A DNA stretch of 64,000 nt from an uncultured Eudoraea sp. (lineage in GTDB: Bacteria > Bacteroidota > Bacteroidia > Flavobacteriales > Flavobacteriaceae): the NCBI RefSeq assembly GCF_947490415.1, contig NZ_CANLGX010000001.1:310001-374000 (forward strand). Direction: 5' to 3'. This document shows positions 1 through 64,000 of this stretch, in pieces. Positions within the stretch are counted from its first letter, which is position 1, and each line of letters begins with the position of its first letter. A program made the position numbers and the translations under genes. The notes beneath the pieces were generated by a model. That model was given only the letters and a program-made list of their open reading frames with translations, was not told where the DNA came from and made no database searches.

Positions 1-1
1 T

Positions 2-553
2 GGAATATTTTGGGGTAAAGAAGGCAATTATAAAGATAAACCCAATGAATCTCCTGGATCTCTGACCGCACCTCTTTTGATATTGGCATTTTTTAGTATC
101 GTTGGCGGATTTATCCCTTTTAGTGAATTTATAAGTGCAGATAAAGCCGGGTTTGAAACTCATGTTAATTATCCATTGGCTGCTATTGCCGTTTTTGCAG
201 GATTAATTGGAATTGCTCTTTCCTGGATGTTTTATAAAAAAGAAAATGAACTCGCAGACAAATTTGCAAACGGTTTCGGAGCATTCTACACATGGGCATA
301 TCATAAATTTTACTTTGATGAATTATATCTGTTTGTAACCAAAAGAATTTTGTTCAATGGTATTGCAAAGACTGCCGCAAGATTTGATAAAAAGTACGTT
401 GATGGGACAATGGTTGGAATAGGAAATCAAACTCTTAATACTTCTGAGAAAATTAAAGGTATACAGTCTGGTAAAGTTCAGGATTATGCTTTCGCATTTA
501 TTGCCGGAGCGGTTGTACTTGCCATTATTTGTATCTATTTATGGACGAATTAA
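2..553 (+). CDS. nuoL: NADH-quinone oxidoreductase subunit L, C-terminal part
   Basis: Open frame running in from the left edge, so the true start lies outside the window; about 183 residues are visible. NuoL is the distal proton-pumping membrane subunit of respiratory complex I. The visible part has hydrophobic segments near the beginning, a middle and a final one before the stop, and a sequence of the type AYHKFYFDELY that is usual in NuoL C-termini. It is followed after 9 bases by nuoM and then nuoN, the normal nuo gene order, which makes the assignment secure. The first ATG/TTG inside the frame (about position 77) is internal and not a real start. Confidence 0.93.
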   Translation, partial: GIFWGKEGNYKDKPNESPGSLTAPLLILAFFSIVGGFIPFSEFISADKAGFETHVNYPLAAIAVFAGLIGIALSWMFYKKENELADKFANGFGAFYTWAYHKFYFDELYLFVTKRILFNGIAKTAARFDKKYVDGTMVGIGNQTLNTSEKIKGIQSGKVQDYAFAFIAGAVVLAIICIYLWTN

Positions 554-562
554 ATATATAAT

Positions 563-2050
563 ATGGATATTTTATCCCTTTTTATTGTGGTGCCGGCCTT
601 AGCCGTCTTGGTTTTGATTTTTACCAAAAATCTAAAACAGGCCAGAATGGTTGCATTAGCGGGAAGTCTTGTACAGCTGGGAATGGCAGTTAATCTGATT
701 TTTTCTTACCTCAAGGAAATAGAGACCAATGATGCTATTATGGTCTTTACAAAAGATGTGGTCTGGTTTAAAAATTTTAATATTCATTATAACATTGGGG
801 TAGATGGCATTTCCGTTGCCTTGCTGCTATTAACCGCCATTGTAGTACTAGCGGGTGTCTTTATTTCTTGGAAAATGGAAGATTTGCCAAAGGAGTTTTT
901 CATCTCGCTGATAGTACTTTCTATTGGTGTGTATGGCTTCTTTATTTCTATTGACCTCTTTACAATGTTTGTATTCTTTGAGATTGCGGTTATCCCGATG
1001 TATTTATTAATAGGTATTTGGGGTACTGGGCCAAAGGAATTTTCTGCAATGAAACTAACCCTCATGCTCATGGGTGCCTCTGCTGTTCTGCTGGTTGGAA
1101 TTTTGGGGATTTACTTTAACTCTAATGCAGACGGGGGAGCATTAACATTTAACATTCTGGAAATAGCCAAAGTAAATATTCCTTTTGAAGTGCAAAGATT
1201 GTTCTTCCCAATTACCTTTATTGGCTTTGCAGTCATTGGAGCTTTGTTCCCTTTTCATACCTGGTCTCCCGACGGTCATGCTTCAGCCCCTACAGCAGTT
1301 TCAATGTTACATGCCGGAGTATTAATGAAACTAGGCGGATATGGTGTGTTTAGGGTAGCTATATTCTTATTACCCGAGGGAGCCTTACATTGGTCCTGGT
1401 TTTTTATTATTCTATCTGCCTTTGGTGTCATCTATGGAGCGTTCGCGGCTATTAAACAAACAGATTTAAAGTACATCAATGCCTATTCTTCCGTAAGCCA
1501 TTTGGGACTAGTTCTCTTTGCTTTGCTTATGTTGAATAAAACGGCCTGGAATGGTGCCATATTACAATCGCTCTCACATGGTTTTATGACAGCACTTTTC
1601 TTTGCCTTAATAGGCATGATTTACGGTAGAACACATACCCGTGATGTCACCAAACTGGGGGGGTTGTTAAAGGTAATTCCTTTTATATCGGCAGTTTATG
1701 TTATTGCCGGTCTGGCTTCATTAGGATTACCTGGTTTTAGCGGTTTTGTTGCTGAAATGAACATCTTCGTGGGGGCCTTTGAAAATGATAATGGCCTTTA
1801 TAGAATTGCAACCGTAATCGCCGTCTCTGCTATTGTAGTGACCGCTGTATATATATTACGTGTTGTGGGTATCATGTTAATGGGCCCTGTAAAAAATGAA
1901 GCCTACTTAAATCTTGAAAGAGTACAATGGTATGAAAAACTTGGTGTTTTATTACTCCTTTTACCAATAATAGCTATTGGTATTGCACCCTTGTGGTTAA
2001 GTGAAATGATACTGAAAAGTCTGGATCCGTTTTTAAAGGGAGTGTTATAA
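563..2050 (+). CDS. nuoM: NADH-quinone oxidoreductase subunit M
   Basis: Antiporter-like, proton-translocating membrane subunit of complex I (ND4 family), 495 residues, which is the usual length. About 14 hydrophobic segments are visible. Family motifs include the glutamate in MFVFFEIAVIPMYLLIG (about residues 135-151), the segment HTWSPDGHASAPTA and LGLPGFSGFVAE later on. It sits between nuoL (9 bases upstream) and nuoN (22 bases downstream), so the three are cotranscribed. The start is the ATG of MDILSLF, right after the nuoL stop. Nothing unusual is seen. Confidence 0.97.
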   Translation: MDILSLFIVVPALAVLVLIFTKNLKQARMVALAGSLVQLGMAVNLIFSYLKEIETNDAIMVFTKDVVWFKNFNIHYNIGVDGISVALLLLTAIVVLAGVFISWKMEDLPKEFFISLIVLSIGVYGFFISIDLFTMFVFFEIAVIPMYLLIGIWGTGPKEFSAMKLTLMLMGASAVLLVGILGIYFNSNADGGALTFNILEIAKVNIPFEVQRLFFPITFIGFAVIGALFPFHTWSPDGHASAPTAVSMLHAGVLMKLGGYGVFRVAIFLLPEGALHWSWFFIILSAFGVIYGAFAAIKQTDLKYINAYSSVSHLGLVLFALLMLNKTAWNGAILQSLSHGFMTALFFALIGMIYGRTHTRDVTKLGGLLKVIPFISAVYVIAGLASLGLPGFSGFVAEMNIFVGAFENDNGLYRIATVIAVSAIVVTAVYILRVVGIMLMGPVKNEAYLNLERVQWYEKLGVLLLLLPIIAIGIAPLWLSEMILKSLDPFLKGVL

Positions 2051-2072
2051 ACTGAATATTAAATAACCAAAA

Positions 2073-3500
2073 ATGAATTTTAGCAGCTTTTTATTAATGA
2101 GACAAGAAATTGCCTTACTGGCAATTATCCTGATTCTGGTTATAGCCGAGATTTTTATCCCTAAAAACAGAAAAGCCAGCATTGTACACCTTACTGTATT
2201 TTTGTTTGGCATACACACAATTATTGGATTTTTTCAGATTGATGAAAGTTATCTATTTGGAGGAATGTTTCGCACCAACCACCTGATTCATTTTTTCAAA
2301 AACGTATTAAACATTGGTGTGCTTATCTTATTACTACAGTCTGCAGACTGGATACAGGAAAAAATAATGAATCAGAATAAGGGTTCTGAATTCTTTATCT
2401 TGTTGTTCTCATCCTTGTTGGGTATGTATTTTATGATATCGGCAGGTGATTTTTTAATGTTTTATCTGGGACTTGAGTTATCCACACTTCCGGTAGCCGC
2501 TCTTGCTGCTTTTGAAACTATGAAAAGGATTTCAAGTGAATCGGGGATTAAGCTAATACTTTCATCCGCGCTTGCATCCGGAGTTTCATTATTCGGAATT
2601 TCTATGCTTTATGCCACTACTGGCTCTATATATTTCAGTGAAATTGTTCAAACGCTCTCTTCCACCAACCTAACGCTGCTGGGTATGGTATTGCTGTTTG
2701 CCGGCATAAGTTTCAAGATTTCTCTGGTACCATTTCATTTTTGGACTGCGGATGTTTATGAAGGGGCCCCTATTAGTGTTGCCTCTTATTTATCAGTTAT
2801 ATCTAAAGGCTCAGCTGTTTTTATTTTAATGATCTTATTATTTACAGTTTTACAGCCATTGGTTCATATTTGGGAAAACATGATTTATATTATTGCCATC
2901 GCAACAATGTTTATTGGCAATTTGTTTGCTTTAAGACAGCAGAATATGAAGCGCTTTTTGGCATTTTCATCTATAGCTCAGGCTGGATTTATTTTACTGG
3001 GGTTAATTGAAGGTTCTCAATTAGGCACAGCCACAGTGGTATACTTTGTACTTATATACATATTCTCCAATTTAGCAGCTTTTGGCGTAGTACAAGCAAT
3101 TTCCTTACAAACCGGCAAGGAGCAAATAAAAGATTATGAAGGATTATACAGAACTAATCCAAACCTGAGTCTGGTGCTAATGCTTGCACTTTTTTCTTTA
3201 GCCGGCATTCCCCCGGTGGCAGGATTTTTTGGAAAATTCTTCCTATTTACAGCTGCAGCCAGTAAAGGGCTCTATTTACTTGTATTTTTAGCGGTAGTGA
3301 ATGTAACTATTTCTTTGTATTACTATTTATTGGTGGTAAGGGCAATGTTTTTGCGAAAAGGTGATAATCCAATTCCTTTTTTCAGAAATAAATTTTATAT
3401 GAGAATTGGTCTGGCAATTACGGTCCTTGGCATTTTACTACTTGGTATATACAGTCCCTTATACGATTATATTTATGAATTAAGTAGTGCTTTTAATTAA
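2073..3500 (+). CDS. nuoN: NADH-quinone oxidoreductase subunit N
   Basis: ND2-type antiporter-like membrane subunit of complex I, 475 residues with about 14 hydrophobic segments. Characteristic motifs are PFHFWTADVYEGAP (about residues 222-235), with the conserved histidine and tryptophan, and LAGIPPVAGFFGK near residue 375. It is the last nuo gene of the operon. Its TAA stop shares one base with the ATG of the next small gene (TAATG arrangement), so the downstream protein is probably translationally coupled. Confidence 0.97.
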   Translation: MNFSSFLLMRQEIALLAIILILVIAEIFIPKNRKASIVHLTVFLFGIHTIIGFFQIDESYLFGGMFRTNHLIHFFKNVLNIGVLILLLQSADWIQEKIMNQNKGSEFFILLFSSLLGMYFMISAGDFLMFYLGLELSTLPVAALAAFETMKRISSESGIKLILSSALASGVSLFGISMLYATTGSIYFSEIVQTLSSTNLTLLGMVLLFAGISFKISLVPFHFWTADVYEGAPISVASYLSVISKGSAVFILMILLFTVLQPLVHIWENMIYIIAIATMFIGNLFALRQQNMKRFLAFSSIAQAGFILLGLIEGSQLGTATVVYFVLIYIFSNLAAFGVVQAISLQTGKEQIKDYEGLYRTNPNLSLVLMLALFSLAGIPPVAGFFGKFFLFTAAASKGLYLLVFLAVVNVTISLYYYLLVVRAMFLRKGDNPIPFFRNKFYMRIGLAITVLGILLLGIYSPLYDYIYELSSAFN

Positions 3501-3838
3501 TGGTTATGAGTTTAGGAGGCAAACATTTATTTGGTAGTATTGACGAAACGAGGGTAACTTTTGTAGAAAAAAAAGTAACTAAAGAACGTGTTGAATTTTT
3601 AAAAAAACTTCTGGAGCACAACGGATTTGAGGTTCTTATTCAGGAAGAAAAGCGAGCTTCAGAAGAAGAACCGCAATTATACACTTTAGGAGTCACAGAT
3701 ATGGTATTCAATCCCACTATCTGGGTATATCAGCGAAAGCTTAAAACTTTTGACGGGCACAAGGTTACGCCCGATTATTGGGAACAGCGTTCAGAAAATA
3801 CCCCTCCACAATATTGGAAAACCCCGAAAGACAATTAG
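3500..3838 (+). CDS. conserved hypothetical protein coupled to nuoN
   Basis: A 112-residue soluble protein with no signal peptide or membrane segment. It is rich in charged residues in the first half (KKLLEHNGFEVLIQEEK) and aromatic in the second (NPTIWVYQRKL, PDYWEQRSE, PPQYWKT). The start codon overlaps the nuoN stop, so it is made together with complex I; the function is not recognised. The alpha/beta look of residues 15-65 (helix, then strand, then a charged loop) resembles small ACT- or DUF2007-like folds, but this is only an impression. A role in complex I assembly or stability would fit the position but is inference. Confidence 0.75.
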   Translation: MVMSLGGKHLFGSIDETRVTFVEKKVTKERVEFLKKLLEHNGFEVLIQEEKRASEEEPQLYTLGVTDMVFNPTIWVYQRKLKTFDGHKVTPDYWEQRSENTPPQYWKTPKDN

Positions 3839-3958
3839 CTTGTCTTGTCTAATAATTGATGTTTTTTCCTCAACAAAATCTTAATTTCATCGATTTTAAC
3901 AGCAAATTAAGCCCCTATGGCAAGGTATTTGCTAAATTTACCCCGTAGAATTAAGGTT

Positions 3959-4606
3959 ATGAAACACCAATATATACTAGCATTATTTCTTTTATCAGTT
4001 ATTTATGTGAACGCACAAACTGATTTTCCAAAAAACCAGCCTTTAAAAATAGAGGCTGATAAAGATTTGGATTTAAAGAGTAATCCCAATAGTGGAACAG
4101 CCTTAAAAATGCCATCGCTGCTGGATTATAGCCCCAATGCAAGTATTAAAGAAACCAAAAATTCAAGAAATGTAAAAATGCTTCCCGAAAAGGAGTTGAA
4201 GCAAGCAGGTTTTGATTTAAAATTGGATACTAAAGTTGGTGAGCGCCAAAATGCCAATTCCAAAAAGCACTTTGGAAATATGTATTTGGGTGATGTGAAA
4301 ACTGGTGGTAATTTCGTGGGGATAGTCTGTCGCGATCATGAATATGTTGATGGTGACCGTGTTCGAGTATACGTAAATGGCGAAGTGGCTGAGTATAATA
4401 TCCTGCTTACAGGAAGTTTTAAAGGCATAAATATAGACCTGCAAAAAGGCTTTAACCGATTAGATTTCGAAGCTTTAAACCAGGGTTCTTCGGGGCCGAA
4501 TACAGCTCAGGTAGATGTTTATGATGATAAAGGAGAATTGATTCATTCTAATCAATGGTTGCTTTCAACAGGATCAAAGGCATCTTTAATTGTTGTCAAA
4601 CAATAA
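3959..4606 (+). CDS. secreted conserved hypothetical protein
   Basis: About 215 residues. The start is placed at the ATG of MKHQYILALFLLS rather than at an in-frame ATG 42 bases upstream, because this gives a clean Sec signal peptide (hydrophobic core, cleavage near VNA-QT). The mature part begins with a lysine-rich, low-complexity region. It continues into a beta-rich C-terminal domain (from about residue 105) with alternating hydrophobic strands such as DRVRVYVNGEVAEY and FNRLDFEALNQG. There is no type IX sorting domain and no lipobox, so a periplasmic protein is most likely. The function is unknown. The gene is convergent with the acylase gene, with only 12 bases between. Confidence 0.72.
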   Translation: MKHQYILALFLLSVIYVNAQTDFPKNQPLKIEADKDLDLKSNPNSGTALKMPSLLDYSPNASIKETKNSRNVKMLPEKELKQAGFDLKLDTKVGERQNANSKKHFGNMYLGDVKTGGNFVGIVCRDHEYVDGDRVRVYVNGEVAEYNILLTGSFKGINIDLQKGFNRLDFEALNQGSSGPNTAQVDVYDDKGELIHSNQWLLSTGSKASLIVVKQ

Positions 4607-4618
4607 AACAACTACTCC

Positions 4619-6808
4619 TTATTCCATCCCCGGCTTATATGAAATCTTTGCTCTTTTAAGTACATCTTCTTTGTAGTATGCTGCTTCTTTAAATTTTACC
4701 TTGGCGTAAGGAATTGTCTGATCATCAAAATGAGGTGATTTTGGATTACCACTTTGACCCCCTGCCAAAATTGTTTTAGCCCTGACTTTTGGGCCAAATT
4801 CTACTACGGCCACAAAACTATTTCCCCTGGTACCATATAACTTTTTTGTATTATTGTTATATCTGGCGCCATATGCTGCAAGTGCACCCCAGCGACCAGA
4901 TGCGAATCCAATTGGAATACTTGGTTTATTATCATCAAAAGCTTGCCGTATATCACCATTTAAACGCTGATACCTGTTAACCTCGCCCCAGGGAATATTC
5001 CAATTTCCAAAATCACTTTCCAATTGTAACACTACCTCTTTAAAAATTGACAATCGCTCTTCCAACGGAGATTCCGAACCGAAATAGGACATTAATTCCA
5101 TATCGCTCATAGGAGCTGGTCGTATTCCTTTTTTACCATACAATGTCCCGTAGAAATGTGCCAGGGTCATGGCTACAGATTCTTCTGAAGTTCTGTAATC
5201 CCAATTACGAAGTATTTGAATTGCCCCGGCCAACTCAGGCATTTTAGTTTCTGATTGGTCATAAGCAGATACCAACCCGGGGATTAATTCTGCAAAAGAT
5301 GGAAGGTATGAATCATAAGCAAGGGAAATAAGGCTATCTATAGTATACCCACTTCTGTCCCTAAGTAATTCAATAGCATGGATCCCTCGAAAATTTTCAC
5401 GGTCTACAGACATATACTTCGGGTAATTTTCTCGTTTTGGACTATTTTCCAAAGCGGCTGTAAAAGGAGTAGAGTTACAATTTTGAATCCATCCATTTTT
5501 AGGGTTTAACACAAGTATATTTTCATCTACGGTATGTAATCCCTTCCAATCAGTCTTAGGATTACTCCCATCAACAGGTTGGCTAAAATCAAAAATAGTA
5601 TCCCTGACGGGCACAAAATTCCCATGAAAATAGGCAATATTGCCTTCGGAGTCGGCATATACGGTATTATTAGAGGAGTTGGTGCGGATATCCATCATCT
5701 TACGAAAACCACTATAGCCCTTTTGTTTGGTTCTTATATAGGATTGTTCCAATGCCTTTACTGGTTCCCACATCATTGCAGAAGCCACAGGCGACTCATT
5801 AATTTTATGTGTTATAGGTCCGTGGTGTGTGCGGTAGACGGTAAATGTTTTTTCTTTTATTCCTTTTTCATCCTTATATTTTAAAATGATCTCCTTTTCA
5901 ATCACGGGGCGTAATTCCTCTCCATATACATAAAAAAGTTTGTTGTCTATTTCTTCAATTACCTCAACAAATTCGTCCATAACATCTGTATAAGTAGAGG
6001 TATGCATCCATCCCGTTTTCTCATTAAACCCCTGATAGACAAAAAACTGTCCCCAGGTAACTGCACCATAAGCATTAAGACCTTCTTCACTTACCACATG
6101 CACTTCTCCCCTGAAATAAAAAGAAGTATGTGGATTTATGAGTAACATGGCGTTGCCACTTTGTGTTAGTTTTCCGGAGATAGCAATACCATTGGAACCC
6201 TGAGGTTCCAATTCTTCATTACGTTTTTTTATTTCGGCCTCTTCAGCTTTTCCAAAAACTACTCCTTCTTCATAAAAAGCGCGTATTTTATCTGTACTTA
6301 TCCGTTCAATATCTCCCCCAATGGAGCCTTCGCTAAAATACATCGGCATCCAGGGTTCAAATCGGGTTATTAGCTTAGGCTTCACCTCGGGATGCGTATA
6401 CAAGTAGTAATTTATCCCATCAGCAAATGCATCGCAAAGTTTCTTCAACCAATCCGGACTCTTTTCATAATTGGCAATTGCCTCTTCCTTACTCATGAAC
6501 ATATTGGCCCGTAAATCGCTATACAATGCCTCTTTTCCCTCAACTTCGGCCAATCTGCCAATTGCCCATATATAATTCTGTTCCACCCGGTTAAAATCGT
6601 CTTCACATTGGGCATACAATAGACCAAATACGGCATCTGCATCGGTCTTACCGTAAATATGGGGGACGCCAAAATCATCTCTGATAATTGTAACATTCTC
6701 TGCTCGTTCCTTCCATTGATCTATTTCGGAATGTCCATTTATGGTTTTACATGAAGTGATAAGTGCAAGGGATAGAATTAAAATATAGTTAATCAAAGGA
6801 AATTTCAT
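4619..6808 (-). CDS. penicillin acylase family lipoprotein (Ntn hydrolase)
   Basis: A 729-residue member of the penicillin/acyl-homoserine-lactone acylase family (peptidase S45 type), which cleaves amide bonds of acylated compounds. The N-terminus has a lipoprotein signal ending in ALITSC (Cys20). The alpha-chain region contains IIRDDFGVPHIYG near residues 41-53. The autocatalytic nucleophile is expected at Ser205 in QGSNGIAI, where the precursor would be cut before the serine. A beta-chain motif with NNTVYADSEGNIAYFHGN follows near residue 380. Length and architecture are normal. The substrate cannot be told from sequence; quorum-signal acylation products or N-acyl amino acids are possible. 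It is transcribed alone or with the small gene upstream. Confidence 0.9.
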   Translation of the reverse strand: MKFPLINYILILSLALITSCKTINGHSEIDQWKERAENVTIIRDDFGVPHIYGKTDADAVFGLLYAQCEDDFNRVEQNYIWAIGRLAEVEGKEALYSDLRANMFMSKEEAIANYEKSPDWLKKLCDAFADGINYYLYTHPEVKPKLITRFEPWMPMYFSEGSIGGDIERISTDKIRAFYEEGVVFGKAEEAEIKKRNEELEPQGSNGIAISGKLTQSGNAMLLINPHTSFYFRGEVHVVSEEGLNAYGAVTWGQFFVYQGFNEKTGWMHTSTYTDVMDEFVEVIEEIDNKLFYVYGEELRPVIEKEIILKYKDEKGIKEKTFTVYRTHHGPITHKINESPVASAMMWEPVKALEQSYIRTKQKGYSGFRKMMDIRTNSSNNTVYADSEGNIAYFHGNFVPVRDTIFDFSQPVDGSNPKTDWKGLHTVDENILVLNPKNGWIQNCNSTPFTAALENSPKRENYPKYMSVDRENFRGIHAIELLRDRSGYTIDSLISLAYDSYLPSFAELIPGLVSAYDQSETKMPELAGAIQILRNWDYRTSEESVAMTLAHFYGTLYGKKGIRPAPMSDMELMSYFGSESPLEERLSIFKEVVLQLESDFGNWNIPWGEVNRYQRLNGDIRQAFDDNKPSIPIGFASGRWGALAAYGARYNNNTKKLYGTRGNSFVAVVEFGPKVRAKTILAGGQSGNPKSPHFDDQTIPYAKVKFKEAAYYKEDVLKRAKISYKPGME

Positions 6809-6823
6809 AGGTGATTTCTGTAT

Positions 6824-7060
6824 TTATATTAGGGAAAACATTAGTGCATTTAGGCTTTTTTTTAAAAACTGGGTTTTGAGAACAATCTGACTTTTGCCTA
6901 TTCTACATTCCACTTCCTGAGGATTGTTAGTTAACCTTATATTCTTTATGATATTACCTCGTTTTAAGGTTTTAGACATCCCTTTTATTTTCAAGTCCTT
7001 GATAACATGTACATTATCTCCATCTTCAAGAATATTTCCATTGCTGTCTTTTGATTCCAT
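6824..7060 (-). CDS. PhnA-domain (YjdM C-terminal) small protein
   Basis: A 78-residue protein matching the C-terminal PhnA domain of YjdM: the stretch KDSNGNILEDGDNVHVIKDL and then KTLKRGNIIKNIRLT are close to the family pattern. Full-length YjdM proteins carry an N-terminal zinc ribbon of about 35 residues that is absent here; no remnant of it is visible upstream, so this looks like a naturally short form rather than a broken gene. Despite the old name, YjdM is not needed for phosphonate breakdown and its role is unclear. The gene is divergent from the ABC exporter, across an intergenic region holding a perfect palindrome (7124-7140). Confidence 0.85.
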   Translation of the reverse strand: MESKDSNGNILEDGDNVHVIKDLKIKGMSKTLKRGNIIKNIRLTNNPQEVECRIGKSQIVLKTQFLKKSLNALMFSLI

Positions 7061-7123
7061 AATTTATTTTAAGTATTTGTGAAAATAAAAGTATTAAAAC
7101 TTATATGCTAATTCTTCCTTAAA

Positions 7124-7140
7124 ATATGACCAGGTCATAT
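7124..7140. promoter_or_regulatory. 17-bp perfect palindrome, candidate operator
   Basis: ATATGACCaGGTCATAT is an 8-bp perfect inverted repeat around a single base, in the 150-bp region between the divergent PhnA-type gene and the MsbA-like exporter. A second small palindrome, TTGGCCAA, lies at 7145-7152. The spacing and symmetry are those of a dimeric regulator binding site that could control both genes. The regulator is not encoded next to it. Confidence 0.5.
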
Positions 7141-7211
7141 GGATTTGGCCAATGGACGGCAATTTTACTGTAAATTGCAGCCTTTCTTAATAAAATATAG
7201 CTAAATCTCCA

Positions 7212-8948
7212 ATGTCCGATAAAAGAGTAAGTATCCTAAAAGCATTCAAAACCATCATTTGGCCCAGAAGGAATCTGGTTTTTATAGGTTTGGCATTGAT
7301 AATAGTGAGTAAAGCTGCCAGTTTTGTTGCCCCATTGTCCCTTAAATATTTAATGGATGACATTATTCCCAATAAAGACCTGGAATTCCTTAAAATTCTC
7401 TTAGGAGTAGTCATCATTGCGATTTTAGTACAGGCTGTTACTTCTTTTCTTTTAACTAAAATACTTAGTGTTCAGGCCCAATATATGATCTCGGAATTGC
7501 GGGCTCAGGTACAAAAGAAAATTTTGTCTTTGCCAATTCGATTTTTTGATAATACAAAGTCGGGTGAATTAGTATCCAGAATAATGACTGATGTAGAAGG
7601 CGTACGAAATCTAATTGGTACAGGGTTGGTGCAATTGGTGGGGGGAACAATTACTGCGGTTGTTTCTTTGATTCTTCTACTGAATATAAGTCCCAGCATG
7701 ACTCTTTTCGCATTAATCCCTCTTGCTATTTTTGCGGTTATAGCACTAAAGGCGTTTAAAATAATTCGACCTATATTCCGCAATCGGGGGAAAATTAATG
7801 CGGAGGTTACCGGGAGACTTACAGAAACACTTGGAGGAATAAGAGTAATTAAAGGATTTAATGCCGAAGAACAGGAACATATGGTTTTTGAAGAAGGTGT
7901 GCTCCGGTTGTTTGAAAATGTAAAAAAAAGTCTTACGGCAACCGCGTTTATGACCAGTTCTTCAACTTTTCTCCTTGGCCTTGCTACCACAGGTATAATG
8001 GGTATGGGAGGATATAAAATAATGATCGATGAGCTCACGATAGGTGAGTTTTTAACATTTACCTTCCTTTTAGGATTGATGATCGCCCCAATAGTACAAA
8101 TGAGTAATATTGGGAGTCAGCTTACTGAAGCACTGGCCGGACTTGACCGAACAGAGGAGTTGATGAATATGCAGCCCGAATCCAATGAAGAGGTGCGTAC
8201 GTTATCGTTGAATGGCATTAGAGGAGATATGATATTTGATTCTGTTTCATTCGCATATGAAGAAGAAAAAGAAGTAATACATGATATTAGTTTTTCAGTA
8301 AATGCGGGCACAGTTGTAGCACTCGTAGGGAGTTCAGGTTCAGGAAAAAGCACCATTGCCGGACTTGCTGCAAGTTTTCTAACTCAGCAAAGCGGTAAAA
8401 TTACTGTAGATGGTAAGGATTTATCAAAGGTAGACCTTAATAGTTTTCGAAAACATTTAGGAGTAGTCTTACAGGATGATTTTTTATTTGAAGGAACCAT
8501 ACGGGAGAATATTTTGTTTCCCAGACCAAACGCCTCTGAAGCTCAGTTACAGGAAGCTGTTAAAGCGGCCTATGTTGATGAATTTACAGATCGTTTTGAA
8601 GATGGTTTGGATACACTAATTGGTGAGCGGGGCATAAAGCTGTCTGGAGGTCAAAGACAGCGTATAGCCATTGCAAGGGCCGTTTTAGCTGATCCCCGAA
8701 TATTAATTTTAGATGAAGCAACCTCAAATCTTGACACCGAGAGCGAAGCTTTAATCCAAAAGAGTTTATCAAATCTAACAGAAGGAAGAACGACATTTGT
8801 AATTGCCCACCGATTGAGTACCATTAGAAAAGCCGATCAGATTTTAGTAATTGAGAACGGTAGAATTGCAGAACAAGGTACACATGAATCACTTATTGCA
8901 AAAGAAGGAAGATATTATAATTTATTTACCTATCAGGCAAGAATTTAG
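7212..8948 (+). CDS. MsbA-like ABC exporter, fused membrane and ATPase domains
   Basis: A 578-residue half-transporter that works as a homodimer, of the lipid A/multidrug exporter type. Six membrane segments occupy about residues 15-310. The ATPase domain (about 335-578) has every canonical motif: Walker A GSSGSGKST, Q-loop VVLQDDFLFEG, signature LSGGQRQR, Walker B ILILDEATSNLD and H-loop IAHRLST. It is therefore expected to be a fully active ATPase, in contrast to the degenerate exporter at 41253-42920. It is transcribed alone, and the substrate is unknown. MsbA itself (lipid A flippase) is possible, but several paralogues usually exist in these genomes. Confidence 0.93.
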   Translation: MSDKRVSILKAFKTIIWPRRNLVFIGLALIIVSKAASFVAPLSLKYLMDDIIPNKDLEFLKILLGVVIIAILVQAVTSFLLTKILSVQAQYMISELRAQVQKKILSLPIRFFDNTKSGELVSRIMTDVEGVRNLIGTGLVQLVGGTITAVVSLILLLNISPSMTLFALIPLAIFAVIALKAFKIIRPIFRNRGKINAEVTGRLTETLGGIRVIKGFNAEEQEHMVFEEGVLRLFENVKKSLTATAFMTSSSTFLLGLATTGIMGMGGYKIMIDELTIGEFLTFTFLLGLMIAPIVQMSNIGSQLTEALAGLDRTEELMNMQPESNEEVRTLSLNGIRGDMIFDSVSFAYEEEKEVIHDISFSVNAGTVVALVGSSGSGKSTIAGLAASFLTQQSGKITVDGKDLSKVDLNSFRKHLGVVLQDDFLFEGTIRENILFPRPNASEAQLQEAVKAAYVDEFTDRFEDGLDTLIGERGIKLSGGQRQRIAIARAVLADPRILILDEATSNLDTESEALIQKSLSNLTEGRTTFVIAHRLSTIRKADQILVIENGRIAEQGTHESLIAKEGRYYNLFTYQARI

Positions 8949-9007
8949 TGATACAGACTGAGCTGAATATAGCTGTTATGTCCGTAATAAGCTAAGAGGC
9001 GTATATT

Positions 9008-9247
9008 CTAATCAATATTGATCACTTTCTCTATTTGTGGAGCGTGTTTTTTAATTGTCATTTCCACCCCACTCTTCAGTGTCATCTGGTTAACGCTGCA
9101 CCCTACGCAATTTCCTTCAAGCTTTACTGTTACAAATTTATCGTTATCAATAGATATTAATGAAATATCTCCCCCATCACTTTGTAAAAAAGGGCGGATT
9201 TCATCCAGCGCTTTTTCAACAGTAATTTTGAGTTCCTCAGATGTCAT
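9008..9247 (-). CDS. NifU C-terminal domain (Nfu) iron-sulfur carrier
   Basis: A 79-residue stand-alone Nfu domain that binds a [4Fe-4S] cluster between two subunits and passes it to target enzymes. The ligand pair is Cys47 and Cys50 in GNCVGCSVNQMTLK, preceded by the typical FLQSDGGDISL. It starts 2 bases after the stop of the Mrp-like ATPase, so the two form an Fe-S delivery operon. Length and residues are standard. Confidence 0.93.
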   Translation of the reverse strand: MTSEELKITVEKALDEIRPFLQSDGGDISLISIDNDKFVTVKLEGNCVGCSVNQMTLKSGVEMTIKKHAPQIEKVINID

Positions 9248-9249
9248 GA

Positions 9250-10389
9250 TTATTTCTTTTTAACAGCAGCACAACCAGCCATTGTTGTTATCTTAATTGC
9301 TTCAGTAGGTGGTAAGCTTTTGTTTCGTGAAACAACTTCCTGAACCACGTTCTTGGTAAGTTCTTCAAATGCCATTTCTACCGGAGTGGCGGTTTGAAGA
9401 GCAGCAGGCCTTCCAATATCTCCGGCCTCACGAATACTTTGAACTAAAGGTATTTCTCCCAAAAAGGGAACATTAAGATCCGCAGCCAGGTTTTTTGCAC
9501 CGGCTTTACCAAAGATATAATATTTGTTGTCTGGAAGCTCCTCCGGGGTAAAGTAAGCCATATTTTCAACAATTCCTAAAACAGGTACATTGATGGCTTC
9601 CTGTTGAAACATTGCTACTCCTTTACGCGCATCCGCTAACGCTACCTCCTGAGGTGTACTTACAACGACAGCTCCTGTAATCGGCATAGATTGCATAATA
9701 CTTAAATGTATATCACCTGTACCGGGTGGCAAATCCACTAACATAAAGTCTAATTCTTCCCAATGTGCATCAAAGATCATTTGATTTAAAGCTTTTGACG
9801 CCATAGGCCCTCTCCAGATTACTGCCTGATTAGGTTGAGTGAAAAAACCAATAGATAAAAGCTTTACCCCATAGTTTTCTATAGGTAACATTTTTGAATT
9901 TCCATTTATAGTAGTTGCTAAGGGCTTTTTATCTGCTACATCAAACATAATGGGCATAGAAGGACCGTAGATATCTGCATCCAGCAAACCAACTTTAAAT
10001 CCCATTTTAGCTAATGTCACCGCCAAATTAGCGGTTATCGTAGATTTTCCGACACCACCTTTCCCAGAAGCTACAGCAATTATATTTTGTATCCCAGGTA
10101 TTGGTTTCCCCTTAATTTCATTAACATTCGCCTTAACCGGAGCATCAACCTTAATATTTACCGTGATTTTTGCCTTTTCATAAACCTCCTTGTGAATTGC
10201 TTTTAAAATTTCCACTTCGGATTTCTTCCTTGCCTGGAGGCTTGGGTTATTTATAGTAATATCTACTACAACCTCATCACCAAATACCTGAATATTATTG
10301 ACAGCGCCACTTTCAACCATATTCTTTCCCTCACCCGGCACTGTAATAGTTTCAAGGGCTTTTAGTATTTCTTTCTTATCCAACTTCAT
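9250..10389 (-). CDS. Mrp/NBP35-family Fe-S cluster carrier ATPase
   Basis: A 379-residue P-loop ATPase that carries Fe-S clusters (ApbC/Mrp). The N-terminal part (about 1-90) is a DUF59/MIP18-like domain. The deviant Walker A SGKGGVGKST lies at about 108-117, followed by GLLDADIYGPSMP and later LVDLPPGTGD. The CxxC pair that ligates the bridging cluster in E. coli Mrp, normally just after the ENMxYF motif, is absent: the sequence reads ENMAYFTPEELPDNKYYIFG. Only one cysteine is seen near the C-terminus. From memory this is common in Bacteroidota. It is the first gene of a pair with nfu. Confidence 0.92.
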   Translation of the reverse strand: MKLDKKEILKALETITVPGEGKNMVESGAVNNIQVFGDEVVVDITINNPSLQARKKSEVEILKAIHKEVYEKAKITVNIKVDAPVKANVNEIKGKPIPGIQNIIAVASGKGGVGKSTITANLAVTLAKMGFKVGLLDADIYGPSMPIMFDVADKKPLATTINGNSKMLPIENYGVKLLSIGFFTQPNQAVIWRGPMASKALNQMIFDAHWEELDFMLVDLPPGTGDIHLSIMQSMPITGAVVVSTPQEVALADARKGVAMFQQEAINVPVLGIVENMAYFTPEELPDNKYYIFGKAGAKNLAADLNVPFLGEIPLVQSIREAGDIGRPAALQTATPVEMAFEELTKNVVQEVVSRNKSLPPTEAIKITTMAGCAAVKKK

Positions 10390-10432
10390 GAGCTAAGGTA
10401 ATTATGTGTTTATGTAAAATGATTCTAAACAA

Positions 10433-10440
10433 CAAAGATA
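10433..10440 (-). promoter_or_regulatory. candidate -7 element for mrp-nfu
   Basis: On the minus strand this reads TATCTTTG, a full match to the Bacteroidota TAnnTTTG -7 element, 44 bases upstream of the Mrp start. No clear TTG was seen at the -33 position. Confidence 0.45.
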
Positions 10441-10546
10441 AGTTATAGGTGTGAAACTATAAAGTTGTGGTATTGAAAAGGACAATATCAATATAGATTT
10501 GCCAAATATAGGATAGGTGGTGGTCTAAATTTCTATGGATACAACC

Positions 10547-10894
10547 CTAAAAGTTATCAAAAGGCATCTCTTTGGCAGGATCCCAGAAGTATTTTTCAAA
10601 ATTCACAATTTGATTATCCCGTATTACAAGGCCCTCATTTTCCAACAATTGTTGCATTAAGTTGGTGCCATCAAAGTGATGTTTGCCGGTTAATAAACCC
10701 TTTCTATTTACAACCCTATGTGCAGGAACCCCTTCAATTGCCCCTGCTCCATTCATAGCCCAACCCACCATTCTAGCACTTCTGGCCGCCCCCAGATACT
10801 TTGCAATGGCCCCATAGGAAGTAACCCTTCCAAAAGGAATCTGTTTAGATACCCGGTAAACTTTTTGAAAGAAGTTTTTGTTTTCCGAATCCAT
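10547..10894 (-). CDS. alkyltransferase-like protein (ATL), MGMT fold with Cys replaced by Ala
   Basis: A 115-residue protein of the O6-alkylguanine-DNA alkyltransferase fold. It has the DNA-binding segment IPFGRVTSYGAIAKYLG (19-35), the arginine-finger helix SARMVGWAMNG (39-49) and the active-site loop VPAHRV (56-61). The catalytic motif of true transferases is PCHR; here the cysteine is alanine (Ala58), so it cannot take up the alkyl group. Proteins of this kind bind alkylated guanine and hand the lesion to nucleotide excision repair; Thermus thermophilus has a PAHR-type member. The gene is last in a run trmB - lysE - atl, separated by a few bases each. Confidence 0.9.
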   Translation of the reverse strand: MDSENKNFFQKVYRVSKQIPFGRVTSYGAIAKYLGAARSARMVGWAMNGAGAIEGVPAHRVVNRKGLLTGKHHFDGTNLMQQLLENEGLVIRDNQIVNFEKYFWDPAKEMPFDNF

Positions 10895-10895
10895 A

Positions 10896-11525
10896 TTATT
10901 TATAAAATACCCTGAATATGGTTATTACGAGTAAGACCAGCATTAGTAAACTAAGAACGTAATTCGAATTTTTAGAAAAGCGGTCTGTTTTAGCTTCTAA
11001 TTTATAAAAATACACGGTGTACAAATACAGTACTGTGAAAGTGCCACTTCCGGCAGCTATAATAAATGTAAGAATATCCCAAATTTCAAATTTAATCCAG
11101 CCAGATGCATTCCACATGGCATTAAGCCCACTGTAGTAAGGAATGGTGAGCAAATTAAGTGCCGCAAGCAGCATTCCTTTAAAATAACTATTCTTCTTAC
11201 TAACCTTTACAATTTTTATTTTTTTCGCTTTTTCACGCCTGGCTGAAATAAAAAAATAAAGGGCAAAAAAAGCAAAAACACCGAGCGCAATCTTCAGTAG
11301 TAAATCTATAATTTCAGGATGTCTGTATAGGTATTTTGAAATCATAACCGCAACGTAAGCCTGCATCATTATCATGGTAGCTACACCGAGACTAAACATG
11401 ATTCCGTTCAGTTTTCCCTTTTTAACACTTGTTTTGGCCGCATTCATATTTAACAATCCGGGAGGAACCGTTGCCATAAAAGCAGCCGAAAAGGTGACAA
11501 AAAAAAGTATGATTAAATGCGCCAT
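10896..11525 (-). CDS. LysE-family transporter
   Basis: A 209-residue membrane protein with about six hydrophobic segments. The N-terminal FMATVPPGLLNMNAAKTSVKKG resembles the PGP region of LysE/RhtB exporters that move amino acids or related small molecules out of the cell. A cluster of lysines and arginines around residues 95-110 marks the cytoplasmic loop. It lies 1 base upstream of the ATL gene and 3 bases downstream of trmB. The substrate cannot be assigned. Confidence 0.85.
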   Translation of the reverse strand: MAHLIILFFVTFSAAFMATVPPGLLNMNAAKTSVKKGKLNGIMFSLGVATMIMMQAYVAVMISKYLYRHPEIIDLLLKIALGVFAFFALYFFISARREKAKKIKIVKVSKKNSYFKGMLLAALNLLTIPYYSGLNAMWNASGWIKFEIWDILTFIIAAGSGTFTVLYLYTVYFYKLEAKTDRFSKNSNYVLSLLMLVLLVITIFRVFYK

Positions 11526-11528
11526 TGG

Positions 11529-12200
11529 TTAATTGACCGTAAACTTTATGTATGTAATTGGTTTTCCTTTTTCAAGATACTGCTTTTCATAGAAAGTTTG
11601 TATATCCATAACTTCTTTTGGGCTACCCTCATTCCTGTAAATATCATGATTTGCGTATAATATTTCGCAACCCAAGCCATGCAACAATCCCAACGTGTAC
11701 CCATGCAAAAATTCACTATCGGTCTTTAAATTTATTACACCTTTATCTTTAAGCACAAACTTATACTTCTGTAAAAAAGCCATGTTGGTCAATCTATGTT
11801 TAGTTCGTTTATACTTTAGTTGCGGATCCGGAAATGTAATCCAGATTTCATCTACCTCATTTTCAGCAAAAATTAAATCTATCAATTCTATCTGGGTACG
11901 TAAAAATGCAACATTCTCTAAATTCTCCTCCAGGGCCGTTTTGGCGCCTCTCCATAACCTGGCACCTTTAATATCCACACCTATAAAATTTCTGGAAGTA
12001 TTAAGTTTAGCAAGACCAATTGTATATTCCCCTTTGCCACAACCCAATTCTAAAACTATTGGATTATCATTATTAAAAAAACTCCTCCATTTTCCTTTTA
12101 AAGGAAATTTGCCGTCAATAAGTTCATCCCTGCCAGGTTGAATAACATGGCTAAAAGAATTGTTTTGTTCAAATCGTTTGAGTTTATTTTTACTTCCCAA
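11529..12200 (-). CDS. trmB: tRNA (guanine-N7-)-methyltransferase
   Basis: A 223-residue SAM-dependent methyltransferase that forms m7G46 in the variable loop of tRNA. The SAM motif I is VLELGCGKGEYTIGLA (about 59-74), motif IV IWITFPDPQLKYKRTKHRL (about 128-146, with the PDP/KKRH-type signature) and the C-terminal T-x-Y-I-K-F ending is usual. Length is normal. It is the first gene of the trmB-lysE-atl run. Confidence 0.95.
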   Translation of the reverse strand: MGSKNKLKRFEQNNSFSHVIQPGRDELIDGKFPLKGKWRSFFNNDNPIVLELGCGKGEYTIGLAKLNTSRNFIGVDIKGARLWRGAKTALEENLENVAFLRTQIELIDLIFAENEVDEIWITFPDPQLKYKRTKHRLTNMAFLQKYKFVLKDKGVINLKTDSEFLHGYTLGLLHGLGCEILYANHDIYRNEGSPKEVMDIQTFYEKQYLEKGKPITYIKFTVN

Positions 12201-12256
12201 AGCAAAGGGTATTAATTTGTATCAGCAAAACTAAGGAATTCTTTTGGAGAGCAGAT

Positions 12257-13318
12257 TTAGGTGTTCTTGGGTTTCGCTTTTTCTAATGTAAATGAAAATT
12301 CAGATCCTACATCCACCACACTTTCAACATATATTTTTTCGCCATGCGCCTCTATTATATGTTTTACAATGGACAAGCCCAGGCCGGAACCCCCTTCTTT
12401 CCTGCTGCCACTTTTATCAACCCTGTAAAAACGCTCAAAAAGTCTAGGGATATGTTCTTCTGGAATTCCTTCACCATTATCAGTAATTCTGACAATCACT
12501 TTATTCCTTATTAGATTTTCCACACTCACTTCTGTAGTACCATCATGATGTCCATATTTTATAGAATTCACTATCAAATTAGACAACACCTGCTGTATTT
12601 TATCCCTGTCTGCCCTAACATAGACCGGAGCTTCATAATTCATGTCAAAAGTAAGCGAGATGTTCTTTTTGCCGGCCTTTATCTCCAATAGCTCAAAAAC
12701 ACTTTGTATAAGTTCAATAATATCAAAATCACTTAACTCTAAATTGAGGTCTCCAACTTCTAACTTTGTTATCAGATCAAGGTCCTTGATAATATAAATA
12801 AGTCGTTCCACCCCTTTTTGGGCTCGCTGCAAATATTTTTTCCGAACTGCTTTATCTTCCAAGGCACCGTCGAGAAGTGTAAGAATATAGCCTTGTACTG
12901 TAAATAAGGGAGTCTTGAGTTCGTGTGAAATATTACCTAAAAAGTCCTTCCGGTATTCCTCGCGGATTTTTAGTGTATCTATTTCTATTTTTTTGTCCTT
13001 TGCAAATTTTTCTATCTCCTCCGTCAGAGTTTTCATATCTGTTGTAACGGGATGGGCAGTAAAAGAAGAAGACTCCAACAAAGAAACATCATCATAAATT
13101 TTCTTAATCCTGCGGTAGATATATCTCTCGACACGAACCTGAATTGTAATAAATGTTACTGCAAAAACAATTATTGTAAAAAAAAGTAACATAAGCCAGG
13201 TGTCTTCCAGCTGTTTTTGGTATAACAGAAATAAACTTAAAGATAATGCAAGAATAATAGTAATTATGAGGGCGGCCCGGAAGGCAAATTTATATGACTT
13301 TTTTAACCTTGTAGACAT
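12257..13318 (-). CDS. sensor histidine kinase, PhoR-like
   Basis: A 353-residue membrane kinase with two hydrophobic segments close together (about 12-32 and 41-60), so almost no periplasmic sensor. A short linker follows, then HisKA with the phosphorylated His132 in GNISHELKTPLFTVQGY. The HATPase domain has the N-box IVNSIKYG and the ATP-lid motifs DNGEGIPEEH and GSGLGLSIVKHI. The kinase start overlaps the stop of the partner regulator by one base. A sensor this small often reads its signal from partner membrane proteins, as PhoR does from the Pst system. The signal is not shown by the neighbours; phosphate is a guess. Confidence 0.92.
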   Translation of the reverse strand: MSTRLKKSYKFAFRAALIITIILALSLSLFLLYQKQLEDTWLMLLFFTIIVFAVTFITIQVRVERYIYRRIKKIYDDVSLLESSSFTAHPVTTDMKTLTEEIEKFAKDKKIEIDTLKIREEYRKDFLGNISHELKTPLFTVQGYILTLLDGALEDKAVRKKYLQRAQKGVERLIYIIKDLDLITKLEVGDLNLELSDFDIIELIQSVFELLEIKAGKKNISLTFDMNYEAPVYVRADRDKIQQVLSNLIVNSIKYGHHDGTTEVSVENLIRNKVIVRITDNGEGIPEEHIPRLFERFYRVDKSGSRKEGGSGLGLSIVKHIIEAHGEKIYVESVVDVGSEFSFTLEKAKPKNT

Positions 13319-14004
13319 TACAGTACAAACTTATAGCCCACACCCTTCACAGTTTTAAAATGATCATCACCAATTTTTTCGCGTAGTTTTCTAATATGTA
13401 CATCAATTGTTCTTCCTCCGACCACTACTTCCTGACCCCATACTTTATCCAATATAACTTCACGCTTAAATACCTTATCCGGTTTTGAGGCTAATAAGGC
13501 TAAAAGCTCAAATTCCTTTCTAGGTAGAATAATCTCTCTTCCGTTATTAACTACTTTGTATTCTTCGCGGTTAATTTCAATGTTTCCAACCTTGAAGATA
13601 TCTTCATTCTGGTTCTTTTCTTCATTTAAGCGCCTCAATAAGGCTTTTATCTTACTTACCAATAGTTTCGGTTTTATCGGTTTGGTGATATAATCATCTG
13701 CACCGGCGTCAAAACCCGCTACCTGAGAGTAATCTTCTCCTCTGGCTGTTAAAAAGGTAATTAAGGTATTCTCTAATCCTTTTGTATTTCGTATGATCTC
13801 ACAAGCTTCGATCCCATCCATTTCGGGCATCATGACATCCAAAATAATCAAATTCGGTGTTTTTTTCTTTGCCTTTTCTACACCTTCAATTCCGTTCTTA
13901 GCAGTAAATACCTGATATCCCTGAGAGGAAAGATTATATTTGAGAATCTCCAAAATATCCGGTTCATCATCTACAATTAGAATTTTAATGTCCTGCTTTT
14001 TCAT
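13318..14004 (-). CDS. OmpR/PhoB-family response regulator
   Basis: A 228-residue two-domain regulator. The receiver domain (about 1-120) has the acidic pocket VDDEPD, the phospho-acceptor Asp56 in LIILDVMMPEMDG, and Lys108 in ITKPIKP. A winged-helix DNA-binding domain follows, ending VGGRTIDVHIRKLREKIG...VKGVGYKF. It is the first gene of the pair with the kinase. About 60-100 bases upstream are four TAACA-like hexamers with roughly 11-bp spacing (14065-14101), which look like a Pho-box-type site and suggest autoregulation. Confidence 0.94.
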   Translation of the reverse strand: MKKQDIKILIVDDEPDILEILKYNLSSQGYQVFTAKNGIEGVEKAKKKTPNLIILDVMMPEMDGIEACEIIRNTKGLENTLITFLTARGEDYSQVAGFDAGADDYITKPIKPKLLVSKIKALLRRLNEEKNQNEDIFKVGNIEINREEYKVVNNGREIILPRKEFELLALLASKPDKVFKREVILDKVWGQEVVVGGRTIDVHIRKLREKIGDDHFKTVKGVGYKFVL

Positions 14005-14035
14005 GGGCCTATTCTTTGATCATTCTGACCAAAAG

Positions 14036-14043
14036 TAAAGATA
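14036..14043 (-). promoter_or_regulatory. candidate -7 element for the response regulator
   Basis: On the minus strand TATCTTTA, one base away from TAnnTTTG, 32 bases upstream of the regulator start. The hexamer repeats at 14065-14101 fall where the -33 box and its upstream flank would be, the position expected of an activator that replaces the upstream box. Confidence 0.4.
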
Positions 14044-14064
14044 ATACTAATATGCTTTAATTAC

Positions 14065-14101
14065 TTAACATTGATTTAATGCTGATAACATTAAAATAAC
14101 A
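14065..14101. promoter_or_regulatory. tandem TTAACA-like hexamers, Pho-box-like
   Basis: Hexamers TTAACA (14065), TTAATG (14076), ATAACA (14085) and ATAACA (14096) stand at spacings of 11, 9 and 11 bases. This resembles PhoP-type sites of TT(A/T)ACA repeats with an 11-bp period. It is in the regulatory region of a PhoB-like regulator gene. The match is by eye only and AT-rich DNA gives chance matches. Confidence 0.4.
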
Positions 14102-14149
14102 CCAAAGAGGCAAAAATTGGGATTTTTAAAGTTCAAATGTAATTTAATA

Positions 14150-14179
14150 GTATCTGTTCATGTAGTGTATCTGTTCATG
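14150..14179. repeat. 13-bp direct repeat upstream of the first sorting-domain gene
   Basis: GTATCTGTTCATG occurs at 14150-14162 and again at 14167-14179, a 17-base period. Two perfect 13-mers this close are unlikely by chance and may be a regulator site. They lie about 100 bases upstream of the first small type IX sorting-domain gene. Confidence 0.6.
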
Positions 14180-14190
14180 CATTTTATCGA
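14177..14190. repeat. 14-bp inverted repeat, left copy
   Basis: ATGCATTTTATCGA here is the exact reverse complement of TCGATAAAATGCAT at 14641-14654. The two copies flank the small gene at 14276-14587. Confidence 0.6.
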
Positions 14191-14240
14191 ATTTTAATGA
14201 TTTAAAAAATTCATGGAGTATAATGCAGAACTAAAATTTC

Positions 14241-14248
14241 TATATTTG
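14241..14248 (+). promoter_or_regulatory. candidate -7 element for the 14276 gene
   Basis: TATATTTG, a full TAnnTTTG match, 27 bases upstream of the ATG at 14276. The -33 TTG is not obvious. Confidence 0.5.
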
Positions 14249-14275
14249 TGATAATTAGTTTGTTGAATAGTATTT

Positions 14276-14587
14276 ATGAAGAAATTCTACCTCGTTTTTT
14301 TCTTTCTTTTTATCTCTTTTAGCTACGGCCAGGCAGTACAAAATGTTGGTGGTGAAATTGAGGGTTTTAAGCTATACCCAAATCCTGTTACCACTGGAAA
14401 AGTATATATCCAAACTGCATTGAATGCCCCGAAAAGAATACTCATCTTTGATGTTTTTGGCACTCTAAGACTTGAGACAACAATTCTAAGAAAGGAGTTG
14501 AATGTCTCTAATTTTGTTGCCGGGGTGTATGTACTTAGAGTATATGAAAAAGATAGAGTAGCAACTAGAAAATTGATAATTAAATAG
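14276..14587 (+). CDS. small secreted protein consisting of a T9SS type A sorting domain
   Basis: A 103-residue protein with a Sec signal peptide (MKKFYLVFFFLFISFSYG). After only about 14 further residues the type IX sorting domain begins: FKLYPNP, then KVYIQT, ILIFDVFG, VAGVYVLRVYE and the end ATRKLIIK. In ordinary type IX substrates this domain is a C-terminal export signal that is cut off after crossing the outer membrane. Here there is essentially no cargo, so either the domain itself is the product or a short peptide is released. The gene has a -7 element just upstream and is flanked by a 14-bp inverted repeat. A second such gene follows. Confidence 0.88.
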   Translation: MKKFYLVFFFLFISFSYGQAVQNVGGEIEGFKLYPNPVTTGKVYIQTALNAPKRILIFDVFGTLRLETTILRKELNVSNFVAGVYVLRVYEKDRVATRKLIIK

Positions 14588-14636
14588 TTCTACTTGCTCA
14601 AAATAAGCCGGTTAAACTTCCTTCAAAAATTTGATT

Positions 14637-14665
14637 TTCATCGATAAAATGCATAATTCATCGAT
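14637..14665. repeat. 9-bp direct repeat with 20-bp period plus right copy of the inverted repeat
   Basis: TTCATCGAT occurs at 14637-14645 and 14657-14665. The interval contains TCGATAAAATGCAT (14641-14654), the reverse complement of the segment at 14177-14190. A 20-base period, about two helical turns, suits a dimer bound on one face of DNA. It lies upstream of the second small sorting-domain gene. Confidence 0.55.
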
Positions 14666-14770
14666 TAACGTTACGGCTATAATAGTTAACCTACAAAAAT
14701 TTAGCTTTCACAACAATTTCTATTAGGGGAAAAGCTATTATCTTATATTTACCTAGTTGATCCCAAATCA

Positions 14771-15100
14771 ATGTTGATGCAAAAAGCCTACTTATTTTTT
14801 TTACTGGTTTTTACTTTAGTGCTTTCCGGGCAGGAAAAGCTTCCGGCTATAGATGAAAAGGATCAGGAATCTTCTAATTTTACGCTATATCCAAATCCCG
14901 CTATTGATGGTATCGTTTACATTAAAACTTTAAATAACAGGAGTAAGGATGTAACCGTATACGACGTCTTTGGTAAAATAGTACTTCAGGATCGGATTTC
15001 AACAAATATGCTCAATATAGGAAGGCTTTCACCAGGTGTTTATGTAATTCAAGTAATAGAGAATAACAAAACGATGACCAGAAAACTGGTTGTAAAATAG
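14771..15100 (+). CDS. second small secreted T9SS type A sorting-domain protein
   Basis: A 109-residue paralogue of the product at 14276. The signal peptide ends near VLSG-QEK (a start two codons later, at MQKAYLF, is equally possible). About 18 acidic residues follow, then the sorting domain: FTLYPNPAIDGIVYI, VTVYDVFGKI, LSPGVYVIQVIENN and TRKLVVK. Like its neighbour it lacks a cargo domain. The pair differs clearly in sequence, so the duplication is old or the two were kept for different tasks. A terminator-like hairpin follows at 15125-15151, so it is probably transcribed apart from the next gene. Confidence 0.88.
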   Translation: MLMQKAYLFFLLVFTLVLSGQEKLPAIDEKDQESSNFTLYPNPAIDGIVYIKTLNNRSKDVTVYDVFGKIVLQDRISTNMLNIGRLSPGVYVIQVIENNKTMTRKLVVK

Positions 15101-15124
15101 TATTTCATATATATCCATTATTGC

Positions 15125-15151
15125 GCTCTCTGGAGGAGCCTTTTTTATTTT
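15125..15151 (+). terminator. rho-independent terminator after the second sorting-domain gene
   Basis: A short stem GCTCT/GGAGC (one G-T pair) around CTGGA, followed by CTTTTTTATTTT, 24 bases after the stop codon. Confidence 0.55.
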
Positions 15152-15154
15152 AAC

Positions 15155-15162
15155 TATTTTTG
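15155..15162 (+). promoter_or_regulatory. candidate -7 element for the LuxE-like gene
   Basis: TATTTTTG matches TAnnTTTG, 16 bases upstream of the ATG at 15179 and just after the terminator. The distance to the start is short, which would give a very short leader. Confidence 0.35.
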
Positions 15163-15178
15163 TAGTCTTCAAGTCGAT

Positions 15179-16156
15179 ATGGATATCAATAGAATTTTTG
15201 AGATCACAAACTCATCTCAGTTCAACAAGCTTGCATTGGAAATTTTTAATTTTCAATATGACAACAATACTATTTACCGGAATTTTTGCGATTATTTGGG
15301 CAAATCTAAGTCCAATGTAACTACAGTAAAAGATATTCCATATTTACCGATTGAATTTTTCAAATCCAAAAAAGTAATAACGAAGAACCAAAAACCCCAG
15401 ATCGTTTTTGAGAGCAGCGGGACAACGGGACAACTTGTTAGCAAACATTATGTATCAAACCTGGCTATTTACGTAAAAAGTTATTTGAAAACCTTTGAGT
15501 ATTTCTATGGGAATATTGAAGATTATTGTGTGCTTGCATTATTACCTTCTTATATGGAACGGGAAGGCTCTTCACTTATCTATATGGTAAAAGACCTTAT
15601 AAAGAAAAGCAGGCATCCAAAGAGTGGTTTTTATCTTGATAACAAAGTCAATTTATTGAAGACCCTTATAAACTTGGATCAATCTGCTGGTAAAAATATC
15701 CTTATTGGTGTTTCATATGCCTTGCTGGACCTTTCCGAAGATCACTCAATAAATTTAAAAAATACAATAATTATGGAAACAGGCGGGATGAAAGGGAGGA
15801 GAACGGAATTGGTGCGTGATGAATTACATAGTATTCTTAAAAGAAGTTTTGGCCTGGATGCCATTCATTCAGAATATGGCATGACTGAACTTCTTTCTCA
15901 GGCATATTCCAAGGCTAACGGAATTTTCAATTGTCCTCCCTGGATGTCAGTCTCTATACGCGAAACAGAAGATCCTTTGACAACTGAAACTTTTGGCAAA
16001 ATAGGAGGTATAAACATTATAGATCTCGCCAATATTTATTCCTGTTCGTTTATTGCAACACAGGATCTTGGAAGGGTTTATAAAGATGGAAGTTTTGAAG
16101 TATTAGGCAGATTTGATCATTCAGACGTTCGCGGTTGCAATTTAATGGTCCTTTAG
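15179..16156 (+). CDS. LuxE-family acyl-protein synthetase-like protein
   Basis: A 325-residue member of the LuxE family of the acyl-activating superfamily. LuxE makes an acyl-AMP and moves the acyl group to a cysteine near its own C-terminus. Seen here are the phosphate-binding loop FESSGTTGQLVSKHYV (about 78-93), the motif HSEYGMTELLSQAY near residue 238, and an ending GRFDHSDVRGCNLMVL with Cys320, in the place of the LuxE acyl-accepting cysteine. No luxC or luxD partners are nearby, so bioluminescence is not implied. In these bacteria the natural acyl acceptor is unknown. It stands alone between the sorting-domain genes and a convergent membrane hydroxylase. Confidence 0.85.
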   Translation: MDINRIFEITNSSQFNKLALEIFNFQYDNNTIYRNFCDYLGKSKSNVTTVKDIPYLPIEFFKSKKVITKNQKPQIVFESSGTTGQLVSKHYVSNLAIYVKSYLKTFEYFYGNIEDYCVLALLPSYMEREGSSLIYMVKDLIKKSRHPKSGFYLDNKVNLLKTLINLDQSAGKNILIGVSYALLDLSEDHSINLKNTIIMETGGMKGRRTELVRDELHSILKRSFGLDAIHSEYGMTELLSQAYSKANGIFNCPPWMSVSIRETEDPLTTETFGKIGGINIIDLANIYSCSFIATQDLGRVYKDGSFEVLGRFDHSDVRGCNLMVL

Positions 16157-16180
16157 TGTTGAGGCTAAAAACTAGTTAAA

Positions 16181-16939
16181 TCACTTCTTAACACTTTCAG
16201 GACTTTCCGTACCCATCCACTTATCCCAAAATGTAAAGTATAATCCAAAGTTATAATTAAATTTTCTGTGATGCTGATCGTGATGAGTAGCGCCAATGAT
16301 CCAATGCCCAAACCACTTTCCATATTTTCCTGAAGGGTATATTTCAACTCCGGCATGATTAATTGTTGCTGAAATTGTCATGATCAGCAGCATAAATAGT
16401 AAAGCATAATAGTGCATAGGTACAACCAAAACTATTAACGGAAGAATAATAGCCTGTAACACCGTCTCCAATGGATGAAATGAGAAAGAGGTCAATACTG
16501 AAGTGTGTACACTTTTATGATGAATCTTATGAAAATACCTGTAAACAGATGGCTTGTGCATCCAACGGTGTATCCAATAATAATAGGTATCCTGAATGAA
16601 TAAGGTTAATAAAACACTTATCGGCAAATACCATAATGGATAGGCATTTATATCCACATAGATTGCTGTAGCCCCTATTGACCATAAAAAATAAATGAAT
16701 ATTCCAAAAATCGCAAAAATCAACCCGCTTATTGCCGACCAATACAATTCCTTGTATAATTGCTTCTTCTTTAATGCAGTATGATCTAATATTCTTTTAT
16801 CAAATCTTTTTCGGAACAAAAAGAAAAATGCATAGTGATATGCTCCTGAAACAATCAAAAAGCGAATAAATATGATCAGAAAGAGAACAAAAGTTAAAAG
16901 TAGTACCGCACTAAAGTCAAAAAAATCAATTTCCTTCAT
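16181..16939 (-). CDS. sterol desaturase / fatty acid hydroxylase family membrane protein
   Basis: A 252-residue di-iron membrane oxygenase with four or five hydrophobic segments. The three histidine clusters are in order: HRWMH, HKIHHKSVH and, near the C-terminus, HHDQHHRKFNY, which together hold the two irons. Members hydroxylate or desaturate lipids, including fatty acids, carotenoids and sterols. No lipid biosynthesis genes are adjacent, so the substrate is open. The start is 14 bases after the tyrS stop on the same strand, so it may be expressed with tyrS. Confidence 0.88.
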   Translation of the reverse strand: MKEIDFFDFSAVLLLTFVLFLIIFIRFLIVSGAYHYAFFFLFRKRFDKRILDHTALKKKQLYKELYWSAISGLIFAIFGIFIYFLWSIGATAIYVDINAYPLWYLPISVLLTLFIQDTYYYWIHRWMHKPSVYRYFHKIHHKSVHTSVLTSFSFHPLETVLQAIILPLIVLVVPMHYYALLFMLLIMTISATINHAGVEIYPSGKYGKWFGHWIIGATHHDQHHRKFNYNFGLYFTFWDKWMGTESPESVKK

Positions 16940-16952
16940 TTATATCCCCCAT

Positions 16953-18251
16953 TTATGATTTTACAACCAGGATAAAATAATTCTTTTTACCTCGCTGAAG
17001 TAAAACATATTTGTTGTTTATCAAATCTGTTTCCGTTATCAAAAAATCTTCTTTTACTTTTTCTTTATTAACGGAAATAGCATTTTGTTTTAGTTCCCTC
17101 CGTGCTTCGCCATTTGAACCCAAAAAACCTGTTTTGGCAGACAATGCTGCAATCATATCCAATCCATTTTCCATTTCAGATTTGGAAATCTCTGCTTGTG
17201 GGACTCCGTCAAAAACATCTAAAAAGGTATTCTCGTCTAAGCCCTTTAAATCTGTAGAAGTTGATTTTCCAAAAAGAATAGAACTGGCAATCACGGCATT
17301 TTCAAATTCTTCTTTGGAATGAACCATAATGCAAATTTCTTGTGCCAGGCGTTTTTGTAGTATTCGTAAATGAGGTGCCTGAGACTGTTCGGCAATCAAA
17401 TCTTCAATTTCATCTTTAGGTAAAAAAGTAAAGATTTTAATGTATTTTTCTGCATCTTCATCTGATGTATTCAGCCAATACTGATAGAATTTATAAGGCG
17501 AGGTTCTATGCGCGTCCAACCAGATATTACCCCCCTCTGTTTTTCCAAATTTGGTTCCATCGGCCTTAGTAATAAGAGGGCAGGTGAGTGCGTATCCTTT
17601 ACCCCCCCCAATTCTGCGAATAAGTTCTGTTCCGGTCGTAATATTTCCCCATTGGTCACTCCCACCCATTTGAAGTGTACAATTATAATTTTGAAACAGA
17701 TATAAAAAATCATACCCCTGAACTAACTGATATGTAAACTCAGTAAAAGACATACCTTCTTTTTCATCTGGCGATAACCTTTTCCTGACAGATTCTTTGG
17801 CCATCATATAGTTTACGGTAATGTGTTTGCCAACATCACGAATAAAATCCAGGAAAGTAAAATCTTTCATCCAATCATAGTTGTTCACGAGCACCGCAGA
17901 ATTTTCTGCCAGGCTATCAAAATCAAGAAAGCGGGACAATTGCTCCTTTATTGCTTCCTGGTTTAATCGCAAGGTAGTTTCATCCAATAAGTTTCGCTCA
18001 GTTGATTTACCGGAAGGATCACCTATCATACCTGTAGCTCCACCAATTAAAGCATAAGGTTTATGGCCAGCGAGCTGAAAATGCCTTAACATCATTACAC
18101 TTACCAAATGACCAATATGAAGTGAATTTGCGGTTGGATCTATCCCAACATATGCAGATTGCATCCCAGTAAGCAGATGCTCTTCGGTTCCAGGCATAGC
18201 ATCATGTACCATTCCCCGCCATTTTAGTTCCGAAACAAAGTTTGAAGTCAT
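16953..18251 (-). CDS. tyrS: tyrosine--tRNA ligase
   Basis: A 432-residue class I aminoacyl-tRNA synthetase (bacterial TyrRS, about 420 residues). It has the HIGH motif as HIGH at about 45-48, the tyrosine pocket [24 protein letters not shown] and the KMSKS-equivalent KFGKT. An S4 RNA-binding domain follows in the last 60 residues. It is the first gene of a possible pair with the membrane hydroxylase. Nothing unusual was seen. Confidence 0.97.
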
Positions 18252-18351
18252 TTTGTAATCTATTAAAATAGTTGCTGCAAATATAATAGAAATAGCCAGC
18301 AGCTTTCCTCATTGATCAAATTTATCCAACCGAAATGAGTAAATTAGGCCC

Positions 18352-19371
18352 ATGATTTTAGTAACAGGAGGAACCGGGCTTGTTGGATCCCATCTTATAT
18401 TGTATTTGCTCAATAAGGGGGCATCTGTTAAAGCTATTCATCGAAAAAATAGCAATATTCAAAAGGTAAAGGAGGTATTCTCATATTATCATGAAAATTC
18501 GGAGGTGTTATTTAATAAGATTCAATGGATAGAAGCTGATATTAATGATATCCCTGCTCTCGAATTGGCATTTAAGGAAGTTACTCTGGTTTATCATTGT
18601 GCTGCATTTATTTCGTTTGATCCTAGTGATTTTAATTCTCTACAAAAAATAAATAAAAGGGGTACGGAGAATATTGTAAATATATGTATTGATAAGAATA
18701 TCAAAAAATTGTGTCATGTCAGTTCTACCGGAACAATAGGCAAATCTACAACAGGTGAAATGGTCAATGAAGAAAATGAATGGAATGACACCTACGCAAA
18801 TGTATATGCAACTTCAAAACACTTTGCCGAAATGGAAGTCTGGCGGGGGGCTCAGGAAGGTCTCGCTATGGTAATCGTCAACCCTGGCGTTATCCTGGGT
18901 CCGGGATATTGGGAAAGTGGTAGTGGGTTTCTCTTTAAAACGGCTGCAAAGGGTATGCGGTTTTACTTTCCCGGTGGTACAGGATTTATATCAGTGGGTG
19001 ATGTTGTAAAAATAATGGTACAACTAATGGATTCTCCCATTAAAAATGAGCGCTTTATTGCTGTAGCAGAAAATTTGTCTTTTAAAAGTATTTTAGAGAC
19101 CATCTCGCACGGGTTTAACAGGCCTTCCCCCAAGATAGGGTTGAAATTTTGGCAATTGGAAGTTTTCCGGAGAATGGACTGGTTTATAAGTTTATTTATA
19201 TCCAAAAAAAGGAAGTTAACTAAGCAAGGGCTCACATCTTTGCGCTATCCTCAAGTTTATGATAATTTAAAAGTACAGGAAGCACTTAACATCGAATATG
19301 AACAAATACAATCATCTGTTTCCTTTTCATGTCAAAAATATATGGAGGCTCACTCTTCCTCCTTCTCCTGA
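18352..19371 (+). CDS. NAD-dependent epimerase/dehydratase family protein
   Basis: A 339-residue extended short-chain dehydrogenase. The NAD-binding motif GGTGLVGSHL is at residues 6-15 and the catalytic tyrosine/lysine pair is in YATSKHFAE (about 158-166), with the serine in HVSSTGT. Proteins of this group act on nucleotide sugars, flavonoid-like ketones or sterols; the specificity is not visible. The 3' end overlaps the convergent DUF4296 gene by 22 bases, with no terminator seen between. Confidence 0.88.
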   Translation: MILVTGGTGLVGSHLILYLLNKGASVKAIHRKNSNIQKVKEVFSYYHENSEVLFNKIQWIEADINDIPALELAFKEVTLVYHCAAFISFDPSDFNSLQKINKRGTENIVNICIDKNIKKLCHVSSTGTIGKSTTGEMVNEENEWNDTYANVYATSKHFAEMEVWRGAQEGLAMVIVNPGVILGPGYWESGSGFLFKTAAKGMRFYFPGGTGFISVGDVVKIMVQLMDSPIKNERFIAVAENLSFKSILETISHGFNRPSPKIGLKFWQLEVFRRMDWFISLFISKKRKLTKQGLTSLRYPQVYDNLKVQEALNIEYEQIQSSVSFSCQKYMEAHSSSFS

Positions 19372-19733
19372 ATTAAACTGTCTTTTTTTTTATCTGCCAG
19401 TTTTTGAAATCGCTCCCTTTCTTTTATAATCCTGTCTTCTAGTTTCTCATAAATATCTTCATATTCCAGAGGTTTGGATGCGTAATATAAATCACTGGAT
19501 ACAAATTGCATACTATCAATTTCATATTTATTATAAATAAATTCCATGGGGACAAAATTCTTATTTTCCATTGCATGAGGCCCAGTAGATTTTGCGGCAT
19601 CTATAATAGCCAGATCGTAAAGGATATCAATCATTTTCTCTTTGGAAATAAGATTCACGGGCTTATCAATGACCTCTTCTCCACATGAGAAAAGAATGAT
19701 AAATGTTATTAAAAAAAATATCTTCCGCATCAT
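19350..19733 (-). CDS. DUF4296 lipoprotein
   Basis: A 127-residue predicted lipoprotein: the signal ends in IILFSC (Cys about 17), followed by a helical domain with EKMIDILYDLAIIDAAKS, typical of DUF4296. The C-terminus is strongly charged and probably coiled-coil (KEEE end). The start overlaps the dihydroorotase stop by one base, so translation is coupled. Function is unknown; the family is known only from Bacteroidota as far as I recall. Confidence 0.85.
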   Translation of the reverse strand: MMRKIFFLITFIILFSCGEEVIDKPVNLISKEKMIDILYDLAIIDAAKSTGPHAMENKNFVPMEFIYNKYEIDSMQFVSSDLYYASKPLEYEDIYEKLEDRIIKERERFQKLADKKKDSLIQEKEEE

Positions 19734-21067
19734 TATCTATCAAAAGTAAGCCTTTTAGCATTCCTGAAACTGGAAAATTGTCCTTTATCATAAGCCAAAT
19801 GTCCATTTACAAAAGTGTGTGTGATTTTTGTTCTAAACCTATTACCATCAAAGGGTGACCATGCGCATTTATAGGCAATATTGTTTTTATCGACTGTCCA
19901 GGGTGAGTTCATATCTACTATTACTAAATCTGCATAATAACCCTCCCTTATATAACCGCGTTTTTCAATTTGAAACAATTTAGCAGGATTATGACACATT
20001 TTTTCAACCACTTTCTCTACATCAATTTTTCCTTCCAAAGATTTTTCCAACATAGCAGGTAATGCATGCTGAACCAGAGGGCCACCAGAGGGTGCCTTCA
20101 TATAATTATTTTTCTTTTCTTCTAAGGTATGCGGAGCATGATCTGTTGCCACAACATCAATTCTATCATCCAGCAGTGCTTGCCATAATTGATCCCTGTC
20201 TGCAGAGGTTTTAATTGCAGGATTCCATTTAATTAACATTCCCTTTTCCGAATAATCCTGATCTGAAAACCAAAGGTGATGAATACATACTTCTGCCGTA
20301 ATCTTTTTTTGTTCTATTGGAATGTCATTTCTAAAAAGATGGGTCTCTTTGCCTGTCGACAAATGAAAAACGTGTAATCTTGCTCCCGTTTTCTCTGCAA
20401 GGGCAATCGCCCGGGATGAAGAAAGGTAACAGGCCTCTTCACTTCGTATTAAAGGGTGAAATTCTACAGGAATATCATCTCCATATATGGCTCTGTATTT
20501 CTGGGTGTTTTCTCTGACGGTTTTTTCATCTTCACAATGCACCGAAATAACCAGTTCTGTATTATTAAATATTCGCTCGAGAACCTCTTCATTATCCACC
20601 AACATATTTCCGGTTGAAGAACCCAGAAATAGTTTTATACCCGAACAGGCATACTTATCTAGTTTTTTTATTTCCTCCAGGTTGTCATTAGTACCGCCAA
20701 ATAAAAAGGAATAATTAGCGTATGACTTCCTGGAAGCCAGTTCAAATTTTTGCTCCAATTTTTTAATGGTGGTAGTTTGCGGATTCGTATTTGGTTGTTC
20801 CATGTACGAAGTTATTCCACCTGCGATGGCCGCCCTGCTTTCTGAAGCTATATCCCCTTTATGGGTAAGTCCGGGCTCTCTAAAATGTACCTGATCATCT
20901 ATTATTCCGGGTAAAACAAAATTTCCGGCTGCGTCAAGAATTTTAGCCCCGTTCGTAGAAAGGTTACTGCCAATTTTTTGGATAATCTCATCTTGAATTA
21001 AAATATCCGACTCAAATCTTACCCCTTCATTTATGATAACAGCATTTTTAATGAGTGTTTTATCCAT
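19733..21067 (-). CDS. dihydroorotase
   Basis: A 444-residue amidohydrolase that closes carbamoyl-aspartate to dihydroorotate in pyrimidine synthesis. The metal-site region reads DDQVHFREPGLTHKGD (57-72); the first histidine of the usual HxH pair is glutamine (Gln59). Other signature parts are present: GIKLFLGSSTGNMLVD with the lysine to be carboxylated, HCEDE, VFHLSTGKE, and VATDHAPHTLEEK with the catalytic aspartate. The gene lies 3 bases downstream of a glycosyltransferase and overlaps DUF4296. The Gln variant is probably family-typical in Bacteroidota, but its effect on metal binding is not known to me. Confidence 0.93.
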   Translation of the reverse strand: MDKTLIKNAVIINEGVRFESDILIQDEIIQKIGSNLSTNGAKILDAAGNFVLPGIIDDQVHFREPGLTHKGDIASESRAAIAGGITSYMEQPNTNPQTTTIKKLEQKFELASRKSYANYSFLFGGTNDNLEEIKKLDKYACSGIKLFLGSSTGNMLVDNEEVLERIFNNTELVISVHCEDEKTVRENTQKYRAIYGDDIPVEFHPLIRSEEACYLSSSRAIALAEKTGARLHVFHLSTGKETHLFRNDIPIEQKKITAEVCIHHLWFSDQDYSEKGMLIKWNPAIKTSADRDQLWQALLDDRIDVVATDHAPHTLEEKKNNYMKAPSGGPLVQHALPAMLEKSLEGKIDVEKVVEKMCHNPAKLFQIEKRGYIREGYYADLVIVDMNSPWTVDKNNIAYKCAWSPFDGNRFRTKITHTFVNGHLAYDKGQFSSFRNAKRLTFDR

Positions 21068-21070
21068 AAC

Positions 21071-21793
21071 TTAATTTTTAGCAAATAAACTTCTAAATTT
21101 CATAGTAATAACACCAAATATGGCTTCCCAGATAATTGATGAATTCATTTTAGATTTACCTTGCTCCCGATCTGTAAAAATGATGGAGATTTCCTCAATT
21201 TTAAATTTTTTAAGGTATGCCCTAAATTTCATTTCTATCTGAAAAGCATATCCAACAAATTTTATGGCATCCAGGTTTATCGCCTCCAAAACACTCCTGT
21301 GATAGCAGACAAAGCCGGCAGTGGGATCATGAATTCGCATTCCGGTAATTAATTTTACATAAAAAGAAGCTCCATAGGATAATAAAACCCTATAAAGTGG
21401 CCAATTAACAACATTTACCCCTTTTTTATAACGCGATCCAATTGCCACATCTGCACCATTCAAGCAAGCCCTGTATAATCTTAGCAGGTCTGAAGGTTTG
21501 TGTGAAAAATCGGCATCCATTTCAAAAATGTAGTCATATTCTCTTGCCAATGCCCATTTAAAACCATGAATATAAGCAGTACCTAAACCAGATTTCTCTT
21601 TTCTTACTTCGAGAAACAACTGTTTGGGATATTTATTTTGTAATTCAATGACTTTATTAGCAGTACCGTCCGGAGAATTATCATCCACAATCAGGATATC
21701 AAATTCTTTTTTAAGTTGAAAAACAGCATCTATTATAGCTTCAATATTTTCAATTTCATTAAAAGTTGGAATAATTACTAAGCTATCTGTCAT
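21071..21793 (-). CDS. polyprenol-phosphate mannosyltransferase-like GT2 glycosyltransferase
   Basis: A 240-residue family 2 glycosyltransferase of the dolichol-phosphate mannose synthase type. Visible are LVIIPTFNEIENIEAII, the nucleotide-binding DDNSPDGTA, the metal-binding MDADFSH and the acceptor-region GSRYKKG. No membrane anchor segments are present. It probably loads a sugar on undecaprenyl phosphate, which GT39-type enzymes such as the divergent product at 21927 use as donor. It is the first gene of an operon with dihydroorotase and DUF4296. Confidence 0.9.
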   Translation of the reverse strand: MTDSLVIIPTFNEIENIEAIIDAVFQLKKEFDILIVDDNSPDGTANKVIELQNKYPKQLFLEVRKEKSGLGTAYIHGFKWALAREYDYIFEMDADFSHKPSDLLRLYRACLNGADVAIGSRYKKGVNVVNWPLYRVLLSYGASFYVKLITGMRIHDPTAGFVCYHRSVLEAINLDAIKFVGYAFQIEMKFRAYLKKFKIEEISIIFTDREQGKSKMNSSIIWEAIFGVITMKFRSLFAKN

Positions 21794-21926
21794 TTGGCTT
21801 TTGGCAATTTTAACAAAAATACTACTTTAAAAAGTCAAGCAGAAAATACCAAAGTAATTTTATCGTTTCTTTAAAGGAATTAATTAGTCCAATAATTTGT
21901 AATTTTAAAGCGAATCTGCAACCGGA

Positions 21927-23591
21927 ATGAAACTTAAACTACCCAGAATTTTCATTTATTTATTAGCATCAATTTTTTTATTAAACCTATTACAAGGTTA
22001 TTTTACTGAGCTAATTTTTGATGAAGCTTATTATTGGTATTATGCACAGCGTATGGCTTGGGGCTACTTTGATCATCCGCCAATGGTTGCTTTGATTGTC
22101 AAGATAAGCAGCCTGTTTTTTGATGGAGAACTAGGAGTTCGCTTTATAAGCAGTGTTCTTTCTGCTGGCACTTATATAGTCCTCTGGTTTTTAATTGATA
22201 ATCATAGAAAGAATAAATATGTACCCCATTATTTTATATTGATTTTCTCTATGACCCTTATTCATGCCTATGGATTCCTAACATTACCCGATACCCCATT
22301 ACTTTTTTTTACTGCCTTATTTTTATTGATATATAAGAAGTTTATAAACGCCCCTTCCATTGGTTTATCTGTCCTTTTGGGAATTGTTATGGCTGCCTTA
22401 ATGTACAGTAAATATCATGCTGTTCTGGTTATACTGTTTGTATTGATGTCTAATCTGCGGCTTGTCTTTAACAGATATGCCTGGCTTTCTGTTCTAATTG
22501 CATTAATATGTTATACCCCCCATTTTATATGGTTAATTGACAATGACTTTGTTTCAATAAAGTATCATTTGTTTGAAAGGCCAAACAGGGCCTACGAATT
22601 TGGGGATTTTACACTGGGGTTTTTTGTGAACCTGATAGTGCTTTTCGGCTTAACATTTCCATGGATATACAGAGCGTTATTGAAAACAAAAAAATCAGAT
22701 AAATTTAATAAAGCGCTTTTGTATTTAATTTATGGAGTAATTGCATTCTTTTTTATTTCCAGTTTTAACAGACGAGTACAAACGCAATGGTTAATTGTTA
22801 TTTGTATTCCAATGATTGTAGTGGTATACAATCAAATACTCCAGGATAGAATCACCAGAAAATGGATCTTTAATCTTGGAATAGCTAATATCATAATTTT
22901 ACTGTTCCTCAGAATAGGTCTGATTTATGCTCCTCTTTTCCCCATTGTTTATGAAACCCATGGAAATAAAGATTGGGTAAATGAAATAAGCTCAAAAGTC
23001 GGGACAATTCCTGTAGTTTTTGAAAATTCCTATACCGAAGCACCTATGTATACTTTCTATTCTGGTAATACTTCTTATTCACTAAACAATATCAGGTACA
23101 GGCAAAACCAATTTACGATTGACCAGTCTGAAGATCTGGTACAAGGGCAAAAAATACTTTATGTATCCAAATTCATGGATAAAGGTGACATCTCTTATTA
23201 CGATGCAAAAGGAGAGCCGCATTATGGTGTCTATATTGAGGATTTTGAATCTTTTAGAAAGTTGAGAACTATTATTGATACCCCTCTTGAATTATTGAAA
23301 GACAAGAGTTTAAATTTTAAAATATACAATCCATACACAACGGATATCGAAATATCAAAACTGGAATTTGGGATAGTTTTTCTTAACAAATACAAAAATT
23401 TCAGAGAGGTACAAGCAATTCAAGCCAGCCCATTGCAGGAAGAGATGAACGTTCTTAAATCTAAAGATACAACGAGCTTTAAATTTTTAATGCCTGAACC
23501 AAAAATAAATGATGCACACTATTTTAAGATAAGTATTTCTGAAAACGGACTTTATTGGGGTATAAATGGTGAAAACGTTAAATTGCCATAA
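21927..23591 (+). CDS. GT39-family (ArnT/PMT-like) membrane glycosyltransferase
   Basis: A 554-residue integral membrane protein with about 10-12 hydrophobic segments over residues 5-330 and a soluble C-terminal domain. The first periplasmic loop carries the acidic motif TELIFDEAYYWYYAQ, then WGYFDHPPMVAL, typical of enzymes that take sugars from a polyprenyl phosphate carrier. The divergent GT2 gene 133 bases away may make that carrier. The acceptor may be protein, lipid A or another glycan. The stop overlaps the start of the DUF4271 gene by one base. Confidence 0.88.
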   Translation: MKLKLPRIFIYLLASIFLLNLLQGYFTELIFDEAYYWYYAQRMAWGYFDHPPMVALIVKISSLFFDGELGVRFISSVLSAGTYIVLWFLIDNHRKNKYVPHYFILIFSMTLIHAYGFLTLPDTPLLFFTALFLLIYKKFINAPSIGLSVLLGIVMAALMYSKYHAVLVILFVLMSNLRLVFNRYAWLSVLIALICYTPHFIWLIDNDFVSIKYHLFERPNRAYEFGDFTLGFFVNLIVLFGLTFPWIYRALLKTKKSDKFNKALLYLIYGVIAFFFISSFNRRVQTQWLIVICIPMIVVVYNQILQDRITRKWIFNLGIANIIILLFLRIGLIYAPLFPIVYETHGNKDWVNEISSKVGTIPVVFENSYTEAPMYTFYSGNTSYSLNNIRYRQNQFTIDQSEDLVQGQKILYVSKFMDKGDISYYDAKGEPHYGVYIEDFESFRKLRTIIDTPLELLKDKSLNFKIYNPYTTDIEISKLEFGIVFLNKYKNFREVQAIQASPLQEEMNVLKSKDTTSFKFLMPEPKINDAHYFKISISENGLYWGINGENVKLP

Positions 23592-24247
23592 TGGAACCTG
23601 TTCATAGAGTAATCAACAATATAGATTGGATAACAGCTATTATCTTTTCCAGTATATTTTTTATGGTTATTGCTAAGAATTTATTTTACCAGAGGTTTTT
23701 AAATTTTATTATACTCCCTTTTAATAACAAGTATATTTTTATGTACAATAAAAAGGATAAACTATTAAATTGGTTCAATATCTTTTTTACATTATTCCAA
23801 CTTCTGAATTTTTCACTTTTTATCTATTTGGCCTCAAATATTTTGACCATTTCAGAAAGTGACCAGTATCCTGTGGTTTTTTTAATTATTCTGGGATTTT
23901 TATTCTTGTTTTTATTTGGTAAAATATTGCTACAAATGGGATGTGGCTTTGTCTTTAATAATAATAAGATAATATCTGAATTCATTTTTAAAAAGTTGTC
24001 CTACCTTAACTACAGCAGTATCATCATGTTAGCATCCAATATTATCATTACTTATGTGCTTACAGATTCGAAAATAGTAGTGTTTGCCAGTATTTTCCTG
24101 ATAGTAGTGGTAAATGTTATTGGCTGGATAACTATTATAAAAAACTATCAAAAATTAATCTCAGGCTACTTTTTCTATTTTATTTTGTACCTTTGCGCTC
24201 TCGAAATTGCACCCTTTGTAATCATTGTGAATTATCTAAAAGACTAA
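23591..24247 (+). CDS. DUF4271 membrane protein
   Basis: A 218-residue membrane protein with about five or six hydrophobic segments and no cytoplasmic domain. It starts in the TAATG overlap with the GT39 gene and ends 5 bases before the hemD start. The DUF4271-hemD order is, to my knowledge, common in Bacteroidota. The function is unknown. Confidence 0.85.
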   Translation: MEPVHRVINNIDWITAIIFSSIFFMVIAKNLFYQRFLNFIILPFNNKYIFMYNKKDKLLNWFNIFFTLFQLLNFSLFIYLASNILTISESDQYPVVFLIILGFLFLFLFGKILLQMGCGFVFNNNKIISEFIFKKLSYLNYSSIIMLASNIIITYVLTDSKIVVFASIFLIVVVNVIGWITIIKNYQKLISGYFFYFILYLCALEIAPFVIIVNYLKD

Positions 24248-24252
24248 GGTAC

Positions 24253-24999
24253 ATGAAGATAAAAACGATTTTGGTGTCCCAGCCAGAACCTAAAATGGAA
24301 AATTCTCCTTACCTAAGGCTAATTGAAAAGGAAAAAGTTAAGGTAGACTTTAGGCCTTTCATACATGTTGAAGGGGTTGACGCCAAAAGTGTACGACAAC
24401 AAAAGATTGATCTTAAAGATTATTCCGCTATAATCCTTACCAGCAGAAATTCTGTTGATCATTTCTTTAGAATAGCTGAAGAAATGCGTTTTAAGGTTCC
24501 GGATACCATGAAATACTTCTGCCAATCTGAGGCAGTAGCTTTTTATCTTCAGAAATATGTTGTTTACAGGAAACGAAAAATTTATGTAGGCAAAAGAAAT
24601 TTTAGTGAATTACTTCACTTATTTAAAAAATACAAGGAGGAATCCTTTTTACTGCCTTCGTCAGATGCATTAAAACCCGGCATTCCGGAAACATTAAATG
24701 AACTGGGAATTAATTGGAATCGGGGTATTTTCTATAAAACGGTTATTAGCGATCTCTCTGATTTAAGAAATGTCTATTACGACGTTCTGGTATTTTTTAG
24801 CCCGTCGGGGATAGAATCATTACTTAAAAATTTTCCTGACTTTGAGCAAAAAGATACAAGAATTGCGGTCTTTGGGAATTCAACTGTCGTCGCGGCAACG
24901 GATGCAGGCCTGCGAATAGATATAAAGGCACCGACACCGGAAACTCCTTCCATGACCATGGCTTTACAGAAGTATATTACCAGCGTCAACAAAAAATAA
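24253..24999 (+). CDS. hemD: uroporphyrinogen-III synthase
   Basis: About 248 residues. The start is placed at the ATG of MKIKTILVSQPEP; an in-frame TTG 60 bases upstream lies inside the DUF4271 gene and gives no plausible N-terminus. HemD closes and inverts ring D of hydroxymethylbilane in haem synthesis. Seen are VSQPEP at the start, AIILTSRNSVDHFF (about 56-69) and the C-terminal VFFSPSGIESLL, AVFGNSTVVAATDAG and APTPETPSMTMAL, all characteristic of the family. A strong bidirectional terminator follows at 25010. Confidence 0.92.
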   Translation: MKIKTILVSQPEPKMENSPYLRLIEKEKVKVDFRPFIHVEGVDAKSVRQQKIDLKDYSAIILTSRNSVDHFFRIAEEMRFKVPDTMKYFCQSEAVAFYLQKYVVYRKRKIYVGKRNFSELLHLFKKYKEESFLLPSSDALKPGIPETLNELGINWNRGIFYKTVISDLSDLRNVYYDVLVFFSPSGIESLLKNFPDFEQKDTRIAVFGNSTVVAATDAGLRIDIKAPTPETPSMTMALQKYITSVNKK

Positions 25000-25009
25000 A
25001 AACTCAATA

Positions 25010-25037
25010 AAAAGGTCTCAGTAAATGAGACCTTTTT
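25010..25037. terminator. bidirectional terminator between hemD and pckA
   Basis: Perfect stem AAAAGGTCTCA / TGAGACCTTTT with a 5-base loop, flanked by A and T runs, between the convergent ends of hemD and pckA. Confidence 0.85.
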
Positions 25038-25039
25038 AA

Positions 25040-26635
25040 TTAATAGTTATAACGCTGGGGTCCTCCTCGCCTGATTTCTTCACTGGCATAGGACTCGAAC
25101 TTTTTAAAATTCTCACGGAAAGCATTGGAAAGTTTAAATGCAGTATCATAATAAGCTTTATCATTATTCCAGGTTGCTCTCGGGCTTAAAACATCAGTAG
25201 GGACACCCGGGCAGGTTCGTGGTTGTGCAACACCAAACACAGAATGAATATGGTACGTATCATAGGTATACAATCCTAATTCGCCATTAAGTGCAGCGCG
25301 AATCATAGCTCTTGTATATTCTAATTTCATTCGCGTTCCAACCCCGTATGGCCCACCGGTCCATCCCGTATTAACCAACCAAACACTAACCTGAGATTCT
25401 TTCATTTTTCTACTTAATACTTCTGCATATTCTGCCGGATGCAAAGGCATAAACGGCGCACCGAAACAGGCAGAAAATGAAGGTATAGGCTCTACTACCC
25501 CTGTCTCAGTGCCTGCCACCTTGGCGGTGTATCCCGACATAAAATGATATGCAGCCTGACTGGGAGTTAACTTTGATATAGGGGGTAATACTCCAAAGGC
25601 ATCCGCTGTAAGGAAAAAAATATTTTTGGGGTTTTCTCCAATTGAAGGAATTTGTATATTGGAAATATGATCAATAGGATAACTGACCCTTGTATTTTGA
25701 GTTATTGATGTGTCTTCATAATCGACAATCCCTCTTGAATCTATACTAACATTTTCCAAAATTGCCCCCTTTTTGATAGCGGCATAAATCTCAGGTTCCT
25801 TTTCGGCACTAAGATTGATCACCTTGGCATAACAACCACCTTCAAAATTAAAAACTGTATTTTCTTCAGTCCATCCATGTTCGTCATCCCCAATCAATTT
25901 TCTATATGAATCTGTAGACAAAGTTGTCTTACCGGTGCCGGAAAGTCCAAAAAATAAGGCTGTATCTCCTTTTTCCCCGACATTGGCCGAACAATGCATA
26001 GGCAAAGTATTCTTATATAAAGGCAAGATAAAGTTTAAAGCAGAGAAAATTCCTTTCTTGATCTCTCCAGTGTAGCCGGTACCCCCTATCAAAGCAACTT
26101 TTCGTGTAAAATTCAGAATAGCAAAATTGTGCTGTCTAGTGCCGTCTGCCAAAGTATCTGCCATAAACCCTGGAGCATTTATCACCGTCCATTCCGGCTC
26201 AAAATTTACTAATTCCTCTTCCTGAGGCCTAAGAAACATATTATACACAAATAAATTGGACCAGGGGTATTCATTAATAACCCTTAAATTTAATTGGTAA
26301 TTAATATCTGCACAGGCATAACAGTCCCTAACAAATACGTCCTTGTCCTTTAAGTAATTAATCACCTTATTATAAAGCAAATTAAATTTCTCAGGGGAGA
26401 AGGGAATATTTATATCCCCCCACCAAACTTTATCCCGGGTTATATCGTCTTTAACAATAAAACGATCCATTGGAGAACGTCCAGTAAATTCTCCAGTGTT
26501 AACAGCCAAGGCTCCGTTTGATGCCTCTTTGCCCATCCCGCGTTCAAGGGTCATCTGATGAAGTTTTTCAGGATCTAATTGGTAAAATATCCTATTGGTT
26601 TCAAAGCCATACTCTTTTAACGAAATTGATTTCAT
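25040..26635 (-). CDS. pckA: phosphoenolpyruvate carboxykinase (ATP)
   Basis: A 531-residue ATP-dependent enzyme that converts oxaloacetate to phosphoenolpyruvate for gluconeogenesis. Visible are TGRSPMDRFIV, the Walker A-like kinase loop GLSGTGKTTLSTD (about 230-242), the second metal-binding part IGDDEHGW and the adenine-binding NTGWTGGPYGVG. Length and residues are normal. It ends 2 bases before the shared terminator. Transcription is solo on the minus strand. Confidence 0.97.
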   Translation of the reverse strand: MKSISLKEYGFETNRIFYQLDPEKLHQMTLERGMGKEASNGALAVNTGEFTGRSPMDRFIVKDDITRDKVWWGDINIPFSPEKFNLLYNKVINYLKDKDVFVRDCYACADINYQLNLRVINEYPWSNLFVYNMFLRPQEEELVNFEPEWTVINAPGFMADTLADGTRQHNFAILNFTRKVALIGGTGYTGEIKKGIFSALNFILPLYKNTLPMHCSANVGEKGDTALFFGLSGTGKTTLSTDSYRKLIGDDEHGWTEENTVFNFEGGCYAKVINLSAEKEPEIYAAIKKGAILENVSIDSRGIVDYEDTSITQNTRVSYPIDHISNIQIPSIGENPKNIFFLTADAFGVLPPISKLTPSQAAYHFMSGYTAKVAGTETGVVEPIPSFSACFGAPFMPLHPAEYAEVLSRKMKESQVSVWLVNTGWTGGPYGVGTRMKLEYTRAMIRAALNGELGLYTYDTYHIHSVFGVAQPRTCPGVPTDVLSPRATWNNDKAYYDTAFKLSNAFRENFKKFESYASEEIRRGGPQRYNY

Positions 26636-26727
26636 TGAAATGTCCTTTATTGCTATTTATATTGTATTCCAGTTGGTAAAATCTTGTCTAATTGTGACAC
26701 CTTCATTAAAGTCATTCCCTTTAATTA

Positions 26728-27111
26728 TTAGAATTTTCTATAAGCGCGATAACCTAATTGTAACCACCCCAAAATCAAAAGAAGCCCCCCAATAGGGGTT
26801 ATAAAGCCAATAGCCCTAAAATCAAAGCCGGTCAGGCTATTTGTAGCCAACAAATAAATGGAAAAAGAGAAAAAAACAATCCCTGAAACAATGAAATAAT
26901 AAACCTGTTTCTTCTCCTCTTCGGGAATACTTTTTACACTTCCAAGAATAAGTAATAAAAGGGCATGATACATTTGATAAGTTACTCCGGTCTTAAAAGT
27001 AGCTATCGCATCTGAAGATAGGAGATTCTCCAGCCCATGAGCCCCAAAAGCTCCTAAAACTACTGCCAATACTCCAAAGGAAACCCCTGTACAGAAAATT
27101 GTTTTGTTCAT
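26728..27111 (-). CDS. DUF423 small membrane protein
   Basis: A 127-residue protein with four hydrophobic segments and the family signature AVVLGAFGAHGLENLL near the start (YgdD/YwdK family). It is widely conserved but has no defined function. The gene is alone, divergent from the saccharopine dehydrogenase-like gene, with 81 bases between starts. Confidence 0.88.
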   Translation of the reverse strand: MNKTIFCTGVSFGVLAVVLGAFGAHGLENLLSSDAIATFKTGVTYQMYHALLLLILGSVKSIPEEEKKQVYYFIVSGIVFFSFSIYLLATNSLTGFDFRAIGFITPIGGLLLILGWLQLGYRAYRKF

Positions 27112-27192
27112 AACTTAAATGGCCATATTTCTGACAAATGTAACAATTTGATACCTTAGTCTCCGCAATACTTCTATTAGAAAATAAATTTA

Positions 27193-28566
27193 ATGTCACG
27201 AAAAATATTAGTCATAGGGGCCGGAAAATCTACCTCGTATTTGTTGGATTACTTTCTGAAAAAAGCAGATTCAGAAAATCTGCATTTAACTATTGGGGAT
27301 CTGAATCCCAGGATAATTTCTGATGAAATAAAAAACCATCCCTCGTGTAAAGTAATAAAGTTGGATATATTTAAGGATGATGAAAGGGAGATGGCCATAA
27401 AAAACTCGGATATTGTTATTTCCATGCTCCCGGCACGCTTTCACATAAAAGTAGCTGAAGATTGCATTCGTTTTAAAAAACATATGGTTACTGCCTCCTA
27501 TATAAGTGAAGAAATTAAAGCATTAGATGCTACTGCTAAAAAAAATGGCTTGGTTTTTATGAACGAAATAGGTTTAGACCCTGGTATAGACCATATGAGC
27601 GCCATGCAAATAATTAATAGAATAAGGGATAAGGGAGGCAAAATGCTATTATTTGAATCATTTACTGGCGGTCTGGTAGCTCCTGAAAGTGATACTAATC
27701 TATGGAATTACAAATTTACATGGAACCCCAGAAATGTTGTACTTGCCGGACAAGGTGGAACTGCTAAATTTATACAGGAAGGTTCCTATAAATATATTCC
27801 TTATCATAAATTATTCAGACGAACCGAATTTATGAATATTGAAGGTTATGGAACTTTTGAAGCATATGCAAACAGAGATTCTTTAAAATATAGGGAAGCA
27901 TATGGGTTGAAGAATGCACTAACTCTTTACAGAGGCACCATGAGACGCGTTGGATTCTCAAAAGCCTGGAATATGTTTGTTCAGCTAGGCATGACAGATG
28001 ATAGTTATACCGTAGAAAATTCCGAAGGAATGTCCTACAGGGAATTTATTAATCTTTTTCTACCCTATTCACCCACGGATTCCGTTGAACTTAAACTCAG
28101 ACACTATCTCAAAATTGATCAGGATGATATTATGTGGGAAAAACTGCTGGAGTTAAACCTGTTTGATTCGGAAAAAATTATTCATATAAAAAATGCTACT
28201 CCGGCTCAGATGTTGCAAAAAATATTGGAAGACAGTTGGACCATGGCGCATGACGATAAAGATATGATCGTCATGTACCATAAATTCGGATATGAACTGA
28301 ATGGAAAAAAACAACAGCTGGATGCCAATATGGTGGTGATTGGTGAAAATCACACCCATACAGCAATGGCCAAAACTGTTGGCTTACCTGTGGCTATTGC
28401 TACCTTACAAATACTTAATAAAAAAATTTCCACCCCAGGTGTCCAGATACCTATATTAAAGGAAATATATGAACCAATCTTAAAGGAGTTAGTCAATTAC
28501 GGAGTAGAGTTTAAGGAGTATAACAAACCTTATTTAGGTTATAATCCTGATTCTGTAGCAGGTTAA
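27193..28566 (+). CDS. saccharopine dehydrogenase-like NAD(P)-binding protein
   Basis: A 457-residue oxidoreductase with the N-terminal nucleotide loop VIGAGKSTSYLLDYFL and a C-terminal catalytic domain with EIGLDPGIDHMSA (about 137-149), typical of saccharopine dehydrogenase (LYS9-type, glutamate forming) proteins. It probably works in lysine breakdown by the saccharopine route. The next gene is an Lrp/AsnC regulator, which usually senses amino acids, in keeping with that role. Alternatives in the same family include spermidine-related enzymes. Confidence 0.88.
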   Translation: MSRKILVIGAGKSTSYLLDYFLKKADSENLHLTIGDLNPRIISDEIKNHPSCKVIKLDIFKDDEREMAIKNSDIVISMLPARFHIKVAEDCIRFKKHMVTASYISEEIKALDATAKKNGLVFMNEIGLDPGIDHMSAMQIINRIRDKGGKMLLFESFTGGLVAPESDTNLWNYKFTWNPRNVVLAGQGGTAKFIQEGSYKYIPYHKLFRRTEFMNIEGYGTFEAYANRDSLKYREAYGLKNALTLYRGTMRRVGFSKAWNMFVQLGMTDDSYTVENSEGMSYREFINLFLPYSPTDSVELKLRHYLKIDQDDIMWEKLLELNLFDSEKIIHIKNATPAQMLQKILEDSWTMAHDDKDMIVMYHKFGYELNGKKQQLDANMVVIGENHTHTAMAKTVGLPVAIATLQILNKKISTPGVQIPILKEIYEPILKELVNYGVEFKEYNKPYLGYNPDSVAG

Positions 28567-28615
28567 TATTTGTAACTAAATTTGGTATCTTTAGGTATTA
28601 AATGAAAGTCCGTTC

Positions 28616-29086
28616 ATGAAACCCAGTAATGAAAATATAAAAATTGATGGGATTGATAAAAAAATCCTAAGATTCCTTATGCAGGATGCAAGAAAGCCAA
28701 TATTAGAAATTGCCAGAAATATTGGAATCTCAGGAGCTGCAATTCATCAAAGACTTCGAAAACTGGAAAAGTCCGGCCTTATTGCCGGGTCTAAATTCAT
28801 TGTGAATCCAAAAGTTCTGGGTTATACAACCATGGCGTATATTGGTATTTTTCTTGATAAGGCCATGAGTAATCCGATAGCTGTGAAACAATTGGAAAAA
28901 ATACCGGAAGTCCTGGAATGCCATTATACTACTGGCAATTGGTCTATCCTTATCAAAGTTCTATGTAAAGACAATGAACATCTTATGCATTTGTTAAACA
29001 AAAAAATACAGCAGATTGAGGGTGTTTCCAGAACAGAGACCTTCATATCTCTAGATCAACAAATAGACCGTCAAATTACTATTTAA
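28616..29086 (+). CDS. Lrp/AsnC-family transcriptional regulator
   Basis: A 156-residue regulator. The helix-turn-helix is at about residues 12-60 (IDKKILRFLMQDARKPILEI, IGISGAAIHQRLRKLEKSG) and the RAM ligand-binding domain is C-terminal, with the loop CHYTTGNWSILIKV. Members bind amino acids and act on nearby metabolic genes. It follows the saccharopine dehydrogenase-like gene by 49 bases. Ald, a frequent Lrp-family target, is 2 kb away. The start is preceded by a TATCTTTA element (28586-28593). Confidence 0.93.
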   Translation: MKPSNENIKIDGIDKKILRFLMQDARKPILEIARNIGISGAAIHQRLRKLEKSGLIAGSKFIVNPKVLGYTTMAYIGIFLDKAMSNPIAVKQLEKIPEVLECHYTTGNWSILIKVLCKDNEHLMHLLNKKIQQIEGVSRTETFISLDQQIDRQITI

Positions 29087-29113
29087 TAGTTCAAAAATAT
29101 TCCTTTAAAAGAA

Positions 29114-29818
29114 CTAATCTCTTCCACCGAATACCTGAAACCCCCAGTAAACCAACGAGGCCAGAGAGCCAATTGCAGCAACTACATAAGTTCTTGCCGC
29201 CCATTTCAAGGAATCCTCAGATCCCTTATATTCTTCTTGTGAAACAATGTTCTTCCTTTTTAACCAGGCCAACGCCCTGTTACTTGCATCATATTCCACA
29301 GGGAGGGTAATAAAACTAAATAGTGTGGCAAAGCCCATCATGATTAAGCCTGCTACGGCAATATAAAACCCGAATTGGCCTCCCTGCCCCTCTGTTGAAG
29401 CAGCCAATATAAGCCCTCCGAAGACTACCCATGTAGACATACCCGATGTAACGCTCACTACAGGAACTAATTTAGAACGAATTGAAAGCCATTCGTAGGC
29501 CTGTGCATGCTGAACTGCATGGCCACATTCATGAGCAGCAACAGCAGCTGCAGCCGCATTGCGCTGGTTATAAACCCCTTCACTTAGATTAACTGTTTTG
29601 GTTTTCGGGTTATAATGATCTGTAAGCATTCCAGCTGTCGAGACTACTTTAACATCTCTAATGCCATGATCACTCAACATTTGTTCAGCAATCTCTGCAC
29701 CACTCATGCCATTACGCAAATGTACTTTAGAATAATAATTAAACTTGCTTTTAAGTTTTCTACTAACTAACCAGCTTACTAGGGCAATTGCGCCGAGTAA
29801 TACATAATAAATTGTCAT
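29114..29818 (-). CDS. YugP-type zinc metallopeptidase
   Basis: A 234-residue membrane peptidase with the zinc motif HECGH (His96-His100) inside AAHECGHAVQHAQAYEW. Hydrophobic segments lie at the N-terminus (1-20) and in the C-terminal half (about 120-170 and 205-230). It belongs to the YugP family, whose substrates are unknown. It is 92 bases upstream of the end of ald (minus strand), with a terminator between, and convergent with the Lrp gene. Confidence 0.9.
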   Translation of the reverse strand: MTIYYVLLGAIALVSWLVSRKLKSKFNYYSKVHLRNGMSGAEIAEQMLSDHGIRDVKVVSTAGMLTDHYNPKTKTVNLSEGVYNQRNAAAAAVAAHECGHAVQHAQAYEWLSIRSKLVPVVSVTSGMSTWVVFGGLILAASTEGQGGQFGFYIAVAGLIMMGFATLFSFITLPVEYDASNRALAWLKRKNIVSQEEYKGSEDSLKWAARTYVVAAIGSLASLVYWGFQVFGGRD

Positions 29819-29860
29819 AATTTCGTTTTTTGCTAATTTAAAAGTAGTTATTAAATAACA

Positions 29861-29891
29861 AAAACCCGGCCAATATAGAACCGGGGTTTTT
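29861..29891 (-). terminator. terminator of ald
   Basis: A stem AAAACCCGG paired with CCGGGGTTTT (one extra G bulges), followed on the minus strand by T-rich DNA. It lies about 20 bases after the ald stop. Confidence 0.65.
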
Positions 29892-29910
29892 ATACTGACA
29901 AAATGTACAT

Positions 29911-31011
29911 TTACACTGCTATCTCATTCCAATTAAATGCTTCTAAAATCTCCTTGTAAACTACTTCTCCGTGTACGATATTTAGCCCTTTATGCAATGA
30001 AATATCTACTTCACAGGCCATTTCCCAGCCTAAATTTGCAAGTTTAAGGACATATGGCAACGTTACATTTGTAAGTGCCATAGTAGAAGTATATGGTACC
30101 GCCCCGGGCATATTAGCTACAGAATAATGTACTACATCATTAATTATATAAATAGGGTCTTCATGTGTGGTTGGTCTTGTAGTCTCGACACAACCACCCT
30201 GATCCACAGCTACATCAACAATTACTGTTCCTTTACGCATATCTCCAAGCATATCCCTGGTAATGAGTTTGGGGGCCTTTGAGCCTTTTAATAGCACCCC
30301 CCCAATAATGAGATCATGTGTTTTTATATGCTTTCTTATATTAAACTCATTAGAAAACTCAGTTACCACATGGCTGGGCATTACATCATTTATATAACGA
30401 AGTCTCTTCATATTAACATCTAATATGGTAACATGAGCACCAAGACCAGCTGCCATTTTTGCAGCCTGAGTTCCAACTATACCAGCACCAAGAACCAGAA
30501 CTCTGCCAGGTGCAACCCCCGGAACACCGCCCAACAAAACTCCCCTACCCTTAACTGGCTTCTCCAGATATTTCGCTCCTTGTTGTATAGCCATCCTACC
30601 CGCTACTTCAGACATCGGGGTCAATAAAGGCAGGGTTCTATCTTCGTCCTCAACAGTTTCATAGGCTATGCAAACTGCCTTTCGTTCTATCATTGCTTTT
30701 GTCAAAGTTTCACTGGATGCAAAATGAAAATAGGCGAAGATAACCTGCCCTTTTTGTATAAAGTTATATTCCTTTTCTATAGGTTCCTTTACTTTAACAA
30801 TCATCTCCGACAGTGCATAAACCTGCCCAATGGTATCTAATATCAGTGCACCCGCTTTTTTATAATCCTCATCAAAAAACCCGCTTCCTTCACCAGCACC
30901 AGACTGAATATAAACAGTGTGATTATACTTAACAAGTTCAAATACTCCAGCAGGTGTCATTCCCACCCTGCTTTCGTTGTTCTTGATTTCTTTTGGTACA
31001 CCTATAATCAT
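29911..31011 (-). CDS. ald: alanine dehydrogenase
   Basis: A 366-residue enzyme that converts L-alanine to pyruvate and ammonia with NAD, standard length. Seen are the N-terminal MIIGVPKEIKNNESRVGMTP, the catalytic-loop region VIFAYFHFASS, the NAD motif VLVLGAGIVGTQAAKMAAGLGA (about 169-190, glycines GxGxxG) and the C-terminal PGAVPYTSTMALTN. It is transcribed alone. Confidence 0.95.
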   Translation of the reverse strand: MIIGVPKEIKNNESRVGMTPAGVFELVKYNHTVYIQSGAGEGSGFFDEDYKKAGALILDTIGQVYALSEMIVKVKEPIEKEYNFIQKGQVIFAYFHFASSETLTKAMIERKAVCIAYETVEDEDRTLPLLTPMSEVAGRMAIQQGAKYLEKPVKGRGVLLGGVPGVAPGRVLVLGAGIVGTQAAKMAAGLGAHVTILDVNMKRLRYINDVMPSHVVTEFSNEFNIRKHIKTHDLIIGGVLLKGSKAPKLITRDMLGDMRKGTVIVDVAVDQGGCVETTRPTTHEDPIYIINDVVHYSVANMPGAVPYTSTMALTNVTLPYVLKLANLGWEMACEVDISLHKGLNIVHGEVVYKEILEAFNWNEIAV

Positions 31012-31335
31012 AGTATTATATTTTTAAGTTCATGTCAAAAATGTAACAATAAATACTGATAACGAAATAAAATCGACAAAATGTGGGGTAATAACTCTAT
31101 AATAGTACTTTTTTGAAACTATACCCCATAAATATAAAGGGTATATTTTCTATTAATTATTATTTTATGTGTTATTGTGTATATTTTGGGGGGGGGTGTA
31201 ATATGGTATATATTATAATATTCAAATATTTCGCTTATAACAGATTATATCAATTGCTCAAAAATCCGCGTTTTCATGAACCAATCATGGATCAGGAATA
31301 CGGCTCTTTTAACACAAAATCTTGTTGGATAAGAA
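31012..31335. other. 324-bp intergenic region with G9 tract and competing hairpin arms
   Basis: No gene is supported here; a plus-strand ORF at 31113-31412 has no recognisable product and ends inside leuS. On the minus strand, as the leader of ald, there are arms ATACCC, GGGGTAT and TTACCCC (31139-31144, 31121-31127 and 31085-31091 on the plus strand). The middle arm can pair with either neighbour. A run of nine G occurs at 31188-31196, very unusual in this AT-rich DNA. It could be a variable homopolymer. Confidence 0.45.
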
Positions 31336-34170
31336 TTAGCCTACGATATTCACTATTTTGCCCGGTACCACAATCACCTTTTTTGGGATTCGACCCTGAA
31401 GTTGAGCCTTAGTTTTTTCGTGGGACATAACGGCCGTCTCTATTTCTTCTTTCCCCATATCCAAAGGAAGTTCGATGGTGAAACGCATTTTCCCATTAAA
31501 GGAAATTGGATAGTACTTGCTATTTTCAATGAGGTAGTCTGCCTCAAATTTCGGAAATGGCTCCGTTGAAACAGATGCTGTATGCCCCAACTTTTCCCAA
31601 AGTTCTTCAGAAATATGGGGCGCATAGGGGGAGATTAAAATTGCAAGTGGTTCCAGTATATCCCTGCTGGTACACTTTTGTGTGGAAAGTTCATTTACAC
31701 AAATCATAAAGGTTGCTACTGAAGTATTGAATGAGAAATGTTCAATATCCTCTTCCACTTTTTTTATGGTTTTATGAAGTGATTTTAGTGATTCTTTGGA
31801 TGGTGGCTGCTCTGTAACCTGAAAACCACCTTCGGGACCGGTATGATAAAGCCGCCATAATTTTTTTAGAAAAGCATATACTCCTGAGATACCGGCTGTA
31901 TTCCATGGTTTTGCCTGTTCCAGTGGCCCCAGAAACATTTCATACATCCGTAAGGCATCTGCCCCATATTCCTCACATATTTCATCCGGGTTGACCACAT
32001 TGTATTTAGATTTGGACATTTTTTCAACCTCACGCCCCACAATGTATTTACCATTTTCTAAAATGAAGTCAGCATTTTTAAACTCTGGCCTCCATTTTTT
32101 AAAGGCTTCAATATCCAATTCATCTGAAGAATTAACCAAAGAGACATCGGCATGCAATGGACTTACATTTATATCATTTATTAATCCTTTGGATATCAAT
32201 TTATTCGTTCCTTCTTCTCTATACACAAAGGCACTTGTGCCCAGAATCATCCCCTGGTTAAGTAATTTTTTGGCGTATTCCTGATGAGGAACCATTTCTT
32301 TGTCGAACATAAATTTCTGCCAAAAACGGGAGTACAATAAATGTCCGGTGGCGTGTTCAACACCTCCGATATAAAGATCTACCTGCTGCCAGTAGTTAAT
32401 AGCATCTTGAGAGAAGATTTCCTTATTGTTTTCCGGATCCATATACCGGTTAAAATATTGCGAACTACCTGCCCATCCAGGCATTGTATTAAGCTCTAAA
32501 GGGAAAACTTTCACATTATCAATTAAACTATTGCTTACCACCTTAGATTTCTGTTTATCCCATGCCCACTCTGTCGCATTCCCCAATGGTGGTTCTCCTG
32601 TTTCTGTAGGCAAATACTTTTCTACCTCCGGCAGCATCAAAGGAAGGCAGTCTTCATCGATCATTTTAGGCATTCCATCAACATAAAATACCGGAAAAGG
32701 TTCACCCCAATAGCGCTGGCGGCTAAAAACGGCATCTCTAAGCCGATAGTTCACTTTACCTTTCCCCTGACCAATATTTTCCAATTCAGAGATTACTTTT
32801 TTAGTGGCTTGTTTATAATTTAATCCATTTAAAAACTCAGAATTGGCAATTATAGTCAATTCTTTATCTGCAAATGCTTCTTGGGATATATCTATTCCTT
32901 CAAAAATATTAGGAATATGGATCTTAAAATGCTTTGCGAAATCATAATCGCGTTGGTCCCCACTTGGGACAGACATTACTGCTCCGGTGCCGTAACCGGC
33001 TAAAACATAATCCCCAATCCAAATGGGTATTGATTCCCTGGTAAAAGGATGTTCAGCAAATGCGCCTGTGAAAACACCGGTAATAGTTTTTACATCTGCT
33101 AACCTATCTCGTTCTGATCGTTTGGAAGTGCTTTTAACGTAAGCCTCAACTTCCACTTTTTGTTCTTCTGTGGTTATTTTTGATACCAATTCATGCTCTG
33201 GAGCAAGAGTCATAAAACTAACTCCGAAAATTGTATCAGGTCGGGTAGTGAACACCTCAATAGGATGAGAGATATTACTATCCCCTGAAGGTATTGTGTT
33301 AAAAGTAACTGAAGCACCTACAGACCTGCCAATCCAATTTGCCTGGGCGTCTTTTAAAGACTGAGGCCAATCTACTTTTTGTAAATCATCGAGGAGGCGC
33401 TGTGCGTAAGCCGTAATACGCATGCTCCATTGGGTCATTTTTTTGCGTACCACAGGATGTCCTCCGCGTTCAGATACGCCATTAACAATCTCATCATTTG
33501 CAAGTACAGTTCCAAGAGCAGGACACCAATTAACCTCTGTATCTGCTAAATAGGTCAATCTGTACTTTAATAATATTTCTTCCTGTTTTTTTGAATTCAG
33601 CATATTCCATTCCGCGGCAGTAAATAATGGGGTATCTTCATCACAGGATGCATTGATATTGGTATTTCCTTCTTTTTTGAAAATTTCTATAAGTTGTTCT
33701 ATCTCTTCAGCTTTATCCTTGCTTTTATTGTACCAGGAATTGAAAAGTTGAATAAATATCCATTGTGTCCATTTGTAATATTTTGGGTCAGAAGTGCGAA
33801 CTTCCCTGTTCCAGTCAAAGGAAAACCCTAGTTTATCCAGTTGTTCTCTGTATCTGGCTATATTGGTCTCGGTAGTAATAGATGGGTGTTGTCCGGTTTG
33901 TATGGCGTATTGTTCTGCCGGTAGCCCAAAGGAATCATAGCCCATAGGATGTAAAACATTGAATCCTTTATGTCTTTTATAACGGGAATAAATATCACTG
34001 GCAATATAACCTAAAGGATGTCCAACATGAAGACCGGCCCCTGATGGGTATGGAAACATATCCAGAACATAATACTTTTCCTTATCCGAGCCATTAATTG
34101 CCTTAAATGTGTTATTGTGCGCCCAATATCTTTGCCATTTGGCCTCAATCTCCCTAAAATTATAGCTCAT
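31336..34170 (-). CDS. leuS: leucine--tRNA ligase
   Basis: A 944-residue class I aminoacyl-tRNA synthetase with editing domain. The HIGH motif is HVGH in PYPSGAGLHVGHPLGY (about 40-55), the editing domain begins near residue 300 (VFTTRPDTIFGVSFM) and KMSKS is in VEKMSKSKYNVV near residue 715. It is somewhat longer than the usual 860 residues because of inserts such as the region around residues 150-190. It starts 81 bases from the divergent ftsX. Confidence 0.97.
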   Translation of the reverse strand: MSYNFREIEAKWQRYWAHNNTFKAINGSDKEKYYVLDMFPYPSGAGLHVGHPLGYIASDIYSRYKRHKGFNVLHPMGYDSFGLPAEQYAIQTGQHPSITTETNIARYREQLDKLGFSFDWNREVRTSDPKYYKWTQWIFIQLFNSWYNKSKDKAEEIEQLIEIFKKEGNTNINASCDEDTPLFTAAEWNMLNSKKQEEILLKYRLTYLADTEVNWCPALGTVLANDEIVNGVSERGGHPVVRKKMTQWSMRITAYAQRLLDDLQKVDWPQSLKDAQANWIGRSVGASVTFNTIPSGDSNISHPIEVFTTRPDTIFGVSFMTLAPEHELVSKITTEEQKVEVEAYVKSTSKRSERDRLADVKTITGVFTGAFAEHPFTRESIPIWIGDYVLAGYGTGAVMSVPSGDQRDYDFAKHFKIHIPNIFEGIDISQEAFADKELTIIANSEFLNGLNYKQATKKVISELENIGQGKGKVNYRLRDAVFSRQRYWGEPFPVFYVDGMPKMIDEDCLPLMLPEVEKYLPTETGEPPLGNATEWAWDKQKSKVVSNSLIDNVKVFPLELNTMPGWAGSSQYFNRYMDPENNKEIFSQDAINYWQQVDLYIGGVEHATGHLLYSRFWQKFMFDKEMVPHQEYAKKLLNQGMILGTSAFVYREEGTNKLISKGLINDINVSPLHADVSLVNSSDELDIEAFKKWRPEFKNADFILENGKYIVGREVEKMSKSKYNVVNPDEICEEYGADALRMYEMFLGPLEQAKPWNTAGISGVYAFLKKLWRLYHTGPEGGFQVTEQPPSKESLKSLHKTIKKVEEDIEHFSFNTSVATFMICVNELSTQKCTSRDILEPLAILISPYAPHISEELWEKLGHTASVSTEPFPKFEADYLIENSKYYPISFNGKMRFTIELPLDMGKEEIETAVMSHEKTKAQLQGRIPKKVIVVPGKIVNIVG

Positions 34171-34196
34171 AATTTTTGTTTATAACCGATACCGCG

Positions 34197-34204
34197 CAAA
34201 AATA
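34197..34204 (-). promoter_or_regulatory. candidate -7 element for leuS
   Basis: On the minus strand TATTTTTG, a TAnnTTTG match, 27 bases upstream of the leuS ATG. No -33 TTG at the expected distance. Confidence 0.4.
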
Positions 34205-34250
34205 AGTTTATTCAATTTACTTTCCTATTTTTACGTATTCATATCCCACT

Positions 34251-35129
34251 ATGAGCAAATCTTTTGAACGCTATCAAAAACGCAAATTGATCTCTTCCTA
34301 CTTTTCAGTGGTGTTGAGTATTGGTCTCGTGCTTTTTTTATTAGGTGTTTTAGGCCTTTTAGTGCTAAACACCAAAAAATTAGCAGATCATTTTAAAGAA
34401 CAAATCAAAATATCTGTTTTCTTAAAGGATAATGCCAAGGAAGTTGAAGTTGATCAGTTGCAGAAAAGCCTGGTAATGTCAGATTATACCAAATCTGCCG
34501 TCTATGTCTCCAAAGAAGAAGCGGCTGAGGTGCACAGTGCGGAAATTGGTGAAAACTTCCTTGAGTTTTTGGGTTATAATCCTCTTAAAAATTCAATTGA
34601 TGTGGCTTTAAAAGCAGATTTTGTTTCTACAGAACAAGTAGAGGAAATTGCAACTGAACTTGCCAAAAAGGACTATGTTGAAGAAGTAAGTTATGATAAG
34701 CCTCTAATTGCGCTGCTTACAGATAATGTAAAAAGGATTTCCTTCTGGATATTAGTCGCTAGTGCTGTTTTTACACTAATCGCTGTTTTATTAATTAATA
34801 GTTCTATCCGCTTATCCATATATTCTAAACGCTTTATTATAAAAACAATGCAAATGGTGGGTGCCACAAAAAGGTTTATCAGAAGGCCTTTTATTTGGAC
34901 AAATATTAAATTAGGAATGCTTGGTTCATTAATAGCACTAATAGCGTTGGGAACTGTTCTTTATTATGTTGATATGAATTTTCCAGAATTAAATCTTTTA
35001 CAGGACTTTACGATATTGAGTATCCTTTTTGTAGGTGTTTTTGTTTTAGGCGTACTTATTTCATTAATAAGTACTTATTTTGCAACCCAACGCTTTCTTA
35101 ATCTCAGAACAGATGATTTATATTATTAA
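34251..35129 (+). CDS. ftsX: cell division protein FtsX (ABC-like permease)
   Basis: A 292-residue FtsX with one N-terminal membrane segment (about 20-42), a periplasmic domain (about 45-160) and three C-terminal membrane segments. Typical parts are KLADHFKEQIKISVFLKD, with the extracellular domain, and MQMVGATKRFIRRPF, the coupling loop. With FtsE it controls peptidoglycan hydrolases at division; ftsE itself is not in this window. It is the first gene of ftsX-DUF3098-uppP-truB-tonB-like. Confidence 0.93.
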   Translation: MSKSFERYQKRKLISSYFSVVLSIGLVLFLLGVLGLLVLNTKKLADHFKEQIKISVFLKDNAKEVEVDQLQKSLVMSDYTKSAVYVSKEEAAEVHSAEIGENFLEFLGYNPLKNSIDVALKADFVSTEQVEEIATELAKKDYVEEVSYDKPLIALLTDNVKRISFWILVASAVFTLIAVLLINSSIRLSIYSKRFIIKTMQMVGATKRFIRRPFIWTNIKLGMLGSLIALIALGTVLYYVDMNFPELNLLQDFTILSILFVGVFVLGVLISLISTYFATQRFLNLRTDDLYY

Positions 35130-35138
35130 ATTTGCAGC

Positions 35139-35411
35139 ATGAGTCAAAAGCAAAAAAATAAACAAAATCAGGCCCCAAAGCCTGAATTTATCTTCCAGAG
35201 AAGAAACTACCTCTTTATGTTTATAGGGCTTGCCTGTATGGCCCTTGGTTTTATATTAATGAGCGGAGGAGGAAGTGATGACCCTAATGTATTTAATCCG
35301 GATATATATAACTTCAGAAGAATTCGATTGGCGCCAACTTTAGTCCTAATAGGTTTAGGGATCGAGATATATGCCATTTTATTAAATCCACATAAGAAGA
35401 AAAACGATTAA
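35139..35411 (+). CDS. DUF3098 small membrane protein
   Basis: A 90-residue protein with two hydrophobic segments (about 28-45 and 68-83) and a charged N-terminus. The stretch FIFQRRNYLFMFIGLACMAL and MSGGGSDDPNVFNPDIY are typical of DUF3098. The linkage ftsX-DUF3098-uppP is, to my knowledge, frequent in Bacteroidota and suggests a role in envelope biogenesis. The function is unknown. The stop is directly followed by the uppP start. Confidence 0.88.
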   Translation: MSQKQKNKQNQAPKPEFIFQRRNYLFMFIGLACMALGFILMSGGGSDDPNVFNPDIYNFRRIRLAPTLVLIGLGIEIYAILLNPHKKKND

Positions 35412-36206
35412 TTGGAAATCATAGACGCAATTATCCTTGGCATAGTCCAGGGATTAACAGAATTTTTACCTGTTTCATCCAGTGGTCATCTGGAATTAGG
35501 AAAGGCAATTTTAGGCGATAACTCTATCCCCCAGGAAAGCTTGCTGTTTACTGTAGTGCTTCATTTTGCCACCGCCCTAAGTACAATTGTGGTCTTTAGG
35601 CAAGACGTATGGGAAATTATCAGAGGTTTATTTCAATTTAAGTGGAATGAGGAAACGCGTTTTTCTTTAAAGATTGTCATATCTATGATCCCTGCTTCAA
35701 TTGTGGGACTGATTTTTGAAGAACAGCTAGAAGGTTTTTTTGGTGGCAATGTAGCATTTGTAGGCTACATGCTTCTTATTACAGCACTACTCCTATACCT
35801 TGCAGATAAGGCCCGAGAAACTCAGAAAAAAGTAACCTATTTAAATGCTTTTGTCATAGGTGTATCTCAGGCAATTGCAATACTACCGGGTATTTCCAGG
35901 AGTGGGGCTACGATATCCACTTCTGTATTGTTGGGTGTAGATAAGACTAAAGCTGCCCGATTTTCATTTTTAATGGTTGTACCCCTTATAATAGGTAAAA
36001 TGGCCAAAGATATTATTGGTGGGGAACTCCAATATCAAAGTGAGCAAACCATTGCTATGGGAGCAGGTTTTATAGCTGCTTTCATAGCAGGTTTAGTCGC
36101 ATGTACCTGGATGATTCAGCTCGTAAAAAAAAGTAAGTTGAGTTACTTTGCTATTTACTGTTTTATTGTTGGATGTATTGCCATAGGTTTTGGTCTTTTG
36201 GGTTAA
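35412..36206 (+). CDS. uppP: undecaprenyl-diphosphatase
   Basis: A 264-residue membrane phosphatase that recycles the carrier lipid of peptidoglycan synthesis. The start codon is TTG, placed immediately after the DUF3098 TAA. It gives the normal family N-terminus MEIIDAIILGIVQGLTEFLP. The first catalytic motif is EFLPVSSSGHLELGK and the second PGISRSGATIS. The gene has seven or eight membrane segments. Confidence 0.95.
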   Translation: MEIIDAIILGIVQGLTEFLPVSSSGHLELGKAILGDNSIPQESLLFTVVLHFATALSTIVVFRQDVWEIIRGLFQFKWNEETRFSLKIVISMIPASIVGLIFEEQLEGFFGGNVAFVGYMLLITALLLYLADKARETQKKVTYLNAFVIGVSQAIAILPGISRSGATISTSVLLGVDKTKAARFSFLMVVPLIIGKMAKDIIGGELQYQSEQTIAMGAGFIAAFIAGLVACTWMIQLVKKSKLSYFAIYCFIVGCIAIGFGLLG

Positions 36207-36242
36207 ATCCTTAATTTTTAAATTTTTACTTAAATTATTGTC

Positions 36243-36935
36243 TTGAAAACCAAGGAAGATTTTTTGGAGGGCCAACTTATTCTAATTGACAAGCCTTTAA
36301 ATTGGTCTTCTTTTCAGGCCGTTAATGCCGTCAAATGGGCAATTAGAAAAAGATTCCAGTTAAAAAAAATTAAAGTAGGTCATGCCGGGACTTTAGACCC
36401 CCTAGCCAGCGGGCTTTTATTAATATGTGCCGGGAAATTTACGAAGCGGATTCATGAATTTCAAGGTATGCCAAAAGAGTATGAGGGCACCATAACATTA
36501 GGCAGCTCAACCCCTTCTTACGACCTGGAGACCGAAGTGGATAATGTATATACAACAGATCATATCACTCATGAATTAATTCATAAGACAAAAGCTTTGT
36601 TTCTTGGTAAGATCGCTCAAAAACCTCCTGTTTTTTCGGCTTTGAAAAAAGATGGAAAGCGTATGTATGAATATGCAAGAGAAGGTAAGGAATTGGAGAT
36701 AAAAGCCCGGTTTGTTGAAGTTTTGGAATTTGAGATTTTGGAAATAAATCTGCCCGTATTACGATTCAGGATACGATGCAGCAAAGGCACATATATAAGA
36801 TCTATCGCTCATGATTTTGGTAAAGCATTGAATTCCGGGGGCCACTTATCATCCCTTAGAAGAACCAAAATAGGGGACTATAACGTAAATAATGCGGTAG
36901 CACCGGCAAATTTTAAAGAAATGATGAATGTTTAA
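36243..36935 (+). CDS. truB: tRNA pseudouridine(55) synthase
   Basis: A 230-residue enzyme making pseudouridine 55 in the tRNA T-arm. The catalytic motif is GHAGTLDPLASGLLLI (about 43-58) with the nucleophilic aspartate, and CSKGTYIRSIAHDFG is the later family motif. The start is TTG at 36243, giving MKTKEDFLEGQLILIDKPLN, which fits the family N-terminus; no closer ATG exists in frame. It is downstream of uppP. Confidence 0.95.
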   Translation: MKTKEDFLEGQLILIDKPLNWSSFQAVNAVKWAIRKRFQLKKIKVGHAGTLDPLASGLLLICAGKFTKRIHEFQGMPKEYEGTITLGSSTPSYDLETEVDNVYTTDHITHELIHKTKALFLGKIAQKPPVFSALKKDGKRMYEYAREGKELEIKARFVEVLEFEILEINLPVLRFRIRCSKGTYIRSIAHDFGKALNSGGHLSSLRRTKIGDYNVNNAVAPANFKEMMNV

Positions 36936-36992
36936 CAACTTTAAAATGAGGTGTTGAGTGAAATATATTATTAAAAATTTGGTTATAGAAAT

Positions 36993-37718
36993 ATGGACCT
37001 GAATCGAAGTCAGCTTTCTCTTATAATAACTTTCTTCTCTCTATCGATAGTGATATTGTTACTTTTTAATATTCACTTGGGATCTGAGGAACAGGAAGAG
37101 TATATAATTGAATTGAGCTTGGCGGACGAGGAGCTTGAAAAAATAATTGAAGAGTTGGAAAGGCAGGAGGAAATGGCCAAAGCAGATCCCATAAAAAGTC
37201 ATATGGCTTTTAACGAAACCGCCAAATCTAGCTTGGAAGAACCGGAACCTCTAAAAACACTTGAAGAACTATTAGAGGAAAAGGAAGCTTCGATGAATGA
37301 AGATGATTTTAAAGAATTTTTGAATTCAGACTCAGGATATGCAGCCAGCCTTAAGGATCTCGTAGAAAAAAGAGAAGAAAAAAAACAACAACTAGAGGAA
37401 GTAGAGGCTAATAAACAAGAATTCACAAATAAGCTTGAAAAAAGAAAAACTTCCATTTCATATTCGTTAGTTGATCGTTCTAATTATTTACTTCCACCTC
37501 CAATTTATACCTGTATTGAGGGTGGTAGAGTTGTAGTGAATATTGAAGTAGATGCTTCGGGCAATGTTATTGATGCTAATTTTAATGCAAAAAGCTCTAA
37601 TACATCTAATGGCTGCCTTGTTGATAACGCTATTTCCTATGCCTTAAAGGCAAAATTTAGTTCAGCATCGAGAGCTACTCAAAAAGGAACAATAACCTAC
37701 CTATTTCAAAGTAAGTAA
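36993..37718 (+). CDS. TonB-like energy transducer
   Basis: A 241-residue protein with one N-terminal membrane anchor (about 8-26). A long glutamate- and lysine-rich, probably helical stretch follows (about 32-155), and then a C-terminal TonB-like domain with GGRVVVNIEVDASGNVIDAN and later AISYALKAKFSSA. It could pass proton-motive force to outer-membrane receptors or act in envelope structure. No ExbB/ExbD genes are near. The end overlaps the thioredoxin-like gene by 18 bases. Confidence 0.78.
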   Translation: MDLNRSQLSLIITFFSLSIVILLLFNIHLGSEEQEEYIIELSLADEELEKIIEELERQEEMAKADPIKSHMAFNETAKSSLEEPEPLKTLEELLEEKEASMNEDDFKEFLNSDSGYAASLKDLVEKREEKKQQLEEVEANKQEFTNKLEKRKTSISYSLVDRSNYLLPPPIYTCIEGGRVVVNIEVDASGNVIDANFNAKSSNTSNGCLVDNAISYALKAKFSSASRATQKGTITYLFQSK

Positions 37719-38327
37719 ACCCAAGAGATCGTCGAGGATATTTTCCCCTTTATCTTTATTATACCAAAGCTGCAAATCTTGCTTAAATTCGGGTGTAAGT
37801 TCCCAGTTTTCTTCTTTATAAACTTCAACCATTTTAGTTGCCTTAGTAGGTCTTGGCCCCCAGGAATTCATAACTTCCATACGCTGTTCATCAACCATTA
37901 ACAGTTTGGGAATAGACAAGGTTCCATTTGTTCGAAAAAGATTCATGAGCTCCGGGTTTTCATCTCGCAAGGCTACTTTAAAAGTTATTTTAGCTGATGA
38001 TTCTGCTATCTTATTTATTACTGGCATTGCAGGGGCAGCGTCACCACACCAACTTTCGGTTAAAACGAGCCATAAAACTGGTTTTTTCCATTTTTCAATT
38101 CTCTTATTTGCAGTGTCCGACAATTTTAGTGTTTTATCCCATCGTCTTATCCTCTGGTTATTTAACAGAGTATAATTGATCAGAGACTCTTTCTGTTCAA
38201 CGCCTGTAGTCCTTTTGAGTGCAGTCAATTCATCCAGGAGATTTCGATAATCTTTATAGGTATATGCACGGGACAATGCAGATTCAACTAGTTTTTCTTG
38301 CAGTATTAGATCTTCGGTATTTTTCAT
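37701..38327 (-). CDS. thioredoxin-family protein with CGDA motif
   Basis: About 208 residues. The start is taken at the ATG of MKNTEDL; an in-frame TTG eight codons upstream is less likely. The N-terminal half is helical and the C-terminal half has a thioredoxin fold with LVLTESWCGDAAPAMPVI. The usual CxxC is CGDA, so only one active-site cysteine is present and it cannot form the normal disulfide. Such single-cysteine forms are common in Bacteroidota as far as I recall. The function is unknown. It lies downstream of the TolC operon terminator. Confidence 0.85.
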   Translation of the reverse strand: MKNTEDLILQEKLVESALSRAYTYKDYRNLLDELTALKRTTGVEQKESLINYTLLNNQRIRRWDKTLKLSDTANKRIEKWKKPVLWLVLTESWCGDAAPAMPVINKIAESSAKITFKVALRDENPELMNLFRTNGTLSIPKLLMVDEQRMEVMNSWGPRPTKATKMVEVYKEENWELTPEFKQDLQLWYNKDKGENILDDLLGLLTLK

Positions 38328-38350
38328 TTCCTCATAGTCGTGTAAAATCA

Positions 38351-38388
38351 AAAAACCAAACAGTATTTTGTTTCAAATTGGTTTTTTT
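38351..38388 (-). terminator. probable terminator downstream of the TolC operon
   Basis: Arms AAAACCAA and TTGGTTTT (38352-38359 and 38378-38385) with an 18-base loop, followed on the minus strand by a T-rich stretch. It lies about 100 bases past the TolC stop. Confidence 0.5.
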
Positions 38389-38489
38389 GGCAATCCCTCC
38401 CATCGCATCGTTAATACTATTGAATACACCAAGGCATTAAGAGTAGTTAAGGCATGCTCTACTTATAAGGAGTTTTTGAAATATGTCTG

Positions 38490-39893
38490 CTACAGGTTTT
38501 CCGGATTTATGGCAAGGCTCCTGAAAAGCTTCGCCTTTTCAGTTAAGTATTTATTCTGTACTTCATTCTGTTTAAGTTCAGAATCTATTAGTTTACTTTC
38601 CCTGCTAATTATCAAAAACAAGGAACTTTCTCCAAAATCGAATTTTCTTTCTTCTGCTGCCAATAGCTTATTATAGTCACCAACAATATCCTCTATAAGT
38701 GAATTCTGTATCTGATAAGAATCCAAAGCATTATAGATTGCCAAAACTTTATTTTGAATTTCGATTTCAGCATTGTCCAATTCAAATTGAGTATCGTTTA
38801 GTTTAAACTTTGCTAATTTTAAATCCCCTCTTTCTTTTCTCAAAAACAATGGGAATAGGAAGTTAACACCTCCTTTATATTGTTGTGAATCATAAGAATT
38901 CAGAGTTCCCGGGGTTTCTGTAAGGAAGTTATACTCGATATCAATTCTCGGTAGTAGTTTGTTGGCTTTTAATCTCTTATCTACTTCCAGGCCAGCCAAT
39001 TTAAACCCTAAAGACTTAATCTTAGGGTGATTTTCCAATGAAAAACTATCCAAAGGTTTTCCCATGATTTCCAGAGTGATATCCACCTCCCTATTTATAT
39101 CGATATTTGGAATGACATTTGGCTGCAACTCTATTGGAATATTATTCTCCATCCATAAAAAATTCGAAAGTTCCAAGGTCTTATTGGTAAGCTCAACCAT
39201 AGCTTGTTCGAAACGAAGTTGCCTGTCCTGAAATGCAATTTTGGCTTCCACAACATCTATTGATGCGATATCACCTGCTTCTGCACTACGCTTAATTCCT
39301 TCCAATCTGGAACTGGCATTATCAACAAAATTCTCATAAACCGTTTTGTTTCTGTATGCCTGCAGCCAATCAAAATATGCTACTGACGCTTTAAAAAGAA
39401 TCTCATTAACTAATAAATCTCTATCTGCTAAGGTCTGTTCTTTAAAATATTTGGCCCGTTTTAAGGTTGCCATTCTTTCATTGATCCATATTCCTTGAAG
39501 CACAGACACAGAGATTCCCGCACTATACAATCCGCCCTCTGGCAATGATTCATCTGGATTTATAAACTCTCCTTCATCCTGCTGAAAGTTACCTTTTAAT
39601 TCTATCCCATACCAAGTGGGCACTTTGAAGGTAGCATTAAAACGGTCATAATACTCAACACCCTTAAACTGTTTTCTTTCGTAATCTACTTCAATTTTTG
39701 GATCAAATCCTCCTCTTGAGCGCATTAGATTTGCTTGCCCAATACCGATTTGTAATTCAGCCTGACGAGCTATGGGATGATACTTTTTTACATACCCTAA
39801 AAACTCGTAAAAGCTTAAAACGAGGGTATCGTTCCCCTGAGCGTTTAATGAAAGTGAAACGAAAAGAATAAGTAAAAACCAATGCTTTTTCAT
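38490..39893 (-). CDS. TolC-family outer membrane efflux protein
   Basis: A 467-residue outer-membrane channel. The start is at MKKHWFLLILFVSLSLNAQ, giving a Sec signal peptide; an earlier in-frame ATG (39956) lies in the HlyD gene. Long alpha-helical repeats with heptads and the family pattern ARQAELQIGIGQANLMRSRGG near the N-terminus are visible. It is the last gene of TetR-ABC-HlyD-TolC, starting 2 bases after the HlyD stop. It probably works with the membrane-fusion protein and the atypical ABC protein as a tripartite exporter. Confidence 0.9.
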   Translation of the reverse strand: MKKHWFLLILFVSLSLNAQGNDTLVLSFYEFLGYVKKYHPIARQAELQIGIGQANLMRSRGGFDPKIEVDYERKQFKGVEYYDRFNATFKVPTWYGIELKGNFQQDEGEFINPDESLPEGGLYSAGISVSVLQGIWINERMATLKRAKYFKEQTLADRDLLVNEILFKASVAYFDWLQAYRNKTVYENFVDNASSRLEGIKRSAEAGDIASIDVVEAKIAFQDRQLRFEQAMVELTNKTLELSNFLWMENNIPIELQPNVIPNIDINREVDITLEIMGKPLDSFSLENHPKIKSLGFKLAGLEVDKRLKANKLLPRIDIEYNFLTETPGTLNSYDSQQYKGGVNFLFPLFLRKERGDLKLAKFKLNDTQFELDNAEIEIQNKVLAIYNALDSYQIQNSLIEDIVGDYNKLLAAEERKFDFGESSLFLIISRESKLIDSELKQNEVQNKYLTEKAKLFRSLAINPENL

Positions 39894-39894
39894 A

Positions 39895-41247
39895 TTACTT
39901 TTTCTCAGATTTAGACATATCCCCATTCGGCTGATAGTAATTAGGAGGGAAACCATTTAGCTGTCGCCACAATTCAAACCAAATCGGCACGTCATCTAAA
40001 AGAGCTATAGTATAGGCTCCAGAACCAACTCTTAAATCCTTTGGCCATTCATGGTCATTAGGATCAGGTGCTAATAGTATTCTATATTTTCCATTGTCAC
40101 TAATAAAAGTTTCAATGGCTACCACCTTTCCTCCATAAGTGCCATAAGAGACATTTGGCCACCCGCTAAATACAATTGCCGGCCAACCATCAAATTGTAT
40201 TCTAACCTCCTCACCCAGATGCATTAAGGGCAGGTCTATAGGTCTTACAAAAGTCTCGACGGCCATGTCGTAATCGGCCGGCATAATACCAACTAATTGT
40301 TCTCCTTCCTTAAAGGTCTCTCCAACTCCCGCTTTAATCGCCTTATTTATAAAGCCGTTTTGAGGAGCCTTTATAAAGTACATATCGTTTCGAATAGAGT
40401 AATTAGTAAACTCGTTTTCCAGTTTAGTTACCTGAGCCTCAGAATCAAACTGATTAGACTGTGCAGTGAACATATCACTCTGCGCCTTTGATATTTTATC
40501 GGTGTATTCTGCCTGTACTCTATTTATTTCCACTTCGGCATTGATAACTTGATTTATGGCAGAGAGAAGTTTGTTTTCCTGTGAGATAAGTTTGGCCTGG
40601 GTTTCTTGTAACTTTAACTTCTTTTCTTCTACATCTGTCACCGCCTTTAAGCCCTCATTTTCAAGCTGAAGTACTCGATTGTATTGTCTTTGTGCAATGG
40701 TAATATTTGTCTTAGCCGCTTCGAGGTCGATACTATCACTTTCTACTTTAAGGTTGGCTTGAATGAGTTTGTTTTTAGCCTGAAGTAATTTTAATTCCCT
40801 TTCTCTGCTCAAAGCCGCTATTTGATTATTAAGCGCTTTAACCTTGCCTTCGTAAGATGTAACAGCACTTGATTTGGCCCTAATTTGCTGCCCAGTTCTT
40901 TCTACTAAATTAGGATCAAAATACTCATTCTTTATCTCTGATATAAAAAGAATTGTATCCCCTTTTTCTACATAATCCCCTTCCTGCACATACCACTTTT
41001 CAATTCTACCTGGAATTGGTGATTGTATGGTCTGAGGTCTTTGGCCTGGACTTAAGGTGGTTAAATAACCGCTTCCTGATACGTTCTGTGTCCAGGGTAA
41101 AAAAAGTACAATAAAACCAATACCGGCAAATATCAATAAAAACCGATTGAAGTGTTTATAATATTTTGTATGAAAAACTTTCTGGGAAGAGCTATAAACA
41201 CTCAGATCTACTTTCCGATTTAGTTTATTAGGTGAAATGTTTAGCAT
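39895..41247 (-). CDS. HlyD-family membrane fusion protein
   Basis: A 450-residue periplasmic adaptor with one N-terminal membrane segment (about 35-52), a beta-barrel/lipoyl part (TIQSPIPGRIEKWYVQEGDYVEKGDT at about 93-118) and a very long coiled-coil hairpin rich in lysine, glutamate and glutamine (about 130-280). The second lipoyl half is IKAPQNGFINKAIKAGVGE. HlyD proteins link a type I ABC protein to TolC. It starts 5 bases after the ABC gene stop. Confidence 0.9.
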   Translation of the reverse strand: MLNISPNKLNRKVDLSVYSSSQKVFHTKYYKHFNRFLLIFAGIGFIVLFLPWTQNVSGSGYLTTLSPGQRPQTIQSPIPGRIEKWYVQEGDYVEKGDTILFISEIKNEYFDPNLVERTGQQIRAKSSAVTSYEGKVKALNNQIAALSRERELKLLQAKNKLIQANLKVESDSIDLEAAKTNITIAQRQYNRVLQLENEGLKAVTDVEEKKLKLQETQAKLISQENKLLSAINQVINAEVEINRVQAEYTDKISKAQSDMFTAQSNQFDSEAQVTKLENEFTNYSIRNDMYFIKAPQNGFINKAIKAGVGETFKEGEQLVGIMPADYDMAVETFVRPIDLPLMHLGEEVRIQFDGWPAIVFSGWPNVSYGTYGGKVVAIETFISDNGKYRILLAPDPNDHEWPKDLRVGSGAYTIALLDDVPIWFELWRQLNGFPPNYYQPNGDMSKSEKK

Positions 41248-41252
41248 GTCTT

Positions 41253-42920
41253 CTAACTTTGGTTTTTTATTTTACCATTTTCCATGGTGATAATGGTGCT
41301 ACATTTTTGTTCCCATAGTGGATTTTGACTTACTACCAGGAGTGCCCATGGGTTTGATCTATCCGATAAGAAATCCATTATTTCCTTCGTTTCTTTAGGG
41401 TTAAAATGGTCTAATGGATCTTTTAAAATCAACATCCTTGGCTTTTTAACTATACTACGTGCCAAAACAATTTTCTTAGAAACTACATAGGGGATTTGCT
41501 GGCCTTCGGGATAAAGCATTGTATGAAGTCCTTTAGCTTGGTTCTTTACAAATTCCACTAATCCGGTTTTTTCTAAAACCCAATAAACCTGATCTTCTGT
41601 AATAGAAGAGTCTCCGAAAGTTATGTTCTCTAAAATACTACCCTCGAAAGGAGATTCCTCTGAGAGAGATTTTCCAATATGCGAACGATAATAATTTAAA
41701 TTGATCATTTTCAAGGAAACATTGTTTACATAGATATTTCCTTTATCCGGTTCGACAATTCCGGCAATCAAGCGAAGTAGCGTAGACTTACCAGACCCGG
41801 AATTGCCATGTAGTAATATTCTGCAGCCCGGAGTAATAGTAAGAGAGACCGAGTCAATGATCTGCTTTTCGCGTCCAGGCACATTGTAACTAACTTCATC
41901 TAATTCTACAGTGAAAGCTTCATCTTTCTTAAAAGGCATTTCCCCATCTTGAGGCTCTAATTCCTTATCTACTACTTGCCCCAATTTTTCCAGGGACGTT
42001 AGCAAGTCATAAAATGTCTCTAATCCTAATATTAATTTCTCAACGGAGCTAATCACTAACAATATTATGATTTCGGCAGCAACAAACTGACCAATATTCA
42101 TTTCCTGATTAAGGACAAGAATCCCTCCTATAAGCAATAGGCCAAGAGTAACCAGAACTTTAAAACCAATCATCTGAATAAACTGAATCACCAATATTTT
42201 AAAGTGACTCTCCCTCGCACTAAGATAGTCAGACACTAGTAAGTCTGTTTTGTTCATGGCCAAATTGGTTTTGCCAGACAACTTAAAACTAACAATTGAG
42301 CGCGCTACTTCCTGTATCCAATGTGCAACTTTATATTTATTTTTTGATTCATCTAAACTGGTCTCCATCCCGCGTTGTGCGGTAAATTTGAAAACTATAT
42401 ATATTAGTAGTAATAGAAGAATTCCATAGACTATAAAAAATGGATGATAAAATGACAGCAATAACAACCCAAGAATAATTTGCAATAAAGCTGCCGGGAA
42501 ATCAATTAAAATCTTTGACAGTCCTTTCTGGACATTTAAGGTATCAAAAAAGCGATTAGCCAACTCCGGAGGGTAGAAATTAAGTAGTTGATTCATCTTT
42601 ATTTTTGGGAAGCGGTAAGCAAACTCAAATGCAGATCTTGTAAATATTTTTTGCTGCACATTTTCAATAATCCGTATCTGCATTAATTGCAGGACACCAA
42701 CAAAAGCGACACCTAATGTTACAAGAATTACCAGAATTATCCAGGAAGTACTTACCTGGGCACCCTGAATCAGGTTTATAATGGCCTGTATTCCTAATGG
42801 AAGAGATAAATTGACGACCCCAGCAAATATAGCATAGTAAAATACCTGAAGGATATCTCTCTTGTCAAGCTTTAATAGTCCTAATAAACGCTGCCAAGCA
42901 CTAAGGATGTTTTTAGCCAT
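41253..42920 (-). CDS. ABC exporter with degenerate nucleotide-binding domain
   Basis: A 555-residue fused exporter (six membrane segments in about 25-310, ATPase domain 335-555). The Walker A is intact (GNSGSGKST, 372-380). The other motifs are altered: the Q-loop glutamine region reads SLSEESPFEG, the signature LSGGQ region reads IPYVVSKK (about 476-483), Walker B is MLILKDPLDHF with Lys500 in place of the magnesium aspartate and Asp501 in place of the catalytic glutamate, and the H-loop histidine is Gln532 (VVSQNPLW). The reading frame is full length, so it is not a pseudogene. It is in an operon with TetR, HlyD and TolC. ATP hydrolysis by the normal mechanism looks doubtful. Confidence 0.88.
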   Translation of the reverse strand: MAKNILSAWQRLLGLLKLDKRDILQVFYYAIFAGVVNLSLPLGIQAIINLIQGAQVSTSWIILVILVTLGVAFVGVLQLMQIRIIENVQQKIFTRSAFEFAYRFPKIKMNQLLNFYPPELANRFFDTLNVQKGLSKILIDFPAALLQIILGLLLLSFYHPFFIVYGILLLLLIYIVFKFTAQRGMETSLDESKNKYKVAHWIQEVARSIVSFKLSGKTNLAMNKTDLLVSDYLSARESHFKILVIQFIQMIGFKVLVTLGLLLIGGILVLNQEMNIGQFVAAEIIILLVISSVEKLILGLETFYDLLTSLEKLGQVVDKELEPQDGEMPFKKDEAFTVELDEVSYNVPGREKQIIDSVSLTITPGCRILLHGNSGSGKSTLLRLIAGIVEPDKGNIYVNNVSLKMINLNYYRSHIGKSLSEESPFEGSILENITFGDSSITEDQVYWVLEKTGLVEFVKNQAKGLHTMLYPEGQQIPYVVSKKIVLARSIVKKPRMLILKDPLDHFNPKETKEIMDFLSDRSNPWALLVVSQNPLWEQKCSTIITMENGKIKNQS

Positions 42921-43599
42921 TATTTTTAATATTTAGGGTGTTAAAGGCGATGTGTTTGAAATATTCTGTAGGAGTAACATTGACATCACAGCTTGTTAAA
43001 GAAGAAAAATGATCCATCAAAAAATACTGATGCAGTGCACCTTCAATAAGTGTGCTGGCCAGACTTTCAGGATAGGGGTAATCTGTGTTTACTTCTTTTA
43101 TCATTTGACTCAGTCTATTGACAAGTCTTTTGTAAATTACGAAATAACCTTCCTTGTTTTCCATATCCACTTCTTTGGTAAGGTAAGACTTAGAATATTC
43201 ATTAATTACAATTTTATTTAATAATACTTCATCAATATGGGTAAAGGCCAAATCTATTTCTGTTGCCTGTGTCATAATTTCAATGGCTTTTTCCAATTTA
43301 GCGTTGGCATCAGGAATATTGTTTGTTGCAAAAACCAAACGATATTCAAGCCAACCCCAATACCAGGAAGCCAGATAAAGCAATAATTTATGCTTATTTT
43401 CAAAATAGCGATAAATGGAACTTTCATTGGATCCGATCTTTTGACCCAATTTTTTAAAAGTGAAATTCTCGAAACCAATGTCATTAATCATGATAATACT
43501 TTCTTCAACAATTCGCTTCCCCAGATTGGAAGATTCAGGGTCCTTTACATATAATTTATCATTAATGGTAATTCGAACAGACTGCAGTAAATTTTTCAT
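42913..43599 (-). CDS. TetR/AcrR-family transcriptional regulator
   Basis: A 228-residue regulator with the TetR helix-turn-helix at about residues 27-73: IVEESIIMINDIGFENFTFK and IGSNESSIYRYFENKHKLLLYL. The rest is a helical ligand domain. It overlaps the ABC gene start by 8 bases, so it is the first gene of the export operon and probably controls it. A 9-bp inverted repeat in the upstream region (43631-43685) may be its operator. Confidence 0.92.
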   Translation of the reverse strand: MKNLLQSVRITINDKLYVKDPESSNLGKRIVEESIIMINDIGFENFTFKKLGQKIGSNESSIYRYFENKHKLLLYLASWYWGWLEYRLVFATNNIPDANAKLEKAIEIMTQATEIDLAFTHIDEVLLNKIVINEYSKSYLTKEVDMENKEGYFVIYKRLVNRLSQMIKEVNTDYPYPESLASTLIEGALHQYFLMDHFSSLTSCDVNVTPTEYFKHIAFNTLNIKNNG

Positions 43600-43621
43600 C
43601 AGCTTGAAATTAAATATTTGT

Positions 43622-43629
43622 CAAATATA
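43622..43629 (-). promoter_or_regulatory. candidate -7 element of the TetR operon
   Basis: On the minus strand TATATTTG, a full TAnnTTTG match, 23 bases upstream of the TetR ATG. Confidence 0.5.
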
Positions 43630-43630
43630 A

Positions 43631-43685
43631 AAGTATTACTATCAATATATAATAGTTTAACTGTTTTTTAACAATTGTAATACTT
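43631..43685. promoter_or_regulatory. 9-bp inverted repeat in a divergent promoter region
   Basis: AAGTATTAC at 43631-43639 is the reverse complement of GTAATACTT at 43677-43685. The arms flank the promoter regions of TetR (minus) and the secreted protein gene (plus). They are a candidate TetR operator or looping site; the wide 37-base gap is unusual for a TetR dimer. Confidence 0.4.
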
Positions 43686-43714
43686 GCATTTATAACATTA
43701 TTTTAATATCTTTA
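43684..43714 (+). promoter_or_regulatory. promoter of the small secreted protein gene
   Basis: TTG at 43684-43686 and TATCTTTA at 43707-43714 with a 20-base spacer, close to the Bacteroidota TTTG/TAnnTTTG consensus. The start codon is at 43739. Confidence 0.55.
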
Positions 43715-43738
43715 TGTAATTTAAAATGAGACTGAATC

Positions 43739-44095
43739 ATGAGAAATATTACGATCTGTATCCTTTTTGTGCTCTCAGTATTCTTAATACAGGCACAGGA
43801 AAAACAACAATTCAACATCCAAAAAGGGGTTGTTTTAACTATTGAAGGCCCTTCTGCATTCGATTATCAGCACGTTCATTTTCCCAGAAGGAATTTTATT
43901 ATAAAACGGGGAGGTATAGCTGATATGAAGACTGTATTAGGTAAAAAAGTTGAAATAATCGACTACACTTATACTTCTGATGGTAGCACGGAGGTTACTT
44001 TAAAACCGGTGGATGGCAAGAAATTTTTTAGAAAGTTCGCGACCGTTAAAGCGGATCTGGAAGATGCATTATCCACGGGCGAATTAAGTGAATAA
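43739..44095 (+). CDS. small secreted hypothetical protein
   Basis: A 118-residue protein with a Sec signal peptide (MRNITICILFVLSVFLIQAQ). The mature part is about 98 residues, with alternating beta-like and charged stretches such as HVHFPRRNFIIKRGGIAD and VEIIDYTYTSDGSTEVTLKP. There is no lipobox, no cysteine in the mature part and no sorting domain. The function is unknown. It is divergent from the TetR operon and has its own promoter. Confidence 0.7.
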   Translation: MRNITICILFVLSVFLIQAQEKQQFNIQKGVVLTIEGPSAFDYQHVHFPRRNFIIKRGGIADMKTVLGKKVEIIDYTYTSDGSTEVTLKPVDGKKFFRKFATVKADLEDALSTGELSE

Positions 44096-44216
44096 GAATT
44101 TACTTGCAGACACGAGCCACTCTGACTATATTTAAAACTTAGAGCAGCCAGGTTTATTTCGTCGACACCAGCTTTAAAAAATATTCCACTATATTTAGAA
44201 CTCAAGAATTAGCGGA

Positions 44217-44780
44217 ATGGAAAAACAACGCTGTGGTTGGTGTCTGGGGAATGATCTTTATATGGCCTACCATGATAACGAATGGGGAGTCCCCGTAAGG
44301 GACGACAAAACGCTTTTTGAATTTTTAACCCTTGAAACATTCCAGGCAGGGCTCAGTTGGTTGACTATTTTAAAAAAACGAGATAATTTCCGAAAAGCTT
44401 TTGATGGTTTTGACTATTTAAAGATTTCAAGGTATACAGAAAAAAAGATTGAAGCTTTATTGCAGAATGAAGGAATTATACGGAATAAACTTAAAGTTCG
44501 TGCAGCGGTAGGCAACGCCCAAGCTTTTATGAAGGTACAGCAGGAATTCGGAAGTTTCAGTTCATACATTTGGGACTTTGTTGATGGCCAACCCATAAAA
44601 AATAAAATTGAGAACCACAAAGAAGGCCCTGCAAATACAGCTTTATCTGACGCCATTAGCAAAGACCTTAAAAAAAGAGGCTTCAAATTCGTGGGCAGTA
44701 CAGTGGTATATGCCCATATGCAAGCTACCGGAATGGTAAATGATCATGAAGTAAATTGTTTTAGATATGATGAGGTGTAG
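44217..44780 (+). CDS. tag: DNA-3-methyladenine glycosylase I
   Basis: A 187-residue base-excision enzyme that removes 3-methyladenine. The zinc ligands of this family are in place: the N-terminal RCGWCLGND, AYHDNEWG, and the C-terminal NDHEVNCF. The catalytic acidic region TLETFQAGLSWLTIL is also present. Length is normal. It overlaps the next small secreted gene by 14 bases. Confidence 0.96.
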   Translation: MEKQRCGWCLGNDLYMAYHDNEWGVPVRDDKTLFEFLTLETFQAGLSWLTILKKRDNFRKAFDGFDYLKISRYTEKKIEALLQNEGIIRNKLKVRAAVGNAQAFMKVQQEFGSFSSYIWDFVDGQPIKNKIENHKEGPANTALSDAISKDLKKRGFKFVGSTVVYAHMQATGMVNDHEVNCFRYDEV

Positions 44781-45357
44781 GAGTTTACCAGTTTTAGTAT
44801 TGGTCTTATTTCAGTTCTCAATGGTTAATTCTCAGGTAAAGGTTGAGCGGGAACACCGTATTAAAAAAAATCAATTCCCTGAGACAGCTCATGAATTCAT
44901 CCAAGAGAAACTGAAGGAAGCTAAAAAGATTCGTTTTTATAAGGAAACAGATACTACAAAAATTAGTTATGAAACCAAGTTTAAAAAGGATAAATTGTAC
45001 TACAGTATTGAATTTGATGAATCGGGCAAGCTGGAAGATATTGAAATTTCAATTAAGGAAGTAGATGTCCCTGAGGTTTCATGGTCAAAGATCACAAAGT
45101 TCTTGAATGAAAAGTTTACTAAGTTTAAAATTAGAAAGATTCAACAACAATATCCCATTACCTCTGATGAAACTGCCGAAACTACCTTAAATAATGCATT
45201 CCAAAATCTTTTGATTCCTTCCTTAAATTATGAATTAATGGTAAGGGGTAAAATACAGGATGTGCATTCGGACTTTGAAATCTTATTTGGCGCAGAGGGA
45301 GACTTTATAAAAATGAAAGAATCTCTTCCGGCCAACTATGATCATGTCCTTTATTAA
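44767..45357 (+). CDS. secreted PepSY-like hypothetical protein
   Basis: A 196-residue protein beginning inside the end of tag, so probably translated with it. The N-terminus is a signal peptide (VLVLVLFQFSMVNSQ). The mature part looks like two similar modules of helix-then-strands (FIQEKLKEAKKIRFYKE with YYSIEFDESGKLEDIEI, then ITKFLNEKFTKFKIRKIQ with NYELMVRGKIQ). This pattern recalls PepSY-like domains that bind or inhibit peptidases, though the match is only by eye. The function is unknown. Confidence 0.65.
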   Translation: MMRCRSLPVLVLVLFQFSMVNSQVKVEREHRIKKNQFPETAHEFIQEKLKEAKKIRFYKETDTTKISYETKFKKDKLYYSIEFDESGKLEDIEISIKEVDVPEVSWSKITKFLNEKFTKFKIRKIQQQYPITSDETAETTLNNAFQNLLIPSLNYELMVRGKIQDVHSDFEILFGAEGDFIKMKESLPANYDHVLY

Positions 45358-45501
45358 TCAGGAATAAACGATTTCTACCTGGTCTCATGAGGTTAGACAA
45401 ATACAACCTATGCTATATTTCTTCTTGCTGTCATTCCGTTGACTAAAGAAATCATATATCATTCTTGATCCACTCTAAACAGATTCCTCTTTCTTACAAC
45501 A

Positions 45502-46164
45502 CTAAATACTGTTCTGCAATAGTTTAAGGAATTCCTTCCTTGGTATTTCTTCAGCCCCTAAGCTCTCCAAATGCTTGGTATAAAGCTGACAATCAATTAA
45601 TTTATAGTTTTTTTCCTCCAGGTCCCTGGCCAATTGGATAAAGGCAAATTTGGATGCATTTGTTGCCTTAGAGAACATACTTTCACCACAAAATACGTGT
45701 CCCAGATCAATTCCATACAGCCCACCCACTAGTTCCTTATCTTCCCAAACCTCATATGATCTTGCAAAACCAAGTTCATGTAAACGTAAATAGGCTTCTT
45801 TCATGCTATTGGTAATCCAGGTTCCTTCCTGTCCCTTTCTCGTTATTTCGGCACAGGCTTCCATTACTTCTTTAAAGCATCTATTCCTGGTTAAAGTGAA
45901 TCGAGTACCCGACATAATTTGTCGCATACTTTTAGAAATCTTGATTTTTTGAGGGAATAAAACCATTCTGGGATCAGGGCTCCACCATAAGATCAAAGAA
46001 TCTTTATTAAACCAGGGAAATATCCCTGATCTATAGGCCAGCAATAATCTTTCTGGAGATAAATCCCCACCAACCGCCAGTAAACCCTCCGCATTTGCAT
46101 TATCCGCTGGAGGGAACTCCAATAGATCTGTTAAAAAGTAAATATCCGTATCCTTGTTTTTCAA
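45502..46164 (-). CDS. aat: leucyl/phenylalanyl-tRNA--protein transferase
   Basis: A 220-residue enzyme adding Leu or Phe to N-termini with basic residues, marking proteins for degradation by the N-end rule. Typical stretches are FPPADNANAEGLLAVGGDLS, GIFPWFNKDSLILWWSPDPR, GLYGIDLGHVFCGESMFS and YKLIDCQLYTKHLESLGA. Length is normal. It lies alone between convergent neighbours, with 144 bases before it that show no gene. Confidence 0.96.
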   Translation of the reverse strand: MKNKDTDIYFLTDLLEFPPADNANAEGLLAVGGDLSPERLLLAYRSGIFPWFNKDSLILWWSPDPRMVLFPQKIKISKSMRQIMSGTRFTLTRNRCFKEVMEACAEITRKGQEGTWITNSMKEAYLRLHELGFARSYEVWEDKELVGGLYGIDLGHVFCGESMFSKATNASKFAFIQLARDLEEKNYKLIDCQLYTKHLESLGAEEIPRKEFLKLLQNSI

Positions 46165-46228
46165 GTTTAACAGTTCTTAGAATTACCGGTCAACCTAAAA
46201 ATAATCTGCAGCAGAAAAGGGTTTCTAT

Positions 46229-46606
46229 CTAAAATGGCAGATCGTCATGATCTTCTTCATTTAGTTCTTCGGCTGGCTCAAATGCCTCAATTGGCGGCAC
46301 AGGTGGTATTCCGCTATCCCCCTGATCGGGTTGTAAAGATTCTATTCGCCATCCTTGAACAGAATTAAAATATTTAACCTCCCCCTGAGGGTTTGTCCAT
46401 TCTCTCCCTCTTAGGTTAATGCTGATTTTTACAGTTTCTCCAACATTATGCTTATTAAGCAAGTCACATTTATCCTGAACGAATTCTACCAATATATGTT
46501 GGGGATATTGTTCTTCAGTAGTAATAACCACCTCTCTTTTTCTAAAACCGTTATTGCCAAAGGTTTTAGTCTCATCAATCATTTTAATTTTTCCTTGTAT
46601 TTCCAT
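46229..46606 (-). CDS. DUF3127 OB-fold-like protein
   Basis: A 125-residue protein with the pattern MEIQGKIKMIDETKTFGNNG and EVVITTEEQYPQHILVEFVQ, typical of DUF3127. The fold is thought to be OB-like and may bind single-stranded DNA. The C-terminus is acidic and ends DDLPF, strikingly like the tail of SSB proteins that recruits partners. It overlaps the end of the flavin reductase gene by 23 bases. Confidence 0.85.
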   Translation of the reverse strand: MEIQGKIKMIDETKTFGNNGFRKREVVITTEEQYPQHILVEFVQDKCDLLNKHNVGETVKISINLRGREWTNPQGEVKYFNSVQGWRIESLQPDQGDSGIPPVPPIEAFEPAEELNEEDHDDLPF

Positions 46607-47495
46607 TTAATTCAGTATTTATTAACAATACTTTCCATGCCGAAAGTATCTTATTATTATCTAAATATTCTCTAGTTATTCTTAGTAATTCTTTTGTATC
46701 CTTATTTTTGACAATTGACCGAATTTGATCATTTGTTGCTATAAATTCTTCGATATCATCTTTATCCGGCATACGCTCAACGTTTCCCAATAAGCCCAAA
46801 TCGTTCCCTGTTAGCATTTTTATTGATCGTATTTCTTTAGGTATATTATCAACCCCTATTCCGAGCTTGGAAAGTGGTTTCGGAACCTCAAACATACCTT
46901 TATTAGCCCTGCTATACCAATTACCTCCCATTCTGGCAACCTGATCAATTTTAAACTGGTCAATTGAACCATCCTCTCCCAAAATTGATTCATGGATATG
47001 CATTTTAACAACTTCTGCAAAAACCAGATTACCAGCTCCCCCTTTGTTACCCAAAGCCTCCACCTTTGTTACTTTGCATTCAAACTGGACAGGAGATTCC
47101 TCAACCCTGAAAGGTTTAACCAAATCTGAGGTCAACATTGTTAATCCAGCTTTTATAAATTCATTTTCCTTTTCACCATATTCTGTACTTGTCAAAGACA
47201 TCTGCTGAACCAGATCGTAATTTACAATATTGATGACCACTTCTTTTGTTTTAAGCACATTATCTAGTGTATGCTTAGTACTATTATCCCTCACTCTTCT
47301 GGCTGGTGAGAAAATCAATATAGGTGGATTAGCGCTAAAGACATTAAAAAAACTAAATGGTGAGAGGTTTGGAATTCCTTTTTCGTCTATAGTACTTGCA
47401 AAAGCTATCGGCCTGGGTCCAACCGCCCCTAAAAGGTAAGCGTGTAACTGCCCGGTGGTAATCTCAGAAGGTATTAGCGATATTGTTTTTTGCAT
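46584..47495 (-). CDS. flavin reductase family protein
   Basis: About 303 residues, starting at MQKTISLIPSE. The N-terminal 200 residues form a flavin reductase-like split barrel: AVGPRPIAFASTIDEKGIPN and FFNVFSANPPILIFSPARR bind FMN. The C-terminal 90 residues are an added helical region with no recognised domain. It probably reduces free flavin or acts with a monooxygenase, but none is near. It overlaps the DUF3127 gene by 23 bases. Confidence 0.88.
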   Translation of the reverse strand: MQKTISLIPSEITTGQLHAYLLGAVGPRPIAFASTIDEKGIPNLSPFSFFNVFSANPPILIFSPARRVRDNSTKHTLDNVLKTKEVVINIVNYDLVQQMSLTSTEYGEKENEFIKAGLTMLTSDLVKPFRVEESPVQFECKVTKVEALGNKGGAGNLVFAEVVKMHIHESILGEDGSIDQFKIDQVARMGGNWYSRANKGMFEVPKPLSKLGIGVDNIPKEIRSIKMLTGNDLGLLGNVERMPDKDDIEEFIATNDQIRSIVKNKDTKELLRITREYLDNNKILSAWKVLLINTELNGNTRKN

Positions 47496-47602
47496 CAAAA
47501 CAAAGGTATATAAATTGTATCCCAATTAAAACTTTAACTCGCTTGCAGAACACAACATTTTAGATCAATTTCAGTTATCTTTATTGCTAAGTAAAAGGCA
47601 GG

Positions 47603-48754
47603 ATGAATTTTAATTCCCAAAAGAAGACTTCGAATCTATTTCTATTAATGGCATCTTTTGTTATAGTAAGTCTTATTCTTTGGAATACCAATAGTTTTTT
47701 TAAAAAATTTAAGGAAGAAGAACGCCATAAAATGGAGATTTGGGCTACAGCTCAGTCAGAATTATTGCAGTCTTCAGAGGACAGGGATCTGGGAAATCTA
47801 CACGTTAAAATCTTTCAAAACAATACCTCAACTCCCATGATTCTGGTAAATATGGATGGGTCCATTAGAACCAACAACATGCCTGAAGAATTAGTTATTG
47901 ATACTGCTTATTTAAAGCAAAAGATAAAAAAATTTGAATCAGAAAATTTGCCTATTTCTATTGATTATAATGGTGAGCAATTGGCTACCCTATATTATGG
48001 AAATTCGGAAGTATTAAATAAACTAAAATACTACCCTATTGCCCTTTTATTGATCATATTTCTGTTTGCTGCGGTTATCTTCTTTTTCTTTAAAACGAAT
48101 AAGGCATCTGAACAAAACAAACTATGGGCGGGAATGGCGAAGGAAACTGCACACCAGATTGGTACCCCGCTGACCTCACTTCTTGGCTGGAATGAACTAT
48201 TGAAGAGCGAACAAATTAACCCGGAAATTACCAAAGAAATTGAGAAAGATATTGGAAGGTTACAGAACATAACAGATCGTTTTTCTAAAATAGGTTCACT
48301 CCCAAAACTACAAGAACACGACATTGTTAAAGAAACCAGGAGTGCCTTTGAATATCTAAAACTCAGAAGCTCTAAACTTATTCATTTTACATTTAATTCT
48401 AAGGTTGAAGCACTTCCCGTTCTATTAAACCGTTCATTATATAACTGGACAATTGAAAATTTGGTCAAAAATGGAATTGACGCCATGAAAGGCAAAGGGA
48501 ATATTGCCATCGAAATTGTTCCGGACGGCAAATATGTGAATATATTAATTTCAGATACTGGGCATGGAATAGCAAAAGGCGATTTCAATTCCATTTTTAA
48601 TCCTGGTTATACCTCAAAAAAACGAGGTTGGGGGTTAGGATTATCCCTGGTTAAAAGAATAATTGAGGAGTATCATAAAGGAAAGGTAAAAGTACTTTCT
48701 TCGAGCAAGGAAGGCACTATAATGCAGATATCAATAAAATCAGATCAGCAATAA
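47603..48754 (+). CDS. orphan membrane sensor histidine kinase
   Basis: A 383-residue kinase. Two membrane segments (about 12-29 and 145-165) enclose a periplasmic sensor of about 115 residues. The H-box is MAKETAHQIGTPLTSLLGW (His184). The HATPase domain has N-box LVKNGIDAM, DTGHGI and GWGLGLSLVKRI. No response regulator gene is nearby, so it must sign to a distant one. The stop overlaps the start of the next gene by one base. Confidence 0.92.
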   Translation: MNFNSQKKTSNLFLLMASFVIVSLILWNTNSFFKKFKEEERHKMEIWATAQSELLQSSEDRDLGNLHVKIFQNNTSTPMILVNMDGSIRTNNMPEELVIDTAYLKQKIKKFESENLPISIDYNGEQLATLYYGNSEVLNKLKYYPIALLLIIFLFAAVIFFFFKTNKASEQNKLWAGMAKETAHQIGTPLTSLLGWNELLKSEQINPEITKEIEKDIGRLQNITDRFSKIGSLPKLQEHDIVKETRSAFEYLKLRSSKLIHFTFNSKVEALPVLLNRSLYNWTIENLVKNGIDAMKGKGNIAIEIVPDGKYVNILISDTGHGIAKGDFNSIFNPGYTSKKRGWGLGLSLVKRIIEEYHKGKVKVLSSSKEGTIMQISIKSDQQ

Positions 48755-49110
48755 TGGCAAAAGAAAAATTAGTTGTTATTAAAGAGGCCGACATTACCAA
48801 TAACTGCCCTGAATGCTTTAATCAGGACATGAAAATAACGTTTTATCAAAAGCACTTATTTGGAAGGCTTTATCATAAGATTACCTCAAAGGTTAGCCAT
48901 CAAATTAAATGCAATACATGTGAAAGTATTATTTACCCGGTAAATTGGACTGAAGATATTGAGCGAATCTTTGAGTATTACCAAAAAATGGTCAATCCGG
49001 AAAAAGCGACTACAAAATTCACGGCCATGTTTTACTTAATTATTCTATTACCAATTGTAATTGCCGCAGTATTATTCTACCTATATAAAACCGGTATCAT
49101 TTCATTTTAG
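48754..49110 (+). CDS. zinc-ribbon protein with C-terminal membrane anchor
   Basis: A 118-residue protein with two CxxC pairs, CPEC (near residue 18) and CNTC (about 51-54), separated by about 30 residues. A C-terminal hydrophobic segment (about 91-112) follows, so it is a tail-anchored zinc-ribbon protein. It is translationally coupled to the histidine kinase gene upstream, which suggests a shared pathway. The 3' end overlaps the HIT gene by 14 bases. Confidence 0.75.
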   Translation: MAKEKLVVIKEADITNNCPECFNQDMKITFYQKHLFGRLYHKITSKVSHQIKCNTCESIIYPVNWTEDIERIFEYYQKMVNPEKATTKFTAMFYLIILLPIVIAAVLFYLYKTGIISF

Positions 49111-49495
49111 AACGAATTTTTAGCGCAATATCTTCAAATTCTTCCGGTGACAATTCAATTTTGTTCATAAAGGTTGCATCTGCCATTTTATTTAAAGGAA
49201 TAAGATGCACATGCACATGGGGCACTTCCAAGCCTATTACCGTAATCCCCACGCGCTTGCAGTCTATAGCTGCTTCAATGGCCTTACCCACTCTTCTGGA
49301 AAATGCCATTAAACCCAAATATAGAGCTTCATCCATATCCATTATTTTATCTACTTCTTTCTTAGGTATACATAAAGTATGCCCTTTCGCATTGGGATTA
49401 ATGTCCAGGAAGGCAAAATATTTATCATCTTCTGCAATTTTGTAAGATGGTATATCGCCATTTATTATTTTAGTAAAAATACTTTCCACGGTCAA
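49097..49495 (-). CDS. HIT-family nucleotide hydrolase
   Basis: A 132-residue protein with the histidine triad HVHVHLIPL near residue 95 and the N-terminal SIFTKIINGDIPSYKIAED. HIT proteins split nucleoside phosphoramidates or dinucleotide polyphosphates. It follows greA on the same strand, with a terminator between. It is convergent with the zinc-ribbon gene. Confidence 0.93.
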   Translation of the reverse strand: MTVESIFTKIINGDIPSYKIAEDDKYFAFLDINPNAKGHTLCIPKKEVDKIMDMDEALYLGLMAFSRRVGKAIEAAIDCKRVGITVIGLEVPHVHVHLIPLNKMADATFMNKIELSPEEFEDIALKIRSKMK

Positions 49496-49502
49496 TTTTT
49501 AG

Positions 49503-49534
49503 TTAAAAAAAATCCTATCAATAATGATAGGATT
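49503..49534 (-). terminator. terminator of greA
   Basis: Perfect stem AATCCTATCA / TGATAGGATT around a 4-base loop, followed on the minus strand by TTTTTT. It lies between greA and the HIT gene. Confidence 0.8.
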
Positions 49535-49556
49535 AAATATAAAGAATTATAGCTTT

Positions 49557-50033
49557 TTACTGCCTGCTTATTTCAAGAATATCAAATTTTAGTTTGCCAT
49601 TTGGCACTGTAATTTCGGCAACATCACCTACTTCTTTACCAAGAAGCCCTTTGCCAATAGGTGAAGTAACAGAAATTTTTCCGGACTTTAAGTCTGCTTC
49701 ACTTTCAGCTACAAGTGTATAGCTAATTATCATCCCATTTTGTCGGTTTTTAAGTTTTACGGTCGAAAGCACAAGTACTTTAGAAGTATCTAGTTGAGAT
49801 TCATCTATTAATCTGGCATTGGATAAGGTTTCCTCCAGTTTTGATATTTTTAATTCCAATAACCCCTGTGCTTCCTTAGCAGCATCATACTCGGCATTTT
49901 CAGACAAATCACCTTTATCCCTGGCATCGGCAATGGCCTGTGAAGATTTAGGCCTCTCCACATCCCTAAGATAGTTTAACTCTTCTCTGAGTTTTTTTAA
50001 TCCTTCCGCCGTGTAATAAGATATATTACTCAT
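49557..50033 (-). CDS. greA: transcription elongation factor GreA
   Basis: A 158-residue GreA: the N-terminal coiled-coil includes the tip DKGDLSENAEYDAAKEAQG (about 41-59), whose acidic residues act in the polymerase channel to cut backtracked RNA. The C-terminal FKBP-like domain has ISVTSPIGKGLLGKEVGD. It has a long upstream leader (about 180 bases from a TATCTTTG element) containing two hairpins, see 50083-50216. Confidence 0.96.
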   Translation of the reverse strand: MSNISYYTAEGLKKLREELNYLRDVERPKSSQAIADARDKGDLSENAEYDAAKEAQGLLELKISKLEETLSNARLIDESQLDTSKVLVLSTVKLKNRQNGMIISYTLVAESEADLKSGKISVTSPIGKGLLGKEVGDVAEITVPNGKLKFDILEISRQ

Positions 50034-50082
50034 AACTTCAATATTTATTAATCATAAAAAATGCCCAAAATCATTAAACAAT

Positions 50083-50104
50083 AAATCCTACGGAAACGCA
50101 GGAT
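50083..50104 (-). promoter_or_regulatory. hairpin in the greA leader
   Basis: Arms AATCCTACG and CGCAGGATT around GAAA, pairing except one position, about 50 bases upstream of the greA start. On the minus strand it reads AATCCTGCG-tttc-CGTAGGATT. A second, looser hairpin of AAATCC/GGATTT arms lies farther upstream at 50191-50216. Confidence 0.4.
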
Positions 50105-50220
50105 TAGTTTAAACAATCATTTTGAGGTAACTAATTTAAGATAAACACATTAAGTAGAGTTATTCATCAAAATGAGGTTTAACTTATAAGAAAATCCCCT
50201 TTTTTAAAGAGGATTTAACG

Positions 50221-50228
50221 CAAAGATA
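50221..50228 (-). promoter_or_regulatory. candidate -7 element for greA
   Basis: On the minus strand TATCTTTG, matching TAnnTTTG, about 188 bases upstream of greA. It would give a long structured leader. Confidence 0.4.
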
Positions 50229-50281
50229 CATATTTTTTGTTCAATTTTGTTTAAGACATCTTAATTGAATCCTATTATTAT

Positions 50282-50719
50282 ATGAAAAGAATATGCCTCT
50301 GGTTAGTTTTCATTTTGCTTCTGGCCTGTAGTAAAGACGAAGGAAACCGCAATCCTTATTTGCAGGAAGTTGGCTTCAGATTCGAAGCTAATCTCAATTT
50401 ACCCTTATATAGTCCTTTAACTAATATAGGGAATGCCATATTCATTGGAAACCAGGGTGTAGGAATAAGAGGTGTTTTTGTTATAAATAAGGGTTTTGAT
50501 CAGTTTTTTGCCTGGGAGGCCAGTTGTCCAAATCATGCCCCAAATGCATGCTCAACAATGGACCTTAATAGTCAAACTGTAATTTGTTCATGCGAAGATT
50601 ATGAATATAGCCTGTTTACCGGACAACAATTAAACAGACCTGATGACGGGAAACCGTACTATGACCTTTTGTTTTACAACACTTCATTTGATGGAACTAC
50701 CGTTGTAATTTCCAACTGA
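50282..50719 (+). CDS. Rieske-like lipoprotein with altered cluster ligands
   Basis: A 145-residue predicted lipoprotein (lipobox LLAC, Cys16). The order FFAWEASCPNHAP (Cys82, His85) and VICSCEDYEYSLFTGQ (Cys102, Cys104, Glu105) resembles the two ligand loops of Rieske [2Fe-2S] domains, where the second loop is C-x-x-H. Here His is replaced (CSCE) and the first loop is CxxH rather than CxH. It may therefore be a cluster-free relative, or bind metal differently. The gene is alone and convergent with the TonB receptor. Confidence 0.65.
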   Translation: MKRICLWLVFILLLACSKDEGNRNPYLQEVGFRFEANLNLPLYSPLTNIGNAIFIGNQGVGIRGVFVINKGFDQFFAWEASCPNHAPNACSTMDLNSQTVICSCEDYEYSLFTGQQLNRPDDGKPYYDLLFYNTSFDGTTVVISN

Positions 50720-50758
50720 GAATAGGGTATGATATCCTAAATTATCCCCTGAAAAACC

Positions 50759-52930
50759 TTAGAAGTTAAATGTTGCTCCCATTAGAAAGTTTATTCCTGC
50801 CTGCGGGTAATACCCGGCACCTTCAATAGTAGTTATAGTTCCCGGATTGGAAAAATCGTCATCATAAGTAAAAAAGTAGCCATTGGATACAAATTTTGCA
50901 TCAAAAATATTATTAATCAGTCCTGTGAGTACAATGCTTTTTATGAATGAATTTATATTGAAAGTGTATTGTATATTAAAATCTGTTTGTGAATAGTCCT
51001 CAAGAACAGAGCCTTCTGAATCAATATTTCCCATAAATTGTTTTCCAACATATTTTGTGAGTAACGACATTTGAAATTTTTCATTTGGCATATACGTAAG
51101 AATGTTACCTACCACAATGTCAGGTGAGTAGGCAATATTGGTATTCCCCAAATTCTGTAACTCACCATCTCTCTGAAAAAGAAAATCAATATTCTTATTT
51201 GTGCTGAGTGCTATATTGGGTTGTAATTTGAAGCGCTTACCAATACTCATACTGGCATCAACTTCAAGACCAAGACGATAACTGTCACCAACATTTGCCC
51301 GCAATGGGGCTCCAACATCATTAAGTTCTCCAGTTAATACCAACTGATCTTTATACCTCATGTAATACAGATTGGTACTTAGCTGAACAGAAGGTGAGAC
51401 ATAACGCCAGCCCAGTTCAAAATCATTTAGTTTTTCCGGTTTAGGATTGCCATTCTCATAATCATTCCTATTGGGTTCACGGTTGGCTACTGCAAAGGAG
51501 AGGTATAAATTATTTGCATTATTTAGGTCATAGGTGACACCGACTTTAGGGTTAAAAAAATTAAATGTATCATCCACTACTCCAGTATCATCTCCATTTG
51601 CCTTGTATCTAACATTTCTAAATTGTAAATCTCCAAAAAGTTTCCAATTTTGAGAAATCTCATAATTTATTTTCCCAAACATATTAAAGTCGGCTTTTTT
51701 GGAATCATCATCATAATATCTATCCCTAATCATACTATTTCCCGCAAAACGCGCCCAAATTACTTCACCAAAATGATCTCCATTATAGGAATTCCACCCT
51801 CCTCCAATAATAAGGTTTGTCCTGTCTTTTTTATAATTAGCCGAAAATACAGTCCCGTAAAAATCATTATCCAGCCAACGGCGACGGATTAAATCTGTTG
51901 TATTCACTTCCTCCCCATCAACAACTATTGGTGAAAATCCATAGGTCGCAAAATCATCGTCTTCTCTGAATTGTTCAAAGTAACCCCGTCCTTTTGTATA
52001 ATGAAATGCAATATTTGTGCTCCATAAAGGTGATATAGCCTCATTCCAAAGTAGCTGAAAATGATCTTGTTTATAATTATCTTCCTCCTTGTCATAAAAC
52101 TGAGTATCCCCATTTTCATCAGTATATATTCCGGCAGGGTTAAAAGTCCGGTTAGTGGCAAGAGTTTCTGCATCAATGCCGAACCACGACTGGTAAGTAA
52201 CTTCGTGTCCTCCAAAAAGGAGCGCTTTAATTAATGTATTATCATCAACATAAGAGCCTTGTAAAAAATAGGAATCCAGTTTAGAAGAAGCCCTGTCAAT
52301 ATAGCCATCAGATGTTATTCTGGATAGTCTCCCGGAAATTTCAATATGTTCATTTAACAATCCTGTACTGAACTTAATATTGTTCCGCATCGTATTAAAG
52401 CTGCCATAGGAAGAGGAAATATGTCCATAAGCTTCCTGCGAAGTGGCATCTGTCAATATATTTAAACTTGCCCCAAAAGCCCCAGCTCCATTTGTAGATG
52501 TTCCTACGCCCCGTTGTAATTGAAGACTTTCTGTGGAAGATGCAAAATCGGGAAGATTTACCCAAAACGTACCATGTGATTCAGAATCGTTATAAGGTAT
52601 TCCATTTATAGTAACATTAACCCGGGTAGCATCACTACCTCTAACGCGTATTCCAGTATAGCCCACTCCAGCCCCGGCGTCTGAAGTTGTAACTACAGCG
52701 GGTAAAAAGTTCATGAGAACAGGGATATCCTGACCAAGGTTTCTTGGCATAATTTTATCTTTTTCTAAATTGGAAAACGTTACGGGAGTTTCCTGAGTAA
52801 CCCTTATTGCTGAAACAAAAACCTCATCCAACACAATTTTTTTTAGGGTAGTGGTATCAGATTCTTGTTGTTGAGCAAAAGTTTTTACGCCAATAGAAAT
52901 CAGGAAAAAAAATGTAATAAAAGCTTTCAT
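50759..52930 (-). CDS. TonB-dependent receptor, predicted thiamine uptake
   Basis: A 723-residue outer-membrane receptor. The start is at MKAFITFFFLISIGVKTFAQ, which gives a Sec signal; the earlier in-frame ATG (53044) falls within the riboswitch. The plug domain has VLMNFLPAVVTTSDAGAG and GIRVRGSDATRVNVTINGIP; the C-terminus ends in beta strands with terminal phenylalanine (FLMGATFNF). Because a TPP riboswitch lies in its leader, the likely substrate is thiamine or a precursor. Receptors with this control in Bacteroidota are known from comparative genomics as outer-membrane thiamine transporters. Genes for thiamine binding and transport lie upstream. Confidence 0.9.
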   Translation of the reverse strand: MKAFITFFFLISIGVKTFAQQQESDTTTLKKIVLDEVFVSAIRVTQETPVTFSNLEKDKIMPRNLGQDIPVLMNFLPAVVTTSDAGAGVGYTGIRVRGSDATRVNVTINGIPYNDSESHGTFWVNLPDFASSTESLQLQRGVGTSTNGAGAFGASLNILTDATSQEAYGHISSSYGSFNTMRNNIKFSTGLLNEHIEISGRLSRITSDGYIDRASSKLDSYFLQGSYVDDNTLIKALLFGGHEVTYQSWFGIDAETLATNRTFNPAGIYTDENGDTQFYDKEEDNYKQDHFQLLWNEAISPLWSTNIAFHYTKGRGYFEQFREDDDFATYGFSPIVVDGEEVNTTDLIRRRWLDNDFYGTVFSANYKKDRTNLIIGGGWNSYNGDHFGEVIWARFAGNSMIRDRYYDDDSKKADFNMFGKINYEISQNWKLFGDLQFRNVRYKANGDDTGVVDDTFNFFNPKVGVTYDLNNANNLYLSFAVANREPNRNDYENGNPKPEKLNDFELGWRYVSPSVQLSTNLYYMRYKDQLVLTGELNDVGAPLRANVGDSYRLGLEVDASMSIGKRFKLQPNIALSTNKNIDFLFQRDGELQNLGNTNIAYSPDIVVGNILTYMPNEKFQMSLLTKYVGKQFMGNIDSEGSVLEDYSQTDFNIQYTFNINSFIKSIVLTGLINNIFDAKFVSNGYFFTYDDDFSNPGTITTIEGAGYYPQAGINFLMGATFNF

Positions 52931-53017
52931 TCGTAGTTCAATTACACGAATAAAAGGGGTTCTATTCTGGTTTTTATGATTTTTTCTTTTCCTGAAGAGA
53001 CAGGAATAAATCCAAAT

Positions 53018-53163
53018 GGCGACTTTCGCCTCCCTTAGCAGCATTACCTGCCCAGGTTCCTTGGGTATAATCTCAGCTTATCCTGAAAGTATTGTAAAAA
53101 TCGTGTCTGATATTTACAGATTTATAGAATACTTTTTTTTCAGAAGTTCGCACCCCTTTTGAG
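53018..53163 (-). promoter_or_regulatory. TPP (thiamine pyrophosphate) riboswitch upstream of the TonB receptor
   Basis: On the minus strand the conserved elements appear in order: GGGGTGC (53156-53150), CTGAGA (53076-53071), ATACCC (53068-53063), GAACCTG (53059-53053), GGTAATGC (53048-53041) and AAGGGA (53036-53031). These are the core of the THI element. The P3-type arm between GGGGTGC and CTGAGA is long, about 73 bases. A perfect hairpin GGCGA-aag-TCGCC (53030-53018) follows directly, then TTCCTG/CAGGAA (53006-52989). The outer P1 stem could not be settled by eye. The region 52931-53271 (341 bases) holds this element and a promoter, no gene. Confidence 0.9.
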
Positions 53164-53169
53164 ATAAAA

Positions 53170-53177
53170 CAAAGTTA
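53170..53177 (-). promoter_or_regulatory. -7 element of the riboswitch transcript
   Basis: On the minus strand TAACTTTG, a TAnnTTTG match, just 14 bases upstream of the GGGGTGC of the TPP riboswitch. This places the transcription start so that the aptamer is at the 5' end of the RNA. No clear -33 TTG. Confidence 0.6.
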
Positions 53178-53271
53178 CGATGGTAGTTCCATTATTCATA
53201 ATAAAACCCCATAATTAAAATTGAACATACTCTGATAAATCCCTTTCTTCATAAAAACAGATCTCCCTAAA

Positions 53272-54813
53272 CTAAGTTGCCTGATGTGTCGGCTTCAAAA
53301 GGTCGTTTACTGTTTTTACGGGATTAAAAGTGAGTAAGGGAACTTCAACAAATATTGAATTCCAAAAGGCCATAGCCCCGTTCCAAAGTCCTGGTAATTC
53401 AAGGGCCTTTAGTTCTTTACCATCTTCTGTTTTTTGTGTGATAAACCCTTGTTTGGTATCTACAAAATTCAAGAGGTTATACTTCTCACCTCTAAAATTT
53501 CTTACTCCACATACAAGATCGACCGGGTTAAAATGTGTTGAATTCTTTAAAATAGCCATTTGGCTTTCATCTGAAGTATCCACCTGGGCAGATTCTACGA
53601 TTTGCAGTGAAATATGATCATGTGCGTCTCTTATCCAAAAAGGGCCGCCACCTGGTTCGCCTTCATTCTTAACCATCCCACAAATGCGGATGGGTCTGTT
53701 AATCTTGTCTTTTAAAATTTCCAATTGCTCTGCGATACTAAAACTTGAAAAACTATCCAAAAACCTAACATTGAGATCATTTTCTAAAAATGTTTTTATT
53801 TCGTGTAATTGTTCGCCATTAATGTCATTTCTATCCAACTGATCTGCATAGGCAAATGCCTTTTGTTGTATTTCCAGCAGCAAACCGGCAAGTACTTTCT
53901 TGCTAGTTGTGAGTGCAGCTGCATGTTTAGTTACTACTACATTATCAATATTTTTAATAAAGATAATATCGGCATTTTGTTCATTTAAGTTCTCAATAAG
54001 CGCTCCATGACCACCAGGTCTAAATAATAATGAGCCGTCATCCTTTTTAAACGGTTCATTTTCAAGAGTTACAGCTAAAGTATCCGTAGCAGGTTTTTGA
54101 TTTGAAAAGGTAACTTCAAATTCCGTTTTTGTAGCTTTCGATACCCTGGGGCCAACGGCTTCAAATTCCTTAGAAAATAAGGATTGGTGTTGTTCTGAAA
54201 TCGTAAAATGTAGTTTTGCCTTATTGTTTACATCAACATACCTTGAAGCTTCTTTTAAATGCTCTTCAAAGGCAGTTACAGTAAATTCCCCATAATTGTG
54301 AAAGGGTAAAAGTCCTTTTGGGTAAAAACCATAATTAAGGTTTTCTTCTAGTAGCATTTCACTTACAAAACGATATCTGATGTCATTTTCTGAACCGGCT
54401 TTATTTTTTATTCGTTTATGAACAATCTCATAAAAAGGAAATTTTTTAACTTGTTCGAAAAAGATTTTTAAATCTGTATCATCTAATCTGTCTACATAGG
54501 TATCTACATCTTCGACACTAGGATCATATTGCTCCAAAAAGTTAAAGAGGGATTTGAACATTCTGGATGCAGCACCCGATGCCGGAACAAATTTGAGTAA
54601 ACTCAAAAGCCTTTTTAGTTCTTCGAACTTATTCACTAACTCTTTCTCCCGGGCTTTACTTAATTTCATAATTCCATCGGAAACTATTGCGGCCTTCTCC
54701 AACCTTACAAATGGTATCCCTTCTTTAAAGGTCTCTATCTGATCCAGAACCTTTTCTTTTGAGATTCCTTTTTCCTGTAGTTGTTGTAAATCCATTGGTG
54801 AAAACTCAATCAT
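53272..54813 (-). CDS. DUF4301 protein, nucleotidyltransferase-like
   Basis: A 513-residue cytoplasmic protein. Its start overlaps the stop of the kinase by 4 bases (ATGA), so the two are coupled. Two stretches recall UDP-sugar pyrophosphorylases: FVPASGAASRMFK (75-87), in the place of the sugar-phosphate/NTP loop, and RPGGHGALIENL with IFIKNIDNVV (about 265-292), where pyrophosphorylases have a glycine-rich loop and an N-x-D. Later parts include GMVKNEGEPGGGPFWI. The family has no assigned function that I know. Its place in a thiamine uptake locus suggests a salvage role, but this is inference. Confidence 0.85.
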   Translation of the reverse strand: MIEFSPMDLQQLQEKGISKEKVLDQIETFKEGIPFVRLEKAAIVSDGIMKLSKAREKELVNKFEELKRLLSLLKFVPASGAASRMFKSLFNFLEQYDPSVEDVDTYVDRLDDTDLKIFFEQVKKFPFYEIVHKRIKNKAGSENDIRYRFVSEMLLEENLNYGFYPKGLLPFHNYGEFTVTAFEEHLKEASRYVDVNNKAKLHFTISEQHQSLFSKEFEAVGPRVSKATKTEFEVTFSNQKPATDTLAVTLENEPFKKDDGSLLFRPGGHGALIENLNEQNADIIFIKNIDNVVVTKHAAALTTSKKVLAGLLLEIQQKAFAYADQLDRNDINGEQLHEIKTFLENDLNVRFLDSFSSFSIAEQLEILKDKINRPIRICGMVKNEGEPGGGPFWIRDAHDHISLQIVESAQVDTSDESQMAILKNSTHFNPVDLVCGVRNFRGEKYNLLNFVDTKQGFITQKTEDGKELKALELPGLWNGAMAFWNSIFVEVPLLTFNPVKTVNDLLKPTHQAT

Positions 54814-55373
54814 TTGCCGAGAAATTTATCGATAGATTTAATAGCCAGCGCAAGCCTTTTTCCATTGTCCCCATTTAAAATAATAAAATTCCTATCATAC
54901 TTTTCCAATGTTTCTTTAAAATAGAGAAACATGCGTTCTCGCTCATTAGGTTTATCCCGAAGATCGTCTTTTTCCCAGGGAATATCTATTGAAGTTAATA
55001 AATAAAGATCGTATCTATTCTGCAAAGCGTATTTTTCCAGAATAGGATCGCAATAACCAAGGTAATATGCTTCAGAATATACTTTGGTCTCTAAAAGATC
55101 TGTATCGCAAATAAGCAGGTCATTTGCCTTTTCCGTCAAATAATTTTCCAAGCGAATTTGGCCTTCTGCAATAGGTAGTAAATCATGTGGTTCACAAGTT
55201 CTTTGTTCTTTATTCCACTTTTCCTGTAAATATTCGCGCGCGTATTCCGGCACCCATTCGGTTTGATAGTGATTAGCAAGTTCCTGAGCAAGGGTAGTTT
55301 TACCTGTTGATTCAGGACCAAACAGAACTACTTTAATAATGTCAGCGGGCTTTTGTTTAAGTTTTTCTTCCAT
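54810..55373 (-). CDS. NadR-like P-loop kinase, possibly thiamine or nucleoside kinase
   Basis: A 187-residue AAA_28-type kinase resembling the ribosylnicotinamide kinase domain of NadR. The Walker A is FGPESTGKTTLAQEL (18-32), followed by WVPEYAREYL, LLICDTDLLETKVYSE and SIDIPWEKDDLRDKPNERERM. It overlaps the PnuC gene by 46 bases and DUF4301 by 4. In NAD salvage, PnuC with such a kinase traps nicotinamide riboside. Here, next to a thiamine-binding protein and a riboswitch-controlled receptor, it may phosphorylate thiamine to hold it in the cell. The NAD route remains the main alternative. Confidence 0.88.
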   Translation of the reverse strand: MEEKLKQKPADIIKVVLFGPESTGKTTLAQELANHYQTEWVPEYAREYLQEKWNKEQRTCEPHDLLPIAEGQIRLENYLTEKANDLLICDTDLLETKVYSEAYYLGYCDPILEKYALQNRYDLYLLTSIDIPWEKDDLRDKPNERERMFLYFKETLEKYDRNFIILNGDNGKRLALAIKSIDKFLGK

Positions 55374-55966
55374 GCCATATAACCGTAAATGGCGATTATG
55401 GTGAATAAAAAATATTGAAGTGATGTAAAAATAAGTCCTTTATACAAATATAAAGGAACTGTAATTACATTACCAATAATCCAATAGGTCCAATTTTCCA
55501 ATTTTTTTTTGGCCATAAGCCACATCCCCACAAAGAAAATAGCTGTTGTAAGCGTGTCAACATAAGCTGTCCAACTATTAAATTTATCAAATAAGGTATA
55601 TACAAGAGAAACAAAAACAACCGCACTAATAAACAGGAATATTGACCATTTTTTCTCTTGGCTGTTCGTTTTTGTAATTGGGATAAAATGGTTGGTATCT
55701 ACTTTTCGTGTCCATATGTACCACCCTATAATACTCATGGAAAAGTAATATGCGTTTATAAGCATGTCACCCAATAACCCGTATACCCAAAGAATATATA
55801 CAAAGATCCCTGTGTTAATTATTCCGGTAGGAAATACAAGGATATTTTCTCTTTTTGCATACCATACACTTAAAAACCCGAAAACAACGCCAATCATTTC
55901 AAGGATGATTAGAAACGTAGGGATATCCTGGTATTGAGCAAAGACCCAATCAAAAATCTGGTTCAT
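55328..55966 (-). CDS. PnuC-family permease, probable thiamine transporter (PnuT-like)
   Basis: A 212-residue inner-membrane facilitator with about seven hydrophobic segments. Family motifs are YYFSMSIIGWYIWTRK (about 73-88) and NWTYWIIGNVITVPLYL (about 157-173) with the substrate-stacking tryptophans. PnuC proteins take up nicotinamide riboside; relatives called PnuT, often under TPP riboswitches, take up thiamine. The locus favours thiamine. The start overlaps the thiamine-binding gene by 17 bases and its end overlaps the kinase. Confidence 0.9.
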   Translation of the reverse strand: MNQIFDWVFAQYQDIPTFLIILEMIGVVFGFLSVWYAKRENILVFPTGIINTGIFVYILWVYGLLGDMLINAYYFSMSIIGWYIWTRKVDTNHFIPITKTNSQEKKWSIFLFISAVVFVSLVYTLFDKFNSWTAYVDTLTTAIFFVGMWLMAKKKLENWTYWIIGNVITVPLYLYKGLIFTSLQYFLFTIIAIYGYMAWKKNLNKSPLTLLK

Positions 55967-56210
55967 AATTGCTTCGGTCCGTTTTTACGATTTTGATATA
56001 CATTAAACCATTTTCCATTAATTCCAAAGCAAGTTTAATTTCTCTATTAAGTAGTTTCATTATATCATCATAATCTCCATAAATCTGTGTACTTAAAGGA
56101 TTTTCCAGGACGGTAAAACCGGAGGCCCGGATTTTTTTGATAAAACCTATAATCAGCTCTTCATAATTATCCTGTAGCGGGCTTAAGGTCAGTTCAACAG
56201 ATATATTCAT
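55950..56210 (-). CDS. thiamine-binding protein, YkoF/MTH1187 family
   Basis: An 86-residue small cytoplasmic protein of the thiamine-binding (formerly DUF77) family: MNISVELTLSPLQDNYEELI with GFTVLENPLSTQIYGDYDDI is characteristic. YkoF of Bacillus binds thiamine with two such domains; this one is a single-domain form, probably a dimer or tetramer. It overlaps the PnuC gene by 17 bases. It probably keeps or passes on thiamine after entry. Confidence 0.88.
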   Translation of the reverse strand: MNISVELTLSPLQDNYEELIIGFIKKIRASGFTVLENPLSTQIYGDYDDIMKLLNREIKLALELMENGLMYIKIVKTDRSNYEPDF

Positions 56211-56243
56211 AATTTGTAAATTAAAATCCGGCCATTCTGGAGA

Positions 56244-56882
56244 TTACGCTTCTTTTTTAATCGCATATACACAGGTAAATTCTTCAAATTCCAGAAAAGT
56301 AATATTATAGGCAGATGTACGCCCATCATAGCTGATAATACCCCTAGTAGTAGTATCGGTGTTTTTAAAATCATGAATATAAATATGATCCATAAAACTT
56401 AAGCCGTGAGTGGCATATATCTTATAAAGAGACTCTTTGGCGCCCCAAATAATAGTGAGTTTCTTAACGAGTTCCTTTGCCTTTTTAATATCGGCATATG
56501 CCTCCATAGGTGTAAACTTATGCCCAATAAGGGTTATTTTATCCCTTTGTTTCTCGATATCAATCCCAACCTCATCTTTCTGACTTACAATTATCCCTGT
56601 AAAATGATACGAATGCGTAATGGAGATATGATTTCCATCTTTCAGATGTGGCTTTCCGGCCTCGTCATAAAAAAGATCACTATCTACATAACCCGCCAGC
56701 CCCATTAAGTGACGGATACTTAAAAATCCTCTCCTATGGAGTTCAGACTTCATACCATTCATTCTAAGCTGGCATTTATTGGTAAGGTCAATATTTAAGG
56801 ATAGTTCCTTTTCAGATTCCGTAATCTTCCAAATGTATACCTTAGTATATGGGTTTACTGTTATAGTTTTGTAAAGAGGCAT
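56244..56882 (-). CDS. 4'-phosphopantetheinyl transferase superfamily protein
   Basis: About 212 residues. The start is set at MPLYKTITVN because an earlier ATG (56996) would overlap the divergent ahcY start and its promoter. The enzyme moves phosphopantetheine from CoA to a carrier protein. Motifs are ISITHSYHFTGIIVS, VGIDIEKQRDKI (metal-binding Asp and Glu) and TIIWGAKESLYKIYA (W-x-x-K-E-S-x-x-K). It is 33 bases upstream of the thiamine-binding gene, so it may be cotranscribed with the locus, although function does not require it. Confidence 0.9.
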   Translation of the reverse strand: MPLYKTITVNPYTKVYIWKITESEKELSLNIDLTNKCQLRMNGMKSELHRRGFLSIRHLMGLAGYVDSDLFYDEAGKPHLKDGNHISITHSYHFTGIIVSQKDEVGIDIEKQRDKITLIGHKFTPMEAYADIKKAKELVKKLTIIWGAKESLYKIYATHGLSFMDHIYIHDFKNTDTTTRGIISYDGRTSAYNITFLEFEEFTCVYAIKKEA

Positions 56883-56902
56883 ACAATATTTTAAATTATC
56901 AT

Positions 56903-56910
56903 TACCTTTG
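56903..56910 (+). promoter_or_regulatory. -7 element of ahcY
   Basis: TACCTTTG, a TAnnTTTG match, 55 bases upstream of the ahcY start. The -33 position is not clear. Confidence 0.5.
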
Positions 56911-56965
56911 CCTTTTGAAATTATAAAAGGTCTTTTGTAGGACGAATGTAAAAAATAAAAAAGAT

Positions 56966-58282
56966 ATGCGAACCAATACAGTACCATACGTTCCATTTAA
57001 AGTCAAGGACATTACCTTGGCAGAGTGGGGAAGAAAAGAAATAGAATTGGCTGAAGCAGAGATGCCCGGGTTAATGGCCTTACGTGAAGAGTACAAAAAA
57101 GAACAACCGCTTAAGGGTGCCCGTATTGCGGGTTGTCTTCATATGACCATTCAAACAGCTGTTCTTATAGAAACCCTGACTGCTCTTGGTGCTGAAGTTA
57201 CTTGGAGTTCATGCAATATTTTCTCCACACAGGATCATGCCGCTGCCGCCATAGCCGCTACCGGTATACCTGTTTATGCCTGGAAGGGAATGAATGAAGA
57301 GGAATTTGACTGGTGTATAGAACAGACACTGTTTTTTGGTGAAGAACGCAAGCCCCTTAATATGATTCTGGATGATGGGGGCGATCTTACCAATATGGTA
57401 CTGGATCAATTTCCGGAATTAACCTCGGGAATTAAGGGTCTTTCGGAAGAAACAACCACTGGAGTCCACCGCCTATATGAGCGATTCAAAAATGGAATAT
57501 TGCCTATACCGGCTATAAATGTTAATGATTCTGTTACCAAATCCAAATTTGATAACAAATATGGCTGCAAGGAAAGTGCTGTAGATGCAATTCGCCGGGC
57601 CACAGATACCATGCTAGCTGGAAAACGAGTTGTTGTTGCAGGTTATGGAGATGTTGGAAAAGGTACTGCAGCTTCCTTCAGAGGGGCAGGAGCCATTGTA
57701 ACGGTAACAGAAATAGACCCCATCTGCGCTCTGCAAGCCTCTATGGACGGGTATGAGGTAAAAAGACTAGAAACAGTAGTAAGTAATGCCGACATTGTAA
57801 TAACGGCTACTGGAAATAAGGATATCCTTAAAGCAGAGCATTTCAGAGCTATGCGTGATAAAGCCATCGTGTGCAATATTGGCCATTTTGACAACGAAAT
57901 AGATATGGCCTGGTTAAATGATAATTATGGCAATACCAAGGATGTGATTAAACCACAGGTAGATAAATATACTATTGATGGAAAGGACATTATAGTACTT
58001 GCAGAAGGACGTTTGGTTAATTTAGGATGTGCCACCGGTCATCCAAGTTTTGTTATGAGTAATTCATTTACTAACCAAACACTTGCACAAATAGAACTTT
58101 GGAAACATAGTGATAAATATGAAAATAAGGTATATATGCTTCCTAAGCATTTGGATGAAAAAGTTGCCAAACTGCATTTAGCACGTTTAGGTGCTGAACT
58201 TACTGAATTGCGGAAAGATCAGGCTTCTTATATTGGGGTTGAAGTTAAAGGTCCTTATAAGCCAGACTATTACAGGTATTAG
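56966..58282 (+). CDS. ahcY: adenosylhomocysteinase
   Basis: A 438-residue NAD-containing enzyme splitting S-adenosylhomocysteine to adenosine and homocysteine, standard length. Seen are [36 protein letters not shown], the NAD loop [19 protein letters not shown] (glycines GxGxxGKG), and the C-terminal lysine/tyrosine ending KPDYYRY. It is alone on the plus strand and ends with a strong bidirectional terminator. Confidence 0.97.
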
Positions 58283-58308
58283 AGATCAAAATCTTATTGA
58301 TAAACACA

Positions 58309-58340
58309 AAAAACCCATTATGTTTACATAATGGGTTTTT
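58309..58340. terminator. bidirectional terminator between ahcY and rpmA
   Basis: A perfect stem AAAACCCATTATG / CATAATGGGTTTT with a 4-base loop, flanked by A and T runs, between two convergent genes. Confidence 0.88.
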
Positions 58341-58363
58341 ATTTTGAGTTATTCAATTGAGTA

Positions 58364-58624
58364 TTAAGCCTCAAAAGGCTCTATAGAAACATAAGATTTT
58401 CCGCCTGCTTTCTTTTGAAACTTTACAAGTCCGTCTACTTTTGCATGCAAGGTATGATCTTTACCGGCGTAAACATTATTACCAGGATTGTGCCTGGTAC
58501 CACGTTGTCTTACAATAATATTTCCTGCAATAGCAGCCTGTCCTCCAAAAATCTTAACCCCTAAGCGTTTCGATTCTGATTCTCTACCGTTTTTGGAACT
58601 ACCTACACCTTTTTTATGTGCCAT
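58364..58624 (-). CDS. rpmA: 50S ribosomal protein L27
   Basis: An 86-residue L27: [20 protein letters not shown] at the N-terminus, then [20 protein letters not shown]. The N-terminal tail reaches the peptidyl transferase centre. No cleavable extension of the Firmicutes type is present. It follows rplU on the same strand by 45 bases. Confidence 0.97.
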
Positions 58625-58669
58625 GATATTATTTTTTATACCAAGCCTGGGCCGGTATCAGTTATTAAC

Positions 58670-59233
58670 TTATTTATTTAATGCCTCAATAAGATCGGCC
58701 TTTTTCATAGAAGAAATCCCGGAGATTCCTTTGGCTTTGGCCATTTCCTTTAATTCCGCTACTGTTTTTTTGCTTAAATCAAGAGCTTCTTTAGGAGCTT
58801 CCTTCGCTTTTTCAACTTTAGCCTTAGGAGCTTCAGTTTTTGGAGCCGCTTTCTTTACCGGCGCAGCTTTTACAGGAGCTTCTTTTTTAGGTTCGGCCTT
58901 AGCCACAGTTTTCTTAGCACCTTTGGCTACAATACTTTCGATAACCAATTCGGTTAAATACTGGCGATGGCCATTCTTCTTTCGAAATCCTTTACGTCTT
59001 TTCTTTTTAAAGACAATTACCTTGTCTCCCTTTAAGTGTTTAACGACTTTAGCCTCTACAGCGGCTCCGTCTATAGCTGGGGCGCCAATTGTAATGTTAT
59101 TACCATCTTCCAGCAAAAGGACGTTGTGAAAAGAAACTTTATTTCCTTCGTCTTCCTGCAAACGGTGAACATATACCTTTTGGTCTTTCGCAACTTTAAA
59201 TTGCTGCCCTGCTATTTCTACAATTGCATACAT
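58670..59233 (-). CDS. rplU: 50S ribosomal protein L21 with long C-terminal extension
   Basis: A 187-residue L21; the bacterial core is only about 103. The core has MYAIVEIAGQQFKVAKDQKV and KKKRRKGFRKKNGHRQYL. From about residue 108 there is a lysine-, alanine- and proline-rich linker (TVAKAEPKKEAPVKAAPV and so on). The last 37 residues form a small helical module, LSKKTVAELKEMAKAKGISG and MKKADLIEALNK, like a SAP/HeH or Rho N-terminal domain that binds nucleic acid. It may help ribosome assembly or bind RNA. It heads rplU-rpmA, with a strong promoter. Confidence 0.95.
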   Translation of the reverse strand: MYAIVEIAGQQFKVAKDQKVYVHRLQEDEGNKVSFHNVLLLEDGNNITIGAPAIDGAAVEAKVVKHLKGDKVIVFKKKRRKGFRKKNGHRQYLTELVIESIVAKGAKKTVAKAEPKKEAPVKAAPVKKAAPKTEAPKAKVEKAKEAPKEALDLSKKTVAELKEMAKAKGISGISSMKKADLIEALNK

Positions 59234-59314
59234 AGCGTAAAATTAAATATTTTTATTTTCCTTTAAATGAGCTTTTTAGCATATTAAACACCAAAGGAGC
59301 TCTAAAGGCGGGTG

Positions 59315-59344
59315 CAAATATACTGCTAAATTGGGAAATCACAA
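59315..59344 (-). promoter_or_regulatory. promoter of rplU-rpmA
   Basis: On the minus strand a TTG (59344-59342) and TATATTTG (59322-59315) are separated by 19 bases, an excellent match to the Bacteroidota TTTG/TAnnTTTG promoter. It lies 82 bases upstream of rplU. Confidence 0.75.
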
Positions 59345-59359
59345 GAGTTTTTTTTTATT

Positions 59360-59815
59360 CTAATCAGATTTTTTCCTGAGGTTCTTCGGAGTTTTAAACA
59401 ACTGCATAAATGTAAGTGTCAGTACCACGGTAGTGGCAAATCCCATAATCGCCACTGTAAAGAATACGATTCCCTCAAAATTTTTGAAATTATTAAACCA
59501 ACTGGTTGAAAGTTCTTTTAAAAAGTCTGTATTGATCTCGGTAGCGTAGAAAGCAAAAAAGAAGGTAAAAATTAGCGTTGCCACAACTCCGGTTACCATT
59601 CCTGCCTTAAATCCAACTCCATAGTTGAAGTCGTGCTTTTCTTGAAGCCTAAAATATTTTATCGCCTCATATATTCCGAAACCTGTAATTACTCCATTAA
59701 AAAGACTAAAAAATACATTGGTATGCAATCCAAAAAGCGACAAAACCAAAAAATACGCGATAAGACTTCCGCTTGTTGCAATACCAAAGCGTATTGGAAG
59801 GGCAATTCGTTTCAT
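59360..59815 (-). CDS. DUF4199 membrane protein
   Basis: A 151-residue protein with four hydrophobic segments at about 10-30, 33-48, 67-92 and 115-137, typical of DUF4199. The function is unknown. It starts 170 bases from the divergent M16 peptidase gene. It lies just upstream of the rplU promoter region on the same strand. Confidence 0.85.
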   Translation of the reverse strand: MKRIALPIRFGIATSGSLIAYFLVLSLFGLHTNVFFSLFNGVITGFGIYEAIKYFRLQEKHDFNYGVGFKAGMVTGVVATLIFTFFFAFYATEINTDFLKELSTSWFNNFKNFEGIVFFTVAIMGFATTVVLTLTFMQLFKTPKNLRKKSD

Positions 59816-59942
59816 CTTTCTAATTTTTGCTGGTGTCGTTGAAAATAATGAATATTACGCAATTATCATATAAATTCTTGTTAAAGAAGAAGAGTTTTCT
59901 TTCTCATAAACCCAAAAAAATTATATTAGTAGCTCTTTAAAA

Positions 59943-59958
59943 ACTTGTAAAAACAAGT
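59943..59958. promoter_or_regulatory. short inverted repeat upstream of the M16 operon
   Basis: ACTTGT-AAAA-ACAAGT, a perfect 6-bp stem with a 4-base loop, about 28 bases upstream of the first M16 gene. It could be an operator or leader hairpin; it is too short to be sure. Confidence 0.3.
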
Positions 59959-59985
59959 ATAAACCAATCTGTTTAATTAAAATTT

Positions 59986-61311
59986 ATGAAAAGAAAATTA
60001 TACACAGCTCTGTTATCACTCCTGGCTTTTGTGGTAGCGAGCGGGCAAGAAGTAATCTATGAAGAATATGACCTGGAAAACGGGCTGCATGTTATTCTTC
60101 ATCAGGATAATACGGCTCCGGTGGTAACCACATCTGTGATGTACCATGTTGGAGGCAAGGACCGAACTGAAGGTCGCACTGGATTTGCCCATCTCTTTGA
60201 ACATCTGCTAACGACCGAAGGAACAAAAAATATGAAACGGGGTGATGGATTTAAGATTGTTCGTGCCAATGGAGGCCAGAATAATGCCAATACTTCTCAG
60301 GACAGAACCTATTACTATGAAGTGTTTCCATCAAATAGTTTAAAATTGGGATTGTGGATGGAATCAGAACGCATGCTACATCCTATTATAGATCAAATAG
60401 GTTTAGATACTCAACAAGAAGTGGTAAAAGAGGAGAAGAGGCTGAGCGTTGACAATTCACCATATGGACAATTACTTTCTGTCTTAGGAAAAAGCCTTTT
60501 TAAGGTTCATCCTTATAAGGATCCAAATATTGGGTATATGGAAGATCTGGATGCGGCCACAATTGAAGATGTGAAAGCATATCATAAAAAGTACTATGCC
60601 CCTAATAATGCCGTGCTAGTGATAGCTGGAGATATTGATATAACTCAAACAAAGAAGCTGATTAGAGATTATTTTTCGGATATCCCGAAAGGTGAAACAA
60701 TAGTGAGGAATTATCCCAAAGAAGAACCTATTGTTGAAGAAGTGCAAACCCAGGCTTATGACCCTAATATCCAAATACCGGCATCACTTATTGCTTATCG
60801 CACTCCGGGATTTACTCAAAGGGATGCTTATGTTCTGGACATGATCTCAACCTACCTCAGCGATGGTAAAAGTTCCAAATTGTACAAAAAAATGGTTGAC
60901 GAGCAGAAACAAGCTTTACAGGTAGGTGCTCTTAAAATTCCTCAGGAGGATTACGGGATGTACTTAGTTTATGCACTTCCTGTTGGGGAAACTAGTCTCA
61001 AAGTATTGGTCACCGAAATGGAAGAAGAAATTGCTAAGGTTCGTGAAGAAATTATTTCTGAAAATGACTTTCAAAAACTGCAAAATAAATTCGAAAATAA
61101 TTTTGTGAACTCTAATTCGAGTGTACAAGGTATCGCAAATTCTTTGGCGCGAAATTATATGTTGTATGGAGATACTGCATTAATAAACAAAGAAATTGAC
61201 ATTTACCGTTCAATTACACGGGAAGAAATCCAGGAAGTCGCTGAAAAATACCTAAAGACTAATCAAAGGGTAATCATCGATTACCTACCAGAAGAAAAAA
61301 TTGACAATTAA
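59986..61311 (+). CDS. M16 zinc peptidase, catalytic subunit
   Basis: A 441-residue secreted M16 family protein with a signal peptide (LLSLLAFVVASG). The zinc motif HxxEH is HLFEH (69-73) in GFAHLFEHLLTTEGT, with a downstream Glu ligand in QQEVVKEEKRLSVDNSPYG. It is a one-gene form of about half the size of insulysin, as in the mitochondrial processing peptidase beta subunit. The next gene, starting 4 bases downstream, encodes a second M16 protein without the zinc site. They probably form a heterodimer. Confidence 0.93.
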   Translation: MKRKLYTALLSLLAFVVASGQEVIYEEYDLENGLHVILHQDNTAPVVTTSVMYHVGGKDRTEGRTGFAHLFEHLLTTEGTKNMKRGDGFKIVRANGGQNNANTSQDRTYYYEVFPSNSLKLGLWMESERMLHPIIDQIGLDTQQEVVKEEKRLSVDNSPYGQLLSVLGKSLFKVHPYKDPNIGYMEDLDAATIEDVKAYHKKYYAPNNAVLVIAGDIDITQTKKLIRDYFSDIPKGETIVRNYPKEEPIVEEVQTQAYDPNIQIPASLIAYRTPGFTQRDAYVLDMISTYLSDGKSSKLYKKMVDEQKQALQVGALKIPQEDYGMYLVYALPVGETSLKVLVTEMEEEIAKVREEIISENDFQKLQNKFENNFVNSNSSVQGIANSLARNYMLYGDTALINKEIDIYRSITREEIQEVAEKYLKTNQRVIIDYLPEEKIDN

Positions 61312-61315
61312 GAAA

Positions 61316-63394
61316 ATGAAAAAAATATATACAATATTTGTTTTGCTTTTTATGGCCATGACCATACAAGCTCAAGTAGACAGGACTGTAATTCCCAAAC
61401 CAGGACCGGCACCTGAAATAAAACTGGAAGACCCACAACGTTTCGAACTACCTAACGGACTTAAAGTTTTGGTAGTAGAGAATCATAAACTGCCAAGGGT
61501 TTCCATTCAGCTCACTATAGACAATTCCCCGATTGCCGAAGGAGAAAAGGCAGGAGTTTCAAGTCTCACTTCAAGTTTATTAGGGAATGGATCCAAATCA
61601 ATTTCCAAGAATGATTTTAATGAAGAGGTTGATTTTCTTGGAGCAACGTTAAATTTTGGTTCCCAAAGTGCCTATGCAAGTGGGTTGTCCAAATATTTTG
61701 CCAGAATCCTGGAACTTTTGGCTGATGCTGCTATTAACCCCAATTTTACCCAGGAAGAATTTGATAAGGAAAGAGATAGACTTATTACAGCTTTAAAGAC
61801 AGAAGAAAAAGATGTTCCGGCAATTGCAAGCAGGGTACAACTTGCATTAGCTTATGGCAAAAATCATCCTTATGGTGAGTTTGCTACTGAAGAGACCGTA
61901 AATAATGTTACTCTGGCAGACGTGGAAAGGTTTTATCAGGAATTATTTGTTCCTGCCAATGCATATCTGGTGGTTATAGGGGATGTGAAATTTGATGAGG
62001 TAAAAGAATTAGTAACTAAAAATTTTGACGATTGGATTAAAGCATCGCCACCATCATTGGGATACTCGGAACCTTTAGACGCCCAATATACGCAGATAGA
62101 CTTTGTCGATGTTCCCAATGCTGTGCAATCGGAGATAGCCATTCAAAACCTTGTAAACCTAAAAATGAATAGTGAGGATTATCTGGCAGCACTAATGGCC
62201 AATCGCATATTGGGTGGTGGACCTCAGGCTCGTATTTTTCAAAATCTCAGATCAGATAAAGGTTATACTTATGGCGCTTACTCAAGTATTGGTAATGATA
62301 AATACGCTCCTTCAAGATTCAGGGCAGCAACCAGTGTTCGCAACTCTGTAACGGATAGTTCTGTAGTAGAAATAATCAAAGAAATTGACAGGATAATAAA
62401 AGAACCTGTTACTGAAAATGAACTGAGGGATGCAAAAGCCCTATATGTGGGGAATTTTGTTTTGGCATTAGAGCAGCCTTCAACGATAGCCAGATATGCT
62501 CTAAATATTGAAACAGAAGGTTTACCCAATGATTTTTATAAGACGTATTTAGAACGCATAAATGCAATAACCGTTGATGAAGTGCAGAAAGCTGCTCAGA
62601 AATACTTCCATATAAATAATGCAAGGATTGTCGTAGCCGGTAAAGGAAGTGAAGTTTTAGAAAATCTGGAAAAAGTTACTTTTAATGGTAGAACCCTTCC
62701 TGTTAACTATTATGATAAATATGCTAAAGCTGTTAAAAAACCAAATTATGAAGTAATGCTCCCCGAAGGTGTTAACGTACAGAGTGTTTTAGACTCCTAT
62801 TTTGAAGCAATCGGGGGAAAAGCAGCGGTTGACAGGATACAATCCTTAAAACTAGTCTACGAAGGGTCTGCCATGGGATCAACTATTAAAACTGAGGAAA
62901 AAAGGACGGCCGATAAATATGTACAAACTACCTTTATGAATGATGCCCCAATGATGGGCGTTATTGCAAAAGGAGATGAGTTATTTATGAAACAGGGCGG
63001 CAACAAAGTTCCTTTACCCCCAGAAATGCAGCGAGATATGAAAACTGCAATTGGAATTTTTCCAGAACAGGGAATCGCATTAAGCCCTAAAGCAAAACTT
63101 ACTGGTACAGAAGAAGTAGATGGTAAAACCGCCTACAAAATAGAAGTCCCGGGTGAAATTGTTCAGGCTACCTATTTTTATGATGTCGAATCAGGATTAA
63201 AGGTTAAAGAGTCCACTGTAATTACTATGGATGGCCAAACCCAAAACCAGGAAGTTAATTATAAAGACTATCAGGAAGTAGATGGAATTAAATTTCCTTC
63301 GGTTAAAGTGGGTTCGATGGGTCCACAAATGATTGAGACTAAATTACTTGAAGCGGTAATCAATGTGCAAGTAAATGAGGAAGATTTTAACTAA
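61316..63394 (+). CDS. M16 family protein lacking the zinc motif, with extra C-terminal domain
   Basis: About 692 residues with a signal peptide (MKKIYTIFVLLFMAMTIQAQ); the start is the ATG at 61316 rather than a TTG five codons upstream. In the place of HxxEH the sequence reads AGVSSLTSSLLGNGSKS, so it cannot bind zinc. The second-domain R/Y motif is kept (SDKGYTYGAYSSIG, about 306-319). Residues from about 470 to 692 form an added domain beginning YFEAIGGKAAVDRIQSL, with many beta strands, like LolA-type or outer-membrane lipoprotein-sorting relatives. It is coupled to the catalytic partner and ends in a strong terminator. Confidence 0.92.
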   Translation: MKKIYTIFVLLFMAMTIQAQVDRTVIPKPGPAPEIKLEDPQRFELPNGLKVLVVENHKLPRVSIQLTIDNSPIAEGEKAGVSSLTSSLLGNGSKSISKNDFNEEVDFLGATLNFGSQSAYASGLSKYFARILELLADAAINPNFTQEEFDKERDRLITALKTEEKDVPAIASRVQLALAYGKNHPYGEFATEETVNNVTLADVERFYQELFVPANAYLVVIGDVKFDEVKELVTKNFDDWIKASPPSLGYSEPLDAQYTQIDFVDVPNAVQSEIAIQNLVNLKMNSEDYLAALMANRILGGGPQARIFQNLRSDKGYTYGAYSSIGNDKYAPSRFRAATSVRNSVTDSSVVEIIKEIDRIIKEPVTENELRDAKALYVGNFVLALEQPSTIARYALNIETEGLPNDFYKTYLERINAITVDEVQKAAQKYFHINNARIVVAGKGSEVLENLEKVTFNGRTLPVNYYDKYAKAVKKPNYEVMLPEGVNVQSVLDSYFEAIGGKAAVDRIQSLKLVYEGSAMGSTIKTEEKRTADKYVQTTFMNDAPMMGVIAKGDELFMKQGGNKVPLPPEMQRDMKTAIGIFPEQGIALSPKAKLTGTEEVDGKTAYKIEVPGEIVQATYFYDVESGLKVKESTVITMDGQTQNQEVNYKDYQEVDGIKFPSVKVGSMGPQMIETKLLEAVINVQVNEEDFN

Positions 63395-63416
63395 AATTAC
63401 AAAACCGAATATAAGG

Positions 63417-63445
63417 GCACCTCAAATTTGAGGTGCTTTTTTTTT
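63417..63445 (+). terminator. terminator of the M16 operon
   Basis: A 10-bp perfect stem GCACCTCAAA / TTTGAGGTGC without spacer, followed by nine T. It overlaps the 3' end of the convergent permease gene, whose last codons are read from the T run. Confidence 0.85.
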
Positions 63446-64000
63446 CTTGTTTACCAGGTATACCCCTACTAGAATAATGCCCCCAGTGAAAAATTGTCCC
63501 AATGTAAATTTTTCTCCATCAAGAACTCCCCAGAAAATCCCTACAACCGGTATTAAATAAGTAACAGAGACAGAAAAAACAGGGGATGATATATGAATTA
63601 GTTTATTAAACATTACTTTGGCAATACAGGTTCCAAGAACACATAGGACCACTATATATCCCAGTGAACTCAGGAAATTTTCACCTCCAGTTACTTTGGC
63701 CTCAAATATTCCGGAGAAAGGCAATATAATTAATGCAGGTACTAACATAATTGCGAAATTACCAACCGCTATGCCTAAAGGAGTTACATCATATAGCTTA
63801 CTTTTTATAATATTTGCATTGAAAGCATAACAAATTGTTGCAAAAACAACTAAGCCGGCGTACCAATAATTCTGTTCCGGGTTAATTTCTGCACCTAAAG
63901 TAATAAGCAAGATTGCACCTGCCAATCCAATTATAACACCAAGAAGCTGATTGCTGTTAAAAGTGATCCGAAAAGCTAAATAACCAACAGCAATAGTAAA
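63422..64000 (-). CDS. DMT-superfamily (EamA) permease, C-terminal part
   Basis: Partial gene running out of the right edge; about 192 residues are visible, reading FTIAVGYLAFRITF at the edge and going on through QLLGVIIGLAGAILLITLGA. At least six hydrophobic segments and a lysine-rich end (NKKKKAPQI) fit the EamA drug/metabolite transporter family. The start lies outside the window. The substrate is unknown. The C-terminal lysines are encoded by the terminator stem's flank. Confidence 0.85.
   Translation of the reverse strand, partial: FTIAVGYLAFRITFNSNQLLGVIIGLAGAILLITLGAEINPEQNYWYAGLVVFATICYAFNANIIKSKLYDVTPLGIAVGNFAIMLVPALIILPFSGIFEAKVTGGENFLSSLGYIVVLCVLGTCIAKVMFNKLIHISSPVFSVSVTYLIPVVGIFWGVLDGEKFTLGQFFTGGIILVGVYLVNKKKKAPQI

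Follow-up and report, generated by a model that had tools for sequence, protein, structure and literature searches.

A locus on the minus strand of the window (the whole 64,000-nucleotide stretch of Eudoraea sp. DNA analyzed here) most probably serves the scavenging and trapping of thiamine in a flavobacterium that is itself probably a thiamine auxotroph, with a NadR-like kinase replacing thiamine pyrophosphokinase (TPK). The genes for a thiamine-binding protein (ThBP), a PnuC permease, the NadR-like kinase and a DUF4301 protein are followed by a THI element and the gene for a TonB-dependent receptor (Table 1). The first-pass annotation had described the first four as a same-strand set, and the open reading frame map bears this out, with overlaps of 17 bases between PnuC and ThBP, 46 between the kinase and PnuC, and 4 between DUF4301 and the kinase. 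A 4'-phosphopantetheinyl transferase gene lies upstream, 33 bases from the ThBP gene, and may be the first gene of the operon. ThBP scores slightly below the cut-off of the Thiamine_BP family PF01910 (24.4 against 24.9 bits). The presence of a signal-peptide-like start indicates that translation of the TonB receptor probably begins at 52930 rather than at 53044.

Table 1. Features of the thiamine locus, with positions in the window.
Feature	Position	Strand	Basis
4'-phosphopantetheinyl transferase gene	56244..56881 (start inferred; longest ORF to 56996)	-	ORF; PF01648 E 5e-8
Thiamine-binding protein ThBP (PF01910-like), 86 aa	55950..56210	-	PF01910 24.4 bits
PnuC/PnuT-family permease, 212 aa	55328..55966	-	PF04973 E 8e-52; PDB 4qtn E 5e-9
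NadR-RNK-like kinase, 187 aa	54810..55373	-	PF13521 AAA_28 E 7e-44; NadR match E 8e-15
DUF4301 protein, 513 aa	53272..54813	-	PF14134 E 4e-215
THI element variant	53023..53164; RF00059 match 53014-53167	-	28.6 bits; long insert in P3
P4/P5 arm GAACCTG-GGCAG-GTAATG-CTGCT-A-AGGGA	53031..53059	-	Lacks the J5/4 CG dinucleotide
Terminator-like hairpin directly after the P4/P5 arm	53018..53030	-	Pattern match only
CCCCTTTT, complement of P2 AAAAGGGG (53153-53160)	52952..52959	-	Predicted fold; leader comparison
TonB-dependent receptor	50759..52930; ORF opens 53044	-	PF00593, PF07715 (barrel and plug)

The gene-order comparison proposed in the first-pass annotation showed that this order recurs in 40 loci fetched from the host's own family. 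PnuC adjoins the kinase in 39 of them, DUF4301 in 37 and ThBP, located upstream of the kinase, in 31, while a THI element is present in 38 of the fetched stretches, which extend for at most about 8 kb to each side. A similar arrangement is known from the thiamine operons OMthi/PnuT/tnr3 of Bacteroides (Costliow and Degnan 2017, PMC5613172), which share with the present locus a THI-linked TonB receptor, a PnuC-family permease and a gene for a thiamine-phosphorylating enzyme. They differ in that tnr3 (TPK) is here replaced by the NadR-like kinase, accompanied by DUF4301 and ThBP. In the present locus the arm of the riboswitch is altered as well, as judged against RF00059.

In the proposed pathway, the TonB receptor, the putative thiamine receptor, would carry thiamine across the outer membrane, and a PnuT-type permease would pass it through the inner one; deletion phenotypes support such a role of the Bacteroides counterparts. 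The permease belongs to the PnuC sequence family, its role as a PnuT thiamine permease being predicted from context. ThBP probably buffers or hands over thiamine. The kinase would phosphorylate thiamine to TMP, thus trapping it, and chromosomal ThiL would turn TMP into TPP, as suggested by pathway gaps and gene complementarity. A kinase making trapped TMP, from which ThiL makes TPP, would therefore be a non-orthologous substitute for TPK. Expression of the receptor would be controlled by a THI-element variant whose sequence has lost the pyrophosphate-contacting dinucleotide.

The kinase matches only the ribosylnicotinamide kinase (RNK) half of NadR and carries the Walker A motif GPESTGKTT. Homology extends across the kinase domain of NadR (PDB 1lw7, 8x7f, 9x6f), including shared motifs, and the nicotinamide-riboside kinase of NadR is its nearest sequence relative; substrate choice could not be read from the alignment of kinase residues. 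In contrast to NadR, the kinase of the window lacks an NMN adenylyltransferase domain, resides among thiamine genes and complements TPK. The genome context makes it a candidate thiamine kinase, probably standing in for TPK by converting thiamine to TMP, the substrate of ThiL. The genome of the organism encodes ThiL, and searches of it found no TPK, ThiE or ThiC. Among 159 genomes of the host's family (the family set), the same three enzymes are missing in 93, all of which contain the kinase (base rate 151/159). ThiL is kept in 158 of the 159, while ThiC was not found in 127 and TPK was not found in 146.

The kinase and TPK tend to exclude each other. In the family set, 6 of the 8 genomes without the kinase have TPK, compared with 7 of the 151 that carry the kinase (p=2.2e-6); in the class set of 149 genomes, the corresponding counts are 26 of 75 and 2 of 74 (p=3.1e-7). 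Both Fisher tests count related genomes as independent. Among 28 named loci, TPK turned up for all 5 without a kinase, for none of the 15 with a free kinase and for all 8 with a kinase-DUF4301 fusion. The kinase reading frame of genome G301, which has TPK, holds three stops, and in G164 the TPK gene directly follows PnuC, in the slot of the kinase. Overall, the kinase tends to be present where a source of TMP is otherwise missing and absent where TPK serves, but seven family genomes with both enzymes and the eight fusion loci depart from this pattern; 49 of the 149 class genomes have neither enzyme. ThiL alone is not proof of a TMP supply, since G164, G269 and G291 keep it together with TPK while lacking the kinase and ThiE. 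On a ThiL tree used to assess the independence of the kinase losses, which took in 40 of the 158 genomes with ThiL, seven changes were counted for the kinase and seven for TPK, but the tree is poorly resolved, with only 4 starred branches among the 37 inner ones, and the sign test is powerless.

Gene neighborhoods also point to thiamine. A THI element lies within 10 kb of 27 of the 77 kinase genes of the class set, own family included, always downstream and on the same strand (27/27); none was found within this distance for the other 50. In some other families, genes of the TMP-synthase family (TMP-TENI) are located upstream of the PnuC-kinase pair at loci L078, L083, L092, L093 and L095. The model of thiamine uptake followed by trapping by the kinase, advanced in the first-pass annotation, is thus supported by the anticorrelation with TPK, by the downstream same-strand THI elements and by these TMP-synthase-family neighbors, and a predominance of NAD-salvage genes was not seen among the neighbors scanned with Pfam.

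An alternative is that PnuC, the kinase and DUF4301 form a nicotinamide-riboside salvage unit, a NadR of new composition in which the kinase produces NMN and DUF4301 acts as adenylyltransferase, the thiamine receptor being a mere neighbor. The RNK homology of the kinase, the PnuC annotation of the permease, the nucleotidyltransferase fold of DUF4301 and the kinase-DUF4301 fusions are all consistent with such a unit. It is nevertheless unlikely, as it leaves unexplained the mutual avoidance of kinase and TPK, the loss of the kinase from TPK genomes that retain PnuC and DUF4301, the TPK in the kinase's slot, the ThBP, the THI linkage and TMP-TENI neighbors in other families, and the missing TMP source in the organism's own genome. 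Even less probable is a true pyrophosphokinase making TPP from thiamine in one step. Such an enzyme would account equally for the complementarity with TPK, but ThiL is retained almost throughout the family, and the nearest relatives of the kinase, the RNK domains of NadR, transfer one phosphate, converting the riboside to NMN (PMC7221760).

On its predicted model (pLDDT 92.1), DUF4301 has a nucleotidyltransferase fold, and its gene is coupled to that of the kinase. Over 333 residues the model matches the UDP-sugar pyrophosphorylase fold with Z 21.8; DUF4301 also has in common with the eukaryotic-type enzymes (PF01704; PDB 3r2w, 2i5k) a motif of the PVKT-x-x-DLL type. It differs from them in sequence, with 12 to 20% identity among the structures listed and a Pfam UDPGP match slightly under the cut-off (21.2 against 22 bits). 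In some relatives, DUF4301 and the kinase form a single fusion protein. Dependence of DUF4301 on the kinase was considered but not supported, as DUF4301 persists at five loci from which the kinase is gone; in other families, none of 20 kinase loci was found to have DUF4301 next to the kinase. The further nucleotide-dependent step assigned to DUF4301 in the first-pass annotation gains support from the predicted fold, but action on thiamine would be conjectural, given the retention without the kinase and the absence beside it elsewhere.

The THI element of the receptor leader scores 28.6 bits against RF00059, below the gathering cut-off of 54.3 bits, so that a scan of the window at this threshold shows no THI element; its receptor-linked relatives score 31.3-45.5 bits, with 15/15 scanned below the cut-off. 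A custom model built from the window element and 24 relatives gives E 2.7e-15 for the window element, which is itself part of the model. The same model detects elements in 156 of the 159 family genomes, that of the window being the only one found in its own genome. The element shares with the TPP riboswitch RF00059 helices P2 and P3 and the CTGAGA core binding the aminopyrimidine. This core (GGGGTGC, CTGAGA) is intact in the window; GGGG and GCTGAGA are invariant in all 25 aligned elements and GGGGTGC is found in 24, L111 having GGGGCGC. Unlike in RF00059, the equivalents of C77-G78 are missing, and the junctions take one of two forms, V1 (J4/5 of one G, J5/4 of one A) or V2 (two bases and one U, respectively). 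The J5/4 C-G dinucleotide, which in the TPP riboswitch contacts the pyrophosphate (PMC7824784, PMC3764141), is absent from the window arm. It is likewise missing from the receptor-linked arm in 92 of the 93 family genomes that contributed a receptor-linked element to this comparison; the exception is L127 (G164). Locus L045 (G159), with a variant arm, was left out of this count because no receptor gene is present downstream in its stretch, L171 and L182, whose arms match neither form, stayed unclassified, and L167 was read by eye.

Covariation in the arm is 0.469, against 0.176 after shuffling (0/500), and the P4/P5 stem is also present in the minimum-energy fold. Of 110 leaders, 65 carry a downstream complement of at least 6 bases, against an expectation of 4.9, and the pairing of CCCCTTTT with AAAAGGGG is a candidate expression platform. 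The region contains two terminator-like hairpins, counted on either strand, against 0.4 expected; no sigma-70 promoter was found in the leader (1.4 expected). A chance origin of the element is ruled out by the custom model, the covariation and the leader complements.

What the first-pass annotation reported as a TPP riboswitch is a genuine THI element, but the lack of the dinucleotide that contacts pyrophosphate sets it apart from ordinary TPP riboswitches. It may well still sense TPP, with the pyrophosphate held by a compact junction and Mg2+, a reading to which we give not quite an even chance. The unchanged pyrimidine-binding core is consistent with it, as are loci of other families, where 26 comprise 7 variant, 14 canonical-type and 5 unparsed arms (unparsed by pattern) and where both kinds precede receptor genes (6 variant and 12 canonical-type with a receptor seen downstream). 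Against it stand the absence of the J5/4 CG, the flanking pair of which covaries as a base pair, and its retention in 9/9 thiC-linked copies examined, all canonical, in nine of these family genomes. With the part gripping the phosphate tail lost, the RNA switch may therefore sense a different form of vitamin B1, and thiamine or TMP are possible ligands. More tentatively, the receptor leaders could represent a natural riboswitch for unphosphorylated thiamine (or TMP) instead of TPP, its pyrophosphate pocket lost, operating alongside the canonical thiC TPP riboswitches of those genomes and partnered by a NadR-type thiamine kinase not recognized before. A strict tie between variant arm and kinase was rejected, since the kinase-less TPK genomes G150, G248, G269, G291 and G299 carry the variant arm and other families are mixed. 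Decay of the element to the point of losing its switch function, as its low Rfam scores might suggest, is scarcely credible in view of the covariation, the core in 156/159 genomes and the excess of downstream complements.

Descriptions of this kinase as a thiamine kinase, of the riboswitch variant or of a function of DUF4301 were not found in the open-licence PMC literature. TPK is the textbook enzyme of thiamine salvage. Many of these flavobacteria seem to have lost thiamine synthesis, yet TPK was not found in most of them. The riboswitch variant, missed by standard Rfam thresholds, may prove to be a THI element whose ligand has changed. The kinase is a concrete candidate for the missing thiamine-salvage kinase in a major environmental group, making its scavenging of vitamin B1 directly testable.

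The kinase locus of the uncultured Eudoraea sp. comprises genes for a thiamine-binding protein (ThBP), PnuC, a NadR-like kinase and DUF4301, and the proposal that these four are coupled upstream of the receptor was borne out by open reading frames and family matches, with overlaps of 17, 46 and 4 bases along the series in the ORF map of the window. The closest named relative among the fetched loci is an uncultured Eudoraea MAG (L212), with locus proteins 89-97% identical. In the 40 fetched loci of Flavobacteriaceae, PnuC adjoins the kinase in 39 and DUF4301 in 37 (5 of these fused); ThBP occurs with it in 31, and a THI element lies inside the fetched stretch in 38.

Features of the locus, in order, and of two comparison loci
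Feature	Coordinates	Strand	Remark
ThBP gene		-	
PnuC gene		-	
Kinase gene		-	
DUF4301 gene		-	
THI-element leader		-	
TonB-dependent receptor gene		-	
S-adenosylhomocysteine hydrolase gene (PF05221)	window 56966-58282		divergent, upstream; frequent neighbour, e.g. loci L039-L066
Kinase frame with 3 stops	L128:8001-8560		genome G301
Dehydrogenase E1/transketolase-type gene, then kinase gene directly	L088:6006-8534		another family

The Eudoraea genome, listed as 100% complete, encodes ThiL, which converts TMP to TPP, while no thiamine pyrophosphokinase (TPK), ThiC or ThiE was found in it. TPK and ThiE are both missing in 94 of the 159 family genomes, and 93 of these 94 carry the kinase; the sole exception, G227, is 81% complete and carries ThiC. 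All 93 family genomes without TPK, ThiE and ThiC carry the kinase. Since the kinase is present in 151/159 family genomes anyway, its avoidance of TPK is a sharper test than the pathway gap. TPK occurs in 6/8 kinase-less versus 7/151 kinase-bearing genomes of the family set (p=2.2e-6) and in 26/75 versus 2/74 of the class set (p=3.1e-7), related genomes in both sets not being independent, a matter that a ThiL tree did not settle. The two class-set genomes with both enzymes belong to one genus, and the remaining two kinase-less family genomes carry ThiC and ThiE (G168) or ThiC (G227).

In G164, TPK takes the kinase's position right after PnuC, and the riboswitch arm is of canonical type; the genome with the interrupted kinase frame (G301) contains TPK, ThiC and ThiE. 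TPK is present in the genomes of 5/5 named loci having PnuC beside DUF4301 with no kinase between, kinase absence referring to the locus only (Flavobacterium proteolyticum, F. urocaniciphilum, F. cauense, F. selenitireducens and MAG L313), and in 0/15 genomes of named free-kinase loci. ThBP was found in 13 of these 15 TPK-less loci, the two misses being loci that end within PnuC, and in none of 20 TPK-bearing loci. Several counts speak against the proposed thiamine role of the kinase: three genomes that have TPK but neither the kinase nor ThiE keep ThiL, 49/149 class genomes have neither kinase nor TPK, and no THI element was found within 10 kb of 50/77 class-set kinase genes. An element lies within 5 kb of 25/77 (own family included), and the 27 genes with one inside 10 kb all have it on their own strand, downstream.

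Kinase and DUF4301 form a single frame of 704-758 aa in nine named loci, most titled Flavobacterium (L205, L226, L237, L247, L250, L264, L288, L303 and L322). TPK is present in all eight genomes tested from these nine loci, which speaks against simple replacement of TPK by the kinase; the fused kinase may therefore serve a different task. Among the five fused loci outside the named set, TPK occurs in G065, G101 and G151 and was not found in G154 and G286. The contig of L322, carrying a fusion and a variant THI element, is titled Klebsiella pneumoniae MAG and is probably mis-binned.

The AlphaFold model of DUF4301 (pLDDT 92.1, pTM 0.91) resembles pyrophosphorylases for UDP-glucose and UDP-GlcNAc (Foldseek E 2.6e-11; Z 21.8, rmsd 3.3, 333 residues). 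By sequence, yeast Ugp1 is a weak match (E 0.46) in which some of the conserved motifs are aligned. The protein is probably a nucleotidyltransferase, with TMP, NMN or a sugar phosphate as candidate substrates. This predicted fold agrees with the nucleotide-dependent step suggested in the first-pass annotation, but DUF4301 stays at loci without the kinase and is therefore not simply its second step.

The TPP riboswitch reported in the receptor leader was recovered as a THI element of altered form. The RF00059 scan at the Rfam gathering threshold missed it; a sensitive scan gave 28.6 bits, and a model trained on this element plus 24 others recovered it (E 2.7e-15) as the only one found in its genome, and elements in 156/159 family genomes. 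Rfam scores are 75.7-78.7 for thiC-linked (5/5) versus 31.3-45.5 for receptor-linked elements (15/15), the cut-off being 54.3. A GTDB pattern scan yielded at least 118 stretches, and 106 of the 108 listed with at least 600 bases downstream run into a receptor gene.

The canonical P4/P5 arm of the family is exemplified by L165, GAACCTGATGCGGTTAGTACCGCCGAAGGGA. Receptor-linked arms have two shorter forms, V1 (single G, 5-bp P5, single A) and V2 (two bases, the second G, and single U), and both have lost the J5/4 C-G dinucleotide. A variant arm occurs in 92/93 family genomes examined with a receptor-linked element; thiC, present in 32 genomes, has canonical arms in 9/9 examined, and all nine genomes also hold a variant receptor-linked element. 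With arms taken from a pattern that fixes arm length and leaves P5 letters free, 99.0% of cells pair in 38 distinct V1 arms, 45 cells being changed on both sides, and covariation is 0.469 versus 0.176 in shuffled arms (0/500 shuffles). The junction-flanking pair shows six pair types, so both of its bases are engaged in pairing, which rules them out as the missing C-G. V2 arms, taken with a pattern of this kind too, agree on less data (13 arms). Outside the family, variant and canonical elements are mixed. A MAG titled Thermoanaerobaculia (L269) has a variant element, receptor and kinase relative, through transfer or mis-binning; further THI-like elements in L171 and L182 have arms neither canonical nor V1/V2.

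A complement of the P2 strand of at least 6 bases lies within 160 bases downstream in 65/110 leaders versus 4.9 expected from single-base shuffles, and a terminator-like hairpin matches immediately past the arm in the window; as sequence patterns, these suggest a working switch. Its ligand is either still TPP, read via a compact junction, or, more tentatively, thiamine or TMP. In published structures the J5/4 dinucleotide (C77, G78) touches the pyrophosphate and its metal (PMC7824784, PMC3764141). Thiamine and TMP lack phosphates and are presumed to touch just half of the normal aptamer site (PMC4775224).

PnuC adjoins the kinase in 17 of the 20 loci from other families, whose kinase has neither DUF4301 nor ThBP beside it in any of the 20. 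A TMP-TENI protein precedes PnuC in L078, L083, L092, L093 and L095 (above the Pfam cut-off) and, under the cut-off, in L079. PcrB genes also neighbour PnuC-kinase there, as does a phosphopantetheinyl transferase gene in L086. Enzymes of the dehydrogenase E1/transketolase type, as in L088, usually require TPP. The NadR-like kinase could instead belong to an NAD-salvage unit, which is improbable. No NAD-synthesis family matched among the neighbours scanned with Pfam (upstream genes of 15/20 other-family loci and a few downstream genes), in agreement with the thiamine model proposed earlier.

Under thiamine trapping, the receptor would import thiamine and PnuT would pass it inward, a transport that Jaehme and colleagues reportedly described in 2018 as facilitated diffusion. 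The kinase would trap thiamine as TMP, which ThiL would convert to TPP. We consider this whole chain, from receptor to TPP, quite likely.
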